Shown piece after piece: positions 1 to 64,000 of a stretch of 64,000 nucleotides of DNA. The notes beneath the pieces were generated by a model. That model did no database searches. It had not been told where the DNA came from and saw only the letters and a list, made by a program, of their open reading frames with translations. The stretch spans positions 1 through 64,000 of IMG/VR virus record IMGVR_UViG_3300046665_000589; one strand, written 5' to 3'. Position 1 is the first letter of the stretch. Each line of letters opens with the position of its first letter. Source of the stretch: a virus. The position numbers and the translations under genes were made by a program.

Positions 1-1908
1 GTGTACGAGGAGGTCGAACTCAACGCCGCCTACCAGCACGCCAAGAACTTCATCGACGGCTGCGACATCTCGCTGGAGAAGATGAACGAGCTGTCGGCCG
101 AGGACGACGTCACCTACGACCAGGCCTGGGGCGTGCTGCGCGGGTACCTGATCGACCAGGGTTGGGAAGGCACCCAGCCACCTTGCTACACGATCGACAT
201 CACGCCGGCGCAGGTCAAGGAGGCGTTCACCATCGTCACCGGCAAGGCGCTGGGCACCCAGATGCGCACCCTGTCCAAACTGGTGACCTTCATCCGCGAG
301 GTCGAGGACGAGCCGCAGTTCGCCGGCATGCTGGACCTGCTGGTGAAGGTACAGCCGCTGATGGAAGCCCTGCGGGCCGCGATGCCGAAGGAGGATCCGG
401 CGCTGGCGGACAGCGACGAGCCTTTTGCGCCTTGGGAGATGACGCCCGAGCAGAAGGCGGACGCGCTGCGCGTGCAGGCGGCGGAGCTCGACTTCAACGC
501 CTACGTGCGCCGCTTCTTCAAGGGCGAGCCCCAGTTCAACGACGGCAGCCCGAAGCAGATGCAGCGCCTGCTGTACGAGGTCATGGGCCTGCCGATCGTG
601 GTGCGCAACAAGCCCACCGAGGTGATGAGGAAGGCCGGCATCCGCGAGGGCACGCCGAAGACCGACGCGCTGGCGATCGCCTACGCCCTGCAGCAGATGG
701 AAGCGCGCATCAAGGAGGCGCAGGAGTTCATCGACAGCGGCATTGATGGTCTTGGCGCCTGGGTCGCCCAGCGCGACGAAGCGCAGCGGATCAAGGACGT
801 GCTGGAAGCCTTGCGGCTGATGTCGATGGTCGGCACCCGCCGCACGCTCTACTACGCCAAGTACCCGTACTTCCCGCACTGGAAGGACGGCAGGGTGCGC
901 TCGCAGCACAACCAGGCGGCGACCAACACCCGGCGCGCCTCCGAAAGCAAGCCCAACAAGCAGCAGCTGCCCAAGCACCCGAAGATCGAGGGCTACCAGT
1001 CCCGCTTCCGTGAGGTGGTCGTGCCGCACCGGCCGGACGCGGTGATCGTCTCAATCGACTTCAAGGCGCAGGAGCTGCGCATCATGGCCGAGCAGTCGCA
1101 GGACCCGGTGATGCTGTCGATGTACATCGGCGACAACAAGCGCGACCAGCACACGCTGACCGCGTCGGCAATCGCCATGCGCGAGGACCCACAAGGTGGC
1201 TGGAGCTACGAGACGTTCGAGGCGGCGCTCAAGAGCCACGACCACGAGACCACCACCTTCAAGTGGGTCAAGAAGATCCGCGGCCTGGGTAAGAAGCTCA
1301 ACTTCACCGCCGAATACGGCGCGATGGCCGAGAGGGTCGCCATCACGCTGATGATCAGCGTCGAGGACGCCCAAGCCTATCTGGACGCGCGCGAAGAGCT
1401 GTTCGTCGTCTCCGGCCAGTGGAAGGAAGACGTCAAGCGCGAGGCCAAGGAGACCGGCATCGTGCGCACCATGATGGGCGCGGTGCGCCACCTTGGGCCG
1501 GCCTTCATGAGCGACGACAAGTGGGAAGCATCCAAGGCCGAGCGCCAGGCGGTGAACTTCAAGATTCAGGGCTCGGCCGCCGAGCAGACCAAGCTGGCCG
1601 AGGGCCGGATGTGGGCGCGCGGCCTGTTCTTCCGCTACGACGCCGTGTGTATCGGGCCGATCCACGACGAGATCGTGGCCTCGGTGCGGATCGCCGACCT
1701 GTTCGACTTCCTGCCCGAGATGCACGCCTGCATGGTGGCCAACTACGCCAATATGCAGGTGCCGATCGAGGGCGACATCAGCTTCGGCCTGGACTTCTTC
1801 AACCAAGTCGAGATCGGGCCGGTGCCGTCACGCGAGGCGATCCAGAAGGGCCTGGACGAGATGTGGAAAAACAAAGCGAAAAACGACGCAGAAAGGATGG
1901 CAGCATGA
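1..1908 (+). CDS. Family A (Pol I-type) DNA polymerase, probably 5'-truncated by window edge
   Basis: Phage replicative DNA polymerase. The palm motifs are visible: motif A around residues 350-360 (SIDFKAQELR, catalytic Asp353), the fingers region at 430-440 (GKKLNFTAEYG), a conserved RQAVNFKIQGSAAEQ block at 515-529, and motif C HDE at 555-557. The block FNDGSPKQMQRLLYEVMGLP near 180-199 is the usual start of the Pol I polymerase domain. Only about 180 residues precede it, and the frame is open to base 1 (GTG), so the proofreading domain and true start probably lie upstream. The stop overlaps the next gene (ATGA). It heads a rightward replication operon with ligase, thymidylate synthase and nucleases. 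Confidence 0.95.
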   Translation: MYEEVELNAAYQHAKNFIDGCDISLEKMNELSAEDDVTYDQAWGVLRGYLIDQGWEGTQPPCYTIDITPAQVKEAFTIVTGKALGTQMRTLSKLVTFIREVEDEPQFAGMLDLLVKVQPLMEALRAAMPKEDPALADSDEPFAPWEMTPEQKADALRVQAAELDFNAYVRRFFKGEPQFNDGSPKQMQRLLYEVMGLPIVVRNKPTEVMRKAGIREGTPKTDALAIAYALQQMEARIKEAQEFIDSGIDGLGAWVAQRDEAQRIKDVLEALRLMSMVGTRRTLYYAKYPYFPHWKDGRVRSQHNQAATNTRRASESKPNKQQLPKHPKIEGYQSRFREVVVPHRPDAVIVSIDFKAQELRIMAEQSQDPVMLSMYIGDNKRDQHTLTASAIAMREDPQGGWSYETFEAALKSHDHETTTFKWVKKIRGLGKKLNFTAEYGAMAERVAITLMISVEDAQAYLDAREELFVVSGQWKEDVKREAKETGIVRTMMGAVRHLGPAFMSDDKWEASKAERQAVNFKIQGSAAEQTKLAEGRMWARGLFFRYDAVCIGPIHDEIVASVRIADLFDFLPEMHACMVANYANMQVPIEGDISFGLDFFNQVEIGPVPSREAIQKGLDEMWKNKAKNDAERMAA

Positions 1909-2213
1909 AAGCAACACTGATCCGCGAAGCCGTATTCACCCTCGAGGTGGACGGCGTCAAATTCCCCGGCATGCGCGTCGAGTCGCGCTGGGAGGGCCTG
2001 ACCAAGCTGGTCAACGAGAAGAAGGAATCGCTGATCGTCTCGGGCGAGGAGAGCGAATGCGAATGTATCTTCGACACCTGGTTCGGCGGCATCTTCCGCG
2101 ATGCCCAGCAGACCCGGGAAGCCGGCGTGATCATCGTCATGGGCTCGCCCAGCCTGCTGCACCAGATCGCTACCGCGCAGCGCAGCACCACCGATTCACC
2201 CACCACCAACTAG
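1905..2213 (+). CDS. Hypothetical protein, 102 aa
   Basis: Unrecognised. It starts within the polymerase stop (ATGA), so translation is probably coupled. The sequence is mixed alpha/beta with a beta-rich N-terminus (VFTLEVDGVKFPGM), an acidic cysteine-containing middle (ESECECIFDTW) and a Ser/Thr-rich tail. No membrane segment is visible. Its place between polymerase and ligase suggests a small accessory factor of DNA replication, but this is positional inference only. Confidence 0.75.
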   Translation: MKATLIREAVFTLEVDGVKFPGMRVESRWEGLTKLVNEKKESLIVSGEESECECIFDTWFGGIFRDAQQTREAGVIIVMGSPSLLHQIATAQRSTTDSPTTN

Positions 2214-2228
2214 AAAGGAAAGAGACCC

Positions 2229-2438
2229 ATGCCCAAGCCTAAAATCACCATCACCATCGACGGCCCGACCGGCGCCGGCAAGACCACCTTGGCTCAGTAC
2301 ATTGGCGCCAACCTGCGACACCAGCACGGCGTCAAGGTCGTGCTGCACGACGACGGCAACTACGCGGAGGCCCTCACCCAGACGGACCTCCCCAACCACT
2401 TCGACGCTGACGTCACCATCAACGTGGAGCAAAAATAA
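2229..2438 (+). CDS. Minimal P-loop NTP-binding protein, 69 aa
   Basis: The N-terminus has a beta strand followed by a textbook Walker A motif, GPTGAGKTT (residues 12-20), as in nucleoside and adenylate kinases and SIMIBI-type P-loop proteins. Only about 40 residues follow and there is no obvious Walker B or lid, so it is far shorter than any working kinase family known to me. It has a good ribosome-binding site (AGAAAGGAAAGAGACCC before ATG) and its TAA overlaps the ligase ATG by one base. It may be a decayed kinase, a nucleotide sensor, or a subunit that completes its fold with a partner. Confidence 0.75.
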   Translation: MPKPKITITIDGPTGAGKTTLAQYIGANLRHQHGVKVVLHDDGNYAEALTQTDLPNHFDADVTINVEQK

Positions 2439-3427
2439 TGACCCAACTGCAGCCCACCTCCGCCATCAAGGCCGAGTTCAACCCCGACACCGCGCGCTAC
2501 CCGCTGATGGGCTTTCGCAAGGTCGACGGCGTGCGCGCCAGCCACCTGATCGGCTTCTTCCACGGCCGCTCGATGGACCCGTTCAAGAACACCGCGCTGA
2601 ACGCGAAGTTCAACGGCGCCGGCTATGCCGGCTTCGACGGCGAGCTGACCATCGACGGCCTGCTCACCGACGAGACGCTCGACGGCGAGACCCTGTGCAG
2701 CCTGACCACCGGCCTGACCAACCGCGAGAAGATCAAGAAGGGCGAGACCGAGCTGCCCACGAACGCCGTGTGGAACCTGTTCGACTACCTGGCGCCTGAT
2801 ACGGTCCATCTGGAGTACCAGGAACGTTACACCGCCCTGGCCTCGGTGTTGGACCACCCTTGCGCGCCGCCGCATGTCCGGCTGTTGCCGTTCGTCTGGA
2901 TCAACAACCCGGACGAGGCGCGCGCCTGGATCGTCGACTGCCTTGAGAAGCATTACGAAGGCGCGATCTTCCGCGATCCGACGGCCAAACACAAGTCGGG
3001 CCGCGCCACGGCGACGAAAAACGACTTCTGGCGCTACAAGCCGGTGTCGGACAAGGATGCGATCGTGCTCGACGTCTACGAGGCCGAGCAGAACAACAAC
3101 GTCGCGACCACCAACAGCCGCGGGCGCACCGAGCGCTCCTCGCACCAGGAGAACAAGGTCGGCAAGGGTGTGGCCGGCGGCTTCATCGCGCTTGACGTCG
3201 TGACCGGGAAGACCATCCGCGTGCCGTGCGGCCGCATGAAGCAGACCGAGCGCGCCGAGGTGTGGGCCGACCGGGCGGCGTACCGCGGGCGCCCGTTCAA
3301 GTACGAGAGCCTGGATGTGGGCGTGCTGGACCAGCCGCGCCAGGCGCGCTGGATCTGCTGGCGCTCGAAGGAAGACATGACGCCGGCCGACCTGGCGCTG
3401 GTTGCGAAGCTGCAGGAGGCAGCATGA
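2438..3427 (+). CDS. ATP-dependent DNA ligase (T7-like)
   Basis: Seals nicks in duplex DNA through a lysyl-AMP intermediate. The nucleotidyltransferase motifs are in order: motif I RKVDGVR with adenylated Lys28, motif III GFDGEL near residues 67-72, motif IV YEGAIFRDP near 170, and motif V FWRYKP near 197-202. An OB-fold-like C-terminal half follows. At 329 residues it is close to the roughly 360 residues of T7-type ligases. It overlaps both neighbours by a few bases, indicating coupled translation in the replication operon. Confidence 0.93.
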   Translation: MTQLQPTSAIKAEFNPDTARYPLMGFRKVDGVRASHLIGFFHGRSMDPFKNTALNAKFNGAGYAGFDGELTIDGLLTDETLDGETLCSLTTGLTNREKIKKGETELPTNAVWNLFDYLAPDTVHLEYQERYTALASVLDHPCAPPHVRLLPFVWINNPDEARAWIVDCLEKHYEGAIFRDPTAKHKSGRATATKNDFWRYKPVSDKDAIVLDVYEAEQNNNVATTNSRGRTERSSHQENKVGKGVAGGFIALDVVTGKTIRVPCGRMKQTERAEVWADRAAYRGRPFKYESLDVGVLDQPRQARWICWRSKEDMTPADLALVAKLQEAA

Positions 3428-3663
3428 AGCTCGCCGACGTTAAGTTCCACACGGAATACCTGCACCGCGAATGGGGGCGCGTGCTGGTCCTCGGCTGCCA
3501 CACCTTCGACGGCGCTTGCCTGATCATCGAGCGCATGTCGACCACCGACCCGGACGACGATGACCTCGTACTCGACGCCTGCGAGGCCAGTGACCTGTCG
3601 CCGGCCGAAGGCAGCCTATGGCCGTATCTGAGCTTTACCTCGCCACCGAAGGAGGTCGCATGA
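3424..3663 (+). CDS. Hypothetical protein, 79 aa
   Basis: Unrecognised. It overlaps the ligase stop by ATGA. It has a beta-strand-rich start (GRVLVLGCHTFDGACLIIERM) and a very acidic centre (DPDDDDLVLDACEASD), with no membrane segment. It is translationally coupled to both neighbours inside the replication operon. Confidence 0.7.
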   Translation: MKLADVKFHTEYLHREWGRVLVLGCHTFDGACLIIERMSTTDPDDDDLVLDACEASDLSPAEGSLWPYLSFTSPPKEVA

Positions 3664-3860
3664 TCGAAGTCTTCTCGCGCCCGGACCTTGCACAGATCGA
3701 CGACGCCGACCTGCAGGGCCTGTTGAAGCGGCACATCGAAAGCACCACCGGCCGCAAGGTCGTGGGTGACGTCGGGATCGAGGTGGAGCATGTCGAGCGT
3801 CTCGGGCGCCGGCGCACCACCGAGTACACCGCCGTCTGCGAGCTGGCCGACGCGCAGTAA
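3660..3860 (+). CDS. Hypothetical protein, 66 aa
   Basis: Unrecognised small protein. The chosen start (MIEVFSRPDL) overlaps the preceding stop by ATGA. An in-frame upstream ATG at 3618 would add 14 residues but lies deep inside the previous gene. It is predicted alpha/beta and is followed by a 57-base gap before thymidylate synthase. Confidence 0.65.
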   Translation: MIEVFSRPDLAQIDDADLQGLLKRHIESTTGRKVVGDVGIEVEHVERLGRRRTTEYTAVCELADAQ

Positions 3861-3917
3861 CACCGGGAAGCCGCGCCCCGAACTTGCGCGGCACAACAAC
3901 TACAAATCCAAGAGCCC

Positions 3918-4802
3918 ATGAAACAATACCTGAACCTTTTGCAGGACATCCTGGACAACGGCGTCCGCCAAGGCAACCGCACTGGCATCGACACCTTGAG
4001 TCTGCCCGGCGCCATGCTCAAGTTCGACCTGCGCGACGGCTTCCCGGCCGTCACCACCAAGAAGCTGGCCTTCAAGCAGGTCGTCGGCGAGCTGATTGGC
4101 TTCCTGCGCGGCGTGACCAGCGCGGCCGACTTCCGCGCGCTCGGCTGCACCGTGTGGGACCAGAACGCCAACGAGAATGCGGCGTGGCTGACGAATCTGG
4201 CGCGCCGCGGCGAGGATGATCTGGGGCGGGTCTACGGCGCGCAGTGGCGTCGTTGGACTGCTCACGCCAGATGCGGTGACGATTTCGTTATCGAGAATTA
4301 TATTGACCAGATTGCCGTCGCTCTCGACACGCTGCGCTACAACCCGTACAGCCGCCGCATCATCGTCAACGCCTGGAACGCCGCCGAACTTGACCAGGCC
4401 GCGCTGCCTCCCTGCCACGTGCTGTTCCAGCTGCTGCCGCACGTCGAATCGAAGGTGCTGCACATGACGATGTACCAGCGTAGCTGCGACATGTTCCTCG
4501 GCGTGCCGTTCAACATCGCCAGCTACGCGCTGCTGATCGAACTGTTCGCCGCCTGGTCCGGCTATACCGCCGGCACCCTGACCATGTTCCTGGCCGACGC
4601 TCACATCTACGTCAACCACATCGAGCAGGTCAAGGAGCAGCTGACGCGCGAGCCGCTGCCGCTGCCGCGTCTGCTCCTGGATATTCCGGAGCGCGCGGTT
4701 GACATGGAGCTCGAATCGCTGCTGCGCCACCTGGAGCCGCGCCGCATCGCGCTGCTCGACTACCAATCTCACCCGGCGATCAAAGCGCCGATGGCCGTAT
4801 GA
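3918..4802 (+). CDS. thyA: Thymidylate synthase (ThyA type)
   Basis: Converts dUMP and methylenetetrahydrofolate to dTMP and dihydrofolate, raising the thymidine pool for phage DNA synthesis. The active-site cysteine is Cys166 in LPPCHVLFQ, followed by the dUMP-binding block QRSCDMFLGVPFNIASYALL. The N-terminal RTGIDTLSLPG loop and the C-terminal APMAV end are both present, the latter matching the conserved C-terminus that closes over the active site. At 294 residues it is somewhat longer than the 264-residue E. coli enzyme, mostly from a middle insertion. Its stop overlaps the next start (ATGA). Confidence 0.96.
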   Translation: MKQYLNLLQDILDNGVRQGNRTGIDTLSLPGAMLKFDLRDGFPAVTTKKLAFKQVVGELIGFLRGVTSAADFRALGCTVWDQNANENAAWLTNLARRGEDDLGRVYGAQWRRWTAHARCGDDFVIENYIDQIAVALDTLRYNPYSRRIIVNAWNAAELDQAALPPCHVLFQLLPHVESKVLHMTMYQRSCDMFLGVPFNIASYALLIELFAAWSGYTAGTLTMFLADAHIYVNHIEQVKEQLTREPLPLPRLLLDIPERAVDMELESLLRHLEPRRIALLDYQSHPAIKAPMAV

Positions 4803-4960
4803 GCGCCGCCGCCCAGATCGAGCAGGCGGTAGCCGAGCTCACCCAGGCCCAGAAGGAACTGAAGATTGTCATCGAGACCGTGCAAACCACGCTGCTGGCG
4901 CGTGCCCTCGAGTCGATCGAGGACCGCATCCACGACGCTCTCGTGAAATTGGGAGGCTGA
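4799..4960 (+). CDS. Small predicted coiled-coil protein, 53 aa
   Basis: It starts in the thyA stop (ATGA) and ends two bases before the nuclease gene. The whole protein looks like one amphipathic helix with heptad-like spacing (QIEQAVAELTQAQKELKIVI). No family is recognised. A dimerising accessory to one of its neighbours is a guess. Tight packing and overlap are the main evidence that it is real. Confidence 0.6.
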   Translation: MSAAAQIEQAVAELTQAQKELKIVIETVQTTLLARALESIEDRIHDALVKLGG

Positions 4961-4961
4961 C

Positions 4962-5414
4962 ATGGCAAGCATCGGACAACGCGGCAAGTGGGCCGAGGAC
5001 CAGGTGCGCAGCTGGATGAAGAAGCGCAGCGACGCCGACGCCCGCTTCGCATTCAACCGCTACCCGGACGCGCGCGCCGGCTCCCTGCAGTCGGCGCCGT
5101 CCGACTTCGAGGCGTCGTGCCGCGGCACCCACTTCAAGGTCGAGGTCAAGGAGGTGAAGATCACCACCGTCGCGACGCGCCGGCTGCCGCAGGCGAATTT
5201 CTCGGTCGACAAGGTCGCGCGCATGAACAAGTGGCGGTTTGCGGGCGACCAGTGCTGGGTGGTGGTCTGCCACCGGGGCGAGGGGCGGGTGCAGGAGTGG
5301 CGGCTGGTGCCTCTGGACGTCTTCCTGGATACGGCGCCGTCCTGGGACGTGGGCATGTTCAAGGCCTACCCCAAGGTCGGCGACGTGATGGAACAACTCT
5401 TTGGAGAAAAGTAA
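4962..5414 (+). CDS. Putative PD-(D/E)XK-fold nuclease (resolvase/VRR-like)
   Basis: A small DNA nuclease candidate. The N-terminus has a GKWAEDQVRSW helix like those before the catalytic core of RecU/VRR-type phage nucleases. Next comes SAPSDFE (candidate catalytic Asp, residues 44-50), then a strand EVKEVK (residues 61-66) matching the ExK part of the motif. The length (150 residues) suits Holliday-junction resolvase-like or repair nucleases. It sits between thymidylate synthase and the SbcD-like gene, in keeping with recombination-dependent replication. The assignment rests on motif spacing only. Confidence 0.65.
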   Translation: MASIGQRGKWAEDQVRSWMKKRSDADARFAFNRYPDARAGSLQSAPSDFEASCRGTHFKVEVKEVKITTVATRRLPQANFSVDKVARMNKWRFAGDQCWVVVCHRGEGRVQEWRLVPLDVFLDTAPSWDVGMFKAYPKVGDVMEQLFGEK

Positions 5415-5415
5415 C

Positions 5416-6483
5416 ATGAGACTAACCGTACTGAACGACTGGCACATCGGCGCCGTCCGCTCGGCCGGCACCACCCTGGCCACGGCCTACCAACTGCGCC
5501 TCGACCTGCTGCAGCAGTTCGAGGACACGCTGGCCGACATCGACACCGACCTGATGATCCTGGGCGACCTGTTCGACGGCCCGGACATCAGCAAGGCCGA
5601 CCTGCTGCGCACTTACCAGATCCTGCGTGACTGGTTGGTGCGTACGGGCAAGCGGCTGTACCTCGTGAATGGTAACCACGACCTGTCGAAGAACTCGACC
5701 AATTTTTCCAGCTTTCAGTTCCTGGCCGAACTGCTGGTGAGCGAGTGGCGCGGCGGCGAGCAGGGTGACTGGGTCATCCACATCACCGAAGGCACGATGA
5801 CGCCGCACGGCTATGTGATCCCGCACGTAGCCAACCAGGACCTGTTCAACGTCGAGCTGTCCAAGGTACCCGAGTGCGACCACCTGTTCGTGCACTGCAA
5901 CTACGACAACGGCTTCGCCGCGGAGAAGGACCACTCGCTGAACCTCTCGCGGGAGCAGGCGGAAAGCCTGCCAGTGCGCCACATCGTGTTCGCTCACGAG
6001 CACCAAGCGCGGGAAGAGTTGGACGGCAAAGTGCTCGTCATCGGTAACCAGACGCCCTCGTCGGTCAGCGACTGCCTGAACAACGACGTCAAGTCGCTGC
6101 TGGTCGTCCACCCGCCGACCCGGGAAGGAAACAAGACCCGATGGATTCAGGTGCGGCGCATTACCTGGCAGGCCGACGGCGACTTCTCCGAGCAGGACTG
6201 GCGCGAGCTGGTCGACACCGGCCGCTTCATCCGCGTGGTCGGCACCGCCACCGCGGCCGAAGCGAACCAGGTGGTCAACACGATCGCGCGCTTTCGCAGC
6301 ACGGCCAAGGCGCTCGTGATCACCAACGCCGTCAGGATCGAGGGCGTCAGCGACGGCGAGGAGTTCAGCCTCACCCACGAGCAGGTCACCAGCTTCAACG
6401 TGCGCGAAGCCTTGCGCGAGTACCTGACCGACGAAGAAAACCAGAAGATCGACAAACTGAAGGAAGAACAATATGCTGCTTGA
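5416..6483 (+). CDS. SbcD/Mre11-like recombination nuclease subunit (T4 gp47-like)
   Basis: Metallophosphoesterase nuclease that pairs with the following SbcC-like ATPase to process DNA ends. The five metal-binding motifs are visible in order: NDWHIG (residues 7-12), LGDLFDG, NGNHDLS, LFVHCNY and AHEHQARE. The start at 5416 is preceded by GGAG at a good distance; an alternative in-frame start at 5401 would add five residues. The 3' end overlaps the ATPase start by 11 bases, as expected for a stoichiometric complex. Confidence 0.93.
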   Translation: MRLTVLNDWHIGAVRSAGTTLATAYQLRLDLLQQFEDTLADIDTDLMILGDLFDGPDISKADLLRTYQILRDWLVRTGKRLYLVNGNHDLSKNSTNFSSFQFLAELLVSEWRGGEQGDWVIHITEGTMTPHGYVIPHVANQDLFNVELSKVPECDHLFVHCNYDNGFAAEKDHSLNLSREQAESLPVRHIVFAHEHQAREELDGKVLVIGNQTPSSVSDCLNNDVKSLLVVHPPTREGNKTRWIQVRRITWQADGDFSEQDWRELVDTGRFIRVVGTATAAEANQVVNTIARFRSTAKALVITNAVRIEGVSDGEEFSLTHEQVTSFNVREALREYLTDEENQKIDKLKEEQYAA

Positions 6484-8674
6484 CCTACACGTCGAGAACT
6501 TCCGCAAGCACGTGGACACCACTGTCCACTTCACGCCTGGCATCAACGCGATCCGTGCCGCCAACGAGGCCGGAAAAAGTACACTGCTTGAAGCGCTGGC
6601 CTACGCCTACTTCGGTACGACCGGCATCAAGAAGGGCGAAACCATCGACGACGTCGTCACCTACGGCGTGCCGACCGCCAAGCTGCGTGTCGAGCACGGC
6701 TTCGCGCTGGGCGGTGCGAAGTACCGCGTCACCCGCTCGCCCAAGGGTGCCGAGCTGTATGCCAACGGCAACGACAAGCCGCTCGTCACCGGGCAGAAGG
6801 AAGTCACCAAGTACATCGAGCGCCTGTTCGGCACGTCGCAGGACATGGCAGCCAAGCTGATGCTGGCACGCCAGAAGGACCTGGGCGGCGCGCTGGCCGG
6901 CGGCCCGACCGAGGCCGGCAAGATGATCGAGAGCCTGGCCGACCTCGACCTGATCGACGAGCTGATCGGGCTGGTGAGCGAGAAGCTGCCGTCCGGCGAT
7001 ACCGGCGCCGTCAAGGGTACGGTCGAGTTCCTCAAGGGCGAGGCCACGCCGTGCGAGATGCCGGACCTTGGGCCGCTGGAAGAGGCAGTTGTCGACGCCG
7101 AGGGCTCCAGCAACACTGCGATTCAGGGCTATACCGAGGCCAAGTCGATCCTGAACGACCTGCCGGTCGCCGCCGCCCGCGGCACCTTGCAGGACGAGCA
7201 CACCCTGAAGACCGCGATCGCCAGCCGCAGCAGCCAGATCGCGACCCTGCAGGATGCGCTGGAGGCGAAGCTGCCGGTGGTGCCGGACGAGGCGGAAATC
7301 GCGGCCTGCCGCCAGAAGGTCGAGCAGCAAAAGCAGCTGGCCGTCGCCACGCGCCTGCACGCCGAGCTCAAGGCGGCCAACATCGTCGAGCTGTGGGACG
7401 AGTCCTTGGCCTCGCTGCATGACGAGGTCGCCAAGACCGAAGGGGAGCTCAATGCGGCGACCGACCGCGTCACGGCAACCCAGACCAGCATCACCAACCT
7501 GGAGGACAAGCTGCGCAAGGCCTCCTCCGCCTGCGCGGTGCGCCGGGCCCAGCTCGAAGGCAAGCTGGTCAAGGAGGAGAGTTGCGCATTTTGCGGCAAG
7601 GATCTGAAGGACATTCCCGAGGTCGCGCTGGTCAACAACCCGCTCAACGCCGAGCTGGTCGCGCTGAAGGCCGATTTCGACGGGGTGCAGGCCGAGGTGG
7701 CCGACGCGCTCGACGTGCTGCGCACCAGCCTGGTATGCCTCAACCGGCAGCGCGCCACCCACGAGGCGTACCTGAAAGAACTGCGCGCGGTGCTGGTCGC
7801 GCACGACCGCGCCGAGCTGCTGTTCGCCAAGGCGGCTGCCTACATCACGCTTGATCGCAAGGGTGTGCCGGCCACGTGGTCCTGGACCGGGCCGGTCGAG
7901 GGCGACAGCGTCGACCACGGCGCCAAGCTGCGCGAACTGGAAGCCGACCGCGACAAGGCGCTGGCGGCCAAGGCGCGCCGCGACCAGCAGCAGGTGCAGC
8001 TGGTCGACCTGCAGAACCTGCAGGCGGCCGACACCGCCAAGCTGTCCGGGCTCGATACCGCAGCGGCGCGCGCCACCTTGCAGCGCGAGGAGGAGCAGAA
8101 GACGCGGGTCCAGCGGCTGCTGGACGCGGCGCAGCAGGCCGAGCGCGCGCTGGCCATCGCCAAGCAGGCGTTCGAGCTGGCGCGCGAGAAGCGCAACCAG
8201 CTGGTCGAGCGTGCCGAGAAGGCGAAGGCGCAGCTGGCCGCCGCCGAGGCGCAGCTGGCCGAAATCGAAGCCAACAACCTGCTGGTCAAGAAACTGCGCG
8301 CGGCGCGCCCGGCCATCACCGACAAGTTGTGGGGCATGGTGCTGGCCAACGTGTCGGCCAACTTGACCAAGGTGCGCGGCGAGGTGTCGACCATCACCCG
8401 GGTCGACGGCCGCTTCAAGATCAACGGCTACCCGGTCACCGGCCTGTCCGGTTCGGCCGAGGACGCGCTAGGCCTGGCCAACCGCATGGCGTTGACCCGC
8501 ACCTTCCTGCCCAACATCGACTTCCTGATGCTGGACGAGCCGGCCGCGGCGTGCAATGATGAGCGCGAAATCGCGATGCTCGGCCTCCTGGCCACCTGCG
8601 GCTTCGACCAGGTCATCCTGGTCACGCACTCGGACTTGTCCGACGCGTTTGCCGCCAACATCATCACTTTCTAA
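6473..8674 (+). CDS. SbcC/Rad50-like SMC ATPase (T4 gp46-like)
   Basis: ATPase partner of the SbcD-like nuclease. The N-terminal Walker A is NEAGKST (residues 31-37). Two long coiled-coil arms flank a zinc hook CAFC (Cys371 and Cys374). The C-terminal lobe has the ABC signature LSGSAEDALGLANR and Walker B FLMLDEPAAAC, then an H-loop-like VTHSD. At 733 residues it is shorter than E. coli SbcC (about 1,050) but of the order of phage gp46-type proteins. It probably acts in end resection and recombination-dependent replication. Confidence 0.94.
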   Translation: MLLDLHVENFRKHVDTTVHFTPGINAIRAANEAGKSTLLEALAYAYFGTTGIKKGETIDDVVTYGVPTAKLRVEHGFALGGAKYRVTRSPKGAELYANGNDKPLVTGQKEVTKYIERLFGTSQDMAAKLMLARQKDLGGALAGGPTEAGKMIESLADLDLIDELIGLVSEKLPSGDTGAVKGTVEFLKGEATPCEMPDLGPLEEAVVDAEGSSNTAIQGYTEAKSILNDLPVAAARGTLQDEHTLKTAIASRSSQIATLQDALEAKLPVVPDEAEIAACRQKVEQQKQLAVATRLHAELKAANIVELWDESLASLHDEVAKTEGELNAATDRVTATQTSITNLEDKLRKASSACAVRRAQLEGKLVKEESCAFCGKDLKDIPEVALVNNPLNAELVALKADFDGVQAEVADALDVLRTSLVCLNRQRATHEAYLKELRAVLVAHDRAELLFAKAAAYITLDRKGVPATWSWTGPVEGDSVDHGAKLRELEADRDKALAAKARRDQQQVQLVDLQNLQAADTAKLSGLDTAAARATLQREEEQKTRVQRLLDAAQQAERALAIAKQAFELAREKRNQLVERAEKAKAQLAAAEAQLAEIEANNLLVKKLRAARPAITDKLWGMVLANVSANLTKVRGEVSTITRVDGRFKINGYPVTGLSGSAEDALGLANRMALTRTFLPNIDFLMLDEPAAACNDEREIAMLGLLATCGFDQVILVTHSDLSDAFAANIITF

Positions 8675-8686
8675 AGGAACCACCAC

Positions 8687-8938
8687 ATGGAAATCATCAA
8701 TCACCCCGCCTGCACGCACAGCCTCGGCGCGCCGGCAGACATGCAGGACGGCAGCTGCGAGGCGCTGCCGGTGGCGTACCAGGAGACGGATCACGGCGTG
8801 TTCGCGCTGTCGTTCTGGAAGCCGACGCCCGAAGAACTGGCCGACCTGAACTCGGGCCGGGCCATCGTGCTGGGTGTGCGCGCCGTCGGGCGCCAGCACC
8901 CGGTCGTGTTCCTGTCGACCACCAAGGATCCAGTATGA
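8687..8938 (+). CDS. Hypothetical protein, 83 aa
   Basis: Unrecognised. It has a clear ribosome-binding site (AAAGGAACCACCAC then ATG), a form of leader that recurs before many genes near the right end of the window. The sequence is mostly beta with an acidic middle and no motif. Its stop overlaps the next start by ATGA. Confidence 0.7.
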   Translation: MEIINHPACTHSLGAPADMQDGSCEALPVAYQETDHGVFALSFWKPTPEELADLNSGRAIVLGVRAVGRQHPVVFLSTTKDPV

Positions 8939-9144
8939 GCGAGGTCCAGATCATCGACGGCTGGATGGAGATCGACGCGTTCTGCGAGAAGTACCACCAG
9001 AGCAAGAACACGATCCACAAGCGCGTGCATGACGGCGTTTGGCCGCGCGGCGAGTTCTACTCGTCGCCGTCCGGCGGCGTCGCCTACATCCACGTTGAGA
9101 AGGCGTGCAAGTGGTTGGAAGTGCGCGGGAAGCTGAAGGTGTAA
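8935..9144 (+). CDS. Small helix-turn-helix DNA-binding protein (excisionase/AlpA-like fold)
   Basis: 69 residues with an N-terminal winged-helix-type HTH (IDAFCEKYHQSKNTIHKRVH, residues 12-31), then a beta hairpin with WPRGEFYSSPSGG and a helix ending KACKWLE. This order resembles excisionase-like and MerR-superfamily mini-regulators of phages. It is the last gene of the rightward replication operon, directly before a strong terminator. It could be an architectural or transcriptional regulator. With no integrase in the window, an excision role is not supported. Confidence 0.7.
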   Translation: MSEVQIIDGWMEIDAFCEKYHQSKNTIHKRVHDGVWPRGEFYSSPSGGVAYIHVEKACKWLEVRGKLKV

Positions 9145-9171
9145 GCTGCGTTCGCGGTTCGCGAATCGCCG

Positions 9172-9204
9172 AATATGCCGCCGTCAGGCGGCATATTTCT
9201 TTTT
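9172..9204 (+). terminator. Rho-independent terminator ending the replication operon
   Basis: An 11-bp perfect stem (arms 9172-9182 and 9187-9197) with a 4-base loop, followed by TTCTTTTT. It lies just after the HTH gene stop and overlaps the 3' end of the convergent phosphoesterase gene. A second short palindrome (TTCGCG-GTT-CGCGAA, 9151-9165) lies immediately upstream. Confidence 0.9.
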
Positions 9205-10764
9205 GACGTCGGCGAGCGGCACGAATTGCTCGTCGAAGCAGCCGTCTTCGACGTTGTTGAGCAGCACCAGGCCATGCCAGTGCTTGTTGCCCTGCGGCCC
9301 CAGATAAGACTCAAGGTGTTCGTAGCAGTTGTGATGGCCGTAACCCTCGACCACCATCGTCTTAGCGTCAATCTCGATCTCGACAAACGCATCCTCGCCG
9401 ACCGGCACAATCGAGACGATACACTCAGCCTCGCTGGGACCTTGTACAGTAAGACTCCCCAACATCTCAGGAGAAAATTTGTCCAGCATCCTGGGCGGGC
9501 GAAGGGTGCCCAACACCTTGGCAATCGCGCGGGCACCTCCGCAGACGCGATACTGCCCAGCCGTCCTCGTAACTGCGCAATGGCTGCTGATGTCTACCCC
9601 ACAAACATCACGGAATGCCTCCTCGATACGCCGACATGTTGCAGGGTTGTGGGCCTCAGACTGGGCCAGAGCAAGCTGCACCACACTGCCTCCGGACGTC
9701 TTTCGATGACTTAACGAGCCCTCGCCGCAATACATTCCCGCAAGCCATCCAGACTGCCAGGACTGCACGTGTTCAAACTCATCAAGCAGGCGGACTACAC
9801 GAGTACCCCCACCCTTCTTACCTAGTGCAGACCTGTTGGTAACTCGCAACTGGTCAGTGCGCTTCCAGGCATAGAGGCTGCCGGAGTTTTTGGTGAACCA
9901 TAGGTGGTCGCCGGTCACACGGAAAACCTTACCACTGGATAAAGTGACATCGAACATCTCGCCTCGGGAATGCCTCAGCGCTGTAACCATACCGCTCTTG
10001 AAGCGTCGCTTTCGGCCTCGCTGACCGACGGCCGTAGCGAGCGGCCCCTCGTCGAAGCTGACGAGCCTGTCACCGACCTTGAGGTCCCCTAAGCGGACAT
10101 ACCGAAGATCCGAAGTAAGTACCTTATGTGATGGATGCATACAACTCCCGGCAATAATAGACGTAATTCTACGCCCATCAGCACGGTACGCAGAAGCCAT
10201 CTGGCGACCTTGTTGATGCCCTGCAACACAGGACATAAATTTCTTGTTCATCTGCGCCTGGGCGGACGACGCCGGCCGGCCCATGACCCCGGTCTGAAAG
10301 TAGTGGCTGAAGGCCACCCCGCCAATCACCACCACCTTAAGGAACTCATGCACCTCCCAACCAAACTGCGCGTAGCCCAGATCCTCGAGCCCGATCGCGC
10401 CGGCCAGCATCGGCTCCTCGTTGATGGTGCGCAGGATGCGCTCCTCGTGGTTGCCCAGCGTGAGCACCAGGCGCGGCCGGTAGATGGCGTGTTTGCTGGC
10501 CAGGCGGCGCAGGTTGTACTCGCGCAGCGGTCCCAGCAGGGCTTCCATGCCGGCGCGCGCGGCCTCAATGTCGGCCCGGTAGCGCCGGCCTTCGAACGAC
10601 TTCTTGCCCTTGTCGTAGCTGGAGAGCGACGGCATGTCTGCGAAGTCACCAATACACACGACGACGTCTGGCTTCTCCGCTACGATCATGCGCCCGATGC
10701 AGCGTAGGAACTCGAGGTCGTCGCCGGGGCGGACCTGGGTGTCGGGTATGACGAGAATATTCAT
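9184..10764 (-). CDS. Metallophosphoesterase interrupted by an in-frame intein
   Basis: The 526-residue precursor should splice to a 254-residue calcineurin-like phosphoesterase. Phosphoesterase motifs lie in the N-extein: IPDTQ (6-10), GDFAD (39-43), GNHEER (104-109), FSHYF (152-156) and GHQQG (182-186). The intein covers residues 208-479. The C-extein resumes at Cys480, giving AGS-CYEHLESYLG across the junction. The gene is last in the leftward lysis operon and its start overlaps the previous stop (TGATG). The target is unknown; phage enzymes of this fold act on nucleic acid ends or nucleotides. Confidence 0.92.
   Translation of the reverse strand: MNILVIPDTQVRPGDDLEFLRCIGRMIVAEKPDVVVCIGDFADMPSLSSYDKGKKSFEGRRYRADIEAARAGMEALLGPLREYNLRRLASKHAIYRPRLVLTLGNHEERILRTINEEPMLAGAIGLEDLGYAQFGWEVHEFLKVVVIGGVAFSHYFQTGVMGRPASSAQAQMNKKFMSCVAGHQQGRQMASAYRADGRRITSIIAGSCMHPSHKVLTSDLRYVRLGDLKVGDRLVSFDEGPLATAVGQRGRKRRFKSGMVTALRHSRGEMFDVTLSSGKVFRVTGDHLWFTKNSGSLYAWKRTDQLRVTNRSALGKKGGGTRVVRLLDEFEHVQSWQSGWLAGMYCGEGSLSHRKTSGGSVVQLALAQSEAHNPATCRRIEEAFRDVCGVDISSHCAVTRTAGQYRVCGGARAIAKVLGTLRPPRMLDKFSPEMLGSLTVQGPSEAECIVSIVPVGEDAFVEIEIDAKTMVVEGYGHHNCYEHLESYLGPQGNKHWHGLVLLNNVEDGCFDEQFVPLADVKKKYAA
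9328..10143 (-). other. Intein with LAGLIDADG-like endonuclease domain (272 aa)
   Basis: Protein-splicing element. The first residue is Cys208 (CMHPSHKVLTSD, splicing block A), and block B is VTGDHLWF with the TxxH pair at 284-287. A LAGLIDADG-like helix reads WLAGMYCGEG (340-349). The C-terminal block is VVEGYGHHN, ending in the His-Asn pair 478-479, followed by Cys480 as the +1 nucleophile. All residues needed for class 1 splicing are present. Only one LAGLIDADG motif is clear, so nuclease activity is uncertain. The DNA looks less GC-rich than the extein, which suggests horizontal insertion. Confidence 0.93.
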
Positions 10765-10931
10765 CAGTCCTCGGCTTCGCGCTGCTCTCGGCGCGCCGCG
10801 GTGAGCGCCAGCAGCTCGCGCTCGCAGCGCCGATAGTGCGCCAGCAGCTTCTCGCTGATCAGGTGCAGCGGCGAGTCGTCCGGCTCGTCCGCCAGCTGGT
10901 GCAGCTCAAGGAGTGGTGCCGTAGAATCCAT
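10764..10931 (-). CDS. Hypothetical protein, 55 aa
   Basis: A short, highly charged, mostly helical protein (DEPDDSPLHLISEKLLAHYR, then an Arg/Glu-rich tail ending REAED). It overlaps the end of the Rz gene by 26 bases, and its stop shares bases with the phosphoesterase start (TGATG), so it is likely to be translated in series. No family is recognised. Confidence 0.6.
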   Translation of the reverse strand: MDSTAPLLELHQLADEPDDSPLHLISEKLLAHYRRCERELLALTAARREQREAED

Positions 10932-11418
10932 TGGCGATCACCCACACTTGCAACTTGTCCAGTTGCAGCGCCAGTGCGTCGGCGCGCTTCGTCATGGCTC
11001 GAAGGCGGCCTTCAATTCGTTCAGGAAGCTCGACGGTGGCGGGGCCGGTTGCATCAGGTCCGCCGGTGCCTGCGGCTTGGGCGGGTCCGGCAGCGGCGCC
11101 GGGACAAACGGTTGCTGGGATGCGCAGCCGGTGATCGCGCCGAGCAAGGTCAGCAGCGTAATCAGCGTTGACAGCTTTAAGAGATTGAGCATAATCGTTC
11201 GACGCCTTGCGGGCGATCGCCTCATAACGGAGTTGGTCGGCACTGCGCTTGCTGACTTCGGCCAGCAGCGCGCCACGCTGGGCTTCCTGCAGCTGCAGCT
11301 TTTCCTTCTGCCAGTCGGCGCGTTCGGACTTGGTGCCGACGTGCACACCGCCAAAGAAGGCGGCGATCGCCAGCACAACGACGCCCAGCGCGGTAGCCAG
11401 GATGGCTTCGATCTTCAT
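10906..11418 (-). CDS. Rz-like i-spanin (inner-membrane subunit)
   Basis: Outer-membrane disruption protein for the last step of Gram-negative lysis. Start MKIEAILATALGVVVLAIAA gives one N-terminal transmembrane helix (about residues 5-25). A long periplasmic coiled coil follows (SERADWQKEKLQLQEAQRGA onward), the usual i-spanin layout. An Rz1-type lipoprotein gene is nested in another frame (10992-11192). The start at 11418 overlaps the upstream stop (ATGA); a GTG/ATG further up would fall in the previous gene. Confidence 0.9.
   Translation of the reverse strand: MKIEAILATALGVVVLAIAAFFGGVHVGTKSERADWQKEKLQLQEAQRGALLAEVSKRSADQLRYEAIARKASNDYAQSLKAVNADYAADLARRDHRLRIPATVCPGAAAGPAQAAGTGGPDATGPATVELPERIEGRLRAMTKRADALALQLDKLQVWVIANGFYGTTP
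10992..11192 (-). CDS. Rz1-like o-spanin lipoprotein, nested inside Rz
   Basis: 66 residues. A signal peptide (MLNLLKLSTLITLLTLLGAI) ends in a lipobox with the lipidated Cys at residue 23 (ITGC). The mature part is short and proline-rich (FVPAPLPDPPKPQAP), typical of Rz1. It is read in a different frame, wholly inside the Rz gene, as in lambda. It should be anchored in the outer membrane and pair with Rz to fuse the two membranes. Confidence 0.92.
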   Translation of the reverse strand: MLNLLKLSTLITLLTLLGAITGCASQQPFVPAPLPDPPKPQAPADLMQPAPPPSSFLNELKAAFEP

Positions 11419-11792
11419 GCTGGCTCCCGGCGGCAAAAGAACGGCAGCGCGTAGAAGCGGCCGGGATAGCCGATCCGCATCTTCTTTTCGTTGTGCAGCT
11501 CGATGAAGCGCTGCTGACCGGCCTCGTCCAGATGATAAAAATAAAACTTGTGGCCGGGTGCCTTAACCTCTCCTGCGTCGTGCAGGTAGGCTTTGTAGCC
11601 CTTGTCAGTCGGCCCGACCTCGCCGCCAGCCTCCACGAACGCCAGGAATGCCTCCTGGCTCACGCTGCCGCAGTAGGTGCAGGTGCCGTCCGCGCGGTAC
11701 TCATCCAGGTTCGAGCCGCTCATCCTCATCGGCGAGTCGTCGCGATCCATGCCCTGCACGCGGCGGTAGCCGCAGGTATATTTGTCCGTCAT
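11415..11792 (-). CDS. Hypothetical protein, 125 aa
   Basis: Unrecognised. The N-terminal third is basic, with a cysteine pair (CTYCGS, residues 38-43) that could bind zinc with Cys7. The rest is mixed, ending in an aromatic-rich segment. It overlaps the endolysin stop upstream and the Rz start downstream by ATGA, so it belongs to the lysis operon. No signal peptide or membrane helix is visible. Confidence 0.7.
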   Translation of the reverse strand: MTDKYTCGYRRVQGMDRDDSPMRMSGSNLDEYRADGTCTYCGSVSQEAFLAFVEAGGEVGPTDKGYKAYLHDAGEVKAPGHKFYFYHLDEAGQQRFIELHNEKKMRIGYPGRFYALPFFCRREPA

Positions 11793-12442
11793 GCCAATGC
11801 CTCCAAGGTTGCGCGGGTCATCGCCGCCCGCTCGGCCAGCGCATTGTTGCCGCCGTTGATGGCGCGCGAGATCGCGTCGACTTCATGGGCGTTGGCCAGT
11901 CCGTTCAAGCTGTGGCCGAGCGGGTTGCCGGCGTGCCAGTACCAGGCAGCCGCGAGGCACCCCGCCTCCGGTTGTTCGAGCATCTCCGGGGAACTGACCA
12001 GGTCGATGCCGAGCGCGTTGCCGCAGCGCAGGTAGTTGACCTTGCCGGTGATTTGGATTGGACCGCGCCCGCGGTAGCGCCAGCCGTCCTCCGAGTGCAC
12101 ATCGCCGTTGCCCAGCCGGTTGGCGTAGGCGATCGAGGCGATCATGCGCTGGTCGGCCGGATGCCGGGCAGTGCGCCCGAACTGTTCGGCCTGGGCAGGC
12201 GTGAAGCGGGTCACGCGGCTGGTGTTGAACGTCGACAGCAGCGCCTGTGGCGTGTAGTTCAGGTTCTCGACCATGCGCGTGAATCCCGCCGACTCGACCA
12301 GCAGCTGCGCGGTGAAATGGGCCTGCTCGACCGGCGAAACGATCGCGAAACGATGCATCGCCGCGTTCAGCGCCGGCAGGTACAGGCCGACCCGGGCAGG
12401 GCCCAGGTTCGGCGCGACCTTCAAGAGTTGTTGGCTGTTCAT
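11789..12442 (-). CDS. Endolysin, GH19 chitinase-like/lysozyme-like muramidase
   Basis: Degrades peptidoglycan at lysis. The sequence matches phage GH19-type endolysins: AHFTAQLLVESAGFTRMVEN (catalytic Glu50 and probable second acid Glu59), NLNYTPQALLSTF, and the substrate-cleft block WRYRGRGPIQITGKVNY (residues 121-137). There is no signal peptide, so it should depend on a holin. 217 residues is normal for a single-domain enzyme. It sits between the holin-like genes and the spanins. Confidence 0.92.
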   Translation of the reverse strand: MNSQQLLKVAPNLGPARVGLYLPALNAAMHRFAIVSPVEQAHFTAQLLVESAGFTRMVENLNYTPQALLSTFNTSRVTRFTPAQAEQFGRTARHPADQRMIASIAYANRLGNGDVHSEDGWRYRGRGPIQITGKVNYLRCGNALGIDLVSSPEMLEQPEAGCLAAAWYWHAGNPLGHSLNGLANAHEVDAISRAINGGNNALAERAAMTRATLEALA

Positions 12443-12672
12443 TGGCGGTGCGTCCGGTTGATGCTGGCCGCCATGTTGTAGACCACGGCGGCGAAGCCGA
12501 CCGCCTTATAGATGTTCTCGGGCAGGTACGGCGCCAGCGACGGCAGGTTGGTGTTGACCGCGTCCATGATCTCGGCGCTGAACGGCAGGGCCGCCACCAG
12601 CGCGGCGTTGACCCAGGTGGTGATCCGGCGCAGCTCAATGCGGATCGTGTCTTTTAGTTCTTGGAACGTCAT
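12439..12672 (-). CDS. Holin-like small membrane protein, 77 aa
   Basis: A basic N-terminus is followed by two moderately hydrophobic segments (about residues 20-37, TWVNAALVAALPFSAEIM, and 55-70, IYKAVGFAAVVYNMAA). It lies directly upstream of the endolysin, with ATGA overlaps on both sides. Size, position and topology fit a holin or holin partner. No specific holin family can be named from sequence alone. Confidence 0.7.
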   Translation of the reverse strand: MTFQELKDTIRIELRRITTWVNAALVAALPFSAEIMDAVNTNLPSLAPYLPENIYKAVGFAAVVYNMAASINRTHRQ

Positions 12673-12902
12673 GTGGCCTCCTGTTTGCGCTGGCGCCGGC
12701 GCGCCAACCAGTTCTGCACCGTCGCCGTCTCGTACAGCCGCACCAGCGACCACACCAGCGTGACCACGGCGGTCAGGTGCGGGATCAGGCTGAACAGGGT
12801 GGCCAGCAGCAAGCCGACCGACGCCAGGTCCAGCTGGTTCTTGTAGGGCTCGATCGCGCCCCAGAATACGTGCACCGAGTGCTTGACCTCGGCCAACGTC
12901 AT
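12669..12902 (-). CDS. Second holin-like small membrane protein, 77 aa
   Basis: The chosen start is MTLAEVKHSVH at 12902. It has two hydrophobic segments, about residues 27-43 (LASVGLLLATLFSLIPH) and 44-56, then a strongly basic tail (ARRRQRKQEA). It overlaps the other holin-like gene by ATGA. The pair could be holin and antiholin, or two subunits of one pore; the sequence does not say which. Confidence 0.7.
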   Translation of the reverse strand: MTLAEVKHSVHVFWGAIEPYKNQLDLASVGLLLATLFSLIPHLTAVVTLVWSLVRLYETATVQNWLARRRQRKQEAT

Positions 12903-12991
12903 TGGCGCGCCTCGTAGTCCGGCTCGAACAGTTCCTCCAGAAGGGCCAGGAACATCTCGCACCAAAAATGCGGACTGAAGAGAATTGCCAT
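12899..12991 (-). CDS. Putative 30-aa leader protein of the lysis operon
   Basis: A very short ORF with an SD-like CAGGGG before its ATG. It has a hydrophobic/aromatic N-terminal half (MAILFSPHFWCEMFLALLEE) and an acidic tail. Its TGA overlaps the next ATG exactly as elsewhere in this operon, which is the main support. It may encode a membrane peptide or serve for translational coupling. Confidence 0.5.
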   Translation of the reverse strand: MAILFSPHFWCEMFLALLEELFEPDYEARQ

Positions 12992-13042
12992 GATTGACCC
13001 CTGGAAATGATTAACCAAAATTCTAGGGGTATTTGAACGTGC

Positions 13043-13071
13043 CGTCTAGCAATACTTGTGCCAGCCGTCAA
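13043..13071 (-). promoter_or_regulatory. Predicted sigma70-like promoter of the lysis operon
   Basis: TTGACG (13066-13071), a 17-bp spacer and TAGACG (13043-13048), in the gap just upstream of the 30-aa ORF. The spacer contains one copy (13049-13063) of the 15-bp dyad found at other late promoters, so the promoter is probably regulated together with them. Confidence 0.6.
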
Positions 13072-13080
13072 CTTGTTGCG

Positions 13081-13458
13081 TCAAGGTCGTTCGTCGTCCT
13101 GCACCTCGGCGTCGAGGATCTCGAGCGCGCGGCCGGCTTCCAGCAAGCCGCCATCCTCCAGCGTCTGCACGTTGGTGCGTACCTCCGGGTCGTCTAGGTC
13201 GACATAGGAGGCGGCCGCCAAGTCGGCCTGGGCCACGCGCAGGTCGGCTGCCTGCTGGCGCACCGTCATGCCGGCGCCCGGGTTGTCCAGCGCGGCCAGC
13301 TCCAGCGCCACCCGCTCGGCGCGGGTAAAACGCTTGCGGAAGGCCAGCACCGTGATGTGGCGCGGCAGGGCCAGCACCACCTCCGGGCGCGCCGCCAGTT
13401 CTGCCTCCTCCTCGAGCGTCAGTTCGCGCACCTCGCCGTTTTCAATTACTGTTGCCAT
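13081..13458 (-). CDS. Conserved phage protein following the tail fibre, 125 aa
   Basis: Has a charged N-terminus, then ITVLAFRKRFTRAERVALEL and a C-terminal half with YVDLDDPEV and a GLLEAGRALEIL helix. This pattern is found in small proteins encoded beside phage tail fibre genes; I know no defined function, though a fibre chaperone is possible. It lies 9 bases after the fibre gene and is the last gene of the structural block. Confidence 0.7.
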   Translation of the reverse strand: MATVIENGEVRELTLEEEAELAARPEVVLALPRHITVLAFRKRFTRAERVALELAALDNPGAGMTVRQQAADLRVAQADLAAASYVDLDDPEVRTNVQTLEDGGLLEAGRALEILDAEVQDDERP

Positions 13459-13467
13459 AGGTCTTCC

Positions 13468-15252
13468 TTATTTCTTGATGCCGTACAGGGTGATGGTGCC
13501 GCCGGCAAAGATGCCGCCGCCTCCCGGGTAAATGCGTATGCCCTCAATCGCTGTGTTGCCGAGGTACTGCCAGACCTTGGTGATATCGGCGTACTGGCCA
13601 CTGCCAGGCTGCGTCGATCCACGCAAGGCGACTGGGCGCTTACTCGTGCTTCCGGGCATCATGATCTCGACCGTAGCCGAGAGCAACTGGCCGCCCGGCA
13701 GCCCTTGCGGCGCCATCGAGATACCTGTCGAGGTTGTGCTCGAAGCGGTTGACGCCAGCGAGACGTAGTTTGAGCCGCTATCCACGCTCCCGCCGGCCAT
13801 CATCTGCAAAGTCGGTGAGCCAGACGTGCTTTGCGAAATACCCTGAATCTCCAGCACCAGCTTGGCGTAGGGCGAGGTGTCGATGCCGGAAAACCCGACA
13901 TACGCAGGGCTGCCGCTGATGACGGCAGTGCCGAGTGGGACCGTCGGGATGTAGGTATTGACGTTCCCTGAGTGCAAGAAGGTCTTGCCGCTGCTGTGAG
14001 TGATGTCGCCGCCGTAGGCGAACAGAAAGTTTTCGGTGGCGTTGTTATCGTTGCCGCCCATTGCGATAAAAGCACCGCCGCTCCAGGTAGTGTCCCCTGC
14101 CCGGTAGGCGCCCCACACGAGATGCTGGCGATAGCCGCCGCCGACCCGCGTGATCTGGTGCATGGCTGGCGCGAACCCTGCACCAGCCAGCACCAGCTCG
14201 GCAACTTCGAGGGGCGCGGTCGCCAAGCCGGTGACGGCGGCCACCTGCCCTGGTGGGCGGGTGATGAGCGAATTACCGGCAGCCATCGTGAGCGGCCCCG
14301 TCAGCGTACCGCCACCCAATGGCAGTTTGGTGCTGTCGGCCACAGTGATAGGGGTTAAGCCATCGAACGGCACGCCGTTGATGTTGACCGGAGCGGCGAG
14401 CTTGGTTGCCGTATCGGCCTTGCCCGTGAAGCTGGCAGCGTTGACCGGCAATGCTGCCCGGTCGTAAATGACCGACATTGACAACGCGTTCTTCACCGCA
14501 GGACCGTCGCTAGTAACCCCGCGCACCCGCAGGTAGATCGGGTTGCTGCTGGAGGCTAGGTGGGCGATGGGGATCGCGTATTTGCTGGAAGCCGCACTCC
14601 ACACCAATTCGCCAATGGCGAAGTGAAGCGGCGTATTTCCCACCGCTTCGACCACCTGGCTGGTGTTGTTCCAGATGTTGTTGTTGGGGTTGACCCCGAT
14701 CTGGAAACGCTTGACGATACCTCCTGCAGCGTTAGCGTCGGCATAGGTCGAACCCAGCGTTACTTCGATAAAGCCAGAGAAGGAGATGTTGCCCAGCTCC
14801 AGGTCCACGGCCTTCCCAGCAACAGCCGGGAAGAGCACGCTGAACGTGCGCTCGAAAGCGCACTGCATCGACAGACCAGCGGAGTTGACCGCCGCGCTGA
14901 CATCGGCACCGGTCAGCCCAAGGCTGGCACCTGTCAGCGTCACGTTGCCGCCTACCGCGGCTACGCCATTCACGGTCGTAACCGAGCCGGCACTGGCAGC
15001 CACTTCCCAGTTGGTGGTGTCCGCGCTTGGCACGACAGTGCCGGCGCCGGCCACCTTGCGGCGCCAAGTCGAGCCGCCACTGGTGGCCAGGTCGTCCACA
15101 GCATAGGTGGCACCGGAAATCCAGGCACCGGTCCAGTTCAGCCCCTTCGCGCCCGTATCGCCCTTCTCGCCCTTGGCAAGGTCGGCCAGCCTGGATAGAT
15201 AGTTCAGCTGGACGATGTAGTCGGTCTGGCCGTAGTAGAAACGGTCTGCCAT
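13468..15252 (-). CDS. Tail fibre protein with short collagen-like segment
   Basis: 594 residues. The N-terminal tail-attachment part (about 1-27) leads into a Gly-rich collagen-like stretch (GEKGDTGAKG), then a carbohydrate-binding-like module (WTGAWISGATYAVDDLATSG), low-complexity Thr/Ala/Gly repeats and LPLGGGTLTGPLTM, a motif repeated in many phage fibres. The C-terminal beta-rich domain is the likely receptor-binding tip. It probably trimerises. It begins right at the stop of the upstream gene. Confidence 0.85.
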   Translation of the reverse strand: MADRFYYGQTDYIVQLNYLSRLADLAKGEKGDTGAKGLNWTGAWISGATYAVDDLATSGGSTWRRKVAGAGTVVPSADTTNWEVAASAGSVTTVNGVAAVGGNVTLTGASLGLTGADVSAAVNSAGLSMQCAFERTFSVLFPAVAGKAVDLELGNISFSGFIEVTLGSTYADANAAGGIVKRFQIGVNPNNNIWNNTSQVVEAVGNTPLHFAIGELVWSAASSKYAIPIAHLASSSNPIYLRVRGVTSDGPAVKNALSMSVIYDRAALPVNAASFTGKADTATKLAAPVNINGVPFDGLTPITVADSTKLPLGGGTLTGPLTMAAGNSLITRPPGQVAAVTGLATAPLEVAELVLAGAGFAPAMHQITRVGGGYRQHLVWGAYRAGDTTWSGGAFIAMGGNDNNATENFLFAYGGDITHSSGKTFLHSGNVNTYIPTVPLGTAVISGSPAYVGFSGIDTSPYAKLVLEIQGISQSTSGSPTLQMMAGGSVDSGSNYVSLASTASSTTSTGISMAPQGLPGGQLLSATVEIMMPGSTSKRPVALRGSTQPGSGQYADITKVWQYLGNTAIEGIRIYPGGGGIFAGGTITLYGIKK

Positions 15253-16596
15253 CTAGATGCTCTCGATTTCAAGTGTTGCCGCGGCAAGGTTAAAAGAAGG
15301 CAAGGTCATCGACGGAGTCGTGACCAGCTTGCCGTATAGCTGGTGATCCTGCTCGCGCGCGGTGTCGGCGTCGTTCGGGAACACGCTGACAAATACTGGG
15401 CGCGTGATGCCGTTGCCGCGCAGGATGCTGAACAGCTTGGCGCGGTCGACCGGCTCGAGTTTGGTCATGGGCAGCGCCAGCTTGACGCTGCGCGACCCCT
15501 GATCACTCATCAGGTCGCCGGCATCGTTGCGAAAGTTCTTGCTGGCGTCAAGCGGCTGGGCCGACGCGCCGTAATCGGCATTCTTGGCCGGCTCCCAGTA
15601 CGCGCCACAGACTAGCCGCGCGGCCTCGATGTAGCCACCCGGGTTGCCTGCATCGGTGATCTCAATACGCAGCGCGCGCACCGCGGCCGGTGCGGCGATC
15701 CAGGCACGTGCCAGGTTGCCTCCGCCATAGGCGTAAGCATTGGCGCCGAGCGGCGCGGTGCCCCAGCCCCACAGCCCGAACGGCGCGCCAGGGCAGGCGT
15801 ACACCCAGAGGGTGTCGAGATTGTACGACTGCCAACTGTCCATATAGCCGAGCGGACGGGTGGCGGGCGCGTTGGTCGTGTTCGGGTAATAGCTGTCAGG
15901 CACTAAGCCGGTTTGCAGTTGCGCACCGAACATCTCGTACGCGCCGCTGCTAAGGAACTGGATGTCGAAAAACCTGTAGGTCATGCCGGCAGGCATGTTG
16001 GCGCTGTTCGCGCTCAGCCGCCGCCAGGCGCCGTCCAGCGTCACCTGCTGCACCGTACCGTCGCAGCAGTCGAGTGTGATAGTCCGAGGCACCCCGTCAG
16101 GAGTACGCAGGAAGATCGAGGCGCAGTAGACGGTCCCAGGCGTACCGCTGCCTGTATCACCGAAGCGAACAGTCGACGAACCATTCGGAGTGCCGACAGT
16201 AAGGCGGCGCACCCCGGCTACTCCATCTGGCCCGGACGAACCAGCAACCACCCCGTTATCCGTAATATTGCCGCCAAAAATCTGGTAGACGCCGGAGCTC
16301 TCGCGCAACGAGCTGTACGAGATGTAGTTAGTGGCCGGGTCCTCGTTGGTGCCGCGCACCCGAATCGCTGCTTGCGCCGACAGGTTGCAGTATGGCAAAG
16401 CCACGCCCGCGATCATTTCGGCCGTCGGCCAGGACAGGTCCAGGGTTGCCGCAGGGATGCCTGCACTAGTTGAGCGCCACACCACCGACTTCAGGTCGCT
16501 CTTCAGGTTCGCCGCCACCAGCGCGCCGACGCTCGACGACGCGCTCAGAGTGGCGCGGTCGGCGGCATTGTCATAGATGACGCGCAGGTTGGGCAT
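15253..16596 (-). CDS. Tail tip/fibre-associated structural protein, 447 aa
   Basis: Begins MPNLRVIYDNAADRATLSAS, a start shared by a group of phage tail proteins. The middle is rich in beta strands with Gly, Trp and Tyr, in keeping with jelly-roll carbohydrate-binding domains. The C-terminal region (about 350-447) resembles the end of phage proteins of unknown function that accompany tail fibres. It ends one base before the fibre gene start. A role in host attachment is inferred from position. Confidence 0.7.
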   Translation of the reverse strand: MPNLRVIYDNAADRATLSASSSVGALVAANLKSDLKSVVWRSTSAGIPAATLDLSWPTAEMIAGVALPYCNLSAQAAIRVRGTNEDPATNYISYSSLRESSGVYQIFGGNITDNGVVAGSSGPDGVAGVRRLTVGTPNGSSTVRFGDTGSGTPGTVYCASIFLRTPDGVPRTITLDCCDGTVQQVTLDGAWRRLSANSANMPAGMTYRFFDIQFLSSGAYEMFGAQLQTGLVPDSYYPNTTNAPATRPLGYMDSWQSYNLDTLWVYACPGAPFGLWGWGTAPLGANAYAYGGGNLARAWIAAPAAVRALRIEITDAGNPGGYIEAARLVCGAYWEPAKNADYGASAQPLDASKNFRNDAGDLMSDQGSRSVKLALPMTKLEPVDRAKLFSILRGNGITRPVFVSVFPNDADTAREQDHQLYGKLVTTPSMTLPSFNLAAATLEIESI

Positions 16597-16618
16597 GGTC
16601 GCATTTGGCTAAGTTCCG

Positions 16619-16650
16619 GTAGGCAAGAGCATGGCACAGTTCTTGCCTAC
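16619..16650. repeat. Inverted repeat in a late intergenic gap
   Basis: Perfect 10-bp arms, GTAGGCAAGA at 16619-16628 and TCTTGCCTAC at 16641-16650, with a 12-base spacer holding most of a 15-bp dyad site (16632-16646). The right arm includes the stop codon of the S74 fibre gene. A related GTAGGCA/TGCCTAC pair lies at 27079-27103. On the leftward strand a weak promoter (TGGACT, 17 bp, CATGCT) overlaps it, so it could serve both ends of the gap. Confidence 0.65.
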
Positions 16651-18587
16651 AGTCCAGCTTCAAGCTGCTGGACCCGCGCCCTCAACGCCGCCACCTCGGC
16701 CGACATCTCCTGCAACGCCTTGATCATCGGTGCAATCAGCTCCTCGTAGCGCAAGGCTTGGCGTGAGCTCAAATCGTCCTTGTCGGCCAGGACCCAGAAC
16801 GCGGCATCGCGCTCGCCCAGGGCTTCTTTGACTTCCTGTGCGATCAGCCCGTAGTGGCGACGTACTCCGGGTACCACCGTCTCGACCATCTCGTAACGTG
16901 GCGGCTCGTTCTCCAGCCGTGGGCCGGGGAGCTCGGCGCCGCGGGTGACGATGCGCTGCGCTTCCGTCAGGCGGTACGACACCGGGCGCAGCGCGTTGAT
17001 GAATTCCAGACCGAGGTCGGAGTCTTCGACCTCAGTCTTATAGCTCCGGTCCGACGTCACCACCACTGCCGATGAGCTGTAGATGCCGGACCAGGCGTTA
17101 CCGGACGTGCCGAGCGTGCCGCCGCCGGTCACATTGCCGCTGATGTAGGCATTGCCGTACGCCTGGAAGGCGTCGGCGGAGCTGACCGACTGGCACTGCA
17201 GCGCAGTGTAGCTGCTGTAGCTGCCGCCGTTGGCGAAAGCACCGACACCGCCGATAAGGTTGTCGGCCCAGACCACGCCACCACTGCTGACCTGGAACGT
17301 GGTACCGCCGCTACCGATGTAGATTTCGATACTGGACAGGGTGCCGGTACTGATCTTGCTGGCGCTCAGGTTAGAAATGTAGGCATCGCCGATCGCCGCG
17401 CTGGCGATGTAGGTGCCGACGTTGGCGGCCGTGATCTGGCCGTAGATGTTGTTGTCGAACGACGCGCCGAAAGTGGCGCCGTAGTCGATGCTCGACAGCT
17501 TGGCGCCCTCGGTTGAATTCAGGCCTGCCAGCGATGTCGGACGTCCGGACACCCAGGTCGCGTAATCCAACTTGAAGCTGGTGCCGCTGCCTAGGATCAG
17601 TGTGCCGTCCGGCTTACGCAACTCCAGGCCGTTGGAGTTGATCTTGCTGGCCGTGACCGTACCCGGCACGATCAGGCTGCCGTCGACCACCGTGCCCTGC
17701 GCCGCCCAGGCACTGCCGGTCCAGACCTTGACCATCACGAAGTTGGTGCCGTTCGAGATGGTGACAGTGTCGTTGGGCAGCGGCGTACTGCCGGGGCAGG
17801 CGGCGCTGGCGACGACGTCCGACCAGCTGCTGCCGGTCGCGTAGTAGTTGCCGGCGCCGCGGGTGCCGGGCACGCCGCTGCCGCCGCGGAATTTGGACCA
17901 CACGTAGTCGGCCGGGTTGGTGCTCTCGGTCGCGGTCGGCTTGTTGACGGCCAGCCCCAGGTACAGCGTGTTCTCGGTCGGCAGGTCGTACAGGCCGCTG
18001 CCGTCGGCATTGTCCGAATACTTGATCCAGGTGTACAGCGTGGCGCCGGTCGGGCCGGTCGGGCCGGGCAGACCGTCGGTACCCTTGATCAGCGACCAGC
18101 TGTAGTCGGCCGCCGTGGTCGACTCCACCGGCGTTGCCTTGTTGTAGGCCAGGCCGATGTAAGTCTTCCCGGTCGGATCGTCCGACAGCCCGGCGCCGGC
18201 CGCGCTGTCGGCGTACTTCACCCAAGTGTAGGTGGTGCTGCCATCACGGATCTTGGCCACGCTGTACGAGCTCGAGTAGACGATGCCGGCGTAGGTCAGG
18301 GTCACCGTCACCAGCGCCACGTCGGCGCTCATGTTGGCGGCCGTCAGGGTGCGCACGTTGGCGCCGCTGCCGGTCAGGGTGCCGCCGCTGATCGCCCAGC
18401 TGACCACCCCCGGCGCGCCGAGCTGGATCGCGGTCAGCGTCACGCTGGCCGGGGTCGGGCTGCTGCCGTCGAGCGCGGTGCGGATGACCGGGCTGCTGCC
18501 GGTCAGCAACAGGCCGCTGCCGTAGGCGCCGAAGCGCGGTTCGGCGCTGCGCAGCAGCAGGTCGAGGTCGTTGACGATCGTGCTCAT
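16647..18587 (-). CDS. Tail fibre/spike with C-terminal S74 intramolecular chaperone
   Basis: 646 residues. The N-terminal half has an Ig-like region, then two tandem copies of a roughly 65-residue module (YTWVKYADSAAGAGLSDDPT and YTWIKYSDNADGSGLYDLPT) joined by a collagen-like GLPGPTGPTG linker. A beta-helix-like stalk follows. The C-terminus is an endosialidase-type chaperone (peptidase S74) beginning SDRSYK at Ser512, with the helical coiled-coil end ALQEMSAEVAALRARVQQLE. Cleavage before Ser512 should release a 135-residue chaperone after trimer assembly. The start overlaps the stop of the upstream gene. Confidence 0.9.
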   Translation of the reverse strand: MSTIVNDLDLLLRSAEPRFGAYGSGLLLTGSSPVIRTALDGSSPTPASVTLTAIQLGAPGVVSWAISGGTLTGSGANVRTLTAANMSADVALVTVTLTYAGIVYSSSYSVAKIRDGSTTYTWVKYADSAAGAGLSDDPTGKTYIGLAYNKATPVESTTAADYSWSLIKGTDGLPGPTGPTGATLYTWIKYSDNADGSGLYDLPTENTLYLGLAVNKPTATESTNPADYVWSKFRGGSGVPGTRGAGNYYATGSSWSDVVASAACPGSTPLPNDTVTISNGTNFVMVKVWTGSAWAAQGTVVDGSLIVPGTVTASKINSNGLELRKPDGTLILGSGTSFKLDYATWVSGRPTSLAGLNSTEGAKLSSIDYGATFGASFDNNIYGQITAANVGTYIASAAIGDAYISNLSASKISTGTLSSIEIYIGSGGTTFQVSSGGVVWADNLIGGVGAFANGGSYSSYTALQCQSVSSADAFQAYGNAYISGNVTGGGTLGTSGNAWSGIYSSSAVVVTSDRSYKTEVEDSDLGLEFINALRPVSYRLTEAQRIVTRGAELPGPRLENEPPRYEMVETVVPGVRRHYGLIAQEVKEALGERDAAFWVLADKDDLSSRQALRYEELIAPMIKALQEMSAEVAALRARVQQLEAGL

Positions 18588-20050
18588 ACCAGCACCTGCA
18601 AGGTGGTGCGCGCGGTCTTCGAGTTGAGCGCGCGCGAGATGACCATGCCGGTCTGGCCGTTGGCCAGGCCGAAGCGGGAGTTCTGCAGCTGCACCGCGTC
18701 ACCAAGCTGCAGGGTCAGGCAGGGCGCCAGCCCCTCGAACTCGTAGACGGTGCGCTGCACCTTCCACAGCGCCAGCTGGCGCGCCGCCTCGGCGGCCGCG
18801 TCGGTGCGGCGCAGCAGCAGCGTGTCCTGCTGGACCGGGTCGGCGCTCAGCTTGTAGGTCGCCTGCACCGCGCTATCGACCGCGGTCTCGGTCGCCCATT
18901 CGGCGGCCAGACGCGCCTTGTGCTCGACCGGCAAGGCGGTCTGCAAGTCGTCCTGCACCGTCCAGTTCTTGCAAAAGCCCAGCTTGACCGCGGCCTTGAC
19001 GTCGGGCCGGTTGACGATCTTGATCGACTTTTCGGCGATCATGGCCGGCGTGATCGCGGTCGGCGTGCCGGGCGGCGGCAGCGCGACCTGCAGCAGGCGC
19101 AGCTGACCGGTGGCCGACGGCACCAGCTGCGCGCCGAGCGAGCCGGCCAGCTGCTGGCAGGCCGCCAGCACGTTGGTGCGGTCGCCGATGTACAGGCCGA
19201 CCGGCTGCGGGTGGGCGGCGTCGAACGCGGCGAAGTTGGCGCTGTCGATCTCGGCCAAGGCGAACCGCTCGGGCACCTTGCCATAGCTGGTCGCAAGGCG
19301 CTGGACCAGCGGCGCGACCGTGTTGGCGTAGCCGCCCGTCGTGTCGCCCTGGAAGCTGACGGTGATGGTGCCCGCCACGCCTTGGTTCAGGCGGAAGCGC
19401 CCGTTGCCCAGGTCCGTGAAGGCGACCGGCAGGCCGTTGTCGCGCACCTCGAAGATCCACTCGGTCGCGCCGTCGTGCACCTGGTACTCGAGCTGGGCCG
19501 GGTCGACCAGCAGCGGCGTGACGTTGGCCACCTCGCCCAGCCCGACCGGCACGATCTCGTCCTTGTTGGTGGTGGTGCCGCCCAGCTTGTGCTCGGTCAC
19601 CGGCGCGTTCAGGCGCTGCAGATTGTCGCGCAGCTTGATGTTGAGCGTCTCGCGGCTCTTGCTGTCGAGGTTGGCCGCGCGCCCGCTGAAGATCATGCGG
19701 AAGTCGGCGCGCGGCCAGCGCACGTCGCCGATCCAGGCCTTGACCGGGGTGTTGGTCCAGACGTAGCCGAGCCAGGCGTCGCGCGCGCCGCCGAAGTTGT
19801 GGAACTCGATGTCGCCCACCGATATCTGCGGGTCGCCCGTCAGCGACAGCGCCTCGCTGAACGTGATGCCCGAGCTGCACACCCCGACGTACGGGGTGTG
19901 GGCGGGCGCGTCGGCCGCGCCGGTGGTGTAGCCGACGGTGGCCAGGTACAGCGTGGTGGGCACGCCACCAACCAGTGGCGTAACCTCGATCAGCGTGGTA
20001 CGCCGGGCGGTCGGATCGTTCAGCCAAGCGAGGAAGTCGGCATCGGTCAT
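18584..20050 (-). CDS. Baseplate/tail tip structural protein, 488 aa
   Basis: Follows the tape measure gene with an ATGA overlap, the usual place for distal tail and hub proteins. The N-terminal 150 residues (FLAWLNDPTARRTTLIEV, then GDIEFHNFGGARDAWLG) look like a tail-tube-like beta domain. The middle is rich in hub-like strands and the C-terminus carries a short beta domain. No enzymatic motif is seen. It is probably part of the tail tip that anchors the fibres. Confidence 0.75.
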   Translation of the reverse strand: MTDADFLAWLNDPTARRTTLIEVTPLVGGVPTTLYLATVGYTTGAADAPAHTPYVGVCSSGITFSEALSLTGDPQISVGDIEFHNFGGARDAWLGYVWTNTPVKAWIGDVRWPRADFRMIFSGRAANLDSKSRETLNIKLRDNLQRLNAPVTEHKLGGTTTNKDEIVPVGLGEVANVTPLLVDPAQLEYQVHDGATEWIFEVRDNGLPVAFTDLGNGRFRLNQGVAGTITVSFQGDTTGGYANTVAPLVQRLATSYGKVPERFALAEIDSANFAAFDAAHPQPVGLYIGDRTNVLAACQQLAGSLGAQLVPSATGQLRLLQVALPPPGTPTAITPAMIAEKSIKIVNRPDVKAAVKLGFCKNWTVQDDLQTALPVEHKARLAAEWATETAVDSAVQATYKLSADPVQQDTLLLRRTDAAAEAARQLALWKVQRTVYEFEGLAPCLTLQLGDAVQLQNSRFGLANGQTGMVISRALNSKTARTTLQVLV

Positions 20051-23000
20051 TGCAGGGCCTCCGTGTTACGGGCGTTGTAGGCGGTGGCGGCGGCGCCTTC
20101 GGCCAGGCCCTCCGCCAGTGCTGCCGCCGTGCGTTCAGCCGCTGTCATGGTGGCGTCAATCTGGTCGGTGGCCTGCTGCTTCTGGTCGCCGCGCAGACCT
20201 TCGAGCAGCTCGATCATGCGGGCGACCTGGGCTTGGGTCGGGCCGTCGGCCACGGTGACGGTCTGCGAAGCATGCACGGCACCGTTAGCCGCGGTGTACA
20301 GTCCGCCGGACATGTGCGCGAGGTACTCTTCGCTGTGCATCAGGTTCTGGGCGATCTCCGACAAGGACTCACCTGCGCCCATCTGCTGTTGCCAGTAAGC
20401 CAGTCCGTCGGTATCGACGTGGCGGCCGAGCAGCGACTGGTACAAGGCGTCGATGCCTTGCCCGCCGTGCGCCGACTGGTACTCCTCGCTTCTCGAGATG
20501 GTCTGGGCGACGTCGCCGACCGAGGAGCCACCGCGCAGCACCTGCTGCCAGTACGCAAGGCCCCCGGCGTCCGCTTGGCGCCCGAGCATGCCTTGGTACA
20601 GCGCCTGGATTGCCGCCGTCTGCGAGCCCGCCGTAGCTGCGTCACCGTCGCCGCCGGACTTGGTGATGGCCGCGCCCAGCGCCACGATGGCGTCGTGCAC
20701 CGACAGCACCTCCTTCTTGACCTCGACCAGGCCGGACACCTGGGCGTTGAGTGCGTCCAGGCTGGCCTTGGCCACGTCGACCTGCTGCTCAGCCCAGGTG
20801 GCCGCGTCGGCGGTCGCGCCGATCACCATGTTGAAGTCGTTGGTGTAGCCGGCGCTAGAGGCGTAGACCGTGCGCGAAGCCTCCAGGAACGCGTTGACCA
20901 CGCTCTGGTAGTTGCTCTGCGCATCCTGGTCGCCGGCCTTGGCCGCCGCCAGAGTCTTGCTGAACTCGTCGCGGGCGGCCGCGTACTTCTGCATCGGCGT
21001 GAGCGGCGACTTGTCGCCCAGCTTGAGGTCGACCATCAGCTTCTTCCAGTCGGAAGACAGCTTGCCCATGCGCGTGCTCAGGTCCTCGATGCTCTTCTTC
21101 TCGGCCTCGTATGCGTTGTTCAGGTCGTCGCGCGCGTCCTTGACCGCCTTGGCCGCCTGCACCTGGTCGAACAGCGCGCGGTTGCTCACGTCCAGCTTGG
21201 CGCGCTCGAGCGCGGTCAGCTCGGCCTCGGACTTGGTCAGCTGGTTCAGCTGGTCCTGCAAGGCGTCGCGCTCGTCGGCGATTTCCTGCTCGGTCTTGGT
21301 CAGGTCCTTGGCCGCGGCGTGGGTCTTGGCGAACGCGTCCTGCAAGGCCATCAGCGTGACGTACATCTGCTGCTGCGCTGGGACGGTCAGGTCCAGCCCC
21401 AGCACCACTTGCTTGAAGGCGTCGCGCGTGGTGATCCCGCTCAGCCCAAGGTTCTTCAGCTGCTCGTCGACGTACCTGGCCACCGGCGCCAGCTGTTCGC
21501 CCTTGGTCAGGAAGTTCTGGGCGAAGCCGCTGGTCTGGCTGGCCAGCTTGTCGATGCCGCCGGCCAGGTCGATCAGGTGCTCACGCGCGGCGATGCTGGC
21601 AAGGCCCGTGGCGCCGAACGTCATGCCGATGCTCTGCAGGATGCCGTTCAGGTTGGCGTAGTCGGAGGCGACCCGGGTCAGGGTCTCGAGCGCGCCCTCG
21701 CCCACCTTCTGGAACTGGCTGATGGCCGGCACTGCGAAGCTCGCCATGTCGTCGCCGACCTTCGAGAACACCGACTCCAGCGCCTTCTGGATCTCGTCGC
21801 CCGACAGCCCCTTCAGGCTGATGTTGCCGATGTCGATCACGAAGGTGTTCAGGTGCTGGATGAATTCGTCGTTGCAGATGCCCAGCAGCTTGCTGGCCTC
21901 GGTCACGCCGTCGGCCAGGCTCTCGATCACCAAGGTGAACTGGTTGCGGGTAGCCGCGTCCAGCGCGGTGCGCACGGTGTCGTGCGAGTCGCCGCGGAAC
22001 CAGCCGCCATCGGTCTTGGTGTCCGTGTAGGACATCGGGTAGGCGCCGTTGGTGTTGATGTTCTGCAGGTACATCGCCGGCATGAACAGGCCACTGTCGG
22101 TGACACTCTGCGAGCCGCCGAACACCGAGCTCAAGGCCTTGCCGAGGAAGCCGTGGCCCAGCGCCGCGCCGACGATCGCGCCGAGGGCCAGCCCGAGCGG
22201 GCCGCCCATCGCGGTGAAGGTGGTCAGCATGGCGGTCGTGGCCGCGCCGGCGATCGCGCCGCCGACGGCACCCACCATGCCCACGCCCTTGCCGCTGAAC
22301 GAAGTGAAGTCCGGCGCGGTGGCGCCGGTCACACCGGTGCTGCGCACCAGCAACGAGGCGAAGCTGCCGATGTTGCTCTCGATGTTGCGCAGCGACGCCG
22401 CCATCGCCATCGTGTAGTCGAGGGTGATGTTCGAGTTGGACGCACTGATCTGGATCGCGCGCGCGATCGAGGTCGACTTGGTGTCGGGCGCGCCCAGCAC
22501 CGAGCCGGTGCCCTGCGCCTTCTGGCGGTCGACCGCCGTGGTATCGGCCCCGCCGCCGCCCGACAGCGACACGCCCAGGCCGGCCACCAGCGCCGTCATC
22601 GCCGCCATCCGACCGAACGCGGTGTACGGGTCGCCCTCGCCCTGGGTCAGTACGGCCGAGATCGCCTTGGGCACCAGCTCGGCCACGGTAGCGGCCAGCT
22701 CGGCCGCGTGGTAGGCCTGCGACACCGCCGTCAGGGTCGCGTAGCCCTTGCTCTGCTTGTCGAAGAAGCCGGCGGCGGCCTGCGCCATGTTGCCATAGGC
22801 GTGCACCTGGGCCGAGGCGGTGTCCGCCGCAGCCTTCTGCTTGGCGACCGGGTCGTCGCCGGCCTTGGCCAGCGTCTCGGCGATTTCCTGCTGGCGCGCG
22901 CCGTACTGCAGCGACACGGTCAGCAGCTCGCCCAGCGCCTTGCCACCCTGGCCGAACGCGTCGGACAGACCCTTGCCGATCGACTTGGAGACGTCGACCC

Positions 23001-26000
23001 AGACGTTGCGGGCGCGCTCGGCGGCCGCCTCGATCTGGGACAGATCGTTAGCCGCCTTCTTCTGGTCTTCCGGCCGGCCGTTCTTGACCAGGTTGGCCAG
23101 CTCGCGCTGTTTGGCCACCAGTTGCGGCAGGTTCGCCGCGTACAGCGCGGCCTGCTCCTTGGCGGCGGCGAACATCGCCGGCACGCCCACGTCCGGCCCG
23201 GATTGCGCCTTGAGCGCGGCCAGGCCGGCGCTCATGGTCGCGAACAGTGCGCCAAACTCCTTCTCGCTCTTGGCGATGGCGTCGGCGTTCACCGCCGCAG
23301 TGATCGCGTCGTCCGAGCGTCGCTTGGCCTCCTCGAACGCGGCCACCAGCTGCACGGCGCGGGTGAAGGTCTTGGCGTCGCCCTGCTCGGCCGAAGCGTT
23401 AAGCTGCGCGCGCGCGTCGGCCAGCCCCTTGTCGATCTGGGCGATTTCGACGGCGTGGGCAAGCTGGTAGGCCAGCACGGTGTCGCCTTCCTTGCGCGCC
23501 TGCTCGATCCGGAACTGGGTGGTCTGCTCGGCCGACTTCTTGAGGATCTCGTCGTAGTCACGTGCCAGCTTGGCGTCGGCTTCGGTGATCCCTGCGCGCG
23601 CGGCGGTCTCGTCCTTCTTGGCCTTGGCGATGTCATTGCGGCCGTACTCGCGGCCGGCGGCCAGCGCCTGCTTCTTCTGGGCGATGTCAATCGCCGCCTC
23701 CAGGCTGCCGACCTGGGCGTCACGCTCGTCCTTGGCGGCCTGCAGCGCGGAGATCGCACCGGTCTTGTAGGCGCTGGCGATGTCGCGTCCGGTGGTCTGA
23801 GCCTGCTTTTGCACCTTCAGCAGCTCGTCGTCGAGCATTGTCAAGGCTTCGCGATACTCGTCGTTAGCCGCTTTCTTGTCGACTTTCGGCGCGCGCGGCG
23901 ACAGCAAGGAGTTGCGTTCATCCTGCAGCTGGCGCAGGTCGACACGCAGGGCCTCGATGCGCGCCTTCTCGGCCTCGACGTCGGCCTTGATCAGGTTCGG
24001 TGCCAGCAGCTGGGCCTTCAGGTCGTTGGCACGCAGGTCAACCGCGCGCACCGCCGCGTTCTGCTGGTAGAACTCGCCCTTCGAATTCTTGTCCGTGCCT
24101 TCCTTGGCAAACTTCTCCATCTCCTCGCGCAGCTGCGCGGTGGCGTCGTGCACGCCCTTGACCGCCTTGGCCGGATCCAGCACCGTCTCGACCCGCTTCT
24201 GGGTCGCTTCCAGCTTGCGCAGGTTCTCGTCGGCCTCCAGGATCTTGTCGCGCAGGTCGGCGTAGCTCGATGCCGCGCTGACCACGCCGGTGCCGGCATC
24301 GAAGCTGGCCTCGAGCCCGTTGCGCAACTCGCTCGGGCTGACGCCACGCTTGCGTGCCTCCGCTTCCAGCGCCGTAACCTGCTTGCGTGCCGCGTCCAGC
24401 GTCTCCGGTGTAACCGTCTCCGGCGCCAGGTACTTGCCGTTCTTGGCGTCCCACAGCGCGTTGGCTTTCTCCAGCTGCTTGATCTCGCGGTCGAGCGCCT
24501 CCTCGATCACATGCAGCGAGTTGGCGATCTTCTGGTTGGCCTTGTCGGCCTCGTCAGTGTTGTCGCGGAACAGCAGCCAGGCGCCAGCCGCCACGCCGAC
24601 GGCAATGCCCAGGGCACCCAGGATCGGCAGGAGGGCGGCTTCCCACGCCGCGGCGGCGACCGTGGCCGCCTCGGTCGCGGCCACCTGGCTTGCGGCGGCG
24701 ACCGTCACCAGCTCGGACGAGGCGGCGCCCGCGATATTGGCCGTGGTGACCGCGCCCATCGCCGCCACCTCGGCGGCCTGGGCCGCGCCCAGCGCCCAGC
24801 TGGCCGCGGTCGCCGCCTTGACCAGTTCGATCACCGGCGCAAGCGCGCGCAGCCCGACGTAGCCGACGCCCAGCAGGGTGACGGTGCCCAGGTTGTCGAC
24901 CAGGCCACTGGTCAGGCGCGCCACGTTGGTGGCGAAGTTCTGCAGGCCGGTCGAAGCCGCGCCGCCGTCCTTGAAGGCGTCGGTCAGCGACAGCGCGATG
25001 TGCTGCACGTACGGCGAGGCTTCGGCGAACGCGCGCACGAAGCTGTTCTGCACCGTCACGCCCAGACGCTGGAAGCCGCCAGCGGTGTCGTCCTCGAGCT
25101 TCTTGACGACAGTCGACATGAAACCGGTGGCGCTGGCGGCCTCCTCGGTCTTCTTCTTGAAGTCGTCCAGGTTGGTCAGCGCCAGCTCGGCCGACTTGAC
25201 GCCGCGCACCGTGAAGATGCTGCCCAGGATGTCGACGCGGGCGGCATCGTTGAAGCCAGACAGCTTGCTCTTGGCCTCTTCCAGCAGCTGGGTCAGCGGC
25301 TTGAGCTGGCCGCTCGCGGTCTGGGTCTCCAGCCCCAGCTCCTTGAGCGCGCGCTTGCCCTTCTCGGTCGGCTCGTACAGGCCGGTCAGCATGTTGGTCA
25401 GGCTGGTACCGGCGGCACCGCCGGTGACGTTGATCTTGGCCAGCAGGCCCAGCATGCCTGCGGTTTCCTCGATCGAGACGTGGAACAGCGAGGCGACGGT
25501 CGAGGCCTGCTTCATCGACTCGGTCATCGCCAGCACGCTGGTGTTCGAATTGGCTGCGGTCTTGGCGAAGATGTCCGCCACGCGCCCGGCCTCGGCGTAC
25601 CCAAGGCCGAAGGCCGAGGCGGCGCCGGTGGCGGCCAGCGCCGCCTGCCCGACCGTCATCTCGCCGACCGTGGCCAGGTCCAGGATCGCCGGCAGCACCT
25701 GCAGCGACTGGGTCGCGTTCAGGCCGTTCTGCGCCAGCATGCGCATCGCGTTGGCGCCCTCGGCCAGCGAGTGCAGCGAGCCTTCCGACACGTGCAGGAA
25801 CTGATCGAGGTTGACGCCGCTGCTGGTCAGGGCCAGCACGTTGGTCAGCTGGTGCTCGACCTCGCTGCCGACCGAGGCCACCTGCTTGAGCGAACCGGCA
25901 ATGGCCGCGCCGGCGGCCAGCGGCACGAGGCTGCCGTAGGTCAGCCACAGCCCGCCGAGCGAACCGGCCAGGCCGCGCGCCAGGCTGTGCGCCTCGGCCA

Positions 26001-27033
26001 TCGCGTGGTTGTGGTCCGTGGTCGCGGCCGTCGAGCCGTGCACGGCCGGGGTCAGTGCCGCGTGTGCGGCGCGTAGGGCGTCGACGTCGGACGCCACCGC
26101 GACGCTGCCGTAGCGCTCGACCGCGCCGGCACGCGACGCGCCCGGCTGCTGCAGGTAGGTCTGGGCCTGCACAGCCTGGCGGATCTGCGCGGCCGGGCCG
26201 GCGGTCATGAAATTGGTGTTCAGGACGCGCTGGCGCTCGGCCGCGGCTTCGGCGTCGGCCAGCTTGCGCTGCTCGATCTGGTACAGCGCGTACTGCTGGT
26301 CACGCGCAAGTTGTAGCTGGCGTGCCTGCTTGGCCTCCTGCTCGGCCAGGGTGCGGTCCCAGAAGCTGACGTAGTCCTGGAACTCGCGCTGGCGCAGCGC
26401 GTGCATCTCGACGTCGCGCTTCTGCTCGATCGCGACCTGCTCGGCGATGGCCCGCTCCCACCACGAGACGTACTCCGTGTTGGCGGCCTGGCGCATGCGA
26501 TTGAGCTCGACATCGCGCGACTGCTCGATCGAGATCATGTGATCCCACCAGGCGGTGTAGTCGGCGGCTGCTTTGGCGCGCAGGGCGTGCAGTTCGGTGT
26601 CGCGGCGCTGCTCGAGCGCGACACGCTGGGCTGCGAGCTTCTCCTGCTCCTGGGCGAACGTGACGTCGACCTGCAGCTGGCGCGTGTTCATCGCCTCCTG
26701 CGCGGCCAGGAAGGTGCGGTCGGCGTTGAGCTGGCGATCGCGCGCCTTCTCGTTGACGATGGCGATCTGCTCTTCGGTCTTCTCGCGCGCGGCGACCACC
26801 TCGTTGCCGCCCTTTTGCACCAGCGCGGCGACCTCGGCAAAGCCGGTGGTCATCGACGCCTGCATCAGCTGGACCTGCTGCTCGAGCTTGGTCAGACCGG
26901 ACACCGTGCCGAGCGCTTGCAGCGACTCGTACAGGCGGTCGATGGCCGTAACGATCCGATCGACGCCCTCGGCGCCGCTGGATGTTACGGGAATGTCGAT
27001 CGGGCCGCTGCCGGTCTCGCCGCCTTCACTCAT
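20047..27033 (-). CDS. Tape measure protein (TP901-like core, DUF4214 repeats)
   Basis: 2,328 residues from the ATG at 27033, which has a strong GGAGG seven bases upstream; a second ATG at 27066 lies in the leader hairpin. Order of parts: N-terminal coiled coil with three near-copies of a roughly 30-residue unit (E-Q-x-R-D pattern at about 141, 170 and 203); a TP901-family core around 400-700; long hydrophobic helices; coiled coils to about 1400; Gly/Ala-rich hydrophobic segments; and two DUF4214-type repeats (about 2136-2240) before a helical tail. It sets tail length: at 0.15 nm per residue the tail would be about 350 nm. Confidence 0.93.
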   Translation of the reverse strand: MSEGGETGSGPIDIPVTSSGAEGVDRIVTAIDRLYESLQALGTVSGLTKLEQQVQLMQASMTTGFAEVAALVQKGGNEVVAAREKTEEQIAIVNEKARDRQLNADRTFLAAQEAMNTRQLQVDVTFAQEQEKLAAQRVALEQRRDTELHALRAKAAADYTAWWDHMISIEQSRDVELNRMRQAANTEYVSWWERAIAEQVAIEQKRDVEMHALRQREFQDYVSFWDRTLAEQEAKQARQLQLARDQQYALYQIEQRKLADAEAAAERQRVLNTNFMTAGPAAQIRQAVQAQTYLQQPGASRAGAVERYGSVAVASDVDALRAAHAALTPAVHGSTAATTDHNHAMAEAHSLARGLAGSLGGLWLTYGSLVPLAAGAAIAGSLKQVASVGSEVEHQLTNVLALTSSGVNLDQFLHVSEGSLHSLAEGANAMRMLAQNGLNATQSLQVLPAILDLATVGEMTVGQAALAATGAASAFGLGYAEAGRVADIFAKTAANSNTSVLAMTESMKQASTVASLFHVSIEETAGMLGLLAKINVTGGAAGTSLTNMLTGLYEPTEKGKRALKELGLETQTASGQLKPLTQLLEEAKSKLSGFNDAARVDILGSIFTVRGVKSAELALTNLDDFKKKTEEAASATGFMSTVVKKLEDDTAGGFQRLGVTVQNSFVRAFAEASPYVQHIALSLTDAFKDGGAASTGLQNFATNVARLTSGLVDNLGTVTLLGVGYVGLRALAPVIELVKAATAASWALGAAQAAEVAAMGAVTTANIAGAASSELVTVAAASQVAATEAATVAAAAWEAALLPILGALGIAVGVAAGAWLLFRDNTDEADKANQKIANSLHVIEEALDREIKQLEKANALWDAKNGKYLAPETVTPETLDAARKQVTALEAEARKRGVSPSELRNGLEASFDAGTGVVSAASSYADLRDKILEADENLRKLEATQKRVETVLDPAKAVKGVHDATAQLREEMEKFAKEGTDKNSKGEFYQQNAAVRAVDLRANDLKAQLLAPNLIKADVEAEKARIEALRVDLRQLQDERNSLLSPRAPKVDKKAANDEYREALTMLDDELLKVQKQAQTTGRDIASAYKTGAISALQAAKDERDAQVGSLEAAIDIAQKKQALAAGREYGRNDIAKAKKDETAARAGITEADAKLARDYDEILKKSAEQTTQFRIEQARKEGDTVLAYQLAHAVEIAQIDKGLADARAQLNASAEQGDAKTFTRAVQLVAAFEEAKRRSDDAITAAVNADAIAKSEKEFGALFATMSAGLAALKAQSGPDVGVPAMFAAAKEQAALYAANLPQLVAKQRELANLVKNGRPEDQKKAANDLSQIEAAAERARNVWVDVSKSIGKGLSDAFGQGGKALGELLTVSLQYGARQQEIAETLAKAGDDPVAKQKAAADTASAQVHAYGNMAQAAAGFFDKQSKGYATLTAVSQAYHAAELAATVAELVPKAISAVLTQGEGDPYTAFGRMAAMTALVAGLGVSLSGGGGADTTAVDRQKAQGTGSVLGAPDTKSTSIARAIQISASNSNITLDYTMAMAASLRNIESNIGSFASLLVRSTGVTGATAPDFTSFSGKGVGMVGAVGGAIAGAATTAMLTTFTAMGGPLGLALGAIVGAALGHGFLGKALSSVFGGSQSVTDSGLFMPAMYLQNINTNGAYPMSYTDTKTDGGWFRGDSHDTVRTALDAATRNQFTLVIESLADGVTEASKLLGICNDEFIQHLNTFVIDIGNISLKGLSGDEIQKALESVFSKVGDDMASFAVPAISQFQKVGEGALETLTRVASDYANLNGILQSIGMTFGATGLASIAAREHLIDLAGGIDKLASQTSGFAQNFLTKGEQLAPVARYVDEQLKNLGLSGITTRDAFKQVVLGLDLTVPAQQQMYVTLMALQDAFAKTHAAAKDLTKTEQEIADERDALQDQLNQLTKSEAELTALERAKLDVSNRALFDQVQAAKAVKDARDDLNNAYEAEKKSIEDLSTRMGKLSSDWKKLMVDLKLGDKSPLTPMQKYAAARDEFSKTLAAAKAGDQDAQSNYQSVVNAFLEASRTVYASSAGYTNDFNMVIGATADAATWAEQQVDVAKASLDALNAQVSGLVEVKKEVLSVHDAIVALGAAITKSGGDGDAATAGSQTAAIQALYQGMLGRQADAGGLAYWQQVLRGGSSVGDVAQTISRSEEYQSAHGGQGIDALYQSLLGRHVDTDGLAYWQQQMGAGESLSEIAQNLMHSEEYLAHMSGGLYTAANGAVHASQTVTVADGPTQAQVARMIELLEGLRGDQKQQATDQIDATMTAAERTAAALAEGLAEGAAATAYNARNTEALQ

Positions 27034-27040
27034 AGAAAAG

Positions 27041-27072
27041 CCTCCATTGGAGTTGCCATTATCCAATGGAGG
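27041..27072 (-). promoter_or_regulatory. Leader hairpin sequestering the tape-measure ribosome-binding site
   Basis: In the leftward transcript, CCTCCATTGGA and TCCAATGGAGG form a perfect 11-bp stem with a 10-base loop. The 3' arm ends in the GGAGG Shine-Dalgarno sequence used by the tape-measure start at 27033. Folding would hide the site, so translation should be delayed or coupled to ribosomes leaving the upstream chaperone gene. Confidence 0.75.
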
Positions 27073-27078
27073 CTAGTT

Positions 27079-27103
27079 GTAGGCAAGCAATTACTATGCC
27101 TAC
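27079..27103. repeat. Inverted repeat overlapping the stop of the chaperone fusion
   Basis: GTAGGCA (27079-27085) and TGCCTAC (27097-27103), 11 bases apart. The right arm contains the TAG stop of the frameshifted chaperone. It also contains an AGGCA-N7-TGC dyad on the minus strand (27087-27101) like the late promoter sites, and resembles the repeat at 16619-16650. Confidence 0.55.
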
Positions 27104-27836
27104 TTCTTGCGTTTCTCGCCCACGTACTCGAGGTAGGCGTTGTCGATCATGGTCACGTATCGCAGCAGACGGTCCCGTTCGTTCACTTTTGAGATTTTGA
27201 ACAGGTAGCAGTAGGCGAGGATCTCTGACACCGGGATCGCCAGCGGTCCACCCATGCTGACTGGCCTGCCACGCGCGATGGACTGGTACGCGCCGTAGTA
27301 ATAGGCCTGGCGGACATCGAGGACGGGGCGATCGCGCAAGGCTTGCGGATCGTCCCCGTCGCGCCTTAGCTGTTCAAGGAACTCGAGCTGACTACCCCAC
27401 TGCAGGTCCCAGCGTAGGTAGTCTCGGAGTTTTTTGCGTCAGCCGCTTCCGTCTGGTAGCGGAAGTTGCGGAACTCGGCGGCCAGGGCGCCGATCACCTT
27501 CTGGAACTCCTCGTGCTGCAGCATGGTCTGGGCCTGGCTGACGCTGTGGCTGACCGGCTGACCCTTGTAGCCCAGGCCTTCGAAGTCGAGCAGGATGGTA
27601 TGCGCCATGACTTCGGCCATGATCTTGCTCGAGCGTGCCTTGGCAGCCGCGACCTGCTCCGGCGTGTCCTTCTGGTCCAGCTCGTGCTTGAACTGCTCGT
27701 AGCGGGCGTTGACCATGCGGTTGTAGGCCGGATTGCCGGCGCGTGCGACCCGCACGCGGCCAGTGCCCAGCGGGAACCAGCGGCCTTCTTGTTCGGCCTT
27801 GGGGTCGACGGCGTACTCGGCGAAAATATCGAACAT
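27100..27836 (-). CDS. Tail assembly chaperone -1 frameshift fusion (gpGT-like)
   Basis: A -1 slip at 27429-27435 joins the first 136 residues of the upstream frame to a 109-residue extension (LRDYLRWDLQWGSQLEFLEQ onward) ending at 27100, giving 245 residues. The downstream frame has no credible start or ribosome-binding site of its own near the junction and stays open back past the slippery site, as expected for a fused T domain. By analogy with lambda, the minor fusion binds tube subunits. Confidence 0.85.
27366..27836 (-). CDS. Tail assembly chaperone, zero-frame product (gpG-like)
   Basis: 156-residue product of unshifted translation. It lies between the tail tube and tape measure genes, the conserved place for the gpG/gpGT pair, and is predicted mostly helical. 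Near residues 134-136 the codons GCA AAA AAC form a slippery heptamer, after which the zero frame soon ends at 27366. It has its own promoter (27868-27896). It should bind the tape measure protein and recruit tube subunits during tail assembly. Confidence 0.88.
   Translation of the reverse strand: MFDIFAEYAVDPKAEQEGRWFPLGTGRVRVARAGNPAYNRMVNARYEQFKHELDQKDTPEQVAAAKARSSKIMAEVMAHTILLDFEGLGYKGQPVSHSVSQAQTMLQHEEFQKVIGALAAEFRNFRYQTEAADAKNSETTYAGTCSGVVSSSSLNS
27429..27435 (-). promoter_or_regulatory. Programmed -1 ribosomal frameshift site AAAAAAC
   Basis: The heptamer A-AAA-AAC is in the right phase of the zero frame (codons GCA AAA AAC, starting at 27437). After re-pairing, reading continues as CTC CGA GAC TAC in the -1 frame. 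AAAAAAC fits the X-XXY-YYZ rule and the position fits tail chaperone genes of long-tailed phages. Confidence 0.88.
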
Positions 27837-27867
27837 GGTATGGGACTCCTAGTGGTTTGGAGCGGCC

Positions 27868-27896
27868 AGTGTACGCAAGCTTTTGAACATTGTCAA
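27868..27896 (-). promoter_or_regulatory. Predicted sigma70-like promoter for tail chaperone/tape measure genes
   Basis: TTGACA (27891-27896), exactly 17 bp, and TACACT (27868-27873), just downstream of the tail-tube terminator and about 30 bases above the chaperone ATG. This is one of the closest matches to the sigma70 consensus in the window. Confidence 0.75.
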
Positions 27897-27914
27897 AAGG
27901 AAAGCTGCGCAAAA

Positions 27915-27949
27915 GCAAAAAGGGCGCAGCCCTTGTTGGCGCTGCGCCC
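27915..27949 (-). terminator. Rho-independent terminator after the tail tube gene
   Basis: In leftward reading, a perfect 9-bp GC stem (GGGCGCAGC with GCTGCGCCC) is followed by CTTTTTGCTTTT. It separates the tail tube transcript from the chaperone/tape measure unit, which then restarts from its own promoter. This should let tube protein be made in larger amounts. Confidence 0.88.
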
Positions 27950-27974
27950 ACCCACTTCCCCACCACGAGAAATC

Positions 27975-29192
27975 TTACGGCGTCACGGCCGCGCCCACCC
28001 GGTCGATGAACATCGTCGCGCGCAGGGCCGGCGTCGCGTTGGCGACGTCCTTGTACGCAGTGTACTCGAAGCTGGCCATCAGGTCCGAATTCTTCGAGCC
28101 GGCGTTGACGGTGGCCTTGGTCAACTGCACGCGCGGCAGGGTGATCACGTAGCCGTTGCCCAGCGAGTCCTTGGTGGCCAGGCCCAGCGAGGTGTACACG
28201 TCGTTCATGAACTTGGTGAACAGCGCGCCGTTGGCGAAGTACACCTCGAGCGAGCCCTTGACCACGAAGGTGCCGATGCCCGCGCCGACCAGGCCCAGCA
28301 CGCCCAGGCCGTCCTGCGCGCGCAGGCCCGAGTCGATCTCGATGCTCATCTTCTTGATCGTCACGCCAGCCAGCGGGGCGCCGTTTTCCCAGATGTTGCC
28401 CACGCCGGTCACGCCGTTGTGGATGTCGTAGGTCTGCGACGCCGCGGTGACGCCCGGCAGCTGCGAGGCGGCGTTGAGCACCATGTCCTTGCCGAGGAAC
28501 GTGAAGGTCCCATCGGTCATCGACTTAGAGGCAAACTCGGTCGTGAACTTGCTCGGGTACTGGCCGCGGTAGGTGAAATACTGGTTGACCTCCGCAACCT
28601 GGCGCTCGATCGTGAACGGGGTCAGGGTCACGCCGTTCTGCAGGCGCGAGGTCGAGATCGTGCAGCCAGCGATCGGACCGGAAGCGGTGGCCGGGGTGCT
28701 CGGGTCGAGCGTGATCGCGGTCGTGGTCGGCGCAGTGGTGCCGTGCACGCGGAAGAACTTGCCGTCGTTGGCGTCGCCCGGCGCGTTCAGCTTGAACCAC
28801 TGACCCTTCTGCAGGGTCGTGAAGGCGCTCGAGCCGATCGGCGCGGCGCCAGCGGTGATGGTGGTGGCCGTCATCGTGCCGGCAAAGGCGGTGCCCACGC
28901 CGTTGGTGCCGTAGACGCTCCAGGCGCTGCGCAGCAGCGAAGCGAACAGACGGTCGTACTCGGCGTACTGCATGTGGATCTTGATGTCACCACCCGCCTG
29001 GGCGCCGGTCGTGGTCGACGAGGTCAGCTCGGCCGTGGCGTTCATCTCCTTGTCGTTTTCCTTGGTCAGGTCGAAGTTCAGCGTCTCCCCAGTCATGCGC
29101 AGGTAGGCGCCATTGCCAGCGACCGGCACTTGGCCGAAGTTGGTTTCCGGGATGTAGGCAAGCTGTACGCGGTCGGCTGATGGCAGCGGCAT
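27975..29192 (-). CDS. Major tail (tube) protein
   Basis: 405 residues. The N-terminal VQLAYIPETNFGQVP, then GETLNFDLTKENDKEMNAT and TTTGAQAGGDIKIHMQ, are typical of siphovirus tube subunits. A Thr/Ala-rich middle may be an inserted Ig-like domain (about 105-195). The C-terminal part (GSKNSDLMASFEYTAYKD) completes the tube fold. It has a GGAG ribosome-binding site, a leader hairpin and a strong terminator, which suits a highly expressed structural gene. Confidence 0.9.
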   Translation of the reverse strand: MPLPSADRVQLAYIPETNFGQVPVAGNGAYLRMTGETLNFDLTKENDKEMNATAELTSSTTTGAQAGGDIKIHMQYAEYDRLFASLLRSAWSVYGTNGVGTAFAGTMTATTITAGAAPIGSSAFTTLQKGQWFKLNAPGDANDGKFFRVHGTTAPTTTAITLDPSTPATASGPIAGCTISTSRLQNGVTLTPFTIERQVAEVNQYFTYRGQYPSKFTTEFASKSMTDGTFTFLGKDMVLNAASQLPGVTAASQTYDIHNGVTGVGNIWENGAPLAGVTIKKMSIEIDSGLRAQDGLGVLGLVGAGIGTFVVKGSLEVYFANGALFTKFMNDVYTSLGLATKDSLGNGYVITLPRVQLTKATVNAGSKNSDLMASFEYTAYKDVANATPALRATMFIDRVGAAVTP

Positions 29193-29201
29193 GATAGTGC
29201 T

Positions 29202-29232
29202 CCAAGGTAAAGTTTCCCGAAGTCTACCTTGG
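29202..29232 (-). promoter_or_regulatory. Leader hairpin before the tail tube gene
   Basis: On the leftward transcript, CCAAGGTA and TACCTTGG (8 bp, perfect) enclose a 15-base loop containing ACTTCGGGAA. The 3' arm runs into the GGAG ribosome-binding site seven bases before the ATG at 29192. The arrangement resembles the tape-measure leader. TTGACA lies just upstream, but its spacing to TAGACT is only 12 bp, so the promoter is unclear. Confidence 0.55.
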
Positions 29233-29273
29233 TTGTTCTGTCAAGTGTTGCAAAGTTTGCTGCCTGTGTGCAA

Positions 29274-29693
29274 TTATCGTGCCAGCCTGTCATACCAGAA
29301 ATCTAAAAGGGTCGGTACGTACCACCAACCCTTGACCTTGCGGGCGCGGATCGCCTGTGCCGCGTGCAGCTTGACGCTGCCGCAGGTCTGCAGCTCGAAG
29401 TACGGCACCACGAAGTCGAGCAGCCGGCGGGCGGCGTCGGTGCCGCTGTCCTTCTTGACCACTGCGTACAGGCACAGCTGCCCGACCTGGCGCACCAGCG
29501 GACGCTCGGCCAGGTCGAGCTGGCCTCCGCCGGGCAGGAAGTCGACCTCAACCAGCAGGTAAGGATCCTGCTGGGTGACCTGGTCAACCACGCTGCGGTT
29601 GTCGATCTCGACCACCAGCGGGTAGTCGGTGAAGTCGGCCTGGATTTGCGCCACCACGGCGCGAAGGTCTCGGCTGGCCTGTGCCTGGCTCAT
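29274..29693 (-). CDS. Tail terminator/tail completion protein
   Basis: 139 residues, start MSQAQASRDLRAVV. Its size and alpha/beta pattern, and its place directly before the tail tube gene, match gpU/DUF4128-like tail terminators that cap the tube and join it to the head. Segments YPLVVEIDNRSV and PYLLVEVDFLPGG form the likely central sheet. It overlaps the upstream gene by ATGA. Confidence 0.7.
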   Translation of the reverse strand: MSQAQASRDLRAVVAQIQADFTDYPLVVEIDNRSVVDQVTQQDPYLLVEVDFLPGGGQLDLAERPLVRQVGQLCLYAVVKKDSGTDAARRLLDFVVPYFELQTCGSVKLHAAQAIRARKVKGWWYVPTLLDFWYDRLAR

Positions 29694-30190
29694 GCGGTGC
29701 TCCCAAGTTCGCGCGCGCGGGCGCGCAGGTACGATTCGATCCGGACGCGGCCGGGGATGATGTTTTCGGGGCGCAGCTGCTCGACACCATCGGGCCCGAT
29801 CATGCGGGTACCGTCGGTGAACAACTCGGTGGCGTTGACGAAGTGCACCTGCGATTTCATCGTGACGCCGCGCAGCTGGGCCGCGCCGCGCGCCATCGCC
29901 GTGGCCACTGCCTCGGGGTCGCCGGCCTTGTGCGGCATCAGCTTTTGGCCATCGTGTTCGACCGCGTGCTTGCCGGGCCACGGCTTGAACACCGGCATGT
30001 TGCCGTCGACCACGATGTTCCAGTTGCTGGCGAATTCGCCTGAGAACTGGGGCGACACTACGACCCCCAGACCGTACAGGTAATACAGCTTCTGGCGAAA
30101 GCCGGCGTCGCCGCGCTTGACCACGGTCTTGCGCGTTGATTGCAGCCGCGCAAGGCTGAGCTTGATGGCGTTGGCGTTGAGCGCGATCAT
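29690..30190 (-). CDS. Head-tail joining protein, HK97 gp10-like
   Basis: 166 residues. An N-terminal helix (NANAIKLSLARLQSTRKTVV) is followed by FSGEFASNWNIVVDGN and a strand-loop region with IHF-like VHFVNATELFTDGTRMIGPD, like HK97 gp10-type minor tail or neck proteins. It lies between a connector gene and the tail terminator, with ATGA overlaps on each side. The exact family is not certain. Confidence 0.7.
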   Translation of the reverse strand: MIALNANAIKLSLARLQSTRKTVVKRGDAGFRQKLYYLYGLGVVVSPQFSGEFASNWNIVVDGNMPVFKPWPGKHAVEHDGQKLMPHKAGDPEAVATAMARGAAQLRGVTMKSQVHFVNATELFTDGTRMIGPDGVEQLRPENIIPGRVRIESYLRARARELGSTA

Positions 30191-31020
30191 GCCAGACGCA
30201 CGTGCAAGAGCCAGGCGTCCTGTTCGCTGACGATCGTCAGCGCGCGCCACTTGGCGCCTTGCATCGTGAATTCGGCGCCGACCACCGGCATGTAGGCGGC
30301 CTTGGCGATGTAGACCGCGCGGTCGCCCGGCTGCAGGGTGCTCTCGGCCAGCGTGCGGAACTGGTAGCACTTCTGGGGGTCGGTCTGGATCGCCCAAGTC
30401 GACACGGAAGTAGCGGTGCGGGTGTCGGCCACCAGGTCCAGGACCGAGCTGATAAAAGTCACCGGCTGGCGCGCGTCGGCATCAAGCTGGTCGGCCTCGG
30501 CAATGGTCAGATCCTCGATCGACGGGTAGGCGTTGCGCACCCGCAACAAGGTGGCGCCCTGACGCAGGAAGGTACCCTTGGCCACCGGCTCGCCGGGCGG
30601 GCAGAACACATTCCACATCACGTCCCAGTCGGCGCTGGTCTTGGCGTCCTGGGTGTCGCGGAAGTATTCCTTGTGGACGTGAAACTCGGTGCCGGCCGCC
30701 GCAAGGCAGACCTCGCCCGGGGTCAGCGCGCTGACCAGCCCGCTCGACTTCTTCAGCCCGTAGCTGCGACGGATCGGCACGCCCTGGAAGCTGTCGACGT
30801 TGCTATTGCCGACCAACCAGGTCTCGCCGTGGATCTGGACCACCGCGCGCGCCGGCGCCGCGGTACCGGGCACCGTGGTCATGGTGCGGCGGCGCGCGGT
30901 CGCGCCCGACGAGGTGTGGTCGTCGTGCGGCGTGGTGTGGCAGTGGAACAACAGCGCCCCGGTGTACGCGTCGTACACCGGGTCGTCGTCGAAGTAGCTG
31001 TCGACGTCGGCGATGTCCAT
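30187..31020 (-). CDS. Putative head-tail connector/structural protein, 277 aa
   Basis: Start MDIADVDSYF at 31020; upstream in-frame codons run into the previous gene. The N-terminus is acidic, with DDDPVYDAYTGALLFHCHTT, and the rest is beta-rich with Gly and His. It belongs to the neck gene group by position. No family is recognised, and the length exceeds usual connectors (about 110-170), so a two-domain protein is possible. Confidence 0.65.
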   Translation of the reverse strand: MDIADVDSYFDDDPVYDAYTGALLFHCHTTPHDDHTSSGATARRRTMTTVPGTAAPARAVVQIHGETWLVGNSNVDSFQGVPIRRSYGLKKSSGLVSALTPGEVCLAAAGTEFHVHKEYFRDTQDAKTSADWDVMWNVFCPPGEPVAKGTFLRQGATLLRVRNAYPSIEDLTIAEADQLDADARQPVTFISSVLDLVADTRTATSVSTWAIQTDPQKCYQFRTLAESTLQPGDRAVYIAKAAYMPVVGAEFTMQGAKWRALTIVSEQDAWLLHVRLA

Positions 31021-31021
31021 G

Positions 31022-31516
31022 TCAGCTGCCGGTGATCGGGCTGGTACCCGGGGTGGCGGCCAGCGCCGCCAGCCGCTCGGCCGGCGCGGGCGGGGTGGCG
31101 TCCGGGTTGAGCCTGGCGTAGGCCGCGCGCAGGCGGGTGCGCAGGATGCTGAGCGTGGTCGGGACGTCGATGCGCAGCTGGGCATAGGCGTCGGGAACTC
31201 GCTCCGCCTCGCTCTTGCCGGCGGCGCTGATGCGCGCCGGCGCGAACATCGCCACCGCGCCCAGACACTGCTTGGCGATGTGATAGGCGGCGTAGGCCTG
31301 CACCAGGTTGACGAAGCGCTCCTGGTCGTCGGTCTTGGTCGCGAGCGGCGCGGTGGCAGCGAAGTCGGCCAACATCTGCGCGTGCAGCGCGTCGATGTCG
31401 CCGGTCAGCTGCGTGGTGTAGAGCGGCAGCAGCAGTACGTCGTCGTGCAGCTCTTTCTCGGACACGCCGAGCACGGCGCGCACTTCGGCGGTGGAGGTGA
31501 TGTCGGTGAATGCCAT
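31022..31516 (-). CDS. Putative head-tail adaptor (gp6-like), 164 aa
   Basis: Begins MAFTDITSTAEVRAVLGVSE, like many adaptor proteins with an N-terminal helical bundle. The remainder is all-helical (FVNLVQAYAAYHIAKQCLGA) with a Pro/Ala-rich tail. It sits between the capsid gene group and the connector gene. An AAAAGGAGCCCTC leader gives a good ribosome-binding site. Confidence 0.65.
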   Translation of the reverse strand: MAFTDITSTAEVRAVLGVSEKELHDDVLLLPLYTTQLTGDIDALHAQMLADFAATAPLATKTDDQERFVNLVQAYAAYHIAKQCLGAVAMFAPARISAAGKSEAERVPDAYAQLRIDVPTTLSILRTRLRAAYARLNPDATPPAPAERLAALAATPGTSPITGS

Positions 31517-31536
31517 GAGGGCTCCTTTTGGGAAAC

Positions 31537-31560
31537 ATTATGGCACGGAAAATGCTTGCG
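31537..31560 (-). promoter_or_regulatory. Candidate late promoter -10 with dyad element
   Basis: CATAAT (complement of 31537-31542) has a 15-bp dyad (31541-31555) directly against it in the same register as at 37645-37659 and 16632-16646. The -35 (TTTTGC, 17 bp upstream) is poor, so activation by a factor bound at the dyad would be needed. It lies between a terminator and the 164-aa gene. Confidence 0.45.
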
Positions 31561-31589
31561 CAAAAGAAAAGCCCGCTGGCGCGGGCTTT
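31561..31589 (-). terminator. Rho-independent terminator after the 92-aa gene
   Basis: A perfect 9-bp stem AAAGCCCGC/GCGGGCTTT (arms 31568-31576 and 31581-31589) with a TGGC loop. Leftward reading continues into TTTTCTTTTG. Confidence 0.88.
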
Positions 31590-31624
31590 CTCGGCTCAGG
31601 CGCCGCCAATGCCGTCGCGGGGCG

Positions 31625-31903
31625 TCATTTTGCGGCGGCAGGGGCCTTGGGCGCCTGCGGTGCGTCAGCTACCGGCTCTTCCTTGAAGCGGATCTCGCCA
31701 TCGGTCGGGTCTTCGATCAGACGCAGCAGCGGCTGGGCCTTCAGGAAGTCCGAGCGGACAATGCGGGTCGGCACGCCCGGCTCGAGGATGACCAGGTCCG
31801 AGCCTGGGGTGTCGACCTGGCGCTGGTAATCCGGCAGGCGGACCTCGCCGGTATTGAGGACCCACTCGCCCTTCTTGTCGATGATCTTGAAGTGTTCGGA
31901 CAT
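31625..31903 (-). CDS. Hypothetical structural-region protein, 92 aa
   Basis: A small protein with a beta-rich body (FKIIDKKGEWVLNTGEVRLP, then SDLVILEPGVPTRIVRSDF) and a Pro/Ala/Lys tail. Its place after the major capsid gene, with its own promoter and terminator, suggests abundant production, for example a minor capsid or head completion protein. No family is recognised. Confidence 0.7.
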   Translation of the reverse strand: MSEHFKIIDKKGEWVLNTGEVRLPDYQRQVDTPGSDLVILEPGVPTRIVRSDFLKAQPLLRLIEDPTDGEIRFKEEPVADAPQAPKAPAAAK

Positions 31904-31930
31904 TCTTGTTCTCCTGTGGATGAGTTCCCG

Positions 31931-31959
31931 AAGTATGCCATGAATGTTTCCTTTGACAA
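31931..31959 (-). promoter_or_regulatory. Predicted promoter of the 92-aa gene
   Basis: TTGTCA (31954-31959), 17 bp and ATACTT (31931-31936); reading CATACT as the -10 gives 16 bp. The next bases, CGGGAA, complete an ACTTCGGGAA motif shared with the tail-tube leader. It lies in the gap between the 92-aa gene and the divergent endonuclease gene. Confidence 0.55.
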
Positions 31960-32014
31960 AGTTATTTTAAGGAGGTAGAGTCGAGGCCGGTTAAGACTGA
32001 AGAGGAGAAGCGTC

Positions 32015-32869
32015 ATGTTGGGAGAATGGGTAGCGTTGGACGACTGGCAGCAGCTGCCAGACGTTTCCGGGATCTACGTGATCCGGCACCGGCAGAGCCA
32101 GAAGGCGTATGTGGGCCAGTCGAAAAATGTGCGTCAGCGCATCGCAAGTCACCGGTACGCGCGGTCCTGGCACTACTTCGGGCGCGCGCTGCGGCGCCAC
32201 GGCCTCGCCGCGTTCGAGGTCTGCCTGCTGACCACAGGCGCACCGGAAGACCTGGGGCGCCTGGAGAAAGAAGCGATTGCCACGCTTGGCACGCTGGCGC
32301 CGGCCGGCTACAACCTGGCCGCTGGTGGCCTCGGGCCTACCGGCGTGACCTGGGCTTACGAACGCCGGCAGGCGCAGTCACTGGCGCGTACAGGCTTTCG
32401 GCACCGCCCTGACTCGATCGAGAAGATGCGCGAGGCGGCGCACAAAAACAATGGTTTCCGTGGGAAGAAGCACACGGCCGAGGCGAAAGCGAAAATCGGA
32501 GCAGCAACCGTGCGTGTCCACACCGGGATGAAGCGGTCACCGGAGGTACGGGCAAACATCTCGGCGTCCTTGCAAGGTCGTGCGGCGCCTGTGCTGTCGC
32601 CGGAAGCCCGAGCGCGCATCGCAGAAGCCAACAGGAAGCCAAACCCGAAAAAGGCTCAGAGAGGTGAAAAGAACGGCATGCATGGGGTCAGGCTAGGTGA
32701 GCACCCGGCTGCAAAGCGGGTTGGCTTGTGGCTGCCCGAAGCCCTGACCCCGACCACCTTCGAAACAGCGACCGAAGCAGCTGCCTGGGCGGGCGTCAAA
32801 GTGTCTACGCTATCCTGCTGGTGCTCCGGCAGACACAGGTCAACGCTGGGCGCCTGGGCCTACCTGTAA
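32015..32869 (+). CDS. GIY-YIG homing endonuclease with NUMOD3-type repeats
   Basis: A free-standing mobile endonuclease on the strand opposite to the surrounding late genes. The catalytic domain reads GIYVIRHRQSQKAYVGQS (residues 19-36), followed by RQRIASHRY and a conserved Glu in LGRLEKEAIATL. The C-terminal half has three or more NUMOD3-like DNA-binding repeats (GFRGKKHTAEAKAKIGAA, GMKRSPEVRANISAS, LSPEARARIAEAN) and a final helix-turn-helix-like EAAAWAGVKVSTLSCWCSGR. GAGGAG precedes the ATG. It has a shared terminator and sits beside the capsid gene, a common homing site. Confidence 0.92.
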   Translation: MLGEWVALDDWQQLPDVSGIYVIRHRQSQKAYVGQSKNVRQRIASHRYARSWHYFGRALRRHGLAAFEVCLLTTGAPEDLGRLEKEAIATLGTLAPAGYNLAAGGLGPTGVTWAYERRQAQSLARTGFRHRPDSIEKMREAAHKNNGFRGKKHTAEAKAKIGAATVRVHTGMKRSPEVRANISASLQGRAAPVLSPEARARIAEANRKPNPKKAQRGEKNGMHGVRLGEHPAAKRVGLWLPEALTPTTFETATEAAAWAGVKVSTLSCWCSGRHRSTLGAWAYL

Positions 32870-32872
32870 ATG

Positions 32873-32898
32873 AAAACGGCCCCTTTCGGGGCCGTTTT
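32873..32898. terminator. Bidirectional terminator between endonuclease and capsid genes
   Basis: An 11-bp perfect stem, AAAACGGCCCC with GGGGCCGTTTT, and a 4-base loop. A-rich and T-rich ends on both sides allow termination in both directions: after the rightward GIY-YIG gene and after the leftward major capsid gene. Confidence 0.9.
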
Positions 32899-32911
32899 AA
32901 GTTTGGTCAGA

Positions 32912-34144
32912 TCAGGAGATGACCAACACATCGAATGCCGTGAGGTCGGTATCACCGAATAACCTTAGGGCTTCCTCGCTCCAAGTCCAGATCATGCGAC
33001 TCGAGCGGCGCAGCACGAACTCCTCGGTCGCCTTGTAATCGGCGCTGGTGTTGGTCACCAGCTTGATCGCCTGCGACTGGTCCAGGCCCCACACGGTGTT
33101 GGCCGGCACCGGGCCACCGTTGGCGGCGTCGTCGACGATCAGCCACTTGACATCGTTGCCGAAGCCGATCGAGCCCTTGGCGGCGACCAGCTGCGGGTCG
33201 ATGCGGGCCAGCGTCGGGTCGTAGTTGTTCGAACCCGGGCGGCCGGTGCGCGACTCGATCTTCAGGTAGGTGTCGAGGTCGCACATCACGTGGGTGATCT
33301 TGCGGCGGCGGCGGTTGCGCGCCAGCCACTTGACCCAGGCCTTGTGGGTGACCACGCCGCCGGTGGCAGCCGCGTCCAGCGAGTTGGTGGTCACCGCCGG
33401 CACCGCGCCGTTGTTCTGGTCCGTGTCGCCCAGGAACAGGTTGCTCAGGTAGGTGTTGACGCGCGCGTTGTGCTCGATGTCGATGTAACGCTTCATCGTC
33501 AGACCGAACAGGTCGAGCGTGGTGCCCTTCATCGCTTCCTGGCTCATCTCGATGCCGATACCGTAGGCCGGGATGTTGAAGGCGCGCTCGGACGTGGTGA
33601 TCGTCAGCATGTTCGGCAGCTCGCCCAGCTGGGTCACGCGGGCGGCCTTGGCGGCGTCGGCACCCTTGTTGGCGCCACCGGCCTTCTGGTAGCTCAGCAC
33701 CGGCTGGCGGTAATAGTCGTCGGCCACCGGCACGGTGGTCTTGACCAGGTCACGGAAGCGCACGTCTTCGTCGCTGCGGCTGTCGTAGAACATGTCCTCG
33801 ACCATCTCGATGACGACCGACGGGAACAGGATGCGCGACTGGTTGCCCAGCGGGTCACCACGCTCGCGGCTGTTCGAGGTGCCGCCAGCCTGGAAGCCGG
33901 CATTGCCTTCGAGGATGTCGTGGATCGACGCGGCGCGCAAGCCGAACGGGTTCTTGCCGACCAGCGACAGGCCCTCCGAGGCGGCGATCTGCTGGAACGC
34001 CGTACCCTTCTTCGGGTCGGCGTCCTTGTAGGTCATGTTGATCAGGTGCGCGACCTTGACGTTCTTGTCGACCGCTTCCTTGTAGAGAGTGTTTTCCAGC
34101 TTGACCTGCTGGACGTTCCCCTCGGCATTGATGTAAAAGCCCAT
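32912..34144 (-). CDS. Major capsid protein (HK97 fold)
   Basis: 410 residues. It lies after portal, protease/scaffold and decoration genes, the standard place. Features expected of HK97-fold capsids are a charged N-terminal arm, an E-loop region around 130-170 (FYDSRSDEDVRFRDLVKTTV), a spine helix (YIDIEHNARVNTYLSNLF) and a C-terminal A-domain with IDPQLVAAKGSIGFGNDVKW. There is no obvious cleaved delta domain, in line with a separate scaffold. Flanking terminators suggest a strongly expressed unit. Confidence 0.9.
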   Translation of the reverse strand: MGFYINAEGNVQQVKLENTLYKEAVDKNVKVAHLINMTYKDADPKKGTAFQQIAASEGLSLVGKNPFGLRAASIHDILEGNAGFQAGGTSNSRERGDPLGNQSRILFPSVVIEMVEDMFYDSRSDEDVRFRDLVKTTVPVADDYYRQPVLSYQKAGGANKGADAAKAARVTQLGELPNMLTITTSERAFNIPAYGIGIEMSQEAMKGTTLDLFGLTMKRYIDIEHNARVNTYLSNLFLGDTDQNNGAVPAVTTNSLDAAATGGVVTHKAWVKWLARNRRRRKITHVMCDLDTYLKIESRTGRPGSNNYDPTLARIDPQLVAAKGSIGFGNDVKWLIVDDAANGGPVPANTVWGLDQSQAIKLVTNTSADYKATEEFVLRRSSRMIWTWSEEALRLFGDTDLTAFDVLVIS

Positions 34145-34165
34145 TGTTGTTCTCCTGTTGAGGGG

Positions 34166-34654
34166 TTACTTGACGCGCTCGATGACGCCGGTGGTGCCCA
34201 CGGCGCCGGTACCGACGGTGCCGAGCGACATGACGCGCCAGGCGAACGGGCTGGCCTTGGCGGCAGCCTGGTCGGTGGCCTTGCACACCTTCGCATACGT
34301 AGCCAGTTGGGTGCCCTTGGCGGTGATGGTGCCGGCCACCACGTAGTCGCCGACGGCGATCGTGCCGGTGCCCGGGGTCGCCTGCAGGCCGTCGAGCGTG
34401 ACGAACAGCGCACGATCCTGCACGCGGCCGCCGACGGTGAAGCCGCCCGAGGTCGCGGTCTCGACGCCGTAGATCCAGCCTTCGATGGTGTCGCCAGCGA
34501 CGCACAGGTCGTAGCGCGACTCGCCGGCCAACTTGATCAGCTTGCCTTCGTCCTTGACGGACAGATTGTTGGCCGCGCCGGCGCCGGCGCCGAGGCGGAC
34601 CGGCACGACGATCGGGGTTTCCCCGGTCGGCATGAAGTAGTGCAGTTTGGACAT
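34166..34654 (-). CDS. Head decoration protein (gpD-like candidate)
   Basis: 162 residues, all beta and Gly/Ala-rich (PIVVPVRLGAGAGAANNLSV, then ETATSGGFTVGGRVQDR and GTIAVGDYVVAGTITAKG). It is placed between the protease/scaffold and the major capsid gene, exactly where lambda-type decoration proteins lie. It would stabilise the expanded capsid. Assignment is by position and fold pattern. Confidence 0.75.
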   Translation of the reverse strand: MSKLHYFMPTGETPIVVPVRLGAGAGAANNLSVKDEGKLIKLAGESRYDLCVAGDTIEGWIYGVETATSGGFTVGGRVQDRALFVTLDGLQATPGTGTIAVGDYVVAGTITAKGTQLATYAKVCKATDQAAAKASPFAWRVMSLGTVGTGAVGTTGVIERVK

Positions 34655-34667
34655 GCTGGCTCCTTGA

Positions 34668-35237
34668 TTAACGGTTGGCGGACGGCGCGGTTTTGAGGGC
34701 GAACTCGAAGCCGAACGGCACCGCGGCCTTGTTCGTGTCCTTGTCGTCGGCGTCGCTGGCGACCGACTGGCGGCCGACCGGGAACTTGGCCTTGAACTCG
34801 GTTTCGACGCGGGCGTGCTCGGCGATCACGGCGGCGGCGTCCATGCCATCGACCGCGGCCTTGGTGCCGCCCAGCGGGATCAGCATCTTGGCGGTGGCGT
34901 CCTTGGCGATGGCCAGCAGGCCGTCGTGGTGCTGGGCCACCTTCTGCAGGTCGCCCACCTTGGCGGTGGCGGCGGCGGCATCGGCCTTGGCAGCGGTCAG
35001 CGCGGTGTTGGCGCTGGCCAGCTCGGCCTGGGCCGTGGTCAGCTGACCCTTGACGGTCGCCAGCTCGGCCTTGATGGTGGTCAGCTCGGCGGCTGCCTGG
35101 TTCTGGGAAGCGGCGGCGTCGCGCGCGGCGATCTCCTCGGCGCTCATCGCGGTGCCGTCTTCGTGCAGGCCGATGTCGGCCATCGACTTGCCGGCGCGCA
35201 GCAGGTTCAGTTGATCTTGAGTCAGAGTAATGGCCAT
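34668..35237 (-). CDS. Nested in-frame scaffold protein (Nu3-like)
   Basis: Starts at Met287 of the protease gene (MAITLTQDQLNLLRAG), giving 189 residues in the same frame. AAAGG lies seven bases before the ATG. A sigma70-like promoter (TTGACA at 35285-35290, 17 bp, AATACT at 35262-35267) lies just upstream within the protease gene. The independent product would supply extra scaffold for head assembly. Confidence 0.75.
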   Translation of the reverse strand: MAITLTQDQLNLLRAGKSMADIGLHEDGTAMSAEEIAARDAAASQNQAAAELTTIKAELATVKGQLTTAQAELASANTALTAAKADAAAATAKVGDLQKVAQHHDGLLAIAKDATAKMLIPLGGTKAAVDGMDAAAVIAEHARVETEFKAKFPVGRQSVASDADDKDTNKAAVPFGFEFALKTAPSANR

Positions 35238-36095
35238 AGCTTTACCTTTCGAATGGGAAGGAGTATTGCTGGAGTGTTTCTGCTTGTCAAGCAATTTTAG
35301 TGCCAGGTCGAAACTTTGCACTTTGTCCACAAGGCCGGCCTTGAGCGCCATCTGGCCGAGGAAGGTCTGGCCCTTGGTCACTTCGGCCAGCTGGTCGGCC
35401 GACAGGTTGGTACGGCCGGCCGCGACCTGCTTCTTGAACAGCTTGTGCACTTCGGCAAGCTGGGCCTGGGCGCGCTCCTTGGCGCCTTCGGTCAGCGGCT
35501 CGATGCTGTTGACCTCGGCCTTGTATTCGCCGGCGCGCAATACGGTGCGGGTCACGCCGTTCTGCTCGGCCTGCTTGCTGTTCTCGGCATGCACGCGCAG
35601 CACGCCGATCGAGCCGACCACCGCGGTCGGGCCGGCGCTGATCGCGCCGCGAATGGCGCTGGCCATCCAGTAGCCGGCCGAGGCCATCAGCTCGGTGGTG
35701 TGCACGGCCGACGGCTTCAGGGCCGACAGCTGCGACAGCAGCGCGCTCATGTCGACCAGGCCGGCAACATCGCCGCCCGGCGTGTTGATGTGGTACAACA
35801 TGGCTTTGGTGTCGGCGTGGGTCGCGGCCTCGATCGCGGCGGCCGCGATGTTGTCGTAGCCGAGCACGCCGAACAGGCGCATGAAGCCGGCATCACCCTG
35901 CACCACCGGACCGTTGATCTCGAGCACGGCGCTCGAGCCCTCGTGGCGCCAGAGCTTGGGCAGCTTGGCGATGGCCTCGTCCAGCCAGCCGGCGGTCATG
36001 CCGGGCTTGGCCAGCAGGTCGTCGACCTTGGCCTGGGCCTTGACGACCAGCTCGTACGACTCGTCCGAGCCGGCCCAGAAAAGTGGGACGCTCAT
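34668..36095 (-). CDS. Prohead protease (S49/ClpP-like, gpC type) fused to scaffold
   Basis: 475 residues. The N-terminal protease domain has the oxyanion segment INTPGGDVAG (103-112), nucleophile Ser139 in ELMASAGYWMA, the GSIGVL loop and the general-base Lys192 in RAGEYKAEVN, the Ser-Lys dyad of SppA/gpC proteases. After about residue 280 the protein becomes a scaffold: a long Ala/Thr-rich coiled coil (about 325-400). An internal start at residue 287 probably makes the scaffold alone, as with lambda gpC and Nu3. It processes the prohead before packaging. Confidence 0.92.
   Translation of the reverse strand: MSVPLFWAGSDESYELVVKAQAKVDDLLAKPGMTAGWLDEAIAKLPKLWRHEGSSAVLEINGPVVQGDAGFMRLFGVLGYDNIAAAAIEAATHADTKAMLYHINTPGGDVAGLVDMSALLSQLSALKPSAVHTTELMASAGYWMASAIRGAISAGPTAVVGSIGVLRVHAENSKQAEQNGVTRTVLRAGEYKAEVNSIEPLTEGAKERAQAQLAEVHKLFKKQVAAGRTNLSADQLAEVTKGQTFLGQMALKAGLVDKVQSFDLALKLLDKQKHSSNTPSHSKGKAMAITLTQDQLNLLRAGKSMADIGLHEDGTAMSAEEIAARDAAASQNQAAAELTTIKAELATVKGQLTTAQAELASANTALTAAKADAAAATAKVGDLQKVAQHHDGLLAIAKDATAKMLIPLGGTKAAVDGMDAAAVIAEHARVETEFKAKFPVGRQSVASDADDKDTNKAAVPFGFEFALKTAPSANR
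35262..35290 (-). promoter_or_regulatory. Predicted internal promoter for the nested scaffold
   Basis: TTGACA and AATACT separated by 17 bp on the leftward strand, inside the protease coding region and 25 bases before the nested scaffold ATG. The local sequence is more AT-rich than its coding surroundings. Confidence 0.55.
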
Positions 36096-37633
36096 TTTTT
36101 CGCGGGTCCTTTCGGTTGTTGCGGCGTCTTCTTCATCGCCGAGGTCGGCGAGGCCGGGTTGCCGGGGTTGTTGGGGTCCTGTTCGGCGGCCGGGGCCGGG
36201 GTCTTGAACATGGTGCCGCTGAGCGGCTTGAAGGTCGGCGGCGGCAGCTGGTAGGTCAGGCGCAGGCAGGCCTCCTCGTCGCTCATCATGCCGATCGACA
36301 GCAGGTTGGTGATGCGCTCGTACTTCATGGCGCGGTAGGCCTCGAGCTCGCCTGCGGGCTTGAGCTCGATGTCGTCGAATTCGAACTCGACCGTCACGTC
36401 CATGCCCAGCAGGCGCACCGCCAGGGTCAAGGCCTTGCTGTAGAGTTCCTGCAGCTTCAGGCGGATCATGCCGTCGGCGTTCTTCAGGAACATCAGGGTC
36501 TCGGTCGAGGCCACGGTCTGCGACTTCGCGCCCATGCCCAGCACCGACGGCGGGGTCTTGGTGGCGGTGGCGATCTTGCCGTCGTAGATGCCCTTGACGG
36601 TCTCGAAGGTGTCCGGGGTGTCGCCGTTGTCGCCCTCGACGTACTTCAGGTGGAAGAAGTCGAAGTGCACCAGCGCCTCGTCCACGCCCAGGTTGCTGAT
36701 GGTGTCGTTGATCTGCGTGAGCAGCGTGTTCAGGTAGGCGGTGATCTTCTCGTCGTCGCCGATGTACTCGGCCGGGATGCGCTTGAGCAGCTTCTCCTCG
36801 TCGATCTCAACGTCGTAGCGCTTGTAGACGTGGCGCTCGCAGAGCTTACGCAAGGTCGACAGGAAGTTGGTCGAGGCCAGCACCGGCTGGATCGCCGCCT
36901 CCATCGGGCTTTGCGGGTAGACGTCGTACAGGCTGGGGTCGAGCGCGACCCAGAAGAAGGTCGCGATGTCCAGGTCGATCTCGTCGCCACCCACCTTCTG
37001 CACCGGTTTGACGCCCTTGCCGTCCTGGTAAAAGATGATCGGGCCGGTTGGCACCGGCACCCACTGCAGCGGCAGGCGCTGCTTGTCGAGCACCAGTTCC
37101 AGGCCCATCGCGCCCTGCTGCTGGATCTCCTTGGCCAAGGCCTCGGAGGTCGAGCGCAGGCTGCCGACCTGGGAAAAGCCGTTGATGTAGTCCGGCATCG
37201 TGTTCATCGTGCGCAGCAGCTGCAGCGCCAGGCGGGTGGCGTCGACGTTGAAGTTGCCGTCCGGGTCGCGCGCGATCGCGATGTACTTTTCCGGGATGCC
37301 TACCCGGTTGTTGGCCGCGACCGAGCCGGCCAGCTCGGGCGAGATGCGCGACAGGTTGCGCACCAGGGTCGGGGTGTCCGCGGCGGTGCGGTAAGTCGCG
37401 GTCAGGTCGACGTTGGCAACGTCGAAGGCCGGCTTCTGGATCTTGGCGGTCGAGGCCACCGTGCTGGTGCGGAAACCCGGGAACGCGGCTCCGCCCGGCT
37501 TGGGCGGCTTGGGCGGCGGTGGGGACGGCAGCGCGGTTGCCGCGCTCATGCGCGAAGCGTCCGTGTTCACCGGGCTGTCAGCGTCGGTGAACCGGACCCC
37601 GCGGCGCGAGAAGATGGTCGGCAATTTCCACAT
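36092..37633 (-). CDS. Portal protein
   Basis: About 513 residues from the ATG at 37633 (a GTG at 37639 would add two). A Pro-rich N-terminal tail (LPSPPPPKPPKPGG) is followed by portal-typical helices, including NRVGIPEKYIAIARD and the central WVALDPSLYDVYPQ, and by TETLMFLKNADGMIRLKLQE near the crown. The C-terminus is disordered and Pro/Lys-rich. It lies between TerL and the prohead protease. No clear Shine-Dalgarno sequence precedes the start (see the promoter at 37641). Confidence 0.9.
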   Translation of the reverse strand: MWKLPTIFSRRGVRFTDADSPVNTDASRMSAATALPSPPPPKPPKPGGAAFPGFRTSTVASTAKIQKPAFDVANVDLTATYRTAADTPTLVRNLSRISPELAGSVAANNRVGIPEKYIAIARDPDGNFNVDATRLALQLLRTMNTMPDYINGFSQVGSLRSTSEALAKEIQQQGAMGLELVLDKQRLPLQWVPVPTGPIIFYQDGKGVKPVQKVGGDEIDLDIATFFWVALDPSLYDVYPQSPMEAAIQPVLASTNFLSTLRKLCERHVYKRYDVEIDEEKLLKRIPAEYIGDDEKITAYLNTLLTQINDTISNLGVDEALVHFDFFHLKYVEGDNGDTPDTFETVKGIYDGKIATATKTPPSVLGMGAKSQTVASTETLMFLKNADGMIRLKLQELYSKALTLAVRLLGMDVTVEFEFDDIELKPAGELEAYRAMKYERITNLLSIGMMSDEEACLRLTYQLPPPTFKPLSGTMFKTPAPAAEQDPNNPGNPASPTSAMKKTPQQPKGPAKK

Positions 37634-37640
37634 GGCCACG

Positions 37641-37669
37641 ATTTTGGCACGGAACTTGCTTTCTGTCAG
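37641..37669 (-). promoter_or_regulatory. Predicted portal promoter, possibly giving a leaderless mRNA
   Basis: CTGACA (37664-37669), 17 bp and CAAAAT (37641-37646). The 15-bp dyad (37645-37659) fills the spacer and overlaps the -10 by two bases. Transcription would start about at the portal ATG (37633), and no ribosome-binding site is visible. Confidence 0.55.
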
Positions 37670-37682
37670 CTTTTTTGATGCG

Positions 37683-37710
37683 CAAAAGAAAAGGCCCGCT
37701 TGCGCGGGCC
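37683..37710 (-). terminator. Rho-independent terminator after the terminase gene
   Basis: A 7-bp stem GGCCCGC/GCGGGCC (37693-37699 and 37704-37710) with a four-base loop, followed in leftward reading by TTTTCTTTTG. It separates the terminase operon from the portal unit. Confidence 0.85.
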
Positions 37711-37768
37711 AAAAGCTTACGTGGAGACGGGCTTACTCTACCGCAAGCCGTGGCATTGTTCAATATCC

Positions 37769-39532
37769 TTAGGAGAGAACTCGGCCGATGCGCTGCTGCA
37801 TGCGCGCGGCCAGCGCCTGGGTGGGGGACTGCTTATCGACGACTTTCAGCGCGACTGCCATCGGGAAGGTGCCAAAGCTCATGTTATGCGAGGCTACCGG
37901 CGCCAGCTCGCAGGCCACGTGCAGGTAGCCCAAGGCGTGCATGTAGTGGTCCTGGCCCTCGTTGGACTTGACCCAGGTCCAGACCAGGTCCATCAGCGAA
38001 TTCATGATCTGCTTGCGTTTCATGTCCAGGCAGTGCTCGACGAACAGGTCGTCCTCGGCGGTGCCGTCGGCCTGCCACAGGATCATGCCGGCCTTGATCT
38101 TGAACATCACCTCGTCGAAGTTGACGTCGCGGTGGATCTTGGCCTGGTTGATCGGCAGCTTGCCCTCGGCCGGCTCGGCGCCGACCATCACCAGTTCGTA
38201 GGTGGCCAGCTTCTTGTTGCTGTGGTAGACGCCGCCGTACAGGTTCTTGTCGGTCTTTTGCAGCTGGTGCACCAGGTAGGTCTCGGGCTGGCTGTCGATG
38301 ACCGTCATTAAGACCCGAAACTGCTTCTTCAGCTCGTTCTTGCGGGTCGGCAGCTTGGCCAGCAGCACGCGCTCCTTGTGCACCACCAACAAGCGCCCAA
38401 GCTCGTCCTTGCGGCCGACCGCCACCGTGCACATCTGGCCGACGTCGATGCCCATGTTGTGCAGGCTGTTGGAGGCCAGCACGCCGTCGGTGAATTTGCA
38501 GGCGGTCAGGTCGCTGCGAGTGAGCTGGCTCTCGGACTCGTTGGCGGTCTCGCCCAGCGCCTGGTTGACGAACTCGGCCCAGGTCTTGTACTTGGTGATT
38601 TCCTGCACCAGCGAGGGCACGGTGACCACGTTGGGCACGTCGAACGGGGTGACGTAGTAGCCGATCGCCTCGAAGTTGTCGTTCGGGTTCTCGCAGATCC
38701 AGGCGCGGTGCTCCGGCGCCAGGCTGGGCTCCTCGTCGCAGTGCGGGCAGTGCAGGCGCGCGTGCTGCCAGTCGATGGTCGGCAGGTTGTACTTGGTGAT
38801 GTCGCGCAGGCGCCCGCTGTAGCCGGGGATCTTGACGTCGGTGTGAAAGCTCGGCACGAAGGTGTGGCTGCAATGGTGGCAGATCACCGCGCGGCGGTAA
38901 CGCATCGCGCTCTTCATGTCCAGCGCGATGCCGTCGTCGTCGATGGTCGGGGTGCCGAACTTGCGGGTCAGCTTGTAGCGCGAGTGCTTGATGCGCGACT
39001 GGTACTGGCCCAAGGCGTCCGGATCTGAGCGGTCGACCTCGTCGTGGATCAGCATGTCGGCCGGCACCGAGATGGCCGAGGTCGTGCCCGAGCAGCCGCG
39101 GGTGTACAAGAGGCTGGTGCCGATGCCCTTGATCTCGCTGTTGTCGAGGTCGCGGTCGACCACCTCGCGCAAGTCGGGCGACTCGTCGATAATCGGGGTC
39201 AGGCGGGTCTTGGAGAAGTTGGCCGAGTCGGCCGCGAACGGCATCGTCAGGATCACCGAGAAGTACGGCATCACGCGGCAGATCGCCAGCGCATAGCGCG
39301 CCATCGCCTCGGACATGCCGATCTGGGCGCACTTCTGGACGTACACCACGCGGCTGGTGTCGGACAGAATGTCCTTCTGGAATTCGTGGTCGACGAAGGA
39401 GAAGCGGTTGCCCTTGAGGTAGGTCTTGTCCTCGAGATAGCGCACGACGTCGCCCAGGTCGTAGCTGTTGAACAGCGCCGTTTCCAGGCGCGTCAGGTGG
39501 GCCCGGATTTCGGGATCGTCGACCAGGTTCAT
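37769..39532 (-). CDS. Terminase large subunit (lambda gpA-like)
   Basis: 587 residues. The packaging ATPase has a variant Walker A QKCAQIGMSEAM (67-78) of the gpA class and Walker B MLIHDEVD (160-167). A zinc-binding pair of CxxC motifs lies between ATPase and nuclease domains (Cys218, Cys221, Cys262, Cys265). The nuclease domain begins near GIDVG (Asp363). This layout matches gpA-type terminases that cut cos sites. The start overlaps the stop of a 57-aa membrane-protein gene. Confidence 0.94.
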   Translation of the reverse strand: MNLVDDPEIRAHLTRLETALFNSYDLGDVVRYLEDKTYLKGNRFSFVDHEFQKDILSDTSRVVYVQKCAQIGMSEAMARYALAICRVMPYFSVILTMPFAADSANFSKTRLTPIIDESPDLREVVDRDLDNSEIKGIGTSLLYTRGCSGTTSAISVPADMLIHDEVDRSDPDALGQYQSRIKHSRYKLTRKFGTPTIDDDGIALDMKSAMRYRRAVICHHCSHTFVPSFHTDVKIPGYSGRLRDITKYNLPTIDWQHARLHCPHCDEEPSLAPEHRAWICENPNDNFEAIGYYVTPFDVPNVVTVPSLVQEITKYKTWAEFVNQALGETANESESQLTRSDLTACKFTDGVLASNSLHNMGIDVGQMCTVAVGRKDELGRLLVVHKERVLLAKLPTRKNELKKQFRVLMTVIDSQPETYLVHQLQKTDKNLYGGVYHSNKKLATYELVMVGAEPAEGKLPINQAKIHRDVNFDEVMFKIKAGMILWQADGTAEDDLFVEHCLDMKRKQIMNSLMDLVWTWVKSNEGQDHYMHALGYLHVACELAPVASHNMSFGTFPMAVALKVVDKQSPTQALAARMQQRIGRVLS

Positions 39533-39702
39533 GGTTTGCGCGAGTTACGGAGCTCACACACGATGGCGCCGGTCAAATAGCTGACAGACAGACCAAGTAA
39601 CCGATCGTTTTGTACGTCAAGGAGCATTAGTAGTATGAGCAGGGCAACCAGTGGCGTCAGGATCAGTGCCAGTTCGCGGATAGTGTCGAGGATGATGTTC
39701 AT
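39529..39702 (-). CDS. Small membrane protein upstream of TerL, 57 aa
   Basis: One long hydrophobic helix, about residues 11-28 (LALILTPLVALLILLMLL), then a short polar part with a second weak hydrophobic stretch. Its ATG overlaps the upstream stop and its TGA overlaps the TerL ATG, so the four terminase-region genes form one coupled operon. A membrane protein is unusual in this place. The function is unknown. Confidence 0.65.
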   Translation of the reverse strand: MNIILDTIRELALILTPLVALLILLMLLDVQNDRLLGLSVSYLTGAIVCELRNSRKP

Positions 39703-40127
39703 TTCGGCGTGCCGTCCGCGTTCAGGTAGTCGCTGTAGAGGTCGAAGAACCGGCGCTGCTGCGGCTCGGGCAGATCCTGGAGGGTCTTCATGAAGGCGGC
39801 CTCGTAGCGCTTGAGGCGCTCGGCGTCATACACCACGCCCATTAGCTTGGTCAGCTCCTTGAGCATGGCGCCGACCGAGTTGAACACCTGGGCGCGCTGG
39901 TTGGCCGGCACGTCGTCGTCGTCCTGGATCTTGGCCAGCAGGGCCTTGCCGGCGCGGTACTGCGCGCCCAGCTCGTCGCCCATGTTCAGGCTGCGCGGGT
40001 CCAGCTGCAGCTTCTTGTCGATCTCGTTGCGCAGGCGCAGCAGGTCGTCGTCGCTCAGGTCCTTGAGCAGGTCAACCGCGGGCGCCTTGTCGGGCTTGGG
40101 GGCCAGGCTGTGGTTTTTCAGGGTCAT
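39699..40127 (-). CDS. Hypothetical terminase-operon protein, 142 aa (possible TerS part)
   Basis: Nearly all helical and highly charged. The N-terminal LLKDLSDDDLLRLRNEIDKK is followed by a middle with a candidate coiled coil (QVFNSVGAMLKELTKLMG). There is no DNA-binding motif. Position between an HTH protein and TerL suggests it may be the oligomerisation component of the small terminase or a packaging co-factor. ATGA overlaps both neighbours. Confidence 0.7.
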   Translation of the reverse strand: MTLKNHSLAPKPDKAPAVDLLKDLSDDDLLRLRNEIDKKLQLDPRSLNMGDELGAQYRAGKALLAKIQDDDDVPANQRAQVFNSVGAMLKELTKLMGVVYDAERLKRYEAAFMKTLQDLPEPQQRRFFDLYSDYLNADGTPK

Positions 40128-40462
40128 GGCTTGGCGTTCCGGTAGCGGTAGATGGTGCGTTCGCTGCAGTGGGCCTGGCGCGCGGCCTCGGTCACGCTCA
40201 GGCGAGTGTCGTCGGTGGCGCGGGTGCGTGCGGCTACTTCGCGGCGCAGCGCTTCACGCGCCTCGAGCAGTTCCATTTCTTCTGGCCGTGACCGTTTGCC
40301 CTCGCGGGACGGCGGCGGCTGGCGCTGCACGTCCATTTTCTTGAGCAGGCGGCAGATGTGGCCCTCGGATACGCCCAGTTTGCGTGCGACGTCGCGGTTG
40401 GTCAGCTCGCGGCGGACGATGGCGGGGATGAGCGGCTTGAGCCGGTCGCGTAGGGTTTCCAT
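40124..40462 (-). CDS. Double helix-turn-helix protein, candidate small terminase subunit
   Basis: 112 residues from METLRDRLKPLI. Two HTH motifs are visible: LTNRDVARKLGVSEGHICRL (residues 19-38), and LSVTEAARQAHCSERTIYRY near the C-terminus. A basic linker and a helix (EEMELLEAREALRREVAART) lie between. It is first in the terminase operon, next to iterons and palindromes that it could bind. TerS is the favoured reading. A transcription regulator of the divergent region is also possible. Confidence 0.7.
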   Translation of the reverse strand: METLRDRLKPLIPAIVRRELTNRDVARKLGVSEGHICRLLKKMDVQRQPPPSREGKRSRPEEMELLEAREALRREVAARTRATDDTRLSVTEAARQAHCSERTIYRYRNAKP

Positions 40463-40468
40463 GCAATA

Positions 40469-40497
40469 AGTATGCCAGCTTTGTCGGGATTTGCCAA
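40469..40497 (-). promoter_or_regulatory. Predicted terminase-operon promoter, possibly leaderless
   Basis: TTGGCA (40492-40497), 17 bp and CATACT (40469-40474) on the leftward strand. Initiation would be at or within a base or two of the ATG at 40462, and there is no Shine-Dalgarno sequence. A dyad site (40463-40477, TGGCATACTTATTGC on this strand) overlaps the -10. Confidence 0.6.
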
Positions 40498-40520
40498 TTT
40501 TGTGCAAAAGTTGCGCAAAA

Positions 40521-40540
40521 TTTTCAAAAATTTTTGAAAA
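40521..40540. repeat. Perfect 20-bp AT-rich palindrome
   Basis: TTTTCAAAAA followed at once by its reverse complement TTTTTGAAAA. It lies about 60 bp upstream of the terminase start, in the most AT-rich part of this gap. It could be an operator, an easily unwound element or a bend. Confidence 0.8.
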
Positions 40541-40844
40541 TCGGGTGGTTTTGGCTGTTTTGTTGCAGAAAAGCAACAAAAAGTTTGAAAAATTGCTGGA
40601 AATGGCGGAGGGACCTGGTAGGCCAGGCGCCGGCAACAGGCCAAAAGCTCCTATACGTCACCCAAGGCACGATCGGCACCGCCCGCGTGCGTTCCGTCGT
40701 CCGGGTTCGCGCGCCCCGCCACGGGCCTAAAAACGGCCTTGCTGGGCGTGGCACACTTCTTGCTTTAACCGGCCGGGCCATAGGCTAGGCCTATCAACTT
40801 GACAGTGGCCATAGCCTGGCACAGTTCATGCTTAAGCGCCGCTG

Positions 40845-40915
40845 ACCAGTACAGTTACCAGTACAGTTACCAATACAGCGCCGGTACAGTGGACCAGTAC
40901 AGCGGCACTGTACGG
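40845..40915. repeat. Five tandem 12-bp iterons plus one inverted copy
   Basis: Units at 40845, 40857, 40869, 40881 and 40893, each exactly 12 bp: ACCAGTACAGTT twice, ACCAATACAGCG, CCGGTACAGTGG and ACCAGTACAGCG. The shared core is (G/A)TACAG. A sixth half-copy in inverted orientation (CACTGTACGG) follows at 40906-40915. Such arrays bind replication initiators, small terminases or repressors; the neighbouring double-HTH protein is one candidate. Confidence 0.88.
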
Positions 40916-40993
40916 GTGCGCCAGCCGACCTCGCCAGCCGACCCGTGCGGCCGCACGATAGGGAAAAGCTATCACCCCGATTAATAAAATAAA

Positions 40994-41023
40994 TTGGTAA
41001 AAGTAAGTTATTCCCGGCATACT
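40994..41023 (+). promoter_or_regulatory. Predicted rightward early promoter
   Basis: TTGGTA (40994-40999), 18 bp and CATACT (41018-41023), with an AT-rich UP-like tract TTAATAAAATAAA just upstream. The 5' leader to the ATG at 41142 would be about 110 bases and contains GC-rich inverted repeats (for example GGCGCA-CTG-TGCGCC at about 41105-41119). Confidence 0.6.
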
Positions 41024-41141
41024 AAGGGCTCAGTAGCGGTGCGGCTGGTCCGGCGCACCGTGGGCGCTAGCTTTTGCCCCTGTAGTTTCCCATAACCGTT
41101 GTCCGGCGCACTGTGCGCCATCTATCCAAGGAGCCCTTACC

Positions 41142-41837
41142 ATGAAACTCACCCACATCTCCGCTGTCCTGTTGTCGCAATTCGTCGCTGCCGATGCCGG
41201 TTCAGTCGAAGCGCAACACGATGCCCGCTTGTGCGCCGTCTATACCGCCTACCGCACCGCCCTCAAGGACGGCAACAAAACCCAGCTGATGCTTGTGCAG
41301 GCCGCGTGCGACAAGTACGCCACGCCCAAGGCTTGCTTGGAACTGGTTGGCGCGGCCAAGGTCAACGCCGCTGCGCGCCGCGCCCATGCCACTTATGCAG
41401 CCTACAGGCTGGCGCTGGCGCAGGTTGGCATTCCGTCGCTGATGAAGGGCGCGGACATTGACGCGGTCGAAGCGCAGGCGGCGGCGCTGGCCGGGGAATT
41501 CGTCGAAGTCATCACGGTAGCGCTGACGCCCGAAACCAAGCCGGAAGCATCGGCAGAAGAAAAGGCAGCGGCCAAGGCCGCCAAGGAAGCGGAAAAGGCC
41601 AAGGCCGCGAAGGAAGCGGAGAAAGCGCACCGTGCGGAGGTGCAGGCAGCGGCGCAGAAGATCGCCGAAACCAACGCGCTGACCTTGGACGACATGGCGC
41701 GCGCCGTCATCAACGCCATGCGCGCCGGTGCGCTGTCGGCGGAACTGTTGCAGGAGCTCGACAGCGCGCTGGACGCAGTGGCCGCTACGGTCGTGCCGGT
41801 TGTCGTCAAAGTCGAGCCGGAACACGCCCCGACCTGA
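41142..41837 (+). CDS. Hypothetical Ala/Lys-rich helical protein, 231 aa
   Basis: First gene rightward of the control region, with AAGGAGCCCTTACC before the ATG. Residues 1-125 are helical with scattered cysteines. About 130-170 is a charged single-helix or coiled-coil stretch (EEKAAAKAAKEAEKAKAAKE), and the C-terminal part is again helical, ending in a hydrophobic Val-rich strand. No family is recognised. The first gene after a strong early promoter is often a takeover or regulatory protein. Confidence 0.7.
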   Translation: MKLTHISAVLLSQFVAADAGSVEAQHDARLCAVYTAYRTALKDGNKTQLMLVQAACDKYATPKACLELVGAAKVNAAARRAHATYAAYRLALAQVGIPSLMKGADIDAVEAQAAALAGEFVEVITVALTPETKPEASAEEKAAAKAAKEAEKAKAAKEAEKAHRAEVQAAAQKIAETNALTLDDMARAVINAMRAGALSAELLQELDSALDAVAATVVPVVVKVEPEHAPT

Positions 41838-41844
41838 TCCGCTT

Positions 41845-41887
41845 GCCCCGCATGGGGCATTTACCAAGGGCCGCGCGCCCTTGGTAA
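41845..41887 (+). terminator. Tandem hairpins after the 231-aa gene
   Basis: Two perfect stems in a row: GCCCC-GCAT-GGGGC (41845-41858), and TTACCAAGGG/CCCTTGGTAA (10 bp, 41861-41870 with 41878-41887) around a GC loop. No T-run follows, so this may be a factor-dependent terminator or an mRNA-stabilising 3' end rather than a simple intrinsic terminator. Confidence 0.6.
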
Positions 41888-42560
41888 GTGTCTCAAGTCC
41901 AAGCATAGCGCTTGGCCGCGTCGGGTTCCCGCTTCGCTGGCGTCGCTTCGCCACTGTCGCGTGTCTCCTTCGTGTCGCTCTTAGCTGGCAGCAGTCGCGC
42001 CAGCAGACAATTTGATCCCGCCAACCTGACGCCAGTCGCGCCAGTGTCGCGCCCTTGCTTCGCGCCGTTTCCCTCGGTAGCGTCGCTTGGAGCGCTTCAT
42101 GGGCAACGCTGGCAGGGCGCGGGAATTGAAGCTTAAAAGCAAGAGTAGATATCGGTACAGTCAGCTAGATGAACGATGATATCGGATTGCGGAGCATAGA
42201 GCATTGACGCGGGCAGCAACTAGGCCAGCGCACAGCGCGCCGACAGTGATACGGTCGGCTACAGGGTGGGCCAGCAAGGTCATACCGCAGCGCGTAGATG
42301 CCTGATCCTTCGGGAGCTAAACCGGCCACACCGGGCACGCAAATAACGCTAGTCACTGGACACATTCGATCCTTGCCAAGGCCAGCCACATCGGCTGGCA
42401 AATCCTAGACGGCATGCAAGCCGGACTAGGCCGCGATGAGCGGGACCGCTTTGGCAAGCGGCCATACGCCTTGCCCTCCCCGGCGTCGAAATAGGGGAGG
42501 GGGAATACCCTGCGCATTGTGGACTGTTCAGTGCGCAGTCATTCCAGACAGGAGGACCAC
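41888..42560. other. 0.67-kb apparently non-coding, hairpin-rich gap
   Basis: No convincing gene in either strand: the open frames present lack ribosome-binding sites and start within repeats. The left part (about 41930-42110) is full of GTCGC/GTCGCGCC iterations. The middle holds a repeated GATATCGG (about 42149 and 42178). Hairpins include GCCAGCC-N5-GGCTGGC (about 42381-42399), CCGCTT-TGGC-AAGCGG (about 42446-42461), and a C/G-run pair near 42474-42503. No tRNA was found. A structured RNA or origin component is possible. Confidence 0.6.
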
Positions 42561-42869
42561 ATGGACCTGCAATCGGCCTTGCGCGGCATCCTGCCGCAGA
42601 TCACGCCAGCAACACCGGCAGCACCGGCCAAACCGAAGGCGAAGGCGAAGGCGAAGGCGAAGGCGAAACTGCCGCGGCGCCTGGCCGTCGGTAGTTTCGA
42701 CTGCGGCCGCAAGGCGTTCGACACTACCGGCACGGTCGGCCGCTTCGACCCGAGCCGGCCGCCGCCGGTGCACCCGCCCGGCTATTCCGAGCACCGGTGC
42801 GACCCGCACCGCATCCACCTGAGCACCACCCGCGCGCTGCGCCTGTGGTCGAAAACCGAAGTCAAATAG
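42561..42869 (+). CDS. Hypothetical protein with Lys-Ala repeat, 102 aa
   Basis: Start MDLQSALRGILPQI at 42561 after an excellent AGGAGGACCAC leader. A Pro/Ala linker is followed by a (KA)n tract made of a repeated AAGGCG hexanucleotide (42639-42668), then a Pro/His/Arg-rich C-terminus with two cysteines. The basic tract suggests nucleic-acid binding or a histone-like tail. No family is known. Confidence 0.7.
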   Translation: MDLQSALRGILPQITPATPAAPAKPKAKAKAKAKAKLPRRLAVGSFDCGRKAFDTTGTVGRFDPSRPPPVHPPGYSEHRCDPHRIHLSTTRALRLWSKTEVK

Positions 42870-42878
42870 GAGAACATC

Positions 42879-43073
42879 ATGAAACGCATCACCGTTTTCG
42901 GCTTTGCCGTGATCCACGCGGCGCTGCTGCTGTTGCTGGACCAGATCGCCAGCGAGAATTTCCTGGGCTACGGCCTGCTGCTGCGCGGGCTGGTCATGGT
43001 CATGCTCGCGGCCGATGTCGTGGTCGCCTACGAGGCGCTGCGCGGGCTGTGGCGGGCCGAGGTGCGGGCATGA
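42879..43073 (+). CDS. Small two-helix membrane protein, 64 aa
   Basis: Two predicted transmembrane segments, about residues 5-22 (TVFGFAVIHAALLLLLDQ) and 33-50, with a short basic cytoplasmic end. An AGGAG leader precedes it. It overlaps the next tiny membrane ORF by ATGA. An early-expressed inner membrane protein may act in superinfection exclusion or host-envelope change, but there is no specific evidence. Confidence 0.7.
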   Translation: MKRITVFGFAVIHAALLLLLDQIASENFLGYGLLLRGLVMVMLAADVVVAYEALRGLWRAEVRA

Positions 43074-43144
43074 ACCGCGGCCTGGCGGTGGGTTTGCTGA
43101 TGCTGGCCTGCATGGCGGTACCGGCGCTGTTGCGGTTGCTGTAG
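43070..43144 (+). CDS. Tiny membrane peptide, 24 aa
   Basis: MNRGLAVGLLMLACMAVPAL with a short tail: one hydrophobic segment and nothing else. The ATG overlaps the stop of the two-helix protein, so it is probably co-translated. It could be a membrane micropeptide or a chance ORF. Confidence 0.45.
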   Translation: MNRGLAVGLLMLACMAVPALLRLL

Positions 43145-43151
43145 AGTAAGG

Positions 43152-43190
43152 ACAGGGGCGGTGTCGGTTTCGATTGAAACACGCCCCTGT
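43152..43190 (+). terminator. Stem-loop after the membrane protein pair
   Basis: ACAGGGGCG (43152-43160) pairs with CGCCCCTGT (43182-43190), and an inner GTTTC-GATT-GAAAC hairpin sits in the loop. Only a weak T-rich tail follows. It is a likely attenuator or 3' end before the next gene at 43232. Confidence 0.6.
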
Positions 43191-43231
43191 TCGATGTAAG
43201 TTATTTAAACCAAAATAAAAGGGGAAATTGT

Positions 43232-43429
43232 ATGTACAAAGCACGCAAAATGCTGCCCAAGGAATTGCAGGCAGCAGACAACAAAGGTCGCCAGCGCGTT
43301 TTCTGCGTTGAGCACGACAGCGGCAAGGTTGTCAGGGCTAACCTGACTTGGCCGGAGGCCTGCACGGAGGCGCGCGCCCGCACGCGCAACGAGGTCGAGC
43401 GCAGCTTCGCCGACCTCTGCCCGGCCTAG
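43232..43429 (+). CDS. Hypothetical basic protein, 65 aa
   Basis: Preceded by AAAAGGGGAAATTGT and ATG. The protein is basic, with a beta-strand core (RQRVFCVEHDSGKVVRANLT) and a helical C-terminus (PEACTEARARTRNEVERSFA). It is unrecognised. The upstream 45 bases are AT-rich and could carry a promoter, but no clear pair of boxes was found. Confidence 0.65.
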   Translation: MYKARKMLPKELQAADNKGRQRVFCVEHDSGKVVRANLTWPEACTEARARTRNEVERSFADLCPA

Positions 43430-43505
43430 CAGGACGAAACCCGGCCGCGCGCCGGGTCTGTGCGTGTGACGCACACTGACGAGTCCACCCACCACGGAGC
43501 CCACC

Positions 43506-43805
43506 ATGACCACCCAAATCACCACCTTCAACACCGGCCGCCAGTACAGCGACAAGGGTCAGCGCATCGCCTGCGCGCTGCTGCCCGACGGGCGCGTGAT
43601 GTTCGCCGACGTCGACCGCAACCTCGACGGCATCACGCAGGGCGCCATTGCGCCCGGCTTGCAGGCCGGCGCCGACCTGCGCGAGTTCGTGATGAACTCG
43701 TACGACTATGGCGCGTACAACAGCGGCTGCCACGAGTGCACCAGCGGACAGGCCGCCCGCGACCAGATGATGGCCGAACTCAAGGCCGCAGCACTGAAGC
43801 TGTAA
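43506..43805 (+). CDS. Hypothetical protein, 99 aa
   Basis: Its leader ends ACGGAGCCCACC. The N-terminal half looks beta-rich (RIACALLPDGRVMFADVDRN), the middle is Tyr/Gly-rich with a single CHEC pair (residues 75-78), and a C-terminal helix closes. No known family. Confidence 0.65.
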   Translation: MTTQITTFNTGRQYSDKGQRIACALLPDGRVMFADVDRNLDGITQGAIAPGLQAGADLREFVMNSYDYGAYNSGCHECTSGQAARDQMMAELKAAALKL

Positions 43806-43897
43806 CCAGACAGCAACACCCGAGCAACAAGGCCGCCGCGAGCGGCCATTTTTACGCCACCATGAAGACACTCATCCAAAAAATACAGGGAGGCATC

Positions 43898-44194
43898 ATG
43901 CATCACCTGCTGTCGGAGCGCCTGCCGCGCCCCATGCCCACCGGCGAGAACCACCTGACCCCGCTCGACCAATTCACCATCACCGCAGGCACCACGCCGT
44001 TCGCACTGTGCAAGCAGCACGGCCACTACGACATCGTCATCAACCTTGAGCTCGAGGTGGGCTATTTCCGCCACCAGAAGGGCCTGTACGAGGGCCGCTT
44101 CTGGCTGGCCGGGCGCACCTTCCTGGCAGCCGAGCACCTGCTGCCGCGCGACGTGCAGAGCGGCCTGGCCAAGCTCGGCTACGAGGTGGCGTGA
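43898..44194 (+). CDS. Hypothetical protein, 98 aa
   Basis: Start MHHLLSERLPRP preceded by GGGAGGCATC; an in-frame ATG at 43862 would add 12 residues but lacks a ribosome-binding site. The body is beta-rich (FTITAGTTPFALCKQHGHYD, then INLELEVGYFRHQ), with a C-terminal helical end. It overlaps the next gene by ATGA. Unrecognised. Confidence 0.65.
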   Translation: MHHLLSERLPRPMPTGENHLTPLDQFTITAGTTPFALCKQHGHYDIVINLELEVGYFRHQKGLYEGRFWLAGRTFLAAEHLLPRDVQSGLAKLGYEVA

Positions 44195-44388
44195 TGAGCG
44201 CCGCCCGACTTTTCCGCGGCGAGGCCCGCGAAGACATCCTCTTCCACGATGTCGCCGTCTGCCACTATTTCAGGTTCCGCGGCCACGTGTATGAGAAAGT
44301 CAGCACCGACAAGGGTCGCCCTTGGGGTTGCGGCGAGCGCGAAATTCGCACGTTTGCAGCCGACGACATCGTGCAGGTGGCGAAATGA
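44191..44388 (+). CDS. Hypothetical protein, 65 aa
   Basis: Two consecutive ATG codons (44191 and 44194) could serve as start. Small and mixed alpha/beta, with HDVAVCHYFRFRGHVYEKV in the middle and an acidic C-terminus. Its stop overlaps the next start. Unrecognised. Confidence 0.6.
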   Translation: MMSAARLFRGEAREDILFHDVAVCHYFRFRGHVYEKVSTDKGRPWGCGEREIRTFAADDIVQVAK

Positions 44389-44609
44389 ACCCCGACTATG
44401 CCAACCTGTTTCTGCTGACCGACGCGCTCAAGCGTCTGTTCGCAGCCGAGTTCAAGGGTGAAGGCAGCCAGCGCCGCGCGATCGCCGAGTACGACTCGAC
44501 CCGCGCGCGCGTCCAGAAGGTCAACCCGGAAGCCTTCACCGCGTTCTGCCAAGCCTTTATGGTGCGGCCGGACGCCACCGGCGCTGACATCCTCAAGGGA
44601 GGCTCGTGA
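44385..44609 (+). CDS. Hypothetical helical protein, 74 aa
   Basis: Overlaps both neighbours by ATGA. All helical: ANLFLLTDALKRLFAAEFKG, then a charged middle and a final helix (FTAFCQAFMV). The pattern might suit a small dimer. No family is recognised. Confidence 0.6.
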   Translation: MNPDYANLFLLTDALKRLFAAEFKGEGSQRRAIAEYDSTRARVQKVNPEAFTAFCQAFMVRPDATGADILKGGS

Positions 44610-44788
44610 TGTTGGCCTTCGTTAGTCCTGGCAGGTGGCGCATCCCTGCGTGGAAGGGCGCCTTCGCCGTGCGCGTGCACCGCCGCCCAGCCGCATGGGA
44701 ATTGCAGGACGCGCAAGGTCGCCTCACCTTCGGTGACGGCTTCGAGTCGCTCGCGCACCTGCGCGCCTGGCTGAAGGAGGCAGCATGA
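44606..44788 (+). CDS. Hypothetical protein, 60 aa
   Basis: A Trp/Arg-rich small protein (SPGRWRIPAWKGAFAVRVHR) with a compact beta pattern and a C-terminal helix (LAHLRAWLKEAA). GGGAGGCTCGTG precedes the start. Tight ATGA coupling to neighbours supports expression. Unrecognised. Confidence 0.6.
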   Translation: MMLAFVSPGRWRIPAWKGAFAVRVHRRPAAWELQDAQGRLTFGDGFESLAHLRAWLKEAA

Positions 44789-44976
44789 AACGCGCCGCCA
44801 TCGCCTTCAAGCACATCGGCATTGGCCAGTGCTTCACCTGCGAGCTCCAGGTCTGGACCAAGCTCAACGAGCAGGAGGCCAGCTCGGACACCTGCCGCGC
44901 CACCTTCCCGCCCGACCACCCGGTTACTCAGGGCACCACCGTGCCGTCACCACGGAAGCCCCAGACCTCGCGGTAG
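44785..44976 (+). CDS. Hypothetical protein, 63 aa, convergent overlap with HNH gene
   Basis: Start overlaps the preceding stop. It has three cysteines (residues 16, 19 and 37) in a short alpha/beta body. Its last 49 bases overlap the 3' end of the leftward HNH gene, so the native C-terminus may have been altered when that gene arrived. Confidence 0.55.
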   Translation: MKRAAIAFKHIGIGQCFTCELQVWTKLNEQEASSDTCRATFPPDHPVTQGTTVPSPRKPQTSR

Positions 44977-45644
44977 GTAGGCTGGAACACGAAGCGCACC
45001 GCGCCTGCCTTCCACTTGCGCAGGCGCTGCAGATAATCATCGGCCACGTGGCAGGCCACTGGCACGCTGACCCACGCGCCCTCGTACCAGTGCCACTCCA
45101 TGCCCTCTACCGGGGCCGGGCGCGGCGGCAACCCCGACGCCTTGCGGCTGGCGCTGCGCGGCCTGCGCACCTTCGTCAGCACAGGCGGAGGCACCTCGAC
45201 GCCGCGGCGCAGCTCGCGCTCTTCGGCCTCGATCGCCAGCACGTGGTGCAGGTCCTGCATGTAGTAGTCGCGCGCGTGCGCCTGCCAGTTGAGCAGGCAC
45301 TGCTCCGGCGTGCTAAAGCCCATCTTCTCCAGCGGGTGGTAGAACTTGCCGCCGCGCGCGGTCTCGCGGTAGCGCAGCCGCTTATGGCGGGCCGGCATCA
45401 GGTTGTCGATCGAGCAGTTGAAAGGGTTGCCGTCCAGCTGCACCAGCGGGAACTTCGGCCAGTTGCCGTAGTGCAGGCACCAGGCGATATCCGGCGCCGC
45501 AAGCCGCTCGCCGTTGATCGTCGCCCACAAGCGGCCGGCGGTCACATAGGACAATTCTTGGTAGGACTTGTCCGCAAGGATGCGGTAAATCGACTTCGAG
45601 CCCGTAAAGTAGTGCGGAACATGCTCAGCAGGTAGGTTATACAT
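44928..45644 (-). CDS. HNH-type homing endonuclease-like protein
   Basis: About 238 residues from MYNLPAEHVPHY (an upstream ATG at 45677 is possible). The nuclease signature is AWCLHYGNWPKFPLVQLDGN followed by FNCSIDNLMPAR, the pattern of phage HNH_3/homing nucleases in which the second half is D-G-x(4)-N-x-x-x-N-L. The C-terminal half is basic and Pro-rich. It runs against all neighbouring early genes and has its own promoter at 45699-45727, so it looks like an inserted mobile gene. Confidence 0.78.
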   Translation of the reverse strand: MYNLPAEHVPHYFTGSKSIYRILADKSYQELSYVTAGRLWATINGERLAAPDIAWCLHYGNWPKFPLVQLDGNPFNCSIDNLMPARHKRLRYRETARGGKFYHPLEKMGFSTPEQCLLNWQAHARDYYMQDLHHVLAIEAEERELRRGVEVPPPVLTKVRRPRSASRKASGLPPRPAPVEGMEWHWYEGAWVSVPVACHVADDYLQRLRKWKAGAVRFVFQPTYREVWGFRGDGTVVP

Positions 45645-45698
45645 GGCAGTCTTATATAAGAGTGGAAGAAATACCACAGTACGAAAGTGGTAAGTCGT

Positions 45699-45727
45699 AT
45701 TGTACTCCGCAAGCCTCTAGAGGGCAA
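45699..45727 (-). promoter_or_regulatory. Predicted promoter of the HNH gene
   Basis: TTGCCC (45722-45727), 17 bp and TACAAT (45699-45704) on the leftward strand, about 50 bases before the HNH start. Confidence 0.6.
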
Positions 45728-45934
45728 GTAAGACTGTATGTAAGTCAGTATTCTACTAACTATGGTCGCATTACCCTCCCGTCAAAATTTGCCAATGGGT
45801 CATTTTCGTTTTTTCGTGATTTTTGGCCTTTTTCCGTTTTTTACCAACTTATTTTGCCCGTTTTTGGCCCACTTTTTGGCCGTACTTGCGTTTTGGCTTG
45901 CTTATAGCGTTTTTAAAAATCCCTCTCAGTTTGG

Positions 45935-45940
45935 TATAAA
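45935..45940 (+). promoter_or_regulatory. Predicted extended -10 promoter
   Basis: TGG then TATAAA (extended -10, TG-n-TATAAA) directly after the curved T-tract region, with AT-rich TTTTTAAAAAT in place of a -35. It would drive rightward transcription toward the genes at 46199 and beyond. Confidence 0.5.
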
Positions 45941-45943
45941 AGC

Positions 45944-46008
45944 CACGTAAGTGTGTGCAATGTCAGTTCAGTTATATTGACAGGGTCCGAACTGCTCAAA
46001 CTTACGTG
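45944..46008. repeat. Nested inverted repeats
   Basis: The outer arms are CACGTAAGT (45944-45952) and ACTTACGTG (46000-46008). The inner arms are CAGTTC (45964-45969) and GAACTG (45989-45994). A TTGACA hexamer lies in the central loop (45977-45982). It may be a pair of operators or a cruciform/RNA hairpin just downstream of the extended -10. Confidence 0.7.
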
Positions 46009-46198
46009 CGAGCTTATATAACTTACTTTGTCAAACTTTCGCACTTTTTGCCGGAGTTAGAAAAACAACTTGTATTGCCTTGCAAAAATGTTGTCAAAAA
46101 GTCTTGCATTATCACCCAACATTTCGGCCTCTTACAGCACCCGCTTAAGTGCTGTTATTTTATTCCCAGCTACTTTGGTATTTTTTTGGAGCTCTTAC

Positions 46199-46405
46199 AT
46201 GTTGAAAAATTTGTTCCGTCCGCCTTCTCCGGAGGCTGTTCGCCACGAAATGATTGCCGAAACAGCAAGACAGCTACTGCACGCCGAGGGACGCTTGCGC
46301 CAGGCCCAGGCCGACCGCGACACCTATGACCAGCTGCTGACCCACCTGAAAAGCCTTAATTTTCAAGGACTTAGCTCGGAGGCCGCTGTCAATGACAGTC
46401 AATGA
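46199..46405 (+). CDS. Hypothetical helical protein beside the repeat array, 68 aa
   Basis: Start MLKNLFRPPSPEA after TTGGAGCTCTTAC. The body is a long amphipathic helix pair (HEMIAETARQLLHAEGRLRQ, then DRDTYDQLLTHLKSL), and the last few codons run into the repeat array. Its position immediately next to the array suggests it might bind the array or be controlled by it, but no DNA-binding motif is evident. Confidence 0.65.
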   Translation: MLKNLFRPPSPEAVRHEMIAETARQLLHAEGRLRQAQADRDTYDQLLTHLKSLNFQGLSSEAAVNDSQ

Positions 46406-46734
46406 CAGTCAGCGATAGTCAATTCGAGTCAATGACAGTCAATACCCATCAGCCCGTCATGGGTATTGACTGTCACTGACATTGACTCGAATTGACAGTC
46501 AGTGACTGTCACTGACTCGGATTGACAGTCACTGACTACGATTGACAGCGATTGACAGCGATTGACAGCGATTGACAGAGTCATTGACAGCAATTGACAG
46601 CGATTGACAGCGATTGACAGAGTCATTGACTGTCACTGACTACAATTGACAGCGATTGACAGCGATTGACAGCGTCATTGACTGTCAGTGACTGTCAATC
46701 GTAGTCAATGACATTGACAGTCATTGACAGTCAG
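46387..46734. repeat. Iteron-like array of TTGAC(A) decamers with a central palindrome
   Basis: About 350 bp made almost only of TTGAC units: about 19 in + orientation and 7 inverted. Eight are exact ATTGACAGCG decamers in runs of three, two and three (from 46541, 46593 and 46644), each of the first two runs closed by ATTGACAGAG. Inverted copies cluster at the left. A perfect 16-bp inverted repeat with a 9-base spacer lies at 46434-46474, extending to roughly 30-bp arms if a 6-base insertion is allowed. The 10-bp period is not a codon multiple, so it is not coding. Confidence 0.93.
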
Positions 46735-46753
46735 TTCTGCCAAGCTGTACGAT
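46724..46753 (+). promoter_or_regulatory. Predicted promoter using the last array unit as -35
   Basis: TTGACA (46724-46729), 18 bp and TACGAT (46748-46753), 30 bases before the next gene. The -35 is the final decamer of the array, so array-binding proteins should affect this promoter. Confidence 0.55.
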
Positions 46754-46782
46754 GTTTGCTTTCCCTTCCTGAGGATTCTGCA

Positions 46783-47478
46783 ATGAGCATTGCACCTGGT
46801 ACCGTCTTCGGCCCTTTCACCGTGGTCGGCGACGCCCCGGCCAAGTCTGGCCACCTGTACACCAGCATCACCTGCACCTGCGGCGCGCCACCCCGCGCTG
46901 TGCGTGCCTCGTGGCTGCGTAAGGGCGATATCACCTGCCCTTCGTGCGGAGCCCGTGCCCAGAGCCTCGCCCCGGCGCAGGCCGGCCAAGACCTTGGGCT
47001 ACTGGTCGAGCATCTTGCCCCACTGACCAAACAGCTTGCCGAGATGGGCAAACAGCTGGTCATCTTGACCGAGCTCGTACGCTCGCTCCAGCCCCAGCCC
47101 AAGGCTCCTGGCCTGAAAAACCACAGGTTCGAACTCGACCCGACCGCCGTCACCGCAGCCGGCGCCGCGGCCCGCCTTGCCGCGCTGCCCGCCAACGCCC
47201 CGATCACCAAGGACAGCCTGCTGGCCGGGTGCAGCAGCAAGGAGGAAGCGCGCAAAGCGCTGGACGACAACCAGCAACGCGCCCTGGAGCTCGCCGCGCT
47301 GCCGTTCGCCGAGCGCACGCCGGCCCTGAAGGAAGAGCTGCGCCAGCGCATGGTGGCCAATGCCGAGCGCCTGCACGGCCGCCTGCCCACCGACCCCGGC
47401 TACACCGACATCGCCACCCACAACCGCACCTTGCATCGGGCCTTCGCCGACTGGGACCGCGACACCTCGAAGGATTAG
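46783..47478 (+). CDS. Hypothetical protein with N-terminal zinc-ribbon, 231 aa
   Basis: Start MSIAPGTVFGPFTVV, preceded by TGAGGATTCTGCA; the frame upstream is open only because it crosses the repeat array. Two cysteine pairs, CTCG (residues 31-34) and CPSCG (52-56), form a likely zinc ribbon as in phage DNA-binding proteins that begin with a GPFTVV-like segment. A helical C-terminal half follows. First gene after the array, it may be a regulator of the cassette or of the array itself. Confidence 0.7.
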   Translation: MSIAPGTVFGPFTVVGDAPAKSGHLYTSITCTCGAPPRAVRASWLRKGDITCPSCGARAQSLAPAQAGQDLGLLVEHLAPLTKQLAEMGKQLVILTELVRSLQPQPKAPGLKNHRFELDPTAVTAAGAAARLAALPANAPITKDSLLAGCSSKEEARKALDDNQQRALELAALPFAERTPALKEELRQRMVANAERLHGRLPTDPGYTDIATHNRTLHRAFADWDRDTSKD

Positions 47479-47487
47479 GGAGACATC

Positions 47488-48537
47488 ATGGGTATCCAGC
47501 AAATCATCGAAGAATGGTTCAACGACCTGGGCATCGACATCAGCCTGCGCGACTCGCAGCGCCTGGCGGACGCCATCACGAAGGCCCTGCCGCCGGCCCC
47601 TCTCACCTTGCACTGCCCGGCCTGTCACACCTTGCACGTGGACGCGGGCGAGTGGGCCACGCGGCCGCACAAGACGCACCAGTGCCAGAACTGCCAGCAC
47701 GAATGGCGACCGTACGACTACCCGACTGTGGGTGTAGCGCCGTCAGCGCTGCCCGCCGAGGCGGCCTTCGACGTTATCGTTATTGCGGGCCAAGCGTACA
47801 GCGAGAGGCTTGCAGACCATGCGTATGTGAGGGGTGAGAGCGTCGCTGCTAGCGCACCGCAAGCATGCACCTATCCGAACTGCACCTGCATTGGTGGAGG
47901 CGTGTTTAAGTCGTGCGTGAAGGCCAGCGCAACGCAAGCGCCTGCCGCCGAGAGCGTCGATTGGATGGCGTTCAGAAAAATACTGCGCGACTACGCCGAC
48001 GAGAAAAACATGGATGTCGGCTCAGGCGATGTGATCCGGTTCGTCGAATCCCTGATCGACGCGGCGGTAGCACAGGTCGCGCCTGCGGTGCGCGAAGCCC
48101 CGGGCTATGGCCACCCCCTGCCGCTTAAGCGGGAGACAGACAAGCGCGAGGTGGTTCAAATTTGCGATGCTGACGGCCAGACGATATTCGAACTGAACAC
48201 GCACACACAGCGCTCGCTGGACGACAAAGCAGGACTGGCGGAAGAACGCAAGGCTGCCGAAGAATTTGCCGATTTCGTCGTTCAATCGGTCAACCGCGCC
48301 GCGCCTGCGTTGCAAGACGATAGCTCAATCCTTGCGCTGTCACTGGATGTTATGACACGCGCGCTTGACACCTTGGTAGGTGCTTGCATGGACGAGAACG
48401 GCAAGCCGAAAGCACCTGAGCGGCGAGAGCTAATGCAGGCACGCGGGTATCTGCCTGCCAAGTGCCGCCATGCGTTCGTGCGCACCACCAGCACCCCGGC
48501 AGACGACAGCCAGCCCGCTGTGGGAGGTGCGGAATGA
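47488..48537 (+). CDS. Hypothetical protein with zinc-ribbon, 349 aa
   Basis: GGGAGACATC precedes the ATG. The N-terminal CPACH and CQNCQHEW motifs (about residues 43-72) form a zinc ribbon of the kind seen in short phage proteins. A second Cys cluster (CTYPNCTCIGGG) lies near 127. The C-terminal half contains low-complexity linkers and modules reused in the 480-aa protein downstream (ending SQPAVGGAE). It is probably a mosaic built from small modules. Function unknown. Confidence 0.65.
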   Translation: MGIQQIIEEWFNDLGIDISLRDSQRLADAITKALPPAPLTLHCPACHTLHVDAGEWATRPHKTHQCQNCQHEWRPYDYPTVGVAPSALPAEAAFDVIVIAGQAYSERLADHAYVRGESVAASAPQACTYPNCTCIGGGVFKSCVKASATQAPAAESVDWMAFRKILRDYADEKNMDVGSGDVIRFVESLIDAAVAQVAPAVREAPGYGHPLPLKRETDKREVVQICDADGQTIFELNTHTQRSLDDKAGLAEERKAAEEFADFVVQSVNRAAPALQDDSSILALSLDVMTRALDTLVGACMDENGKPKAPERRELMQARGYLPAKCRHAFVRTTSTPADDSQPAVGGAE

Positions 48538-48824
48538 CCACGAAACCGAGCGACACCAACATCCTTGGCCTTCTGAGCAGCCGACGCGGCATGGTGATGC
48601 CGACTTACTTCATCAAGAACCTGCTGCGCGAACACTCCCCTGGGCTGCAAACGCCGTGGGTTCTTCGTCGGCTGAAAGCGCTGGAAAAAGCTGGGTACGT
48701 TCAGCGCGCGCCGACTACCTACGCGACCATGATCTGCTGGGAGCTGGTCGCACAACTCCCCACCCAGCAGGCAGACGACAGCCAGGCAGCACCACCAGCA
48801 CCGACCAACAAGGATAAGCCATGA
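48534..48824 (+). CDS. Small winged-helix-like protein, 96 aa
   Basis: Overlaps the preceding stop. Residues about 8-58 look like a winged helix (TNILGLLSSRRGMVMPTYFI, then LRRLKALEKAGYVQRAPTT), as in single-domain DNA-binding proteins. A Gln/Ala/Pro-rich tail (QQADDSQAAPPAPT) resembles tails of the neighbouring proteins. It is possibly a local transcription regulator. Confidence 0.65.
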   Translation: MTTKPSDTNILGLLSSRRGMVMPTYFIKNLLREHSPGLQTPWVLRRLKALEKAGYVQRAPTTYATMICWELVAQLPTQQADDSQAAPPAPTNKDKP

Positions 48825-50263
48825 CCGACAAGACCACCGCAGGCATCGACCTAGACAAGCTGCAGCGCTTCAACATGCGAGGCGGCCTGATGAATCCCGA
48901 GCCGTGGGGCCTGTACGTGCGCTATGAAGATGTTGCCGCTCTCATCCAGCAAGCCGCGCCCGATGAGCGCCGCAACATCGCCGAGGTCAAGCGCAGCAGC
49001 GACATGGGCCTGTCGATCCGATTCCTGTCGGCTCGCGCATGCTCTGCGTTTGAACGCTTTCTCGCCGAGCCTGCGGCCACCCCGCAGGCCAGTGCAATCC
49101 CGGCGCATGCGTGCGAAATAGGCCTTGCATCGGCGCCGGTCGTGTACTCCAAGAACGGCGGCCCCGACGAGGCCACCCAGCAAGCCGGGGCGGCTGTCGT
49201 AAGCGAAGCCTTCCTGACAGGTGCGCACGCCGAGTTCAGCGAAGCCCTGCCGCCTGGCAGCCTGACGAGTTTAGGCCACCGCCACGTCGTTAATGCGCTT
49301 CGCTCCGCGATCAGGTCCTACATCGAAGTCTCCCGCAGTTCATCCCTTGTGGCCACCACGGCAAGCGCGAGCGACGAGACCATTACCGTGCAGGAGGCAT
49401 GGGAGGCGGCCGGCGGCAACCCCGGCATCAAGGCGACGAAGCAGGAATTGCTGGACGCCCTGCGCGTCATGGATGAAGCCGTCGATGAGTGCGACGATAA
49501 GCACGGAAAGGCCCCCCAGCAGGCAGGGGAGGCTGTCGACCACAGCACCATCTGCCACGACTATAGCGACCCCACGCTGGCCTGCTCATCCTGCGGTCTG
49601 ATGATGGGCGAATCACGCACTCTCGGCCATATCAAGTTAGGCATCCTCGCCGTATCCCCTGCGGCCACCACGGCAAGCGCGAGCGATCGTGAGAAGTTCG
49701 ACGCAGCGATAGCCCGTGCAGACCGGCCCGGCGCTGAAATTCTTGCCGATGCTATGCGCCGCGCCCCAGCAACCAGCCGTAAGGCTACACCGCTGGGGAT
49801 TTCGGATGCAATGGTCGATGCATACCTTGCTGCACAGCGTGAGCAAGTGGAGCGGAAGGATAAGCGCCCGTTCGGTGTAGTCGACCCGCGCGCCGCATGT
49901 CGTGCAGGTCTCCGCGCCGCCCTCGCCCAGCAGGGAGCAGCACCCGGTCGCTTGATTGTCCAGCGGTACACCAACGATGGCGAAGGCAACATGCTGGAGA
50001 ACCCTGAGGGGGTATGGTGCTACTACCAAGATGCCGTCGCCCAGCAGGGCGCAGCACAGGCAGCGGAGGGGGATGCCGATCTGCTGAATTTCATGGACGG
50101 GCCTGATTTCGTAAGCCTGCATCAATATGTCAGCAGTGACAAACTTTTTATCGAGGTGCAACGCGAGAACCCGGACAGCAACCACCGAGCCGACACGGCA
50201 CGCGCGGCACTTGCCGCCGCCATTGCCGCCGCACCTGCAAGCCAGAAAGGAGACTGCAAATGA
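48821..50263 (+). CDS. Hypothetical modular protein with internal repeats, 480 aa
   Basis: Built from short modules separated by Ala-rich linkers. VATTASASDE and AATTASASDR mark two module joints, and a perfect 24-bp direct repeat (49351-49374 and 49663-49686, 312 bp apart) encodes them. One module has a CSSCG pair. Gln/Ala/Gly patches (QQAGEAV, AQQGAAP, QQGAAQA) recur. The layout suggests growth by recombination between repeated linkers. No function is recognised. Confidence 0.65.
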   Translation: MTDKTTAGIDLDKLQRFNMRGGLMNPEPWGLYVRYEDVAALIQQAAPDERRNIAEVKRSSDMGLSIRFLSARACSAFERFLAEPAATPQASAIPAHACEIGLASAPVVYSKNGGPDEATQQAGAAVVSEAFLTGAHAEFSEALPPGSLTSLGHRHVVNALRSAIRSYIEVSRSSSLVATTASASDETITVQEAWEAAGGNPGIKATKQELLDALRVMDEAVDECDDKHGKAPQQAGEAVDHSTICHDYSDPTLACSSCGLMMGESRTLGHIKLGILAVSPAATTASASDREKFDAAIARADRPGAEILADAMRRAPATSRKATPLGISDAMVDAYLAAQREQVERKDKRPFGVVDPRAACRAGLRAALAQQGAAPGRLIVQRYTNDGEGNMLENPEGVWCYYQDAVAQQGAAQAAEGDADLLNFMDGPDFVSLHQYVSSDKLFIEVQRENPDSNHRADTARAALAAAIAAAPASQKGDCK

Positions 50264-50430
50264 GCCCCGTACAACAGATCGGCAGCATCGACCACCTGCG
50301 GCACGGCACCTACTACATTTACTGGAACTGCAACAACGGCTGCTACGGCATCTCCCGCAAGGCCGCCGACCTTACCACCCACTGCGGCTACGTCAGCCTG
50401 GCCGCCCTGTTCGCCATGAAAGGCCTGTGA
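50260..50430 (+). CDS. Hypothetical protein, 56 aa
   Basis: Start overlaps the previous stop (ATGA). Rich in Tyr, His and Cys (HGTYYIYWNCNNGCYGISR), possibly a small metal-binding or beta-hairpin protein. Unrecognised. Confidence 0.6.
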   Translation: MSPVQQIGSIDHLRHGTYYIYWNCNNGCYGISRKAADLTTHCGYVSLAALFAMKGL

Positions 50431-50431
50431 C

Positions 50432-50698
50432 ATGGACTTCCTTTACGGTATGCCCGTCGAAGTGAATCCTATCTGCCAGGATGTGCCGCGCATGCAGGTC
50501 AGCGCCGAGTTCACCCGGCTCCAGCACCCCGATCTGGTCGCCAAGACCAACGCCTGGCTTAAAGAGTTCTTCGGCGTGCATGACGTCGTCTACAAGTTCG
50601 ACCACCCTGTCCTCGGCCAGTGCCTGGTCATGGGGCCGCGAACCTTGGCCCAGCTGAAAGCGCACCGAGCCAGCGCAGCATTTTTGAAAGGCCTGTGA
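50432..50698 (+). CDS. Hypothetical protein, 88 aa
   Basis: Spaced one base from its upstream neighbour, so translation is probably coupled. It has a beta N-terminal half and a helical C-terminal half (LAQLKAHRASAAFLKGL). Similar short coupled genes follow. No family found. Confidence 0.6.
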   Translation: MDFLYGMPVEVNPICQDVPRMQVSAEFTRLQHPDLVAKTNAWLKEFFGVHDVVYKFDHPVLGQCLVMGPRTLAQLKAHRASAAFLKGL

Positions 50699-50699
50699 C

Positions 50700-50939
50700 A
50701 TGCTCTACGTAACCCACATTTCCACCGTCGTCACGCGCAGCCGCCGCGGCCTTGGCACGCACATCCGCAGCCGCACCGTGGCCCGCGTCTCGACCCGCCC
50801 GTTCGACCACAGCGCACCGAAGCGCAGCTTTTCGCCGCAGGCTTGGGCAGACTTGATGCAGCGGCCCGACGTCATGTACCGCCCCAACAGCCGCAGCCGC
50901 TACCTGCGCGGCGAGCACCCACCCACCCTTCACCAATAA
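50700..50939 (+). CDS. Hypothetical basic protein, 79 aa
   Basis: A very basic protein (16 or so Arg) with repeated RSR-type motifs (VVTRSRRGLGTHIRSRTV and YRPNSRSRYLRGEHPP). It could bind nucleic acid. The start is one base after the previous stop. No known domain. Confidence 0.6.
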   Translation: MLYVTHISTVVTRSRRGLGTHIRSRTVARVSTRPFDHSAPKRSFSPQAWADLMQRPDVMYRPNSRSRYLRGEHPPTLHQ

Positions 50940-50948
50940 GGACCACCG

Positions 50949-51128
50949 ATGAACATCGACCAAGCAATCGCCCAGCTGGAGCTGCTCAAGCAACAGCAGG
51001 GCACCGGCGATCTGCCGCTGCAGGTGTACGTGCAGACCGGCGCTGACAGCTGGTTGTGGAAGAAAGTCCAGAGCATTGATGTCGCCAAAGTGCCTCGCAA
51101 AGGCCTCGTGGTGAACGTCGACTACTAA
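50949..51128 (+). CDS. Hypothetical protein, 59 aa
   Basis: An AAGGACCACCG leader. A helix (DQAIAQLELLKQQQGTGDLP) is followed by strands (LQVYVQTGADSWLWKKV and GLVVNVDY). This resembles small phage proteins of the type ALEALKK..GDLPV, but I cannot name a function. Confidence 0.6.
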   Translation: MNIDQAIAQLELLKQQQGTGDLPLQVYVQTGADSWLWKKVQSIDVAKVPRKGLVVNVDY

Positions 51129-51137
51129 GGAGGCACC

Positions 51138-51482
51138 ATGCCCGAAACCATCAAATCCAGACGGCTCGCCGACCCGGCCTACCACTTCCTGATCGCCGCC
51201 ATCACCGCGCACTTCAACGGCATTATCACGGATAACCGCTTCTGCGGACCACTCGAGGTCGAGTTCAAGTGCAACGGCGTCGAGCTGCCCTTCACTGTTG
51301 TGGTCGAGGACATCTACAACCGCTTCGACGCTGACGTCCAGAAGCGCGCGCTGGCGCTGGCCGAGCAGCTAGTCGGCGACGCCGCGCTGGACAAGCTGCT
51401 GCAAGCCTTGCAGGACGCCGAGCACGAAGTCACCGCGGCGCTGAACGAGGCGCTGGAACGGAGGTCCGCATGCAAGCCCTGA
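51138..51482 (+). CDS. Hypothetical protein, 114 aa
   Basis: AAGGAGGCACC leader. Helical with a beta insert (LEVEFKCNGVELPFTVVVED); C-terminal long helix, acidic and Ala/Leu-rich (LLQALQDAEHEVTAALNEAL). It overlaps the next gene by 13 bases. Unrecognised. Confidence 0.6.
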   Translation: MPETIKSRRLADPAYHFLIAAITAHFNGIITDNRFCGPLEVEFKCNGVELPFTVVVEDIYNRFDADVQKRALALAEQLVGDAALDKLLQALQDAEHEVTAALNEALERRSACKP

Positions 51483-51655
51483 AAGACATCAGCTGGCTCC
51501 TCTGGCTGCTTGTTACCGCCGCGATCGTATTCGAGACGATCGGCTGGCGCGGTCTGGTCCGTATGTTCCCGGAAGCCCGGCGCTGGTGGCAGCTGCCAGC
51601 CCAGCTGGCCTCGCTCGCCGCGTTCGCCGCGGTCGTCCTGTTCCACCCTTTCTAA
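51470..51655 (+). CDS. Small membrane protein, 61 aa
   Basis: Two predicted membrane segments, about residues 8-25 (SWLLWLLVTAAIVFETIG) and 44-59 (LASLAAFAAVVLFHPF), joined by a basic Trp-rich loop. It starts inside the previous gene with GGAGGTCCGC as leader. One of four small membrane proteins in the early cassettes. Confidence 0.65.
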   Translation: MQALKDISWLLWLLVTAAIVFETIGWRGLVRMFPEARRWWQLPAQLASLAAFAAVVLFHPF

Positions 51656-51664
51656 GGACCCACC

Positions 51665-52135
51665 ATGCACACCGACACCTACGGGCGCCACTGGCGCTAC
51701 CAGCCGCACCCCGACCACGACCTGTCCCAAGCCCTGCAGGTCAGTACGCGCATCGCCGAGTTCATCACCCAGACCGACCTGCGCTTCCTCGGCCACACCC
51801 CCCACCGACAACAGGAAGTCGACACCGACAGCGAGCCTTATCTGCTCAAGGACCGCAACGGCTGGACCTTGTGGGTCCGCGTGGACCACGGCCCGCTCGA
51901 CTATTGCATGTGGGACGACATCGACCCGCGCATCATCGCCCTCGCGATCGAGATGCACGGCAAGACCCTGGACGACCCGCGCGAAGCCAAGGCCTACGAC
52001 GCGCTGGTGCCGGCACCGCTGACGGTGGGCGAGGCTTGGGCCGAGTGGGCGGGCAAGCGTCATCCGATGCTCGACACCACGCACAACCGCAACATCTTCG
52101 AGGCCGGCTTCGCCGCCGGGGAGAAGGCCAAATGA
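51665..52135 (+). CDS. Hypothetical protein, 156 aa
   Basis: Leader AAGGACCCACC. It begins with a His/Tyr-rich segment (TYGRHWRYQPHPDHDLSQAL), then alpha/beta with KDRNGWTLWVRVDHGPLDYC and a C-terminal helix (NIFEAGFAAGEKA) like those ending many phage small proteins. No enzyme motif is clear. Confidence 0.6.
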   Translation: MHTDTYGRHWRYQPHPDHDLSQALQVSTRIAEFITQTDLRFLGHTPHRQQEVDTDSEPYLLKDRNGWTLWVRVDHGPLDYCMWDDIDPRIIALAIEMHGKTLDDPREAKAYDALVPAPLTVGEAWAEWAGKRHPMLDTTHNRNIFEAGFAAGEKAK

Positions 52136-52374
52136 ACGAGCGCCTGATTCCCGAGGGTGGCAAGAACCCCTACGCCGATCATCCCGGCTTCACCGCGGAC
52201 GGCTGTCCGCTGCGCTACACCGTCACGCAGCGCGGCGCCTACGGAGGGGTGCGCGGTGGGTTCGGCTGCGAGATGACGGGCGGTCACTGCCTGCCTGGCG
52301 AGCACTGTGCCAAGCGACGCGAGGACGCCGCCCGGCAGGAGGCGTTCGCGCAATCGGTGAGGTGGGCCAAATGA
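52132..52374 (+). CDS. Hypothetical protein, 80 aa
   Basis: ATGA overlap with both neighbours. It carries four cysteines in a pattern (CPLRY, then GFGCEMTGGHCLPGEHCAKR) that could bind one metal ion, with a helical C-terminus. Unrecognised. Confidence 0.6.
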   Translation: MNERLIPEGGKNPYADHPGFTADGCPLRYTVTQRGAYGGVRGGFGCEMTGGHCLPGEHCAKRREDAARQEAFAQSVRWAK

Positions 52375-52580
52375 AAGTCACCATCCAGCACTTCACCGGC
52401 GGTCCCTTCGCCCTGATCCAGCACGCCGGCAAGGAAGTTTCGGTCATGCTCGAGCCGTCCGTAACGCCGGCCGAGTCGCTGCGCGCCGAAGCCCAAGACC
52501 TGCGGGCCCACGCCGACAGGCTGCTGCATCGCGCCGCCCTGTACGAAATCGCCGCAACCCACCTGGAGACCACACCATGA
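52371..52580 (+). CDS. Hypothetical protein, 69 aa
   Basis: Beta N-terminal half (MKVTIQHFTGGPFALIQHAG), then one long helix (ESLRAEAQDLRAHADRLLHR). It overlaps neighbouring genes by ATGA. An in-frame ATG three codons earlier is less well placed. Unrecognised. Confidence 0.6.
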   Translation: MKVTIQHFTGGPFALIQHAGKEVSVMLEPSVTPAESLRAEAQDLRAHADRLLHRAALYEIAATHLETTP

Positions 52581-52744
52581 GCATCCTGCTGCTGTCGATT
52601 TTCTTCGGCCTGCTGATCGACGCCCTGTGCTGGCTTGCGATCGGCCTGGAAATGAAGCGCTGGCCGCGCTCGCGCCCTGTCGTCGCCTGGCCGTTCATCT
52701 GGTTCAAGCGCATCGCCCTGCGGCCGCGCGGGAGGTGGATGTGA
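52577..52744 (+). CDS. Small membrane protein, 55 aa
   Basis: One strong N-terminal membrane helix (ILLLSIFFGLLIDALCWLAI), then a basic Trp/Arg-rich tail (KRWPRSRPVVAWPF). Overlaps on both ends (ATGA, and ATGTGA with a GTG start next). Confidence 0.6.
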   Translation: MSILLLSIFFGLLIDALCWLAIGLEMKRWPRSRPVVAWPFIWFKRIALRPRGRWM

Positions 52745-52986
52745 ACCTCACCGACATCATCAAGGCTTCGGCCGCGCGCATGGCCCACGTCGACGTCGAC
52801 ATCAACAGCGGCCTGCCCACCGTCTGCATCTCGGCGCCCGGCGAGGAAGACATCTTCATGCAGGGCGAGGAGGCTGAGGCATTCATCGCTGAGGTGGGCA
52901 AGCTCTACGACGAGTCGGGCGACGTTACCTACGACGAGTGCGCCCTGCACGCGGCCGAGGCGTACTGCGAAAACCTTTGGAGCTGA
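52741..52986 (+). CDS. Hypothetical acidic protein, 81 aa (GTG start)
   Basis: The GTG start at 52741 overlaps the previous stop by GTGA, behind GGGAGGTGG. The protein is acidic (GEEDIFMQGEEAEAFIAEVG) and mostly helical after a short strand pair. An alternative ATG further upstream in this frame would overlap the membrane gene extensively. Confidence 0.6.
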   Translation: MNLTDIIKASAARMAHVDVDINSGLPTVCISAPGEEDIFMQGEEAEAFIAEVGKLYDESGDVTYDECALHAAEAYCENLWS

Positions 52987-52987
52987 C

Positions 52988-53272
52988 ATGACCCGCACCG
53001 TCCCGCCCAGCATCACCCGCGAGCAGTTCGAGGCGATCCGCCCGCTGCTCGAACGCCACAAGCGCGTCACGCGCCGCCGCAGCCACGACCTGTACGACGT
53101 GGTCAACGCCATGCTGCACAAGCTCTACACCGGCTGCGCCTGGCGCGCCCTGCCCGGCGACATCCCGTGGCGCACCGTCCACGAGTATTACTACCAGTGG
53201 ACGATGGCCACGCCCGACGGCAAACCCGGCCTGCTGCCGCAGGTCCTCAACACCTTGAAGGAGACTGTATGA
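52988..53272 (+). CDS. Orphan IS5-type transposase N-terminal domain (DUF4096-like), 94 aa
   Basis: Matches the N-terminal DNA-binding segment of IS5/IS4-family transposases: ITREQFEAIRPLLERHKRVT, then LYDVVNAMLHKLYTGCAWRA and LPGDIPWRTVHEYYYQW, aligning with the usual Y-x-L-R-T-G-C-x-W-R-x-L-P pattern. The DDE catalytic domain is absent, there are no inverted repeats, and the gene is tightly packed between early genes. It therefore looks like a captured DNA-binding domain used as a regulator, not a live insertion sequence. Confidence 0.78.
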   Translation: MTRTVPPSITREQFEAIRPLLERHKRVTRRRSHDLYDVVNAMLHKLYTGCAWRALPGDIPWRTVHEYYYQWTMATPDGKPGLLPQVLNTLKETV

Positions 53273-53502
53273 AGCCCTACACCGTCCTGCTGCTGCGCCC
53301 TGCCCGCCAGCGCGAAGACGACGCCCACCCGAGCGACTGGGTCTACCGTGCCTGGGTCGAGGCAGATAACCCTGATGACGCGGAAGTCGCCGCCTGCGAA
53401 AAGCTCGCCCGCGGCGACGAGGATGTCGAGCCCGCCGAACCCTTCGAAGTGGCCACGCTGGCCATCTACGAGGGCCACCTGTTCGACCTGTACCTGCCAT
53501 GA
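53269..53502 (+). CDS. Hypothetical acidic protein, 77 aa
   Basis: ATGA overlap with the DUF4096-like gene. A single alpha/beta unit (MKPYTVLLLRPARQREDD, then VEADNPDDAEVAACEKLARG), followed by strands FEVATLAIYEGHLFDLYLP. Small phage proteins with this strand-helix-strand order are common. Function unknown. Confidence 0.6.
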   Translation: MKPYTVLLLRPARQREDDAHPSDWVYRAWVEADNPDDAEVAACEKLARGDEDVEPAEPFEVATLAIYEGHLFDLYLP

Positions 53503-53518
53503 TCACAAGGAACCCACC

Positions 53519-53731
53519 ATGCCTACCAAGAAGAGTAACGAAGCCAAGGTCACACTCTGGACCGACACCATGAAGTCCGAGTTCAGCGGCACGATCAGCG
53601 GCTGCGTCCTCGAGATGTTCGGCTACATCATGCCAAGCAAGGCCAAGACCAAGACCGCCGCCGAGATGCGCGGGCAGGTGCTCAAACTGCTGCAACGTCA
53701 ACATGAGCAGCTGAAGGCCGTCGGCCGCTAA
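53519..53731 (+). CDS. Hypothetical protein, 70 aa
   Basis: Leader AAGGAACCCACC. A beta N-terminal part (AKVTLWTDTMKSEFSGTISG) and a basic helical C-terminal part (AEMRGQVLKLLQRQHEQLK). Unrecognised. Confidence 0.6.
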   Translation: MPTKKSNEAKVTLWTDTMKSEFSGTISGCVLEMFGYIMPSKAKTKTAAEMRGQVLKLLQRQHEQLKAVGR

Positions 53732-53754
53732 CCCACCACCACAAGGAAGCCACC

Positions 53755-54432
53755 ATGCACATCGACACCGAATTCGCCACCTCCGCCGTCGCCATCACCG
53801 TCGGCATGTCCATCCGCGACCACGACCCGGTCTTCGACTGGGCCAGCAGTAACGGCTGGGGCGGCATCGAGCTCTACCACGAGATCGGACAGCTTGCCGC
53901 CTTCTCGTGCGATCTGGCCAACAAGGTCGCCACCTGCCCCGACTTCCTCGTCACCGGCTTCCCCGGCGTGTACGCCTACGAGGTCGAGGAACCGTTAGGC
54001 GCCTGGCTGGCCGCAGCCATGCGCAACGGCAGGCTGCCGACCGGCCCCGAGACGCCGGCCCACCTGCTCGACTACGCGCCGGTCAAGCGCGAGCTGGGCC
54101 GGCTTGCGTACGAATTCTTCCGCAAGGCGCCGCACCCGATCCCGTACACCGATGGCATCATCTTCGAGCTGACCGGCTACGACCACGGCGAGCATGTCAT
54201 CGCGGTGCAGGTGGTGCCGGTCGTCGAGGACAGCGACCATAACGTGACCGCGCAGTTCGCCGGGCCCGACGAGAAGACCACCGGCTGGGCGATCTATGAC
54301 CGCCTGGCCGACGGCACCGCGCGCTGGTTCTCCGACCGCTACACGGAAGAGCGCGCGATGGCCGCCGGCTTCAACCGCGCCGCCGGGCTCGGCGTGGCGA
54401 TCGAGCCGCAGCCGTGGCGGGTGGCCAAATGA
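53755..54432 (+). CDS. Hypothetical protein, 225 aa
   Basis: Leader AAGGAAGCCACC. One of the larger cassette genes. The N-terminal half has IELYHEIGQLAAFSCDLAN and a GFPGVYAYEV strand region. The C-terminal half is beta-rich (DGIIFELTGYDHGEHVIAVQ), ending with a helix-rich tail. No motif of a known enzyme was found. The size suggests a stable domain of its own. Confidence 0.65.
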   Translation: MHIDTEFATSAVAITVGMSIRDHDPVFDWASSNGWGGIELYHEIGQLAAFSCDLANKVATCPDFLVTGFPGVYAYEVEEPLGAWLAAAMRNGRLPTGPETPAHLLDYAPVKRELGRLAYEFFRKAPHPIPYTDGIIFELTGYDHGEHVIAVQVVPVVEDSDHNVTAQFAGPDEKTTGWAIYDRLADGTARWFSDRYTEERAMAAGFNRAAGLGVAIEPQPWRVAK

Positions 54433-54749
54433 AGTGCCGCCCCGGCGACCTGGCGCTGGTCCTGCGCTGCCGCATTCCCGAGAACGTCGGCCGCTTCGTC
54501 ATCGTCGAGCGGCGCGCCGTGGAGGGCGAAGTGCTGGCTTTCATTGGCCGCAAGTCTGTGGTGACATCTCCTGGCGCCGATTGGGTGGTGCTCCCGGTGC
54601 ACGGCACGCTGACCGGGCGCGGGAGCATCAGCGGAAAGACGTTCCAGACGACGCTTGCCACGTTCAAGGACGAGGACCTGCTGCCGATCCGCCCCGAGGA
54701 CCCGGACCAGGCCGACACCACCGACACACCAACCGAGGAGCACGCATGA
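54429..54749 (+). CDS. Hypothetical protein, 106 aa
   Basis: ATGA overlap. An SH3-like beta barrel appearance (RPGDLALVLRCRIPENVGRF, then GADWVVLPVHGTL), like small phage and plasmid beta-barrel proteins, followed by an acidic Asp/Thr/Pro tail (PEDPDQADTTDTPTEE). Function unknown. Confidence 0.6.
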   Translation: MKCRPGDLALVLRCRIPENVGRFVIVERRAVEGEVLAFIGRKSVVTSPGADWVVLPVHGTLTGRGSISGKTFQTTLATFKDEDLLPIRPEDPDQADTTDTPTEEHA

Positions 54750-54967
54750 CCATCGACGACATCGTCGCCGAGTTCATCCGGCTGCCGGCGCCTGGCACGC
54801 CGGCAGCGGATCTGACCGACCGCGACAGGGTAGCGCTGGCACACGCCGCAGGCGTGCCCTGCGAGCTTGTGGTGGAAGGCTTGCAGGCCACGTTCCGCAC
54901 CAAGGTGCCGGTCGGCGTCGCCGACCGCGGTGACGGCGGCTATCTCGTTTATCGACTGGAGGAATAA
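54746..54967 (+). CDS. Hypothetical protein, 73 aa
   Basis: ATGA overlap. Helix-rich N-terminal half (TIDDIVAEFIRLPAP) and beta C-terminal half (FRTKVPVGVADRGDGGYLVY). It is followed without a gap by the next ATG. Unrecognised. Confidence 0.6.
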   Translation: MTIDDIVAEFIRLPAPGTPAADLTDRDRVALAHAAGVPCELVVEGLQATFRTKVPVGVADRGDGGYLVYRLEE

Positions 54968-55315
54968 ATGGAAGACCTCAAAACCCTGCTCGAACTCATC
55001 GCCCGCCTGCCGCAGATGGCCCTCTGGGTCGCCCTGGGCTTCTGGGCCTACAAGGTCGTCGTGATCGGCTCGATCTACGGCGTGATCCGCCTTGGCATCA
55101 TTAAGCTGCACAGCTGGCTGACCACGCCCAAGCACGAGTTGATCTACCAAGATGTGCGCCTGCTGCTCGACGGCGAGGTGATCACCGGCTCCAAGGATGC
55201 GCTGGTCGCCCAGCTGCAGCGCATCAAGCGCTCCACTGGCCAGTACGTGCATCCGTCTGACATCGCCTGGCTGCGCGAGGCGATCGACGAGAAACTGGCC
55301 AAGGAGCAGAAATGA
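54968..55315 (+). CDS. Membrane-anchored protein, 115 aa
   Basis: An amphipathic N-terminus, then a hydrophobic segment about residues 17-42 (MALWVALGFWAYKVVVIGSI and a few more residues), then a soluble helical domain (KHELIYQDVRLLLDGEVITG, then VHPSDIAWLREAIDEKLAKE). This is a membrane anchor with a cytoplasmic domain. Unrecognised family. Confidence 0.65.
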   Translation: MEDLKTLLELIARLPQMALWVALGFWAYKVVVIGSIYGVIRLGIIKLHSWLTTPKHELIYQDVRLLLDGEVITGSKDALVAQLQRIKRSTGQYVHPSDIAWLREAIDEKLAKEQK

Positions 55316-55494
55316 CCGACACCGACGTCCTGTTCCGCCACTACGACCCGAACGACTGGCTGTTCGACCGCACCGGCAGCACCCTGTTCATCGACGACCA
55401 GGCCTACGCCACCAGCGACCGCTTCAGCCCGGCCTTCGGCAGCTATACCGCCGTGCTGTACTGGCGCACCGGCTACTTCGGCTTTCACCCATAA
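55312..55494 (+). CDS. Hypothetical protein, 60 aa
   Basis: ATGA overlap. Aromatic-rich beta protein (FRHYDPNDWLFDRTGSTLFI, then AVLYWRTGYFGFHP). Unrecognised. Confidence 0.6.
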   Translation: MTDTDVLFRHYDPNDWLFDRTGSTLFIDDQAYATSDRFSPAFGSYTAVLYWRTGYFGFHP

Positions 55495-55503
55495 GGACCC
55501 ACC

Positions 55504-55830
55504 ATGAAACTGATCCTGACCGACGGCTACGCTTTTCCGTGGCCGCAAGACCTTTCTCAGGCCGAGGCCGACCGCCTCTGCGACGAGGCGCACGAGCGCA
55601 GCCTGACTCTCGAGGGCGTCAAGGCGTTCGAGATGAAGTACACCGTGACCGTCGAATTCGACGACGTCCCGTCCTACTTTGCAGCCAAGGTGAGCACCGG
55701 CTGGGCCGAGTGGGATCGTGATGGCCTGATCCTGGAAGCGACCACCAGCGCCAAGGAGGGCAACGAGTTCCCAGCACTGGTGGCGAACGGCTTCGCCTGG
55801 TGCGGCATTTACCTGTCGGAGGACCAATGA
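55504..55830 (+). CDS. Hypothetical protein, 108 aa
   Basis: Leader AAGGACCCACC. A helical N-terminal third (DLSQAEADRLCDEAHERSLT) followed by a beta region (AFEMKYTVTVEFDDVPSYFA). ATGA with the next gene. Unrecognised. Confidence 0.6.
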   Translation: MKLILTDGYAFPWPQDLSQAEADRLCDEAHERSLTLEGVKAFEMKYTVTVEFDDVPSYFAAKVSTGWAEWDRDGLILEATTSAKEGNEFPALVANGFAWCGIYLSEDQ

Positions 55831-56114
55831 ACCGCCTGTCCGTATTTGACGCCCACGACAAGGGCCTCGTCGAGGTCGAGATCGTGCAGTGCGTCAGCCT
55901 CACCCGCATCGTGGTGCGCGACCGGCAGGGCGGCTTGCATCGCCTGTACTCGCACCGGATGCTCGAGACCATGCTGAGCGTGCACGCCGCACGCTGCGGC
56001 ATTCACGACACCCGCGGCCTGGTCGGTACCCGCCTCAAACTCGAGCTGGTACAGCGCATGACCGGCAGGAGCCGGCCGTACCGCTGGGCTGTCGTCGAGC
56101 CGGAGGTCGCATGA
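55827..56114 (+). CDS. Hypothetical protein, 95 aa
   Basis: Start MNRLSVFDAHDKG. Strand-rich (LVEVEIVQCVSLTRIVVRDR) then helix and a basic tail (QRMTGRSRPYRWAVV). ATGA overlaps both sides. Unrecognised. Confidence 0.6.
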   Translation: MNRLSVFDAHDKGLVEVEIVQCVSLTRIVVRDRQGGLHRLYSHRMLETMLSVHAARCGIHDTRGLVGTRLKLELVQRMTGRSRPYRWAVVEPEVA

Positions 56115-56482
56115 AGGCCAAGACGCGAGAGCTGACCGGCGCCGCGCTGGACTGGGCGGTGGCCGTGTGTGAGGGCGCTACAGAAGAGTGGCGTGACGAT
56201 GGGCCATTCTTTTGGAGGGGCGTACCCTGCATACGTGTTGGTGGGCATGACGTTGAATATAGTCCGGCCACCGACTGGGCTCAAGGTGGGCCGATCATCG
56301 AGCGTGAACGTATCCATGTCTGCCCGATCGTCTATAACGACTTGCCAGCCACCGAGTGCTGGGTCGACGCCTACCATCCGAAGGGCAGCTTTTATGGCCC
56401 CACCGCCCTGATCGCCGCCATGCGCTGCTACGTCGCCAGCAAGATGGGTGAAGAGATCGACATCCCAAGGAGCCTGATATGA
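56111..56482 (+). CDS. DUF2591/NinX-like phage protein, 123 aa
   Basis: Matches the DUF2591 (NinX) pattern: LTGAALDWAVAVCEG at the start, then YSPATDWAQGGPIIERERIH, and a C-terminal GPTALIAAMRCYVASKMGEE with the final DIPRSL. The family is common in phages of Gram-negative bacteria and lies in the nin region of lambdoid phages. Its biochemical role is not established. It is the clearest family member in this cassette. The last four bases overlap the next gene. Confidence 0.88.
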   Translation: MKAKTRELTGAALDWAVAVCEGATEEWRDDGPFFWRGVPCIRVGGHDVEYSPATDWAQGGPIIERERIHVCPIVYNDLPATECWVDAYHPKGSFYGPTALIAAMRCYVASKMGEEIDIPRSLI

Positions 56483-56670
56483 CCCCGATGACCCAGGAAG
56501 AGTACATACGCGACCCCAACCAGTGCCCGCATTGCCACTCGCGCGACATCGAGGGCCGGTCGGGCCTCGACGCCGAGGCCGGCACGGCCTGGCAGGACAT
56601 CGGCTGCCGCGACTGCGGCGAGAAGTGGCAGGACGAGTACAAGCTCGTCGGTTATGTGGACCTCGAATAA
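56479..56670 (+). CDS. Zinc-ribbon protein, 63 aa
   Basis: Two cysteine pairs in ribbon arrangement: CPHCHSRDIEG (residues 16-26) and GCRDCGEKWQDEYK (42-55), with the typical W and Y after the second pair. Single zinc ribbons of this form occur in many phages. Partners are unknown, and a nucleic-acid or transcription contact is possible. Confidence 0.75.
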   Translation: MTPMTQEEYIRDPNQCPHCHSRDIEGRSGLDAEAGTAWQDIGCRDCGEKWQDEYKLVGYVDLE

Positions 56671-56681
56671 GGAGAACAACC

Positions 56682-56999
56682 ATGCCCACTTTCGACATCA
56701 AGATCCCCGGCGGCGCCACCGTGGCCGTCGAGGGCCAGCCGTTCCGCGCCAACGTCAAGAACGCCCGCTTCGAGTTCTTCGTGCACCAGGCGCACGACAA
56801 CCTGCTGCAGTGGTGCGTCTCGCACAGGAGTGGCGTGCTGATCACCACGGTCTCGCAGCAGCGCCTGCGCCTGAACCGCGGCGACCCGTTCGAAGCCGGC
56901 AAGGAGGCGCTCAACGAGTTCGTCGCCACCACCAACCAGGACGCGCTGGTCCAGGCACTGGCGCAGCTGGAAGACACCCTGAAACGGAGCCGGGCGTGA
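56682..56999 (+). CDS. Hypothetical protein, 105 aa
   Basis: Leader AAGGAGAACAACC. A beta N-terminal half (FDIKIPGGATVAVEGQPFRA) and helical C-terminal half (ALNEFVATTNQDALVQALAQ). It overlaps a GTG-started gene. Unrecognised. Confidence 0.6.
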   Translation: MPTFDIKIPGGATVAVEGQPFRANVKNARFEFFVHQAHDNLLQWCVSHRSGVLITTVSQQRLRLNRGDPFEAGKEALNEFVATTNQDALVQALAQLEDTLKRSRA

Positions 57000-57253
57000 A
57001 CGCCGCCTACCGCATCACCGACGACATGCTGGTCGACGCCACGAAGATCGACGACGTCAACGAGGCGCTGCGCAGCGTGATGGACCAGGTCGGCATCGAC
57101 GAGGGCGGCGTGGCCGGCCGCGTGTTTTGCGGCGAGTTCGAAGAGGACTGGCCGACGGCGGACGCGCACTACCGGCTTGCGATGCTGCGCGAATGGCACG
57201 ACGTCGAGAAGGTGCACAACCTGCCCTACCCACTGAATAAGGAACCATCATGA
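56996..57253 (+). CDS. Hypothetical protein, 85 aa (GTG start)
   Basis: A GTG start overlaps the previous stop by GTGA, with ACGGAGC upstream. Resembles short phage proteins with an ITDDMLVDA...DDVNEALRSVM helix pair, ending in WPTADAHYRLAMLREWHDVE. Unrecognised function. Confidence 0.6.
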   Translation: MNAAYRITDDMLVDATKIDDVNEALRSVMDQVGIDEGGVAGRVFCGEFEEDWPTADAHYRLAMLREWHDVEKVHNLPYPLNKEPS

Positions 57254-57636
57254 TCATCTCCTTCCCCAACGACGGTCGCGGCCTGATCTACCACATCGTC
57301 GACCTGCACGGCCAGACCGTGCACGCCTACCGCGACTTCGACGCCGCATGGTGTGCGCGCGAGGACGACCAACGTCTCTGCATCTACGACGAAGGCTGGA
57401 AGCGATGGCTGACCGACCCGCCGGCGCCGGACCGCGATATCGCGGAGACCGAGAAGCTGCTCCGCTGGCTGGGCAACAGCTACTACGGCGTCTACAAGAT
57501 CGACGGCGGACAACTTGATCCGGCCGCGAAGTTCGCTGTGGCCGACACGCAGGACGACGAGGAGGGCTTCTACCTCGAAGGGCCTGACCTGCTCCAGCTG
57601 TGCCGTGATGCTGTCAGCCATCTGGAGATCGCATGA
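57250..57636 (+). CDS. Hypothetical protein, 128 aa
   Basis: ATGA overlap both sides. Aromatic and acidic, mixed alpha/beta: FDAAWCAREDDQRLCIYDEG, then EKLLRWLGNSYYGVYKIDGG and an acidic segment before a final helix. Unrecognised. Confidence 0.6.
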   Translation: MIISFPNDGRGLIYHIVDLHGQTVHAYRDFDAAWCAREDDQRLCIYDEGWKRWLTDPPAPDRDIAETEKLLRWLGNSYYGVYKIDGGQLDPAAKFAVADTQDDEEGFYLEGPDLLQLCRDAVSHLEIA

Positions 57637-57890
57637 ACCGCGAACAAGCCCTCCCCTACGTCGCCTACGCCGTCGACGACGCGCTGTCCGAGCGCCGCGT
57701 CGACGAGATGCCGGCCAATGCCCGCCTGGTCGGCTGGCAGTGCGGCGCCGAGCCGCTGTTCGTCGCCGTCTGGAGCTACCTGGGCGGCCGACTGGACGAC
57801 GACGAGGCGACTGACCTTGCGATCGACCTACTGCTTGAGAAGAACTGGTTCGCCGCCCGCCAGTTCACTGAACCCGATTACATCCTCTGA
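57633..57890 (+). CDS. Hypothetical protein, 85 aa
   Basis: All helical with an acidic middle (YVAYAVDDALSERRVDEMPA, then LDDDEATDLAIDLLLEKNWF). ATGA overlap upstream; a short gap with AAAGGAACCCACC follows before the next gene. Unrecognised. Confidence 0.6.
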   Translation: MNREQALPYVAYAVDDALSERRVDEMPANARLVGWQCGAEPLFVAVWSYLGGRLDDDEATDLAIDLLLEKNWFAARQFTEPDYIL

Positions 57891-57902
57891 AAGGAACCCA
57901 CC

Positions 57903-58325
57903 ATGAACACCCCCGAAAAACTGGTGCTGCTGCACACCACCCTCGCCTTCGCCATGCCGGCCGACGCTGGCCTTGACGAAGTCTTCGACAGTGCCAACAT
58001 GGCCCTGGTACCGCTGCAGCGCTGCGAAGGCGGCACCAACCTGATCGACTACGCGTTTGACGGCGAGCCGGTCGTCTCGCCGACGCCGGTCGAAGCCTGG
58101 ACGCTCGCTACCGGCTTCACCGCCCCGGCGCCGCGCTACGAGGTACTGACTGCGATCGGCAACGGTTGGGAGAGCGTCTGGACCCAAGACGACAAGCCGC
58201 AGACCTTCGCCTCGCCGTGCGAGGCGCTGGCCGGCCTGCTGGGGCACATCGCCGGCCTGATTGAATCCAGCATGGACTTCAATCCGTGCGACTTCAAGAT
58301 CGAGCCGGTCGGAGGTGCAGCATGA
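57903..58325 (+). CDS. Hypothetical protein, 140 aa
   Basis: Leader AAAGGAACCCACC. Mixed alpha/beta, with LLHTTLAFAMPADAGLDEVF, a beta middle (YEVLTAIGNGWESVWTQDDK) and a helical end. ATGA with the next gene. Unrecognised. Confidence 0.6.
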   Translation: MNTPEKLVLLHTTLAFAMPADAGLDEVFDSANMALVPLQRCEGGTNLIDYAFDGEPVVSPTPVEAWTLATGFTAPAPRYEVLTAIGNGWESVWTQDDKPQTFASPCEALAGLLGHIAGLIESSMDFNPCDFKIEPVGGAA

Positions 58326-58528
58326 GCTTCTTCAACCCGAAAGACCCGGCCCGCGCCCTCGCTTTGTTGCTGAGCCTGATGGCGCGCCGGCCGGCACCAC
58401 CGCCACCGCCTACGCCCGCACAGCTGGCCCGGCGCGAGCGTGCCGACGCCATCGCCGCCCACAACGCCGCCGTCGACGCCAAGCGTCGCGAGAAGCAGGC
58501 CGCCAAGCGCGCCAGGAAGGGTCGCTGA
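58322..58528 (+). CDS. Hypothetical basic protein, 68 aa
   Basis: A short hydrophobic N-terminal helix (ARALALLLSLMARR), then a Pro-rich hinge (PAPPPPPTPAQ) and a strongly basic helical tail (AVDAKRREKQAAKRARKGR). The tail coding region shares a 21-bp identical stretch with the next gene, pointing to local duplication. May be a membrane-tethered nucleic-acid-binding peptide. Confidence 0.6.
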   Translation: MSFFNPKDPARALALLLSLMARRPAPPPPPTPAQLARRERADAIAAHNAAVDAKRREKQAAKRARKGR

Positions 58529-58773
58529 TGGAAGATGAGATCCTCCCCGGCGACAAGATCGTCTTCATGAGCGGTTCCGAGCCGACGTCACGCGAGGTAC
58601 TCGATGCGATGCTTGCGGCGAACTACCAGGTCGTGACGGTGCGCCCCGGCGTCCACGGCCGGACGCAAGGTGCCCTCGCACCGTACAAACCCACTAACCC
58701 CGAGCGCGACGCGTGGAACGCCGCCGTCGACGCCAAGAAGGCTGAAAAGAAAGCCAAGAAAGGACTGAAATGA
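58528..58773 (+). CDS. Hypothetical protein, 81 aa
   Basis: TGATG junction with the gene before. N-terminal strand-helix-strand (DKIVFMSGSEPTSREVLDAM, then YQVVTVRPG) and a Lys-rich tail (AAVDAKKAEKKAKKGLK) similar to that of its neighbour. Unrecognised. Confidence 0.6.
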   Translation: MEDEILPGDKIVFMSGSEPTSREVLDAMLAANYQVVTVRPGVHGRTQGALAPYKPTNPERDAWNAAVDAKKAEKKAKKGLK

Positions 58774-58967
58774 CACCAAACCAGCTGATCCTGCTGCTGC
58801 AGATTTACCGCGGCACGGAAGACCGCGAGACGGACATCGGCTCGTACCCGAACGACCTGAAGTACCTCATCCACCAGGGCTACGTGCAAACGAACCGTGA
58901 CCGGCAGTATGTCACGCCGCTGGCCAACATCTGGATTCGCGACCACGTTCTGAAGGAGCCACAATGA
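58770..58967 (+). CDS. Hypothetical protein, 65 aa
   Basis: ATGA overlap with both neighbours. The sequence NQLILLLQIYRGTEDRETDI, then DLKYLIHQGYVQTNRDRQYV, looks like a short winged-helix fragment: two helices, then a wing ending YVTPLANIWI. A DNA-binding role is possible. Confidence 0.6.
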   Translation: MTPNQLILLLQIYRGTEDRETDIGSYPNDLKYLIHQGYVQTNRDRQYVTPLANIWIRDHVLKEPQ

Positions 58968-59224
58968 CCATCCAAATTCTCGACGCCCTGCGCGCCGCCG
59001 TCGACGCCAAGGCCGCCTACTGGGACCGCATGCACGAACTCGAGGCCGCCCTCGGCTGCGAGGACCCGCCCGACAGGGTCAACAACCACCTGGTCGACTA
59101 CGTCGACGGTCTGGCCTTCAACGTGGATGTGCCGGGCGACGTTGAGTGGATCGACGGCGTCATGGCGGACGAGATGGAAGCCAAGGTGCGCGAACTGCAG
59201 GCCAGGGAGGGCAATCATGGATGA
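58964..59224 (+). CDS. Hypothetical acidic protein, 86 aa
   Basis: ATGA overlap. Helical N-terminal (ILDALRAAVDAKAAYWDRMH) and acidic middle (EDPPDRVNNHLVDYVDGL). The codons for AAVDAK repeat an 18-bp stretch present in the two basic-tail genes just upstream (58994-59011). Unrecognised. Confidence 0.55.
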   Translation: MTIQILDALRAAVDAKAAYWDRMHELEAALGCEDPPDRVNNHLVDYVDGLAFNVDVPGDVEWIDGVMADEMEAKVRELQAREGNHG

Positions 59225-59396
59225 CACCATCGCCGTCGACCGCGCCGCGTTACGCCAGGTGCTGGAAGCTCTGACCGGCCCGGGCTACTACATTCGCGAG
59301 CTGCAGGTCACCATGAGCCTGCCCGACAACCCGATCGCCAAGCTGGTCGAGCAGTTCAATGCGGTCATCGAACAGGAGGCAGGCAATGCTGATTAA
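59217..59396 (+). CDS. Hypothetical protein, 59 aa
   Basis: Overlaps the previous gene by 8 bases. Helix (VDRAALRQVLEALTGPGYYI) followed by ELQVTMSLPDNPIAKLVEQF. Similar short patterns occur in many phage small proteins. Function unknown. Confidence 0.55.
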   Translation: MDDTIAVDRAALRQVLEALTGPGYYIRELQVTMSLPDNPIAKLVEQFNAVIEQEAGNAD

Positions 59397-59592
59397 ACTT
59401 TCCGACGGCTGCGCCGTGGCGGCCGACCACATCGCCGAGGTGAGCGTTAAGGAGCACGACAGAGGTGTCACCGTGCGCATGAAGGACGGCATCGGCCATC
59501 ACCTGGACAACGATTACCGCAAGAGCAGCTGGGCCACGCAGGCCCGGCTGGTCAAGGAGATCAACGAGGTGCTGGAGGGCAAGCCCACATGA
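59386..59592 (+). CDS. Hypothetical protein, 68 aa
   Basis: Starts inside the previous gene (11-base overlap) behind GGAGGCA. Beta-rich N-terminal two-thirds (LIKLSDGCAVAADHIAEVSV, then DRGVTVRMKDG) with a helical end. May be a small barrel. ATGA-type overlap with the next gene. Confidence 0.6.
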   Translation: MLIKLSDGCAVAADHIAEVSVKEHDRGVTVRMKDGIGHHLDNDYRKSSWATQARLVKEINEVLEGKPT

Positions 59593-60116
59593 TGTCCGAA
59601 GCTCGCTTCAGCCAGATCATCTCCGGCCAGACCGCGATTGCACAGAAGGTCTACGAGCACGTGCCGCTGCAGGAGCACTGGAGCGTCAAGGAAGTCTACG
59701 CCGCGGCGTCCAAGTCTGGCATGGTGATTGACGCGGGTGTGCTGCACGGCTGCCTGCGCGCCCTGACCGACTGCGGCCTGCTGCGTGAGAACCGGCTTGG
59801 CTTTAAGCGCGAAGGTGTGCGCAAAAAGGTCGAGCTGTCCAACCTCAAAGAGGCCATCCAGGCCCAACCCCAAACTCAAGAGACAAAACCCATGCCTAAA
59901 CCGCAAGACACCGGGGCCAGCGCCGTCGACACGCTCGGCAATCTCGCCCAGCGCCTCGCCGCGCTGGCGCAACGTCACCAGCAGGAAATGAAGGAGCTGG
60001 CCGACCTGGTCAGCGACGCCGCGATCGAGGTGCAGGCTCAGTTCGAGCGCCACGAGGCGGACGTGGCTGACTTGGGCAAGCTGCGCCAGCTGAAGGACCT
60101 GTTGAAGACCATCTAA
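59589..60116 (+). CDS. Helix-turn-helix and coiled-coil protein, 175 aa
   Basis: The N-terminal region about residues 10-80 looks like a winged helix (QKVYEHVPLQEHWSVKEVYA, then LHGCLRALTDCGLLRENRLG). A Gln/Pro linker (QAQPQTQETKPMPKPQ) and a long C-terminal coiled coil (LAALAQRHQQEMKELADLVS onward) follow. Layout suits a dimeric DNA-binding regulator. Followed by AAAGGAATTCGA before the next gene. Confidence 0.68.
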   Translation: MMSEARFSQIISGQTAIAQKVYEHVPLQEHWSVKEVYAAASKSGMVIDAGVLHGCLRALTDCGLLRENRLGFKREGVRKKVELSNLKEAIQAQPQTQETKPMPKPQDTGASAVDTLGNLAQRLAALAQRHQQEMKELADLVSDAAIEVQAQFERHEADVADLGKLRQLKDLLKTI

Positions 60117-60126
60117 AGGAATTCGA

Positions 60127-61287
60127 ATGAAAACCCGCACCCACTCCTACACTACCTACGTTATTCCCGGCACCGAGATCGAGGTTGAGCTGCCGGTCCA
60201 GCCCTCACCGATCATGGACTACCACGAGACGTTGGTCAAAATCACCGACGACACGATCGTGCTCGGCTACCTGGCGCACGACGGCGACTGCGCCAACCCG
60301 CTGGACGACGACGGTGAGGGCCACATCTACGAGGCACGGCGCCATGGCAACACGCTGGGCAAATACTGCGATGCGCTCGGCCTGCGCCACGACGGCGGCG
60401 GGCCGGACCTGGGCCTGGTCGACGAGGAGGCGGCGGTCGAAGAAGCCGTGCGCCGGATCCTTGCCGATCCAGGGGAGACGGCCAAGGCGCTGGAGCACTG
60501 CCGTAACTACTGGGAGCAGCCGGACGGCCGCGGTGACGACCGCTTCATCGAAGACTGCCTCGATTCCCTCAACGAGCTGAATCCGGTTTTCGACGTCGAC
60601 GCCCTGCTGCGTGAGATGTGGCAGGAAGGCCGCAAGAACGGCACGATCGGCAATCGCTATGCCATCATGCTCGACGTCTACGAGCACAGCGGCATCACCT
60701 TCAGACTGTCCGGCCAGGGCATGCAGTGTCAGTTCGACACGGCGCGCGGCGGCGCGGTGTGGGTGCCGGACAAGTACGCCGAGGATGAGATCAAGCGCCG
60801 TGGCGAGGTGTACCGGAAGGGCGATATCTTCCATGAGGGCCGTGCCGACTTCAACGTGCGTACCCTCAGTCCTGACACGCTCGTCTACGACGACGTCGTG
60901 CATCCGACGTTCGGGCACTGGCACCAGGCCTGCGCATACCTCGAGGGCCTGGCGGCGACAAACCTGCGGGACCTTGCCACCGCCGAGCACATCGCCGCCC
61001 GCGAGCTGGCCAAGGATGCCGCCGAGCAGTACACCGACTGGTGCAACGGCAACTGCTTCGGCGTGGTCGTGGTCACCTACGACAAAGAAGGCAACGAGAT
61101 CGAACACGACAGCTGCTGGGGCTTCGTCGGCGACGACTATGCCTACGAGTCGCTGAAGAACGACTACTTTCCGAAGGAAGACCCAGAGTGCGCGAAAGGC
61201 CTGCACTCCTGGATCGGCGAGACCGGCAAGCTGCCGCCCGACACGCGCTGCACCCGCTGCGGCGAGCCCTACGGCAATCCTGATTGA
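60127..61287 (+). CDS. Hypothetical multi-domain protein, 386 aa
   Basis: Largest protein in the right end of the window. The N-terminal part (1-75) has a LGYLAHDGDCANPLDDDGEG segment. A helical middle is followed by a beta region with GITFRLSGQGMQCQFDTARG and WVPDKYAEDEIK. The C-terminal third has Cys-rich DWCNGNCFGVVVVTYDKEGN and a terminal CTRCGEPYG knuckle. It resembles uncharacterised phage proteins that share these blocks. No catalytic motif is identified. Confidence 0.65.
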   Translation: MKTRTHSYTTYVIPGTEIEVELPVQPSPIMDYHETLVKITDDTIVLGYLAHDGDCANPLDDDGEGHIYEARRHGNTLGKYCDALGLRHDGGGPDLGLVDEEAAVEEAVRRILADPGETAKALEHCRNYWEQPDGRGDDRFIEDCLDSLNELNPVFDVDALLREMWQEGRKNGTIGNRYAIMLDVYEHSGITFRLSGQGMQCQFDTARGGAVWVPDKYAEDEIKRRGEVYRKGDIFHEGRADFNVRTLSPDTLVYDDVVHPTFGHWHQACAYLEGLAATNLRDLATAEHIAARELAKDAAEQYTDWCNGNCFGVVVVTYDKEGNEIEHDSCWGFVGDDYAYESLKNDYFPKEDPECAKGLHSWIGETGKLPPDTRCTRCGEPYGNPD

Positions 61288-61296
61288 AGGACTGAC

Positions 61297-61530
61297 ATGA
61301 TCCCACCCAATCTGCAGCACTACGAGGTTGGCGCCTACCTGCAGGCTGTCGGGCTGGTGATGCGCCGATACGACCTGTGCGCTGACGCCGCAGTCCAGCA
61401 GCCGACTGTCGACCTGGTGCCGGCAATGTCTGATACCGGCATCGACGCCAAGCGCGCCGAGGAGATCGCCACCAGCCTGACACTGGCCGAGGCGATCGAG
61501 TTCATCGAACCCCGCTTCACGGAGGTCTGA
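61297..61530 (+). CDS. Hypothetical protein, 77 aa
   Basis: GAAGGACTGAC leader. Mostly helical (YEVGAYLQAVGLVMRRYDLC, then AEEIATSLTLAEAIEFIEPR). Unrecognised. Confidence 0.6.
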   Translation: MIPPNLQHYEVGAYLQAVGLVMRRYDLCADAAVQQPTVDLVPAMSDTGIDAKRAEEIATSLTLAEAIEFIEPRFTEV

Positions 61531-61531
61531 C

Positions 61532-61723
61532 ATGGCCTACGTCCGCAAGACCCGCGACGAGTACGAAATCGAGCAGAAGACCTGCCAGGGCTGGGAGGTC
61601 GTCTGCAGCGAAGACGACCCGGCCGAGGCGCGCCAGCGCCGCAAGGAGTACCGCGAGAACCAGCCCGAGTACCCGGTGCGCATCAAGAAGCGCCGGGTGA
61701 AAATCAACCAGCAAGGAGCCTGA
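61532..61723 (+). CDS. Hypothetical basic protein, 63 aa
   Basis: One base after the previous stop. Highly charged: RKTRDEYEIEQKTCQGWEVV, then DDPAEARQRRKEYRENQPEY and a basic end. The pattern of a strand pair and a helix is seen in short phage proteins of unknown function. Confidence 0.6.
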   Translation: MAYVRKTRDEYEIEQKTCQGWEVVCSEDDPAEARQRRKEYRENQPEYPVRIKKRRVKINQQGA

Positions 61724-61724
61724 C

Positions 61725-61973
61725 ATGCAACGTCTGACCCAAGAAGAAGCCCGCGCCCAGGGCTACACCATCGACACCACTATCTACCCGCACGTCGCCT
61801 ATAAGGGACCGCGCTTCGCGCCAACCGTGTACTGCAACTGTTACACGGACCTCGAGGCCGACCTGCTCGCCCTGCGTGACGCGGTCGAGAAGCTGATCAA
61901 GGCCAAGGGCCGCTTCCACACCGAGCAAAACTACGCCGCGCTGGTTGCCGCCTTCGACAAGGTGAAGCCATGA
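61725..61973 (+). CDS. Hypothetical protein, 82 aa
   Basis: Leader AAGGAGCCTGAC. N-terminal TQEEARAQGYTIDTTIYPHV with two cysteines (YCNCY) and a C-terminal helix pair (LALRDAVEKLIKAKGRFHTE). ATGA with the next. Unrecognised. Confidence 0.6.
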   Translation: MQRLTQEEARAQGYTIDTTIYPHVAYKGPRFAPTVYCNCYTDLEADLLALRDAVEKLIKAKGRFHTEQNYAALVAAFDKVKP

Positions 61974-62233
61974 ACGACATCTGGGCACCCAAGATGCACG
62001 CAGGTTTCGCCTGCACCAAGATCCCGTACAAGGGCTACGAGATCAGCATCGCGATGAACGACAGCTGCGGCGCGTTCGACTACTACGGACGCGCCAACAT
62101 CGCGGTGTACCAGGGCGACGACAACGTCGCCGTCACCCTGTTCGGTGCCGATCCTGAGCGCGGCACGCTGCCGGCCGACGCCGAAACCCTGAAGGCAATC
62201 TTCCACAAAATCGACATGCTGGAGAAACCATGA
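61970..62233 (+). CDS. Hypothetical protein, 87 aa
   Basis: ATGA overlap both sides. Beta-rich (YKGYEISIAMNDSCGAFDYY, then NIAVYQGDDNVAVTLFGADP) with a final helix (AETLKAIFHKIDMLEK). Unrecognised. Confidence 0.6.
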   Translation: MNDIWAPKMHAGFACTKIPYKGYEISIAMNDSCGAFDYYGRANIAVYQGDDNVAVTLFGADPERGTLPADAETLKAIFHKIDMLEKP

Positions 62234-62553
62234 ACGACCCCTACAATCCCTACACCATTTCCCTCGATGACGGCAAGTATACCGTCATCAACGACAACGG
62301 CCTGCTGACCCTGCGCCGGCACGGTGAGGACTGGCCGGGCGGCGATAAGCTGCGCTACAGCAAGCTCGTGCTCGCGATGGCTCAGCGCATCGAGGAGCTC
62401 GAGATCGCGATCAAGTCCGTGATCGACGGCACGTTGGATAGCCGCGGTCAGCGCGAGGCGGACGGCCTCCGTTCGTACGGCACGCAGTCGCTGGACATCC
62501 CGCTGCGTTGCTGGGAGAGCCAGCTGCGCAAAGTGCTGGAGCAGAAGCCATGA
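62230..62553 (+). CDS. Hypothetical protein, 107 aa
   Basis: ATGA overlap. Strand pair at the start (YTISLDDGKYTVINDNGLLT), then helices (LVLAMAQRIEELEIAIKSVI). A similar DDGKYTVINDNG hairpin occurs in other phage small proteins. Function unknown. Confidence 0.6.
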   Translation: MNDPYNPYTISLDDGKYTVINDNGLLTLRRHGEDWPGGDKLRYSKLVLAMAQRIEELEIAIKSVIDGTLDSRGQREADGLRSYGTQSLDIPLRCWESQLRKVLEQKP

Positions 62554-62747
62554 CCACCAAAATCCCCAAGGCCGTGCTGCGCCGCGCCGTCGAGGCGCTG
62601 CGCCACAGCGCCCGCGCCTATGCCGGCCTGAGCCAGGCGCCGTATCTCTTCACCGCCGAAGAGACCCAGGAATGGGCAGACGCCAACACCATCGCCCGCG
62701 CGCTGCGCGCTGCCGGCGACACCGACATCGAAGTGGAGGAGCCATGA
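62550..62747 (+). CDS. Hypothetical protein, 65 aa
   Basis: ATGA overlap. Helical with basic N-terminus (IPKAVLRRAVEALRHSARAY, then EETQEWADANTIARALRAAG) and acidic end. Unrecognised. Confidence 0.6.
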   Translation: MTTKIPKAVLRRAVEALRHSARAYAGLSQAPYLFTAEETQEWADANTIARALRAAGDTDIEVEEP

Positions 62748-63076
62748 CCTACAAAGAAGGAGACCAGCTGACCGTCTGGGAAGTCAAGCACACCCGCACC
62801 GACTGCCAGATCGTGCAGGTGACCGGCAAGGTCGGCCTGGTCGACGCGCAGCTGCAGCGCCTCGAAGTGCACGTGCCGCGCCGGCGCCGACAGCTGTTCG
62901 TCAGTCTGTCGGCGGACCGGCCCAAGCACCACTGCGCCAACGCGTTCCTGTCGTTCGGTGGAGCCAAGCAGGAAGCCTTGCGCCTGCTGGCCTGCTCCGA
63001 GCACAACCTCAAGGACGACCTGCGTCAGATCGCCGAGGCGCGCAAGATCATCGAGAACCTGAAAGGACCAGCATGA
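62744..63076 (+). CDS. Hypothetical protein, 110 aa
   Basis: ATGA overlap. Begins with a beta strand pair (YKEGDQLTVWEVKHTRTDCQ), a basic middle (VPRRRRQLFVSLSADRPKHH) and a C-terminal helical part. Unrecognised. Confidence 0.6.
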   Translation: MTYKEGDQLTVWEVKHTRTDCQIVQVTGKVGLVDAQLQRLEVHVPRRRRQLFVSLSADRPKHHCANAFLSFGGAKQEALRLLACSEHNLKDDLRQIAEARKIIENLKGPA

Positions 63077-63300
63077 ACCAATCCTACGAATTCAGCCTCT
63101 GGCTGCGCGTGCTTGACCCCGAGAAGCTGCTGGCCGCCGCGCTGGCCCACCCGGACGCCGCAGGCGACACGCGCGACGACTACCTCGACGAGGGCGGTGA
63201 GATCGACACCAACGCGTGCCTGGTCATGCTGCTCGATCCTGGCACCCTGCCGGGCTGCGAGATTCTCGACTCCGGCGCGCACTTTGGAGGCGAGGCATGA
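63073..63300 (+). CDS. Hypothetical protein, 75 aa
   Basis: ATGA overlaps. N-terminal FSLWLRVLDPEKLLAAALAH, acidic middle (TRDDYLDEGGEIDT) and a beta end (LVMLLDPGTLPGCEILDSGA). Resembles short phage proteins with a P-G-C-x-I motif. Function unknown. Confidence 0.6.
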   Translation: MNQSYEFSLWLRVLDPEKLLAAALAHPDAAGDTRDDYLDEGGEIDTNACLVMLLDPGTLPGCEILDSGAHFGGEA

Positions 63301-63881
63301 CCATCATCAGCATGCGCCGCGCCGGCTTCCTCGACCGCAAGGAGAAGTTCGAGGCGTGGTTGACGGAAGCCGGCGCCGAGGTGCTGACCTGCACCAACGA
63401 GTGGGAGCTGTGCCGCTTCCGCTGCGGCAGCGGCACCTCGATCGTGTACACCAACAAGCGCCACGAGCTTACCTACGTGGGCCAAGCGAGTACCGCGTTC
63501 GCCAGCTTCCTCGGCGCCAAGCGCTGGCGCGCCGCGCCGCGCACCAACCGCACCACCAAGTCCAACCCGACCTGCGCCACCTTGCGCCAGCGCGACGGCG
63601 ACAACTGCTTCTACTGCCACCTGCCAGTGGCCGTCGAGGACGAGTCGGTCGAGCACTTGGTGGCGCTGACGCACGGCGGCCCGGATCACATCGCCAACAT
63701 GGCGCTGGCCCACAAGTTGTGCAACCGCGAGGCCGGGCACCTGGCACTGATGGAGAAGATCCGCTTCCGCGAGATATGCTGGCGGCGCCTGCATACGTCC
63801 GGCACCGTCGCCAGCTTGGTGCTGCCTGGCGTTGGCGAATTCGAAACCACCGATAACAGCCCACCCTGGGAGACCACATGA
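63297..63881 (+). CDS. HNH endonuclease, 194 aa
   Basis: The C-terminal half has a canonical HNH: CFYCHLPVAVEDESVEHLVA, then LTHGGPDHIANMALAHKLCN, with the CxxC zinc pair (Cys102 and Cys105) and the H-x-N-x-x-L helix. The N-terminal part is an alpha/beta domain (FEAWLTEAGAEVLTCTNEWE). It is co-oriented and tightly coupled (ATGA) with neighbours, so it may be a resident phage nuclease (for example in packaging or host DNA attack) rather than a homing element. Confidence 0.85.
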   Translation: MTIISMRRAGFLDRKEKFEAWLTEAGAEVLTCTNEWELCRFRCGSGTSIVYTNKRHELTYVGQASTAFASFLGAKRWRAAPRTNRTTKSNPTCATLRQRDGDNCFYCHLPVAVEDESVEHLVALTHGGPDHIANMALAHKLCNREAGHLALMEKIRFREICWRRLHTSGTVASLVLPGVGEFETTDNSPPWETT

Positions 63882-64000
63882 AAGGCTACCGCTTTTACGC
63901 CGAGATGCCGGGCATACGCAGCAGCAAGTCGGCCAGCAAACATTGGTCGGCCTTCACCCGCGAACTGCTGCAGCAGCAAGCCGCCCGCGGCTGGCACAAC
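63878..64000 (+). CDS. Hypothetical protein, cut by the right window edge
   Basis: Begins MKGYRFYAEMPGIRSSKSAS in an ATGA overlap with the HNH gene; 41 residues are visible and the frame is still open at 64000. Basic and Ser-rich so far. No assignment possible. Confidence 0.6.
   Translation, partial: MKGYRFYAEMPGIRSSKSASKHWSAFTRELLQQQAARGWHN

Follow-up and report, generated by a model that had tools for sequence, protein, structure and literature searches.

Inteins are already known from the family of phage metallophosphoesterases (MPEs) considered here, since the mycobacteriophage RDF inteins (Bxb1 gp47-type family), found at GNHD, were described in 2016 and the one in Bethlehem gp51 was shown to splice (both in the consulted part of PMC5050341). 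According to the same part of that paper the Pham3880-g intein splices in a reporter in E. coli, and no test of its endonuclease is reported there. As for the enzymes themselves, Bxb1 gp47 is an RDF that is also needed for phage DNA replication, D29 gp66 is a cyclic nucleotide phosphodiesterase and A10ZJ24 gp48 is a counter-defence MPE (PMC12287305). A paper on crAss-like phages names both inteins and a metallophosphatase, with no link between them in the consulted part of its text.

The window, by which we mean the whole stretch of 64,000 nucleotides analysed, carries an intein that represents a newly found site for a known kind of element in a family already known to host inteins. The notion in the earlier note that a phosphoesterase is an unusual intein host is misleading in view of the RDF inteins of the same family described in 2016 (consulted part of PMC5050341), even if these occupy a different site, which was placed using LilBib (PP750957). 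The AGS/CYEH site itself appears to be undescribed in the open-access literature, intein databases lying outside that search. The evidence set out below makes it very probable that the element is a mobile, self-splicing class 1 intein with an apparently intact LAGLIDADG endonuclease, housed in an MPE that probably serves phage DNA replication or host takeover.

The intein and the gene it interrupts

The gene, its parts and the neighbouring spanin gene are located as follows:

9184..10764, minus strand: intein-containing calcineurin-like MPE gene, 526-aa precursor (ORF, phrog_221, PF00149)
10144..10764, minus strand: N-extein, residues 1-207, with the MPE motifs up to IIAGS (aligned to intein-free homologues and to the Fredward RDF)
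9328..10143, minus strand: intein of 272 aa, from Cys208 to Asn479 in precursor numbering (splice residues; absent from syntenic homologues; 15 distinct inteins at the site)
9430..9801, minus strand: single LAGLIDADG homing-endonuclease module, intein residues 115-238 (conserved residues, AF2, Foldseek, HMM)
9184..9327, minus strand: C-extein, 47 residues from Cys480 (CYEHLESYLGPQ...) and the stop codon (matches L010, L011, L013)
10906..11436, minus strand: Rz-like spanin gene just upstream of the MPE gene (phrog_1327 9e-12, DUF2514 1.2e-6)
10992-11378: candidate Rz1 embedded in the Rz-like gene (reading of the ORF)

The MPE open reading frame matches the phrog_221 profile with E=1.6e-50 and Pfam PF00149 with 24.3 bits (cut-off 21.5), and the motifs GDxxD, GNHE/D, H and GHxx align over the MPE core as in phrog_221 and Bxb1-gp47-type enzymes. 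The corresponding phrog_221 scores are 2e-54 for the intein-free homologue L010 and 1.1e-115 for the Fredward RDF (Bxb1 gp47 type), a core member of phrog_221 that is 30% identical to the window N-extein. A match to methylamine dehydrogenase (PDB, Pfam, NCBIfam) was below threshold and was dismissed as a chance match. Since the N-extein holds every recognisable MPE motif (DTQ, GDFAD, GNHE, SHYF and GHQQ) and the intein follows the strand that comes behind GHQQ, the unspliced precursor is probably inactive or impaired.

The earlier note had placed an intein at residues 208-479 (positions 10143-9328) with all splice residues present, and both the boundaries and the residues proved exact: Cys208 is the first residue, the intein ends in GHHN (His-His-Asn), Cys480 follows as the +1 residue, and block B is T284-G-D-H287 of the precursor, which gives the class 1 set C1, T77-G-D-H80, H271-N272 and C+1 in intein numbering. 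The AF2 model has a mean pLDDT of 79.6, with the splicing blocks mostly above 90, and its Foldseek matches are inteins and Hint structures. GC3 in the intein is 62.5%, while its exteins have 79% and 77%. Furthermore, intein-free homologues, found by a scan of IMG/VR and confirmed by tblastn matches that run straight across the site, are joined exactly at the intein boundaries (L010, L011, L013 and others; IIAGS/CYEH or equivalent). In the best of these, L010, which is 83% identical in its best segment, IIAGS is followed by CYEH with nothing between, which bears out the insertion point AGS/CYEH previously proposed. Colinearity between L010 and the window extends to both flanks of the site (10142-10765 corresponds to 4623-4000 and 9184-9331 to 4765-4618), with SbcC, a short HTH gene and a portion of Rz in unchanged order, and L011, L013 and L014 also match window DNA on either side. 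From this two-sided colinearity it follows that the group of the window phage includes sisters with an empty site, and because the syntenic L010 lacks exactly the intein segment, the resemblance to inteins is not due to chance. The segment is, judged by its residues and modelled fold, a real class 1 intein that is predicted to splice.

The class 1 route is suggested by the conserved residues, the fold and the splicing of a homologue, the Pham3880-g intein. Cys208 (Cys1) would attack the preceding Ser207-Cys208 bond with the help of T284 and H287 of block B, the thioester would pass to Cys480 (+1), and Asn479, aided by His478, would cyclise and thereby release the metallophosphoesterase, for which 207+47 residues give a predicted length of 254 aa, in agreement with the roughly 254 residues expected beforehand.

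Relatives of the intein and signs of movement

Further intein loci were found with an alignment of these inteins, near copies being removed before the count. Fifteen distinct inteins of environmental phages, the window's included, lie at one codon boundary, site A, between G[S/A] and CY; the others are 44-69% identical to the window's, and Cys1, the His of block B and the final His-His-Asn are retained throughout. The close relatives are all on metagenomic contigs and named phages carry distant ones only; in a set of 50,697 phage genomes no record matches 80% of the window protein in one place, so that no clear intein at the site was found there. The inteins that a scan of GTDB yielded were all distant and lay in genes of methylase type (L115-L117), none in an MPE, and the 93.5-kb record holds no second intein of the family. 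The distant relatives reside in a cluster C1 terminase-like protein, a Gordonia portal protein, an HNH protein, an RNase H-like exonuclease protein and DNA methylases. Those at L115:4473-6575 and L116:4341-6545 lie in genes that each encode a phage Dam-like methylase domain together with a GNAT-like domain, on an actinobacterial and a planctomycete contig.

Inteins interrupt the MPE family in two further motifs as well, since a related intein at L019:2764-4260 (intein 3211-3957) splits GVAY/CHFF immediately before the motif His and the third motif, GNHD, is occupied in mycobacteriophage RDFs (LilBib gp51). At L104:2386-3885 the intein (3001-3744) sits one codon upstream of site A, in IIAG/SFYQH, with Ser as the +1 residue. 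Its spliced product would be normal, since intein-free SFY alleles exist (Alcaligenes phage QDWS535, L042 and L069), and its place among the site A inteins in the intein tree (93/92, not a starred branch) suggests a one-codon shift inside that lineage. Tentatively, and as something short of an even chance, the whole may be read as a family of compact inteins, each with one LAGLIDADG module acting as a homodimer, that is still homing through phage MPEs and that in L104 moved by one codon, with a change of the +1 residue from Cys to Ser, at the Cys-less AGSFY.

Exteins and inteins have diverged to different degrees. The exteins of L001 and L007 are 89% identical and their inteins 49%, the values for L002 and L004 are 84% and 50%, and the opposite pattern is found in L004 and L095, with 63% identity between exteins and 80% between inteins. 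Between L004 and L006 the 606-nt N-extein shows 50 differences, the one nearest the intein lying 4 nt away from it; beyond that point the 786-bp intein and the C-extein are identical, and the following 400 bp contain few differences. This is the pattern expected from one-sided co-conversion in homing, although ordinary phage recombination could produce it as well. On the tree of exteins the window clusters with the intein-free L010, L011 and L013 (100/100), and on that of inteins its intein clusters with those of L001 and L002 (100/99), which belong to other MPE lineages. The extein tree requires 8 gains or losses of the intein (bootstrap 6-8), of which the starred branches alone force only 3. 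Past movement of related inteins between MPE alleles, repeated at site A, is on these comparisons well supported. In such movement the endonuclease would likely cut intein-free MPE genes at AGS/CYEH, whereupon repair would copy the intein in. The window contains no other copy of the homing site.

Endonuclease domain, host enzyme and alternative readings

The earlier note had observed one clear LAGLIDADG helix in the window intein, and the motif proves to read GWLAGMYCGEG. The note's further suggestion that the endonuclease may be degenerate finds no support, since the one-motif layout is that of the whole family: each of 23 relatives has exactly one motif, with the G-E-G and a Gln (Q47 of the domain) invariant. 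Modelled alone, the domain has an AF2 pLDDT of 85 and the order alpha-beta-beta-alpha-beta-beta-alpha, that is, the motif helix with the catalytic acidic residue and the full alpha-beta core of a LAGLIDADG enzyme. In Foldseek it pairs with about one half each of I-OnuI, I-DmoI and I-AniI at modest TM-scores of 0.4-0.5, and HMM profiles match both I-AniI halves (E=7e-6) and the homodimeric I-MsoI. We therefore set aside degeneracy as the default reading. Because one module with invariant Glu and Gln occurs in every homologue and is modelled as a complete fold, the domain is likely a complete single-module LAGLIDADG enzyme working as a homodimer, and it is apparently intact, with cleavage predicted. 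NG86 dN/dS was uninformative as to selection on the endonuclease, synonymous sites being saturated.

The description of the gene as a lysis-operon phosphoesterase is right as to location and doubtful as to function. The MPE gene is the last after those for a chitinase, an unknown protein and Rz, a neighbourhood common to sister phages. However, homologous MPEs of Methylophilales and Alcaligenes phages lie among the genes for a polymerase, an exonuclease and ribonucleotide reductase, and in the Alcaligenes phage the thymidylate synthase gene adjoins that of the MPE; moreover, the characterised MPEs act in excision, replication, counter-defence and nucleotide hydrolysis. No match to PF00239 or PF00589 occurs in the possibly incomplete 93.5-kb record, nor any recognisable serine integrase such as would place the enzyme among the serine-integrase RDFs. 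Since no integrase is recognisable and the gene is placed after the spanins, an RDF role is unlikely, and by analogy with its relatives the window MPE has its most likely role in phage DNA replication or host takeover, rather than in lysis or, given the lack of a recognisable integrase, excision. Elsewhere in the window, a phage gene pair of SbcD/SbcC type, made up of another metallophosphoesterase and an ATPase (5401-8674, plus strand), is convergent with the intein-bearing gene, and a 69-aa excisionase/HTH-like gene (8935-9144; phrog_2917, E=1e-4) lies just past it.

It might be argued that the segment is a normal domain or a Hint-type autoprocessing module of the phosphoesterase that does not excise itself, since the window protein alone matches the curated intein models only below their cut-offs (TIGR01445 E=0.001, Pfam Intein_splicing 0.029, NF038136 1.7e-7 over residues 207-481). 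We give this hardly any credence, since the segment is missing from homologues with codon precision, inteins of this family occur in unrelated genes as well (terminase, methylase, HNH protein), and conservation extends to C1, HN and C+1. Of the 23 family members, 19 match Pfam Intein_splicing at E<=1, the best at 9e-7. A more serious alternative, though still an unlikely one, is that the intein splices and is immobile, its endonuclease domain being a relic that no longer cuts. In agreement with this, the one motif compares with two in the tested BAKA TerL1-b and Bethlehem TerL1-c (consulted part of PMC5050341), position 6 of the motif is Cys in the window clade instead of the usual Asp, and no convincing pseudo-palindromic target is found in the flank, where the best candidate has 6 of 11 pairs and is off-centre. 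A relic is nevertheless in poor agreement with the one-motif layout shared by all 23 relatives, its unvarying Glu and Gln and its complete fold, with the lack of any observed domain deletion or internal stop, and with recent transfers, as indicated by the 0 differences in 786 bp between L004 and L006.

The intein could also be a regulatory switch that delays the phosphoesterase until late infection, as has been proposed for other phage inteins. The occurrence of inteins at conserved MPE motifs in three separate places, the position of the window gene in a late (lysis) operon and the tuned splicing that Kelley et al. argued for a mycobacteriophage RDF intein (consulted part of PMC5050341) are compatible with such a role, but sisters with the same operon position do without an intein and the patchy distribution suits a selfish element, and a switch therefore seems improbable, more so than an immobile intein. 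A mobile, self-splicing intein remains the preferred reading.

Relation to described inteins and endonucleases

The locus adds an apparently undescribed and well-populated insertion site to the known phage inteins, and one phage protein family, the MPEs, is seen to be invaded at three active-site motifs. Of greatest interest among the details are the displacement of L104 by one codon, with its changed nucleophile, and the consistent one-motif endonuclease. Close alleles with and without intein, together with L104, offer a practical test of homing when the target residue varies, and the same alleles could serve to test if an intein with just one LAGLIDADG motif acts as a dimeric nuclease.

With the I-MsoI/I-CreI type and one half of I-AniI, I-DmoI and I-OnuI the endonuclease domain of the window intein shares one module, a catalytic acidic residue and a Gln, but unlike these it sits inside an intein, and its dimer and target are predicted only. 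The closest intein in named phages is Pham3880-g (LRRHood gp245 and ScottMcG gp245, cluster C1 terminase-like), 32.5% identical over 272 aa (E=7e-32), which has the same single-LAGLIDADG layout but differs in its host gene, its +1 Ser and a penultimate His preceded by Thr. A10ZJ24 gp48 and Bxb1 gp47 are, like the window enzyme, calcineurin-like phage MPEs, but Bxb1 gp47 is an RDF, whereas the window MPE gene follows spanin genes in a possibly incomplete record with no recognisable serine or tyrosine integrase. No RDF intein is among the tblastn matches listed for the window intein. The RDF inteins of Bethlehem gp51 and LilBib gp51 likewise interrupt a conserved motif of a phrog_221 family protein, but at GNHD/SRARD instead of AGS/CYEH; they are larger, with two LAGLIDADG motifs reported (PMC12613952), and their penultimate residue is Gly (consulted part of PMC5050341) where the window intein has His.
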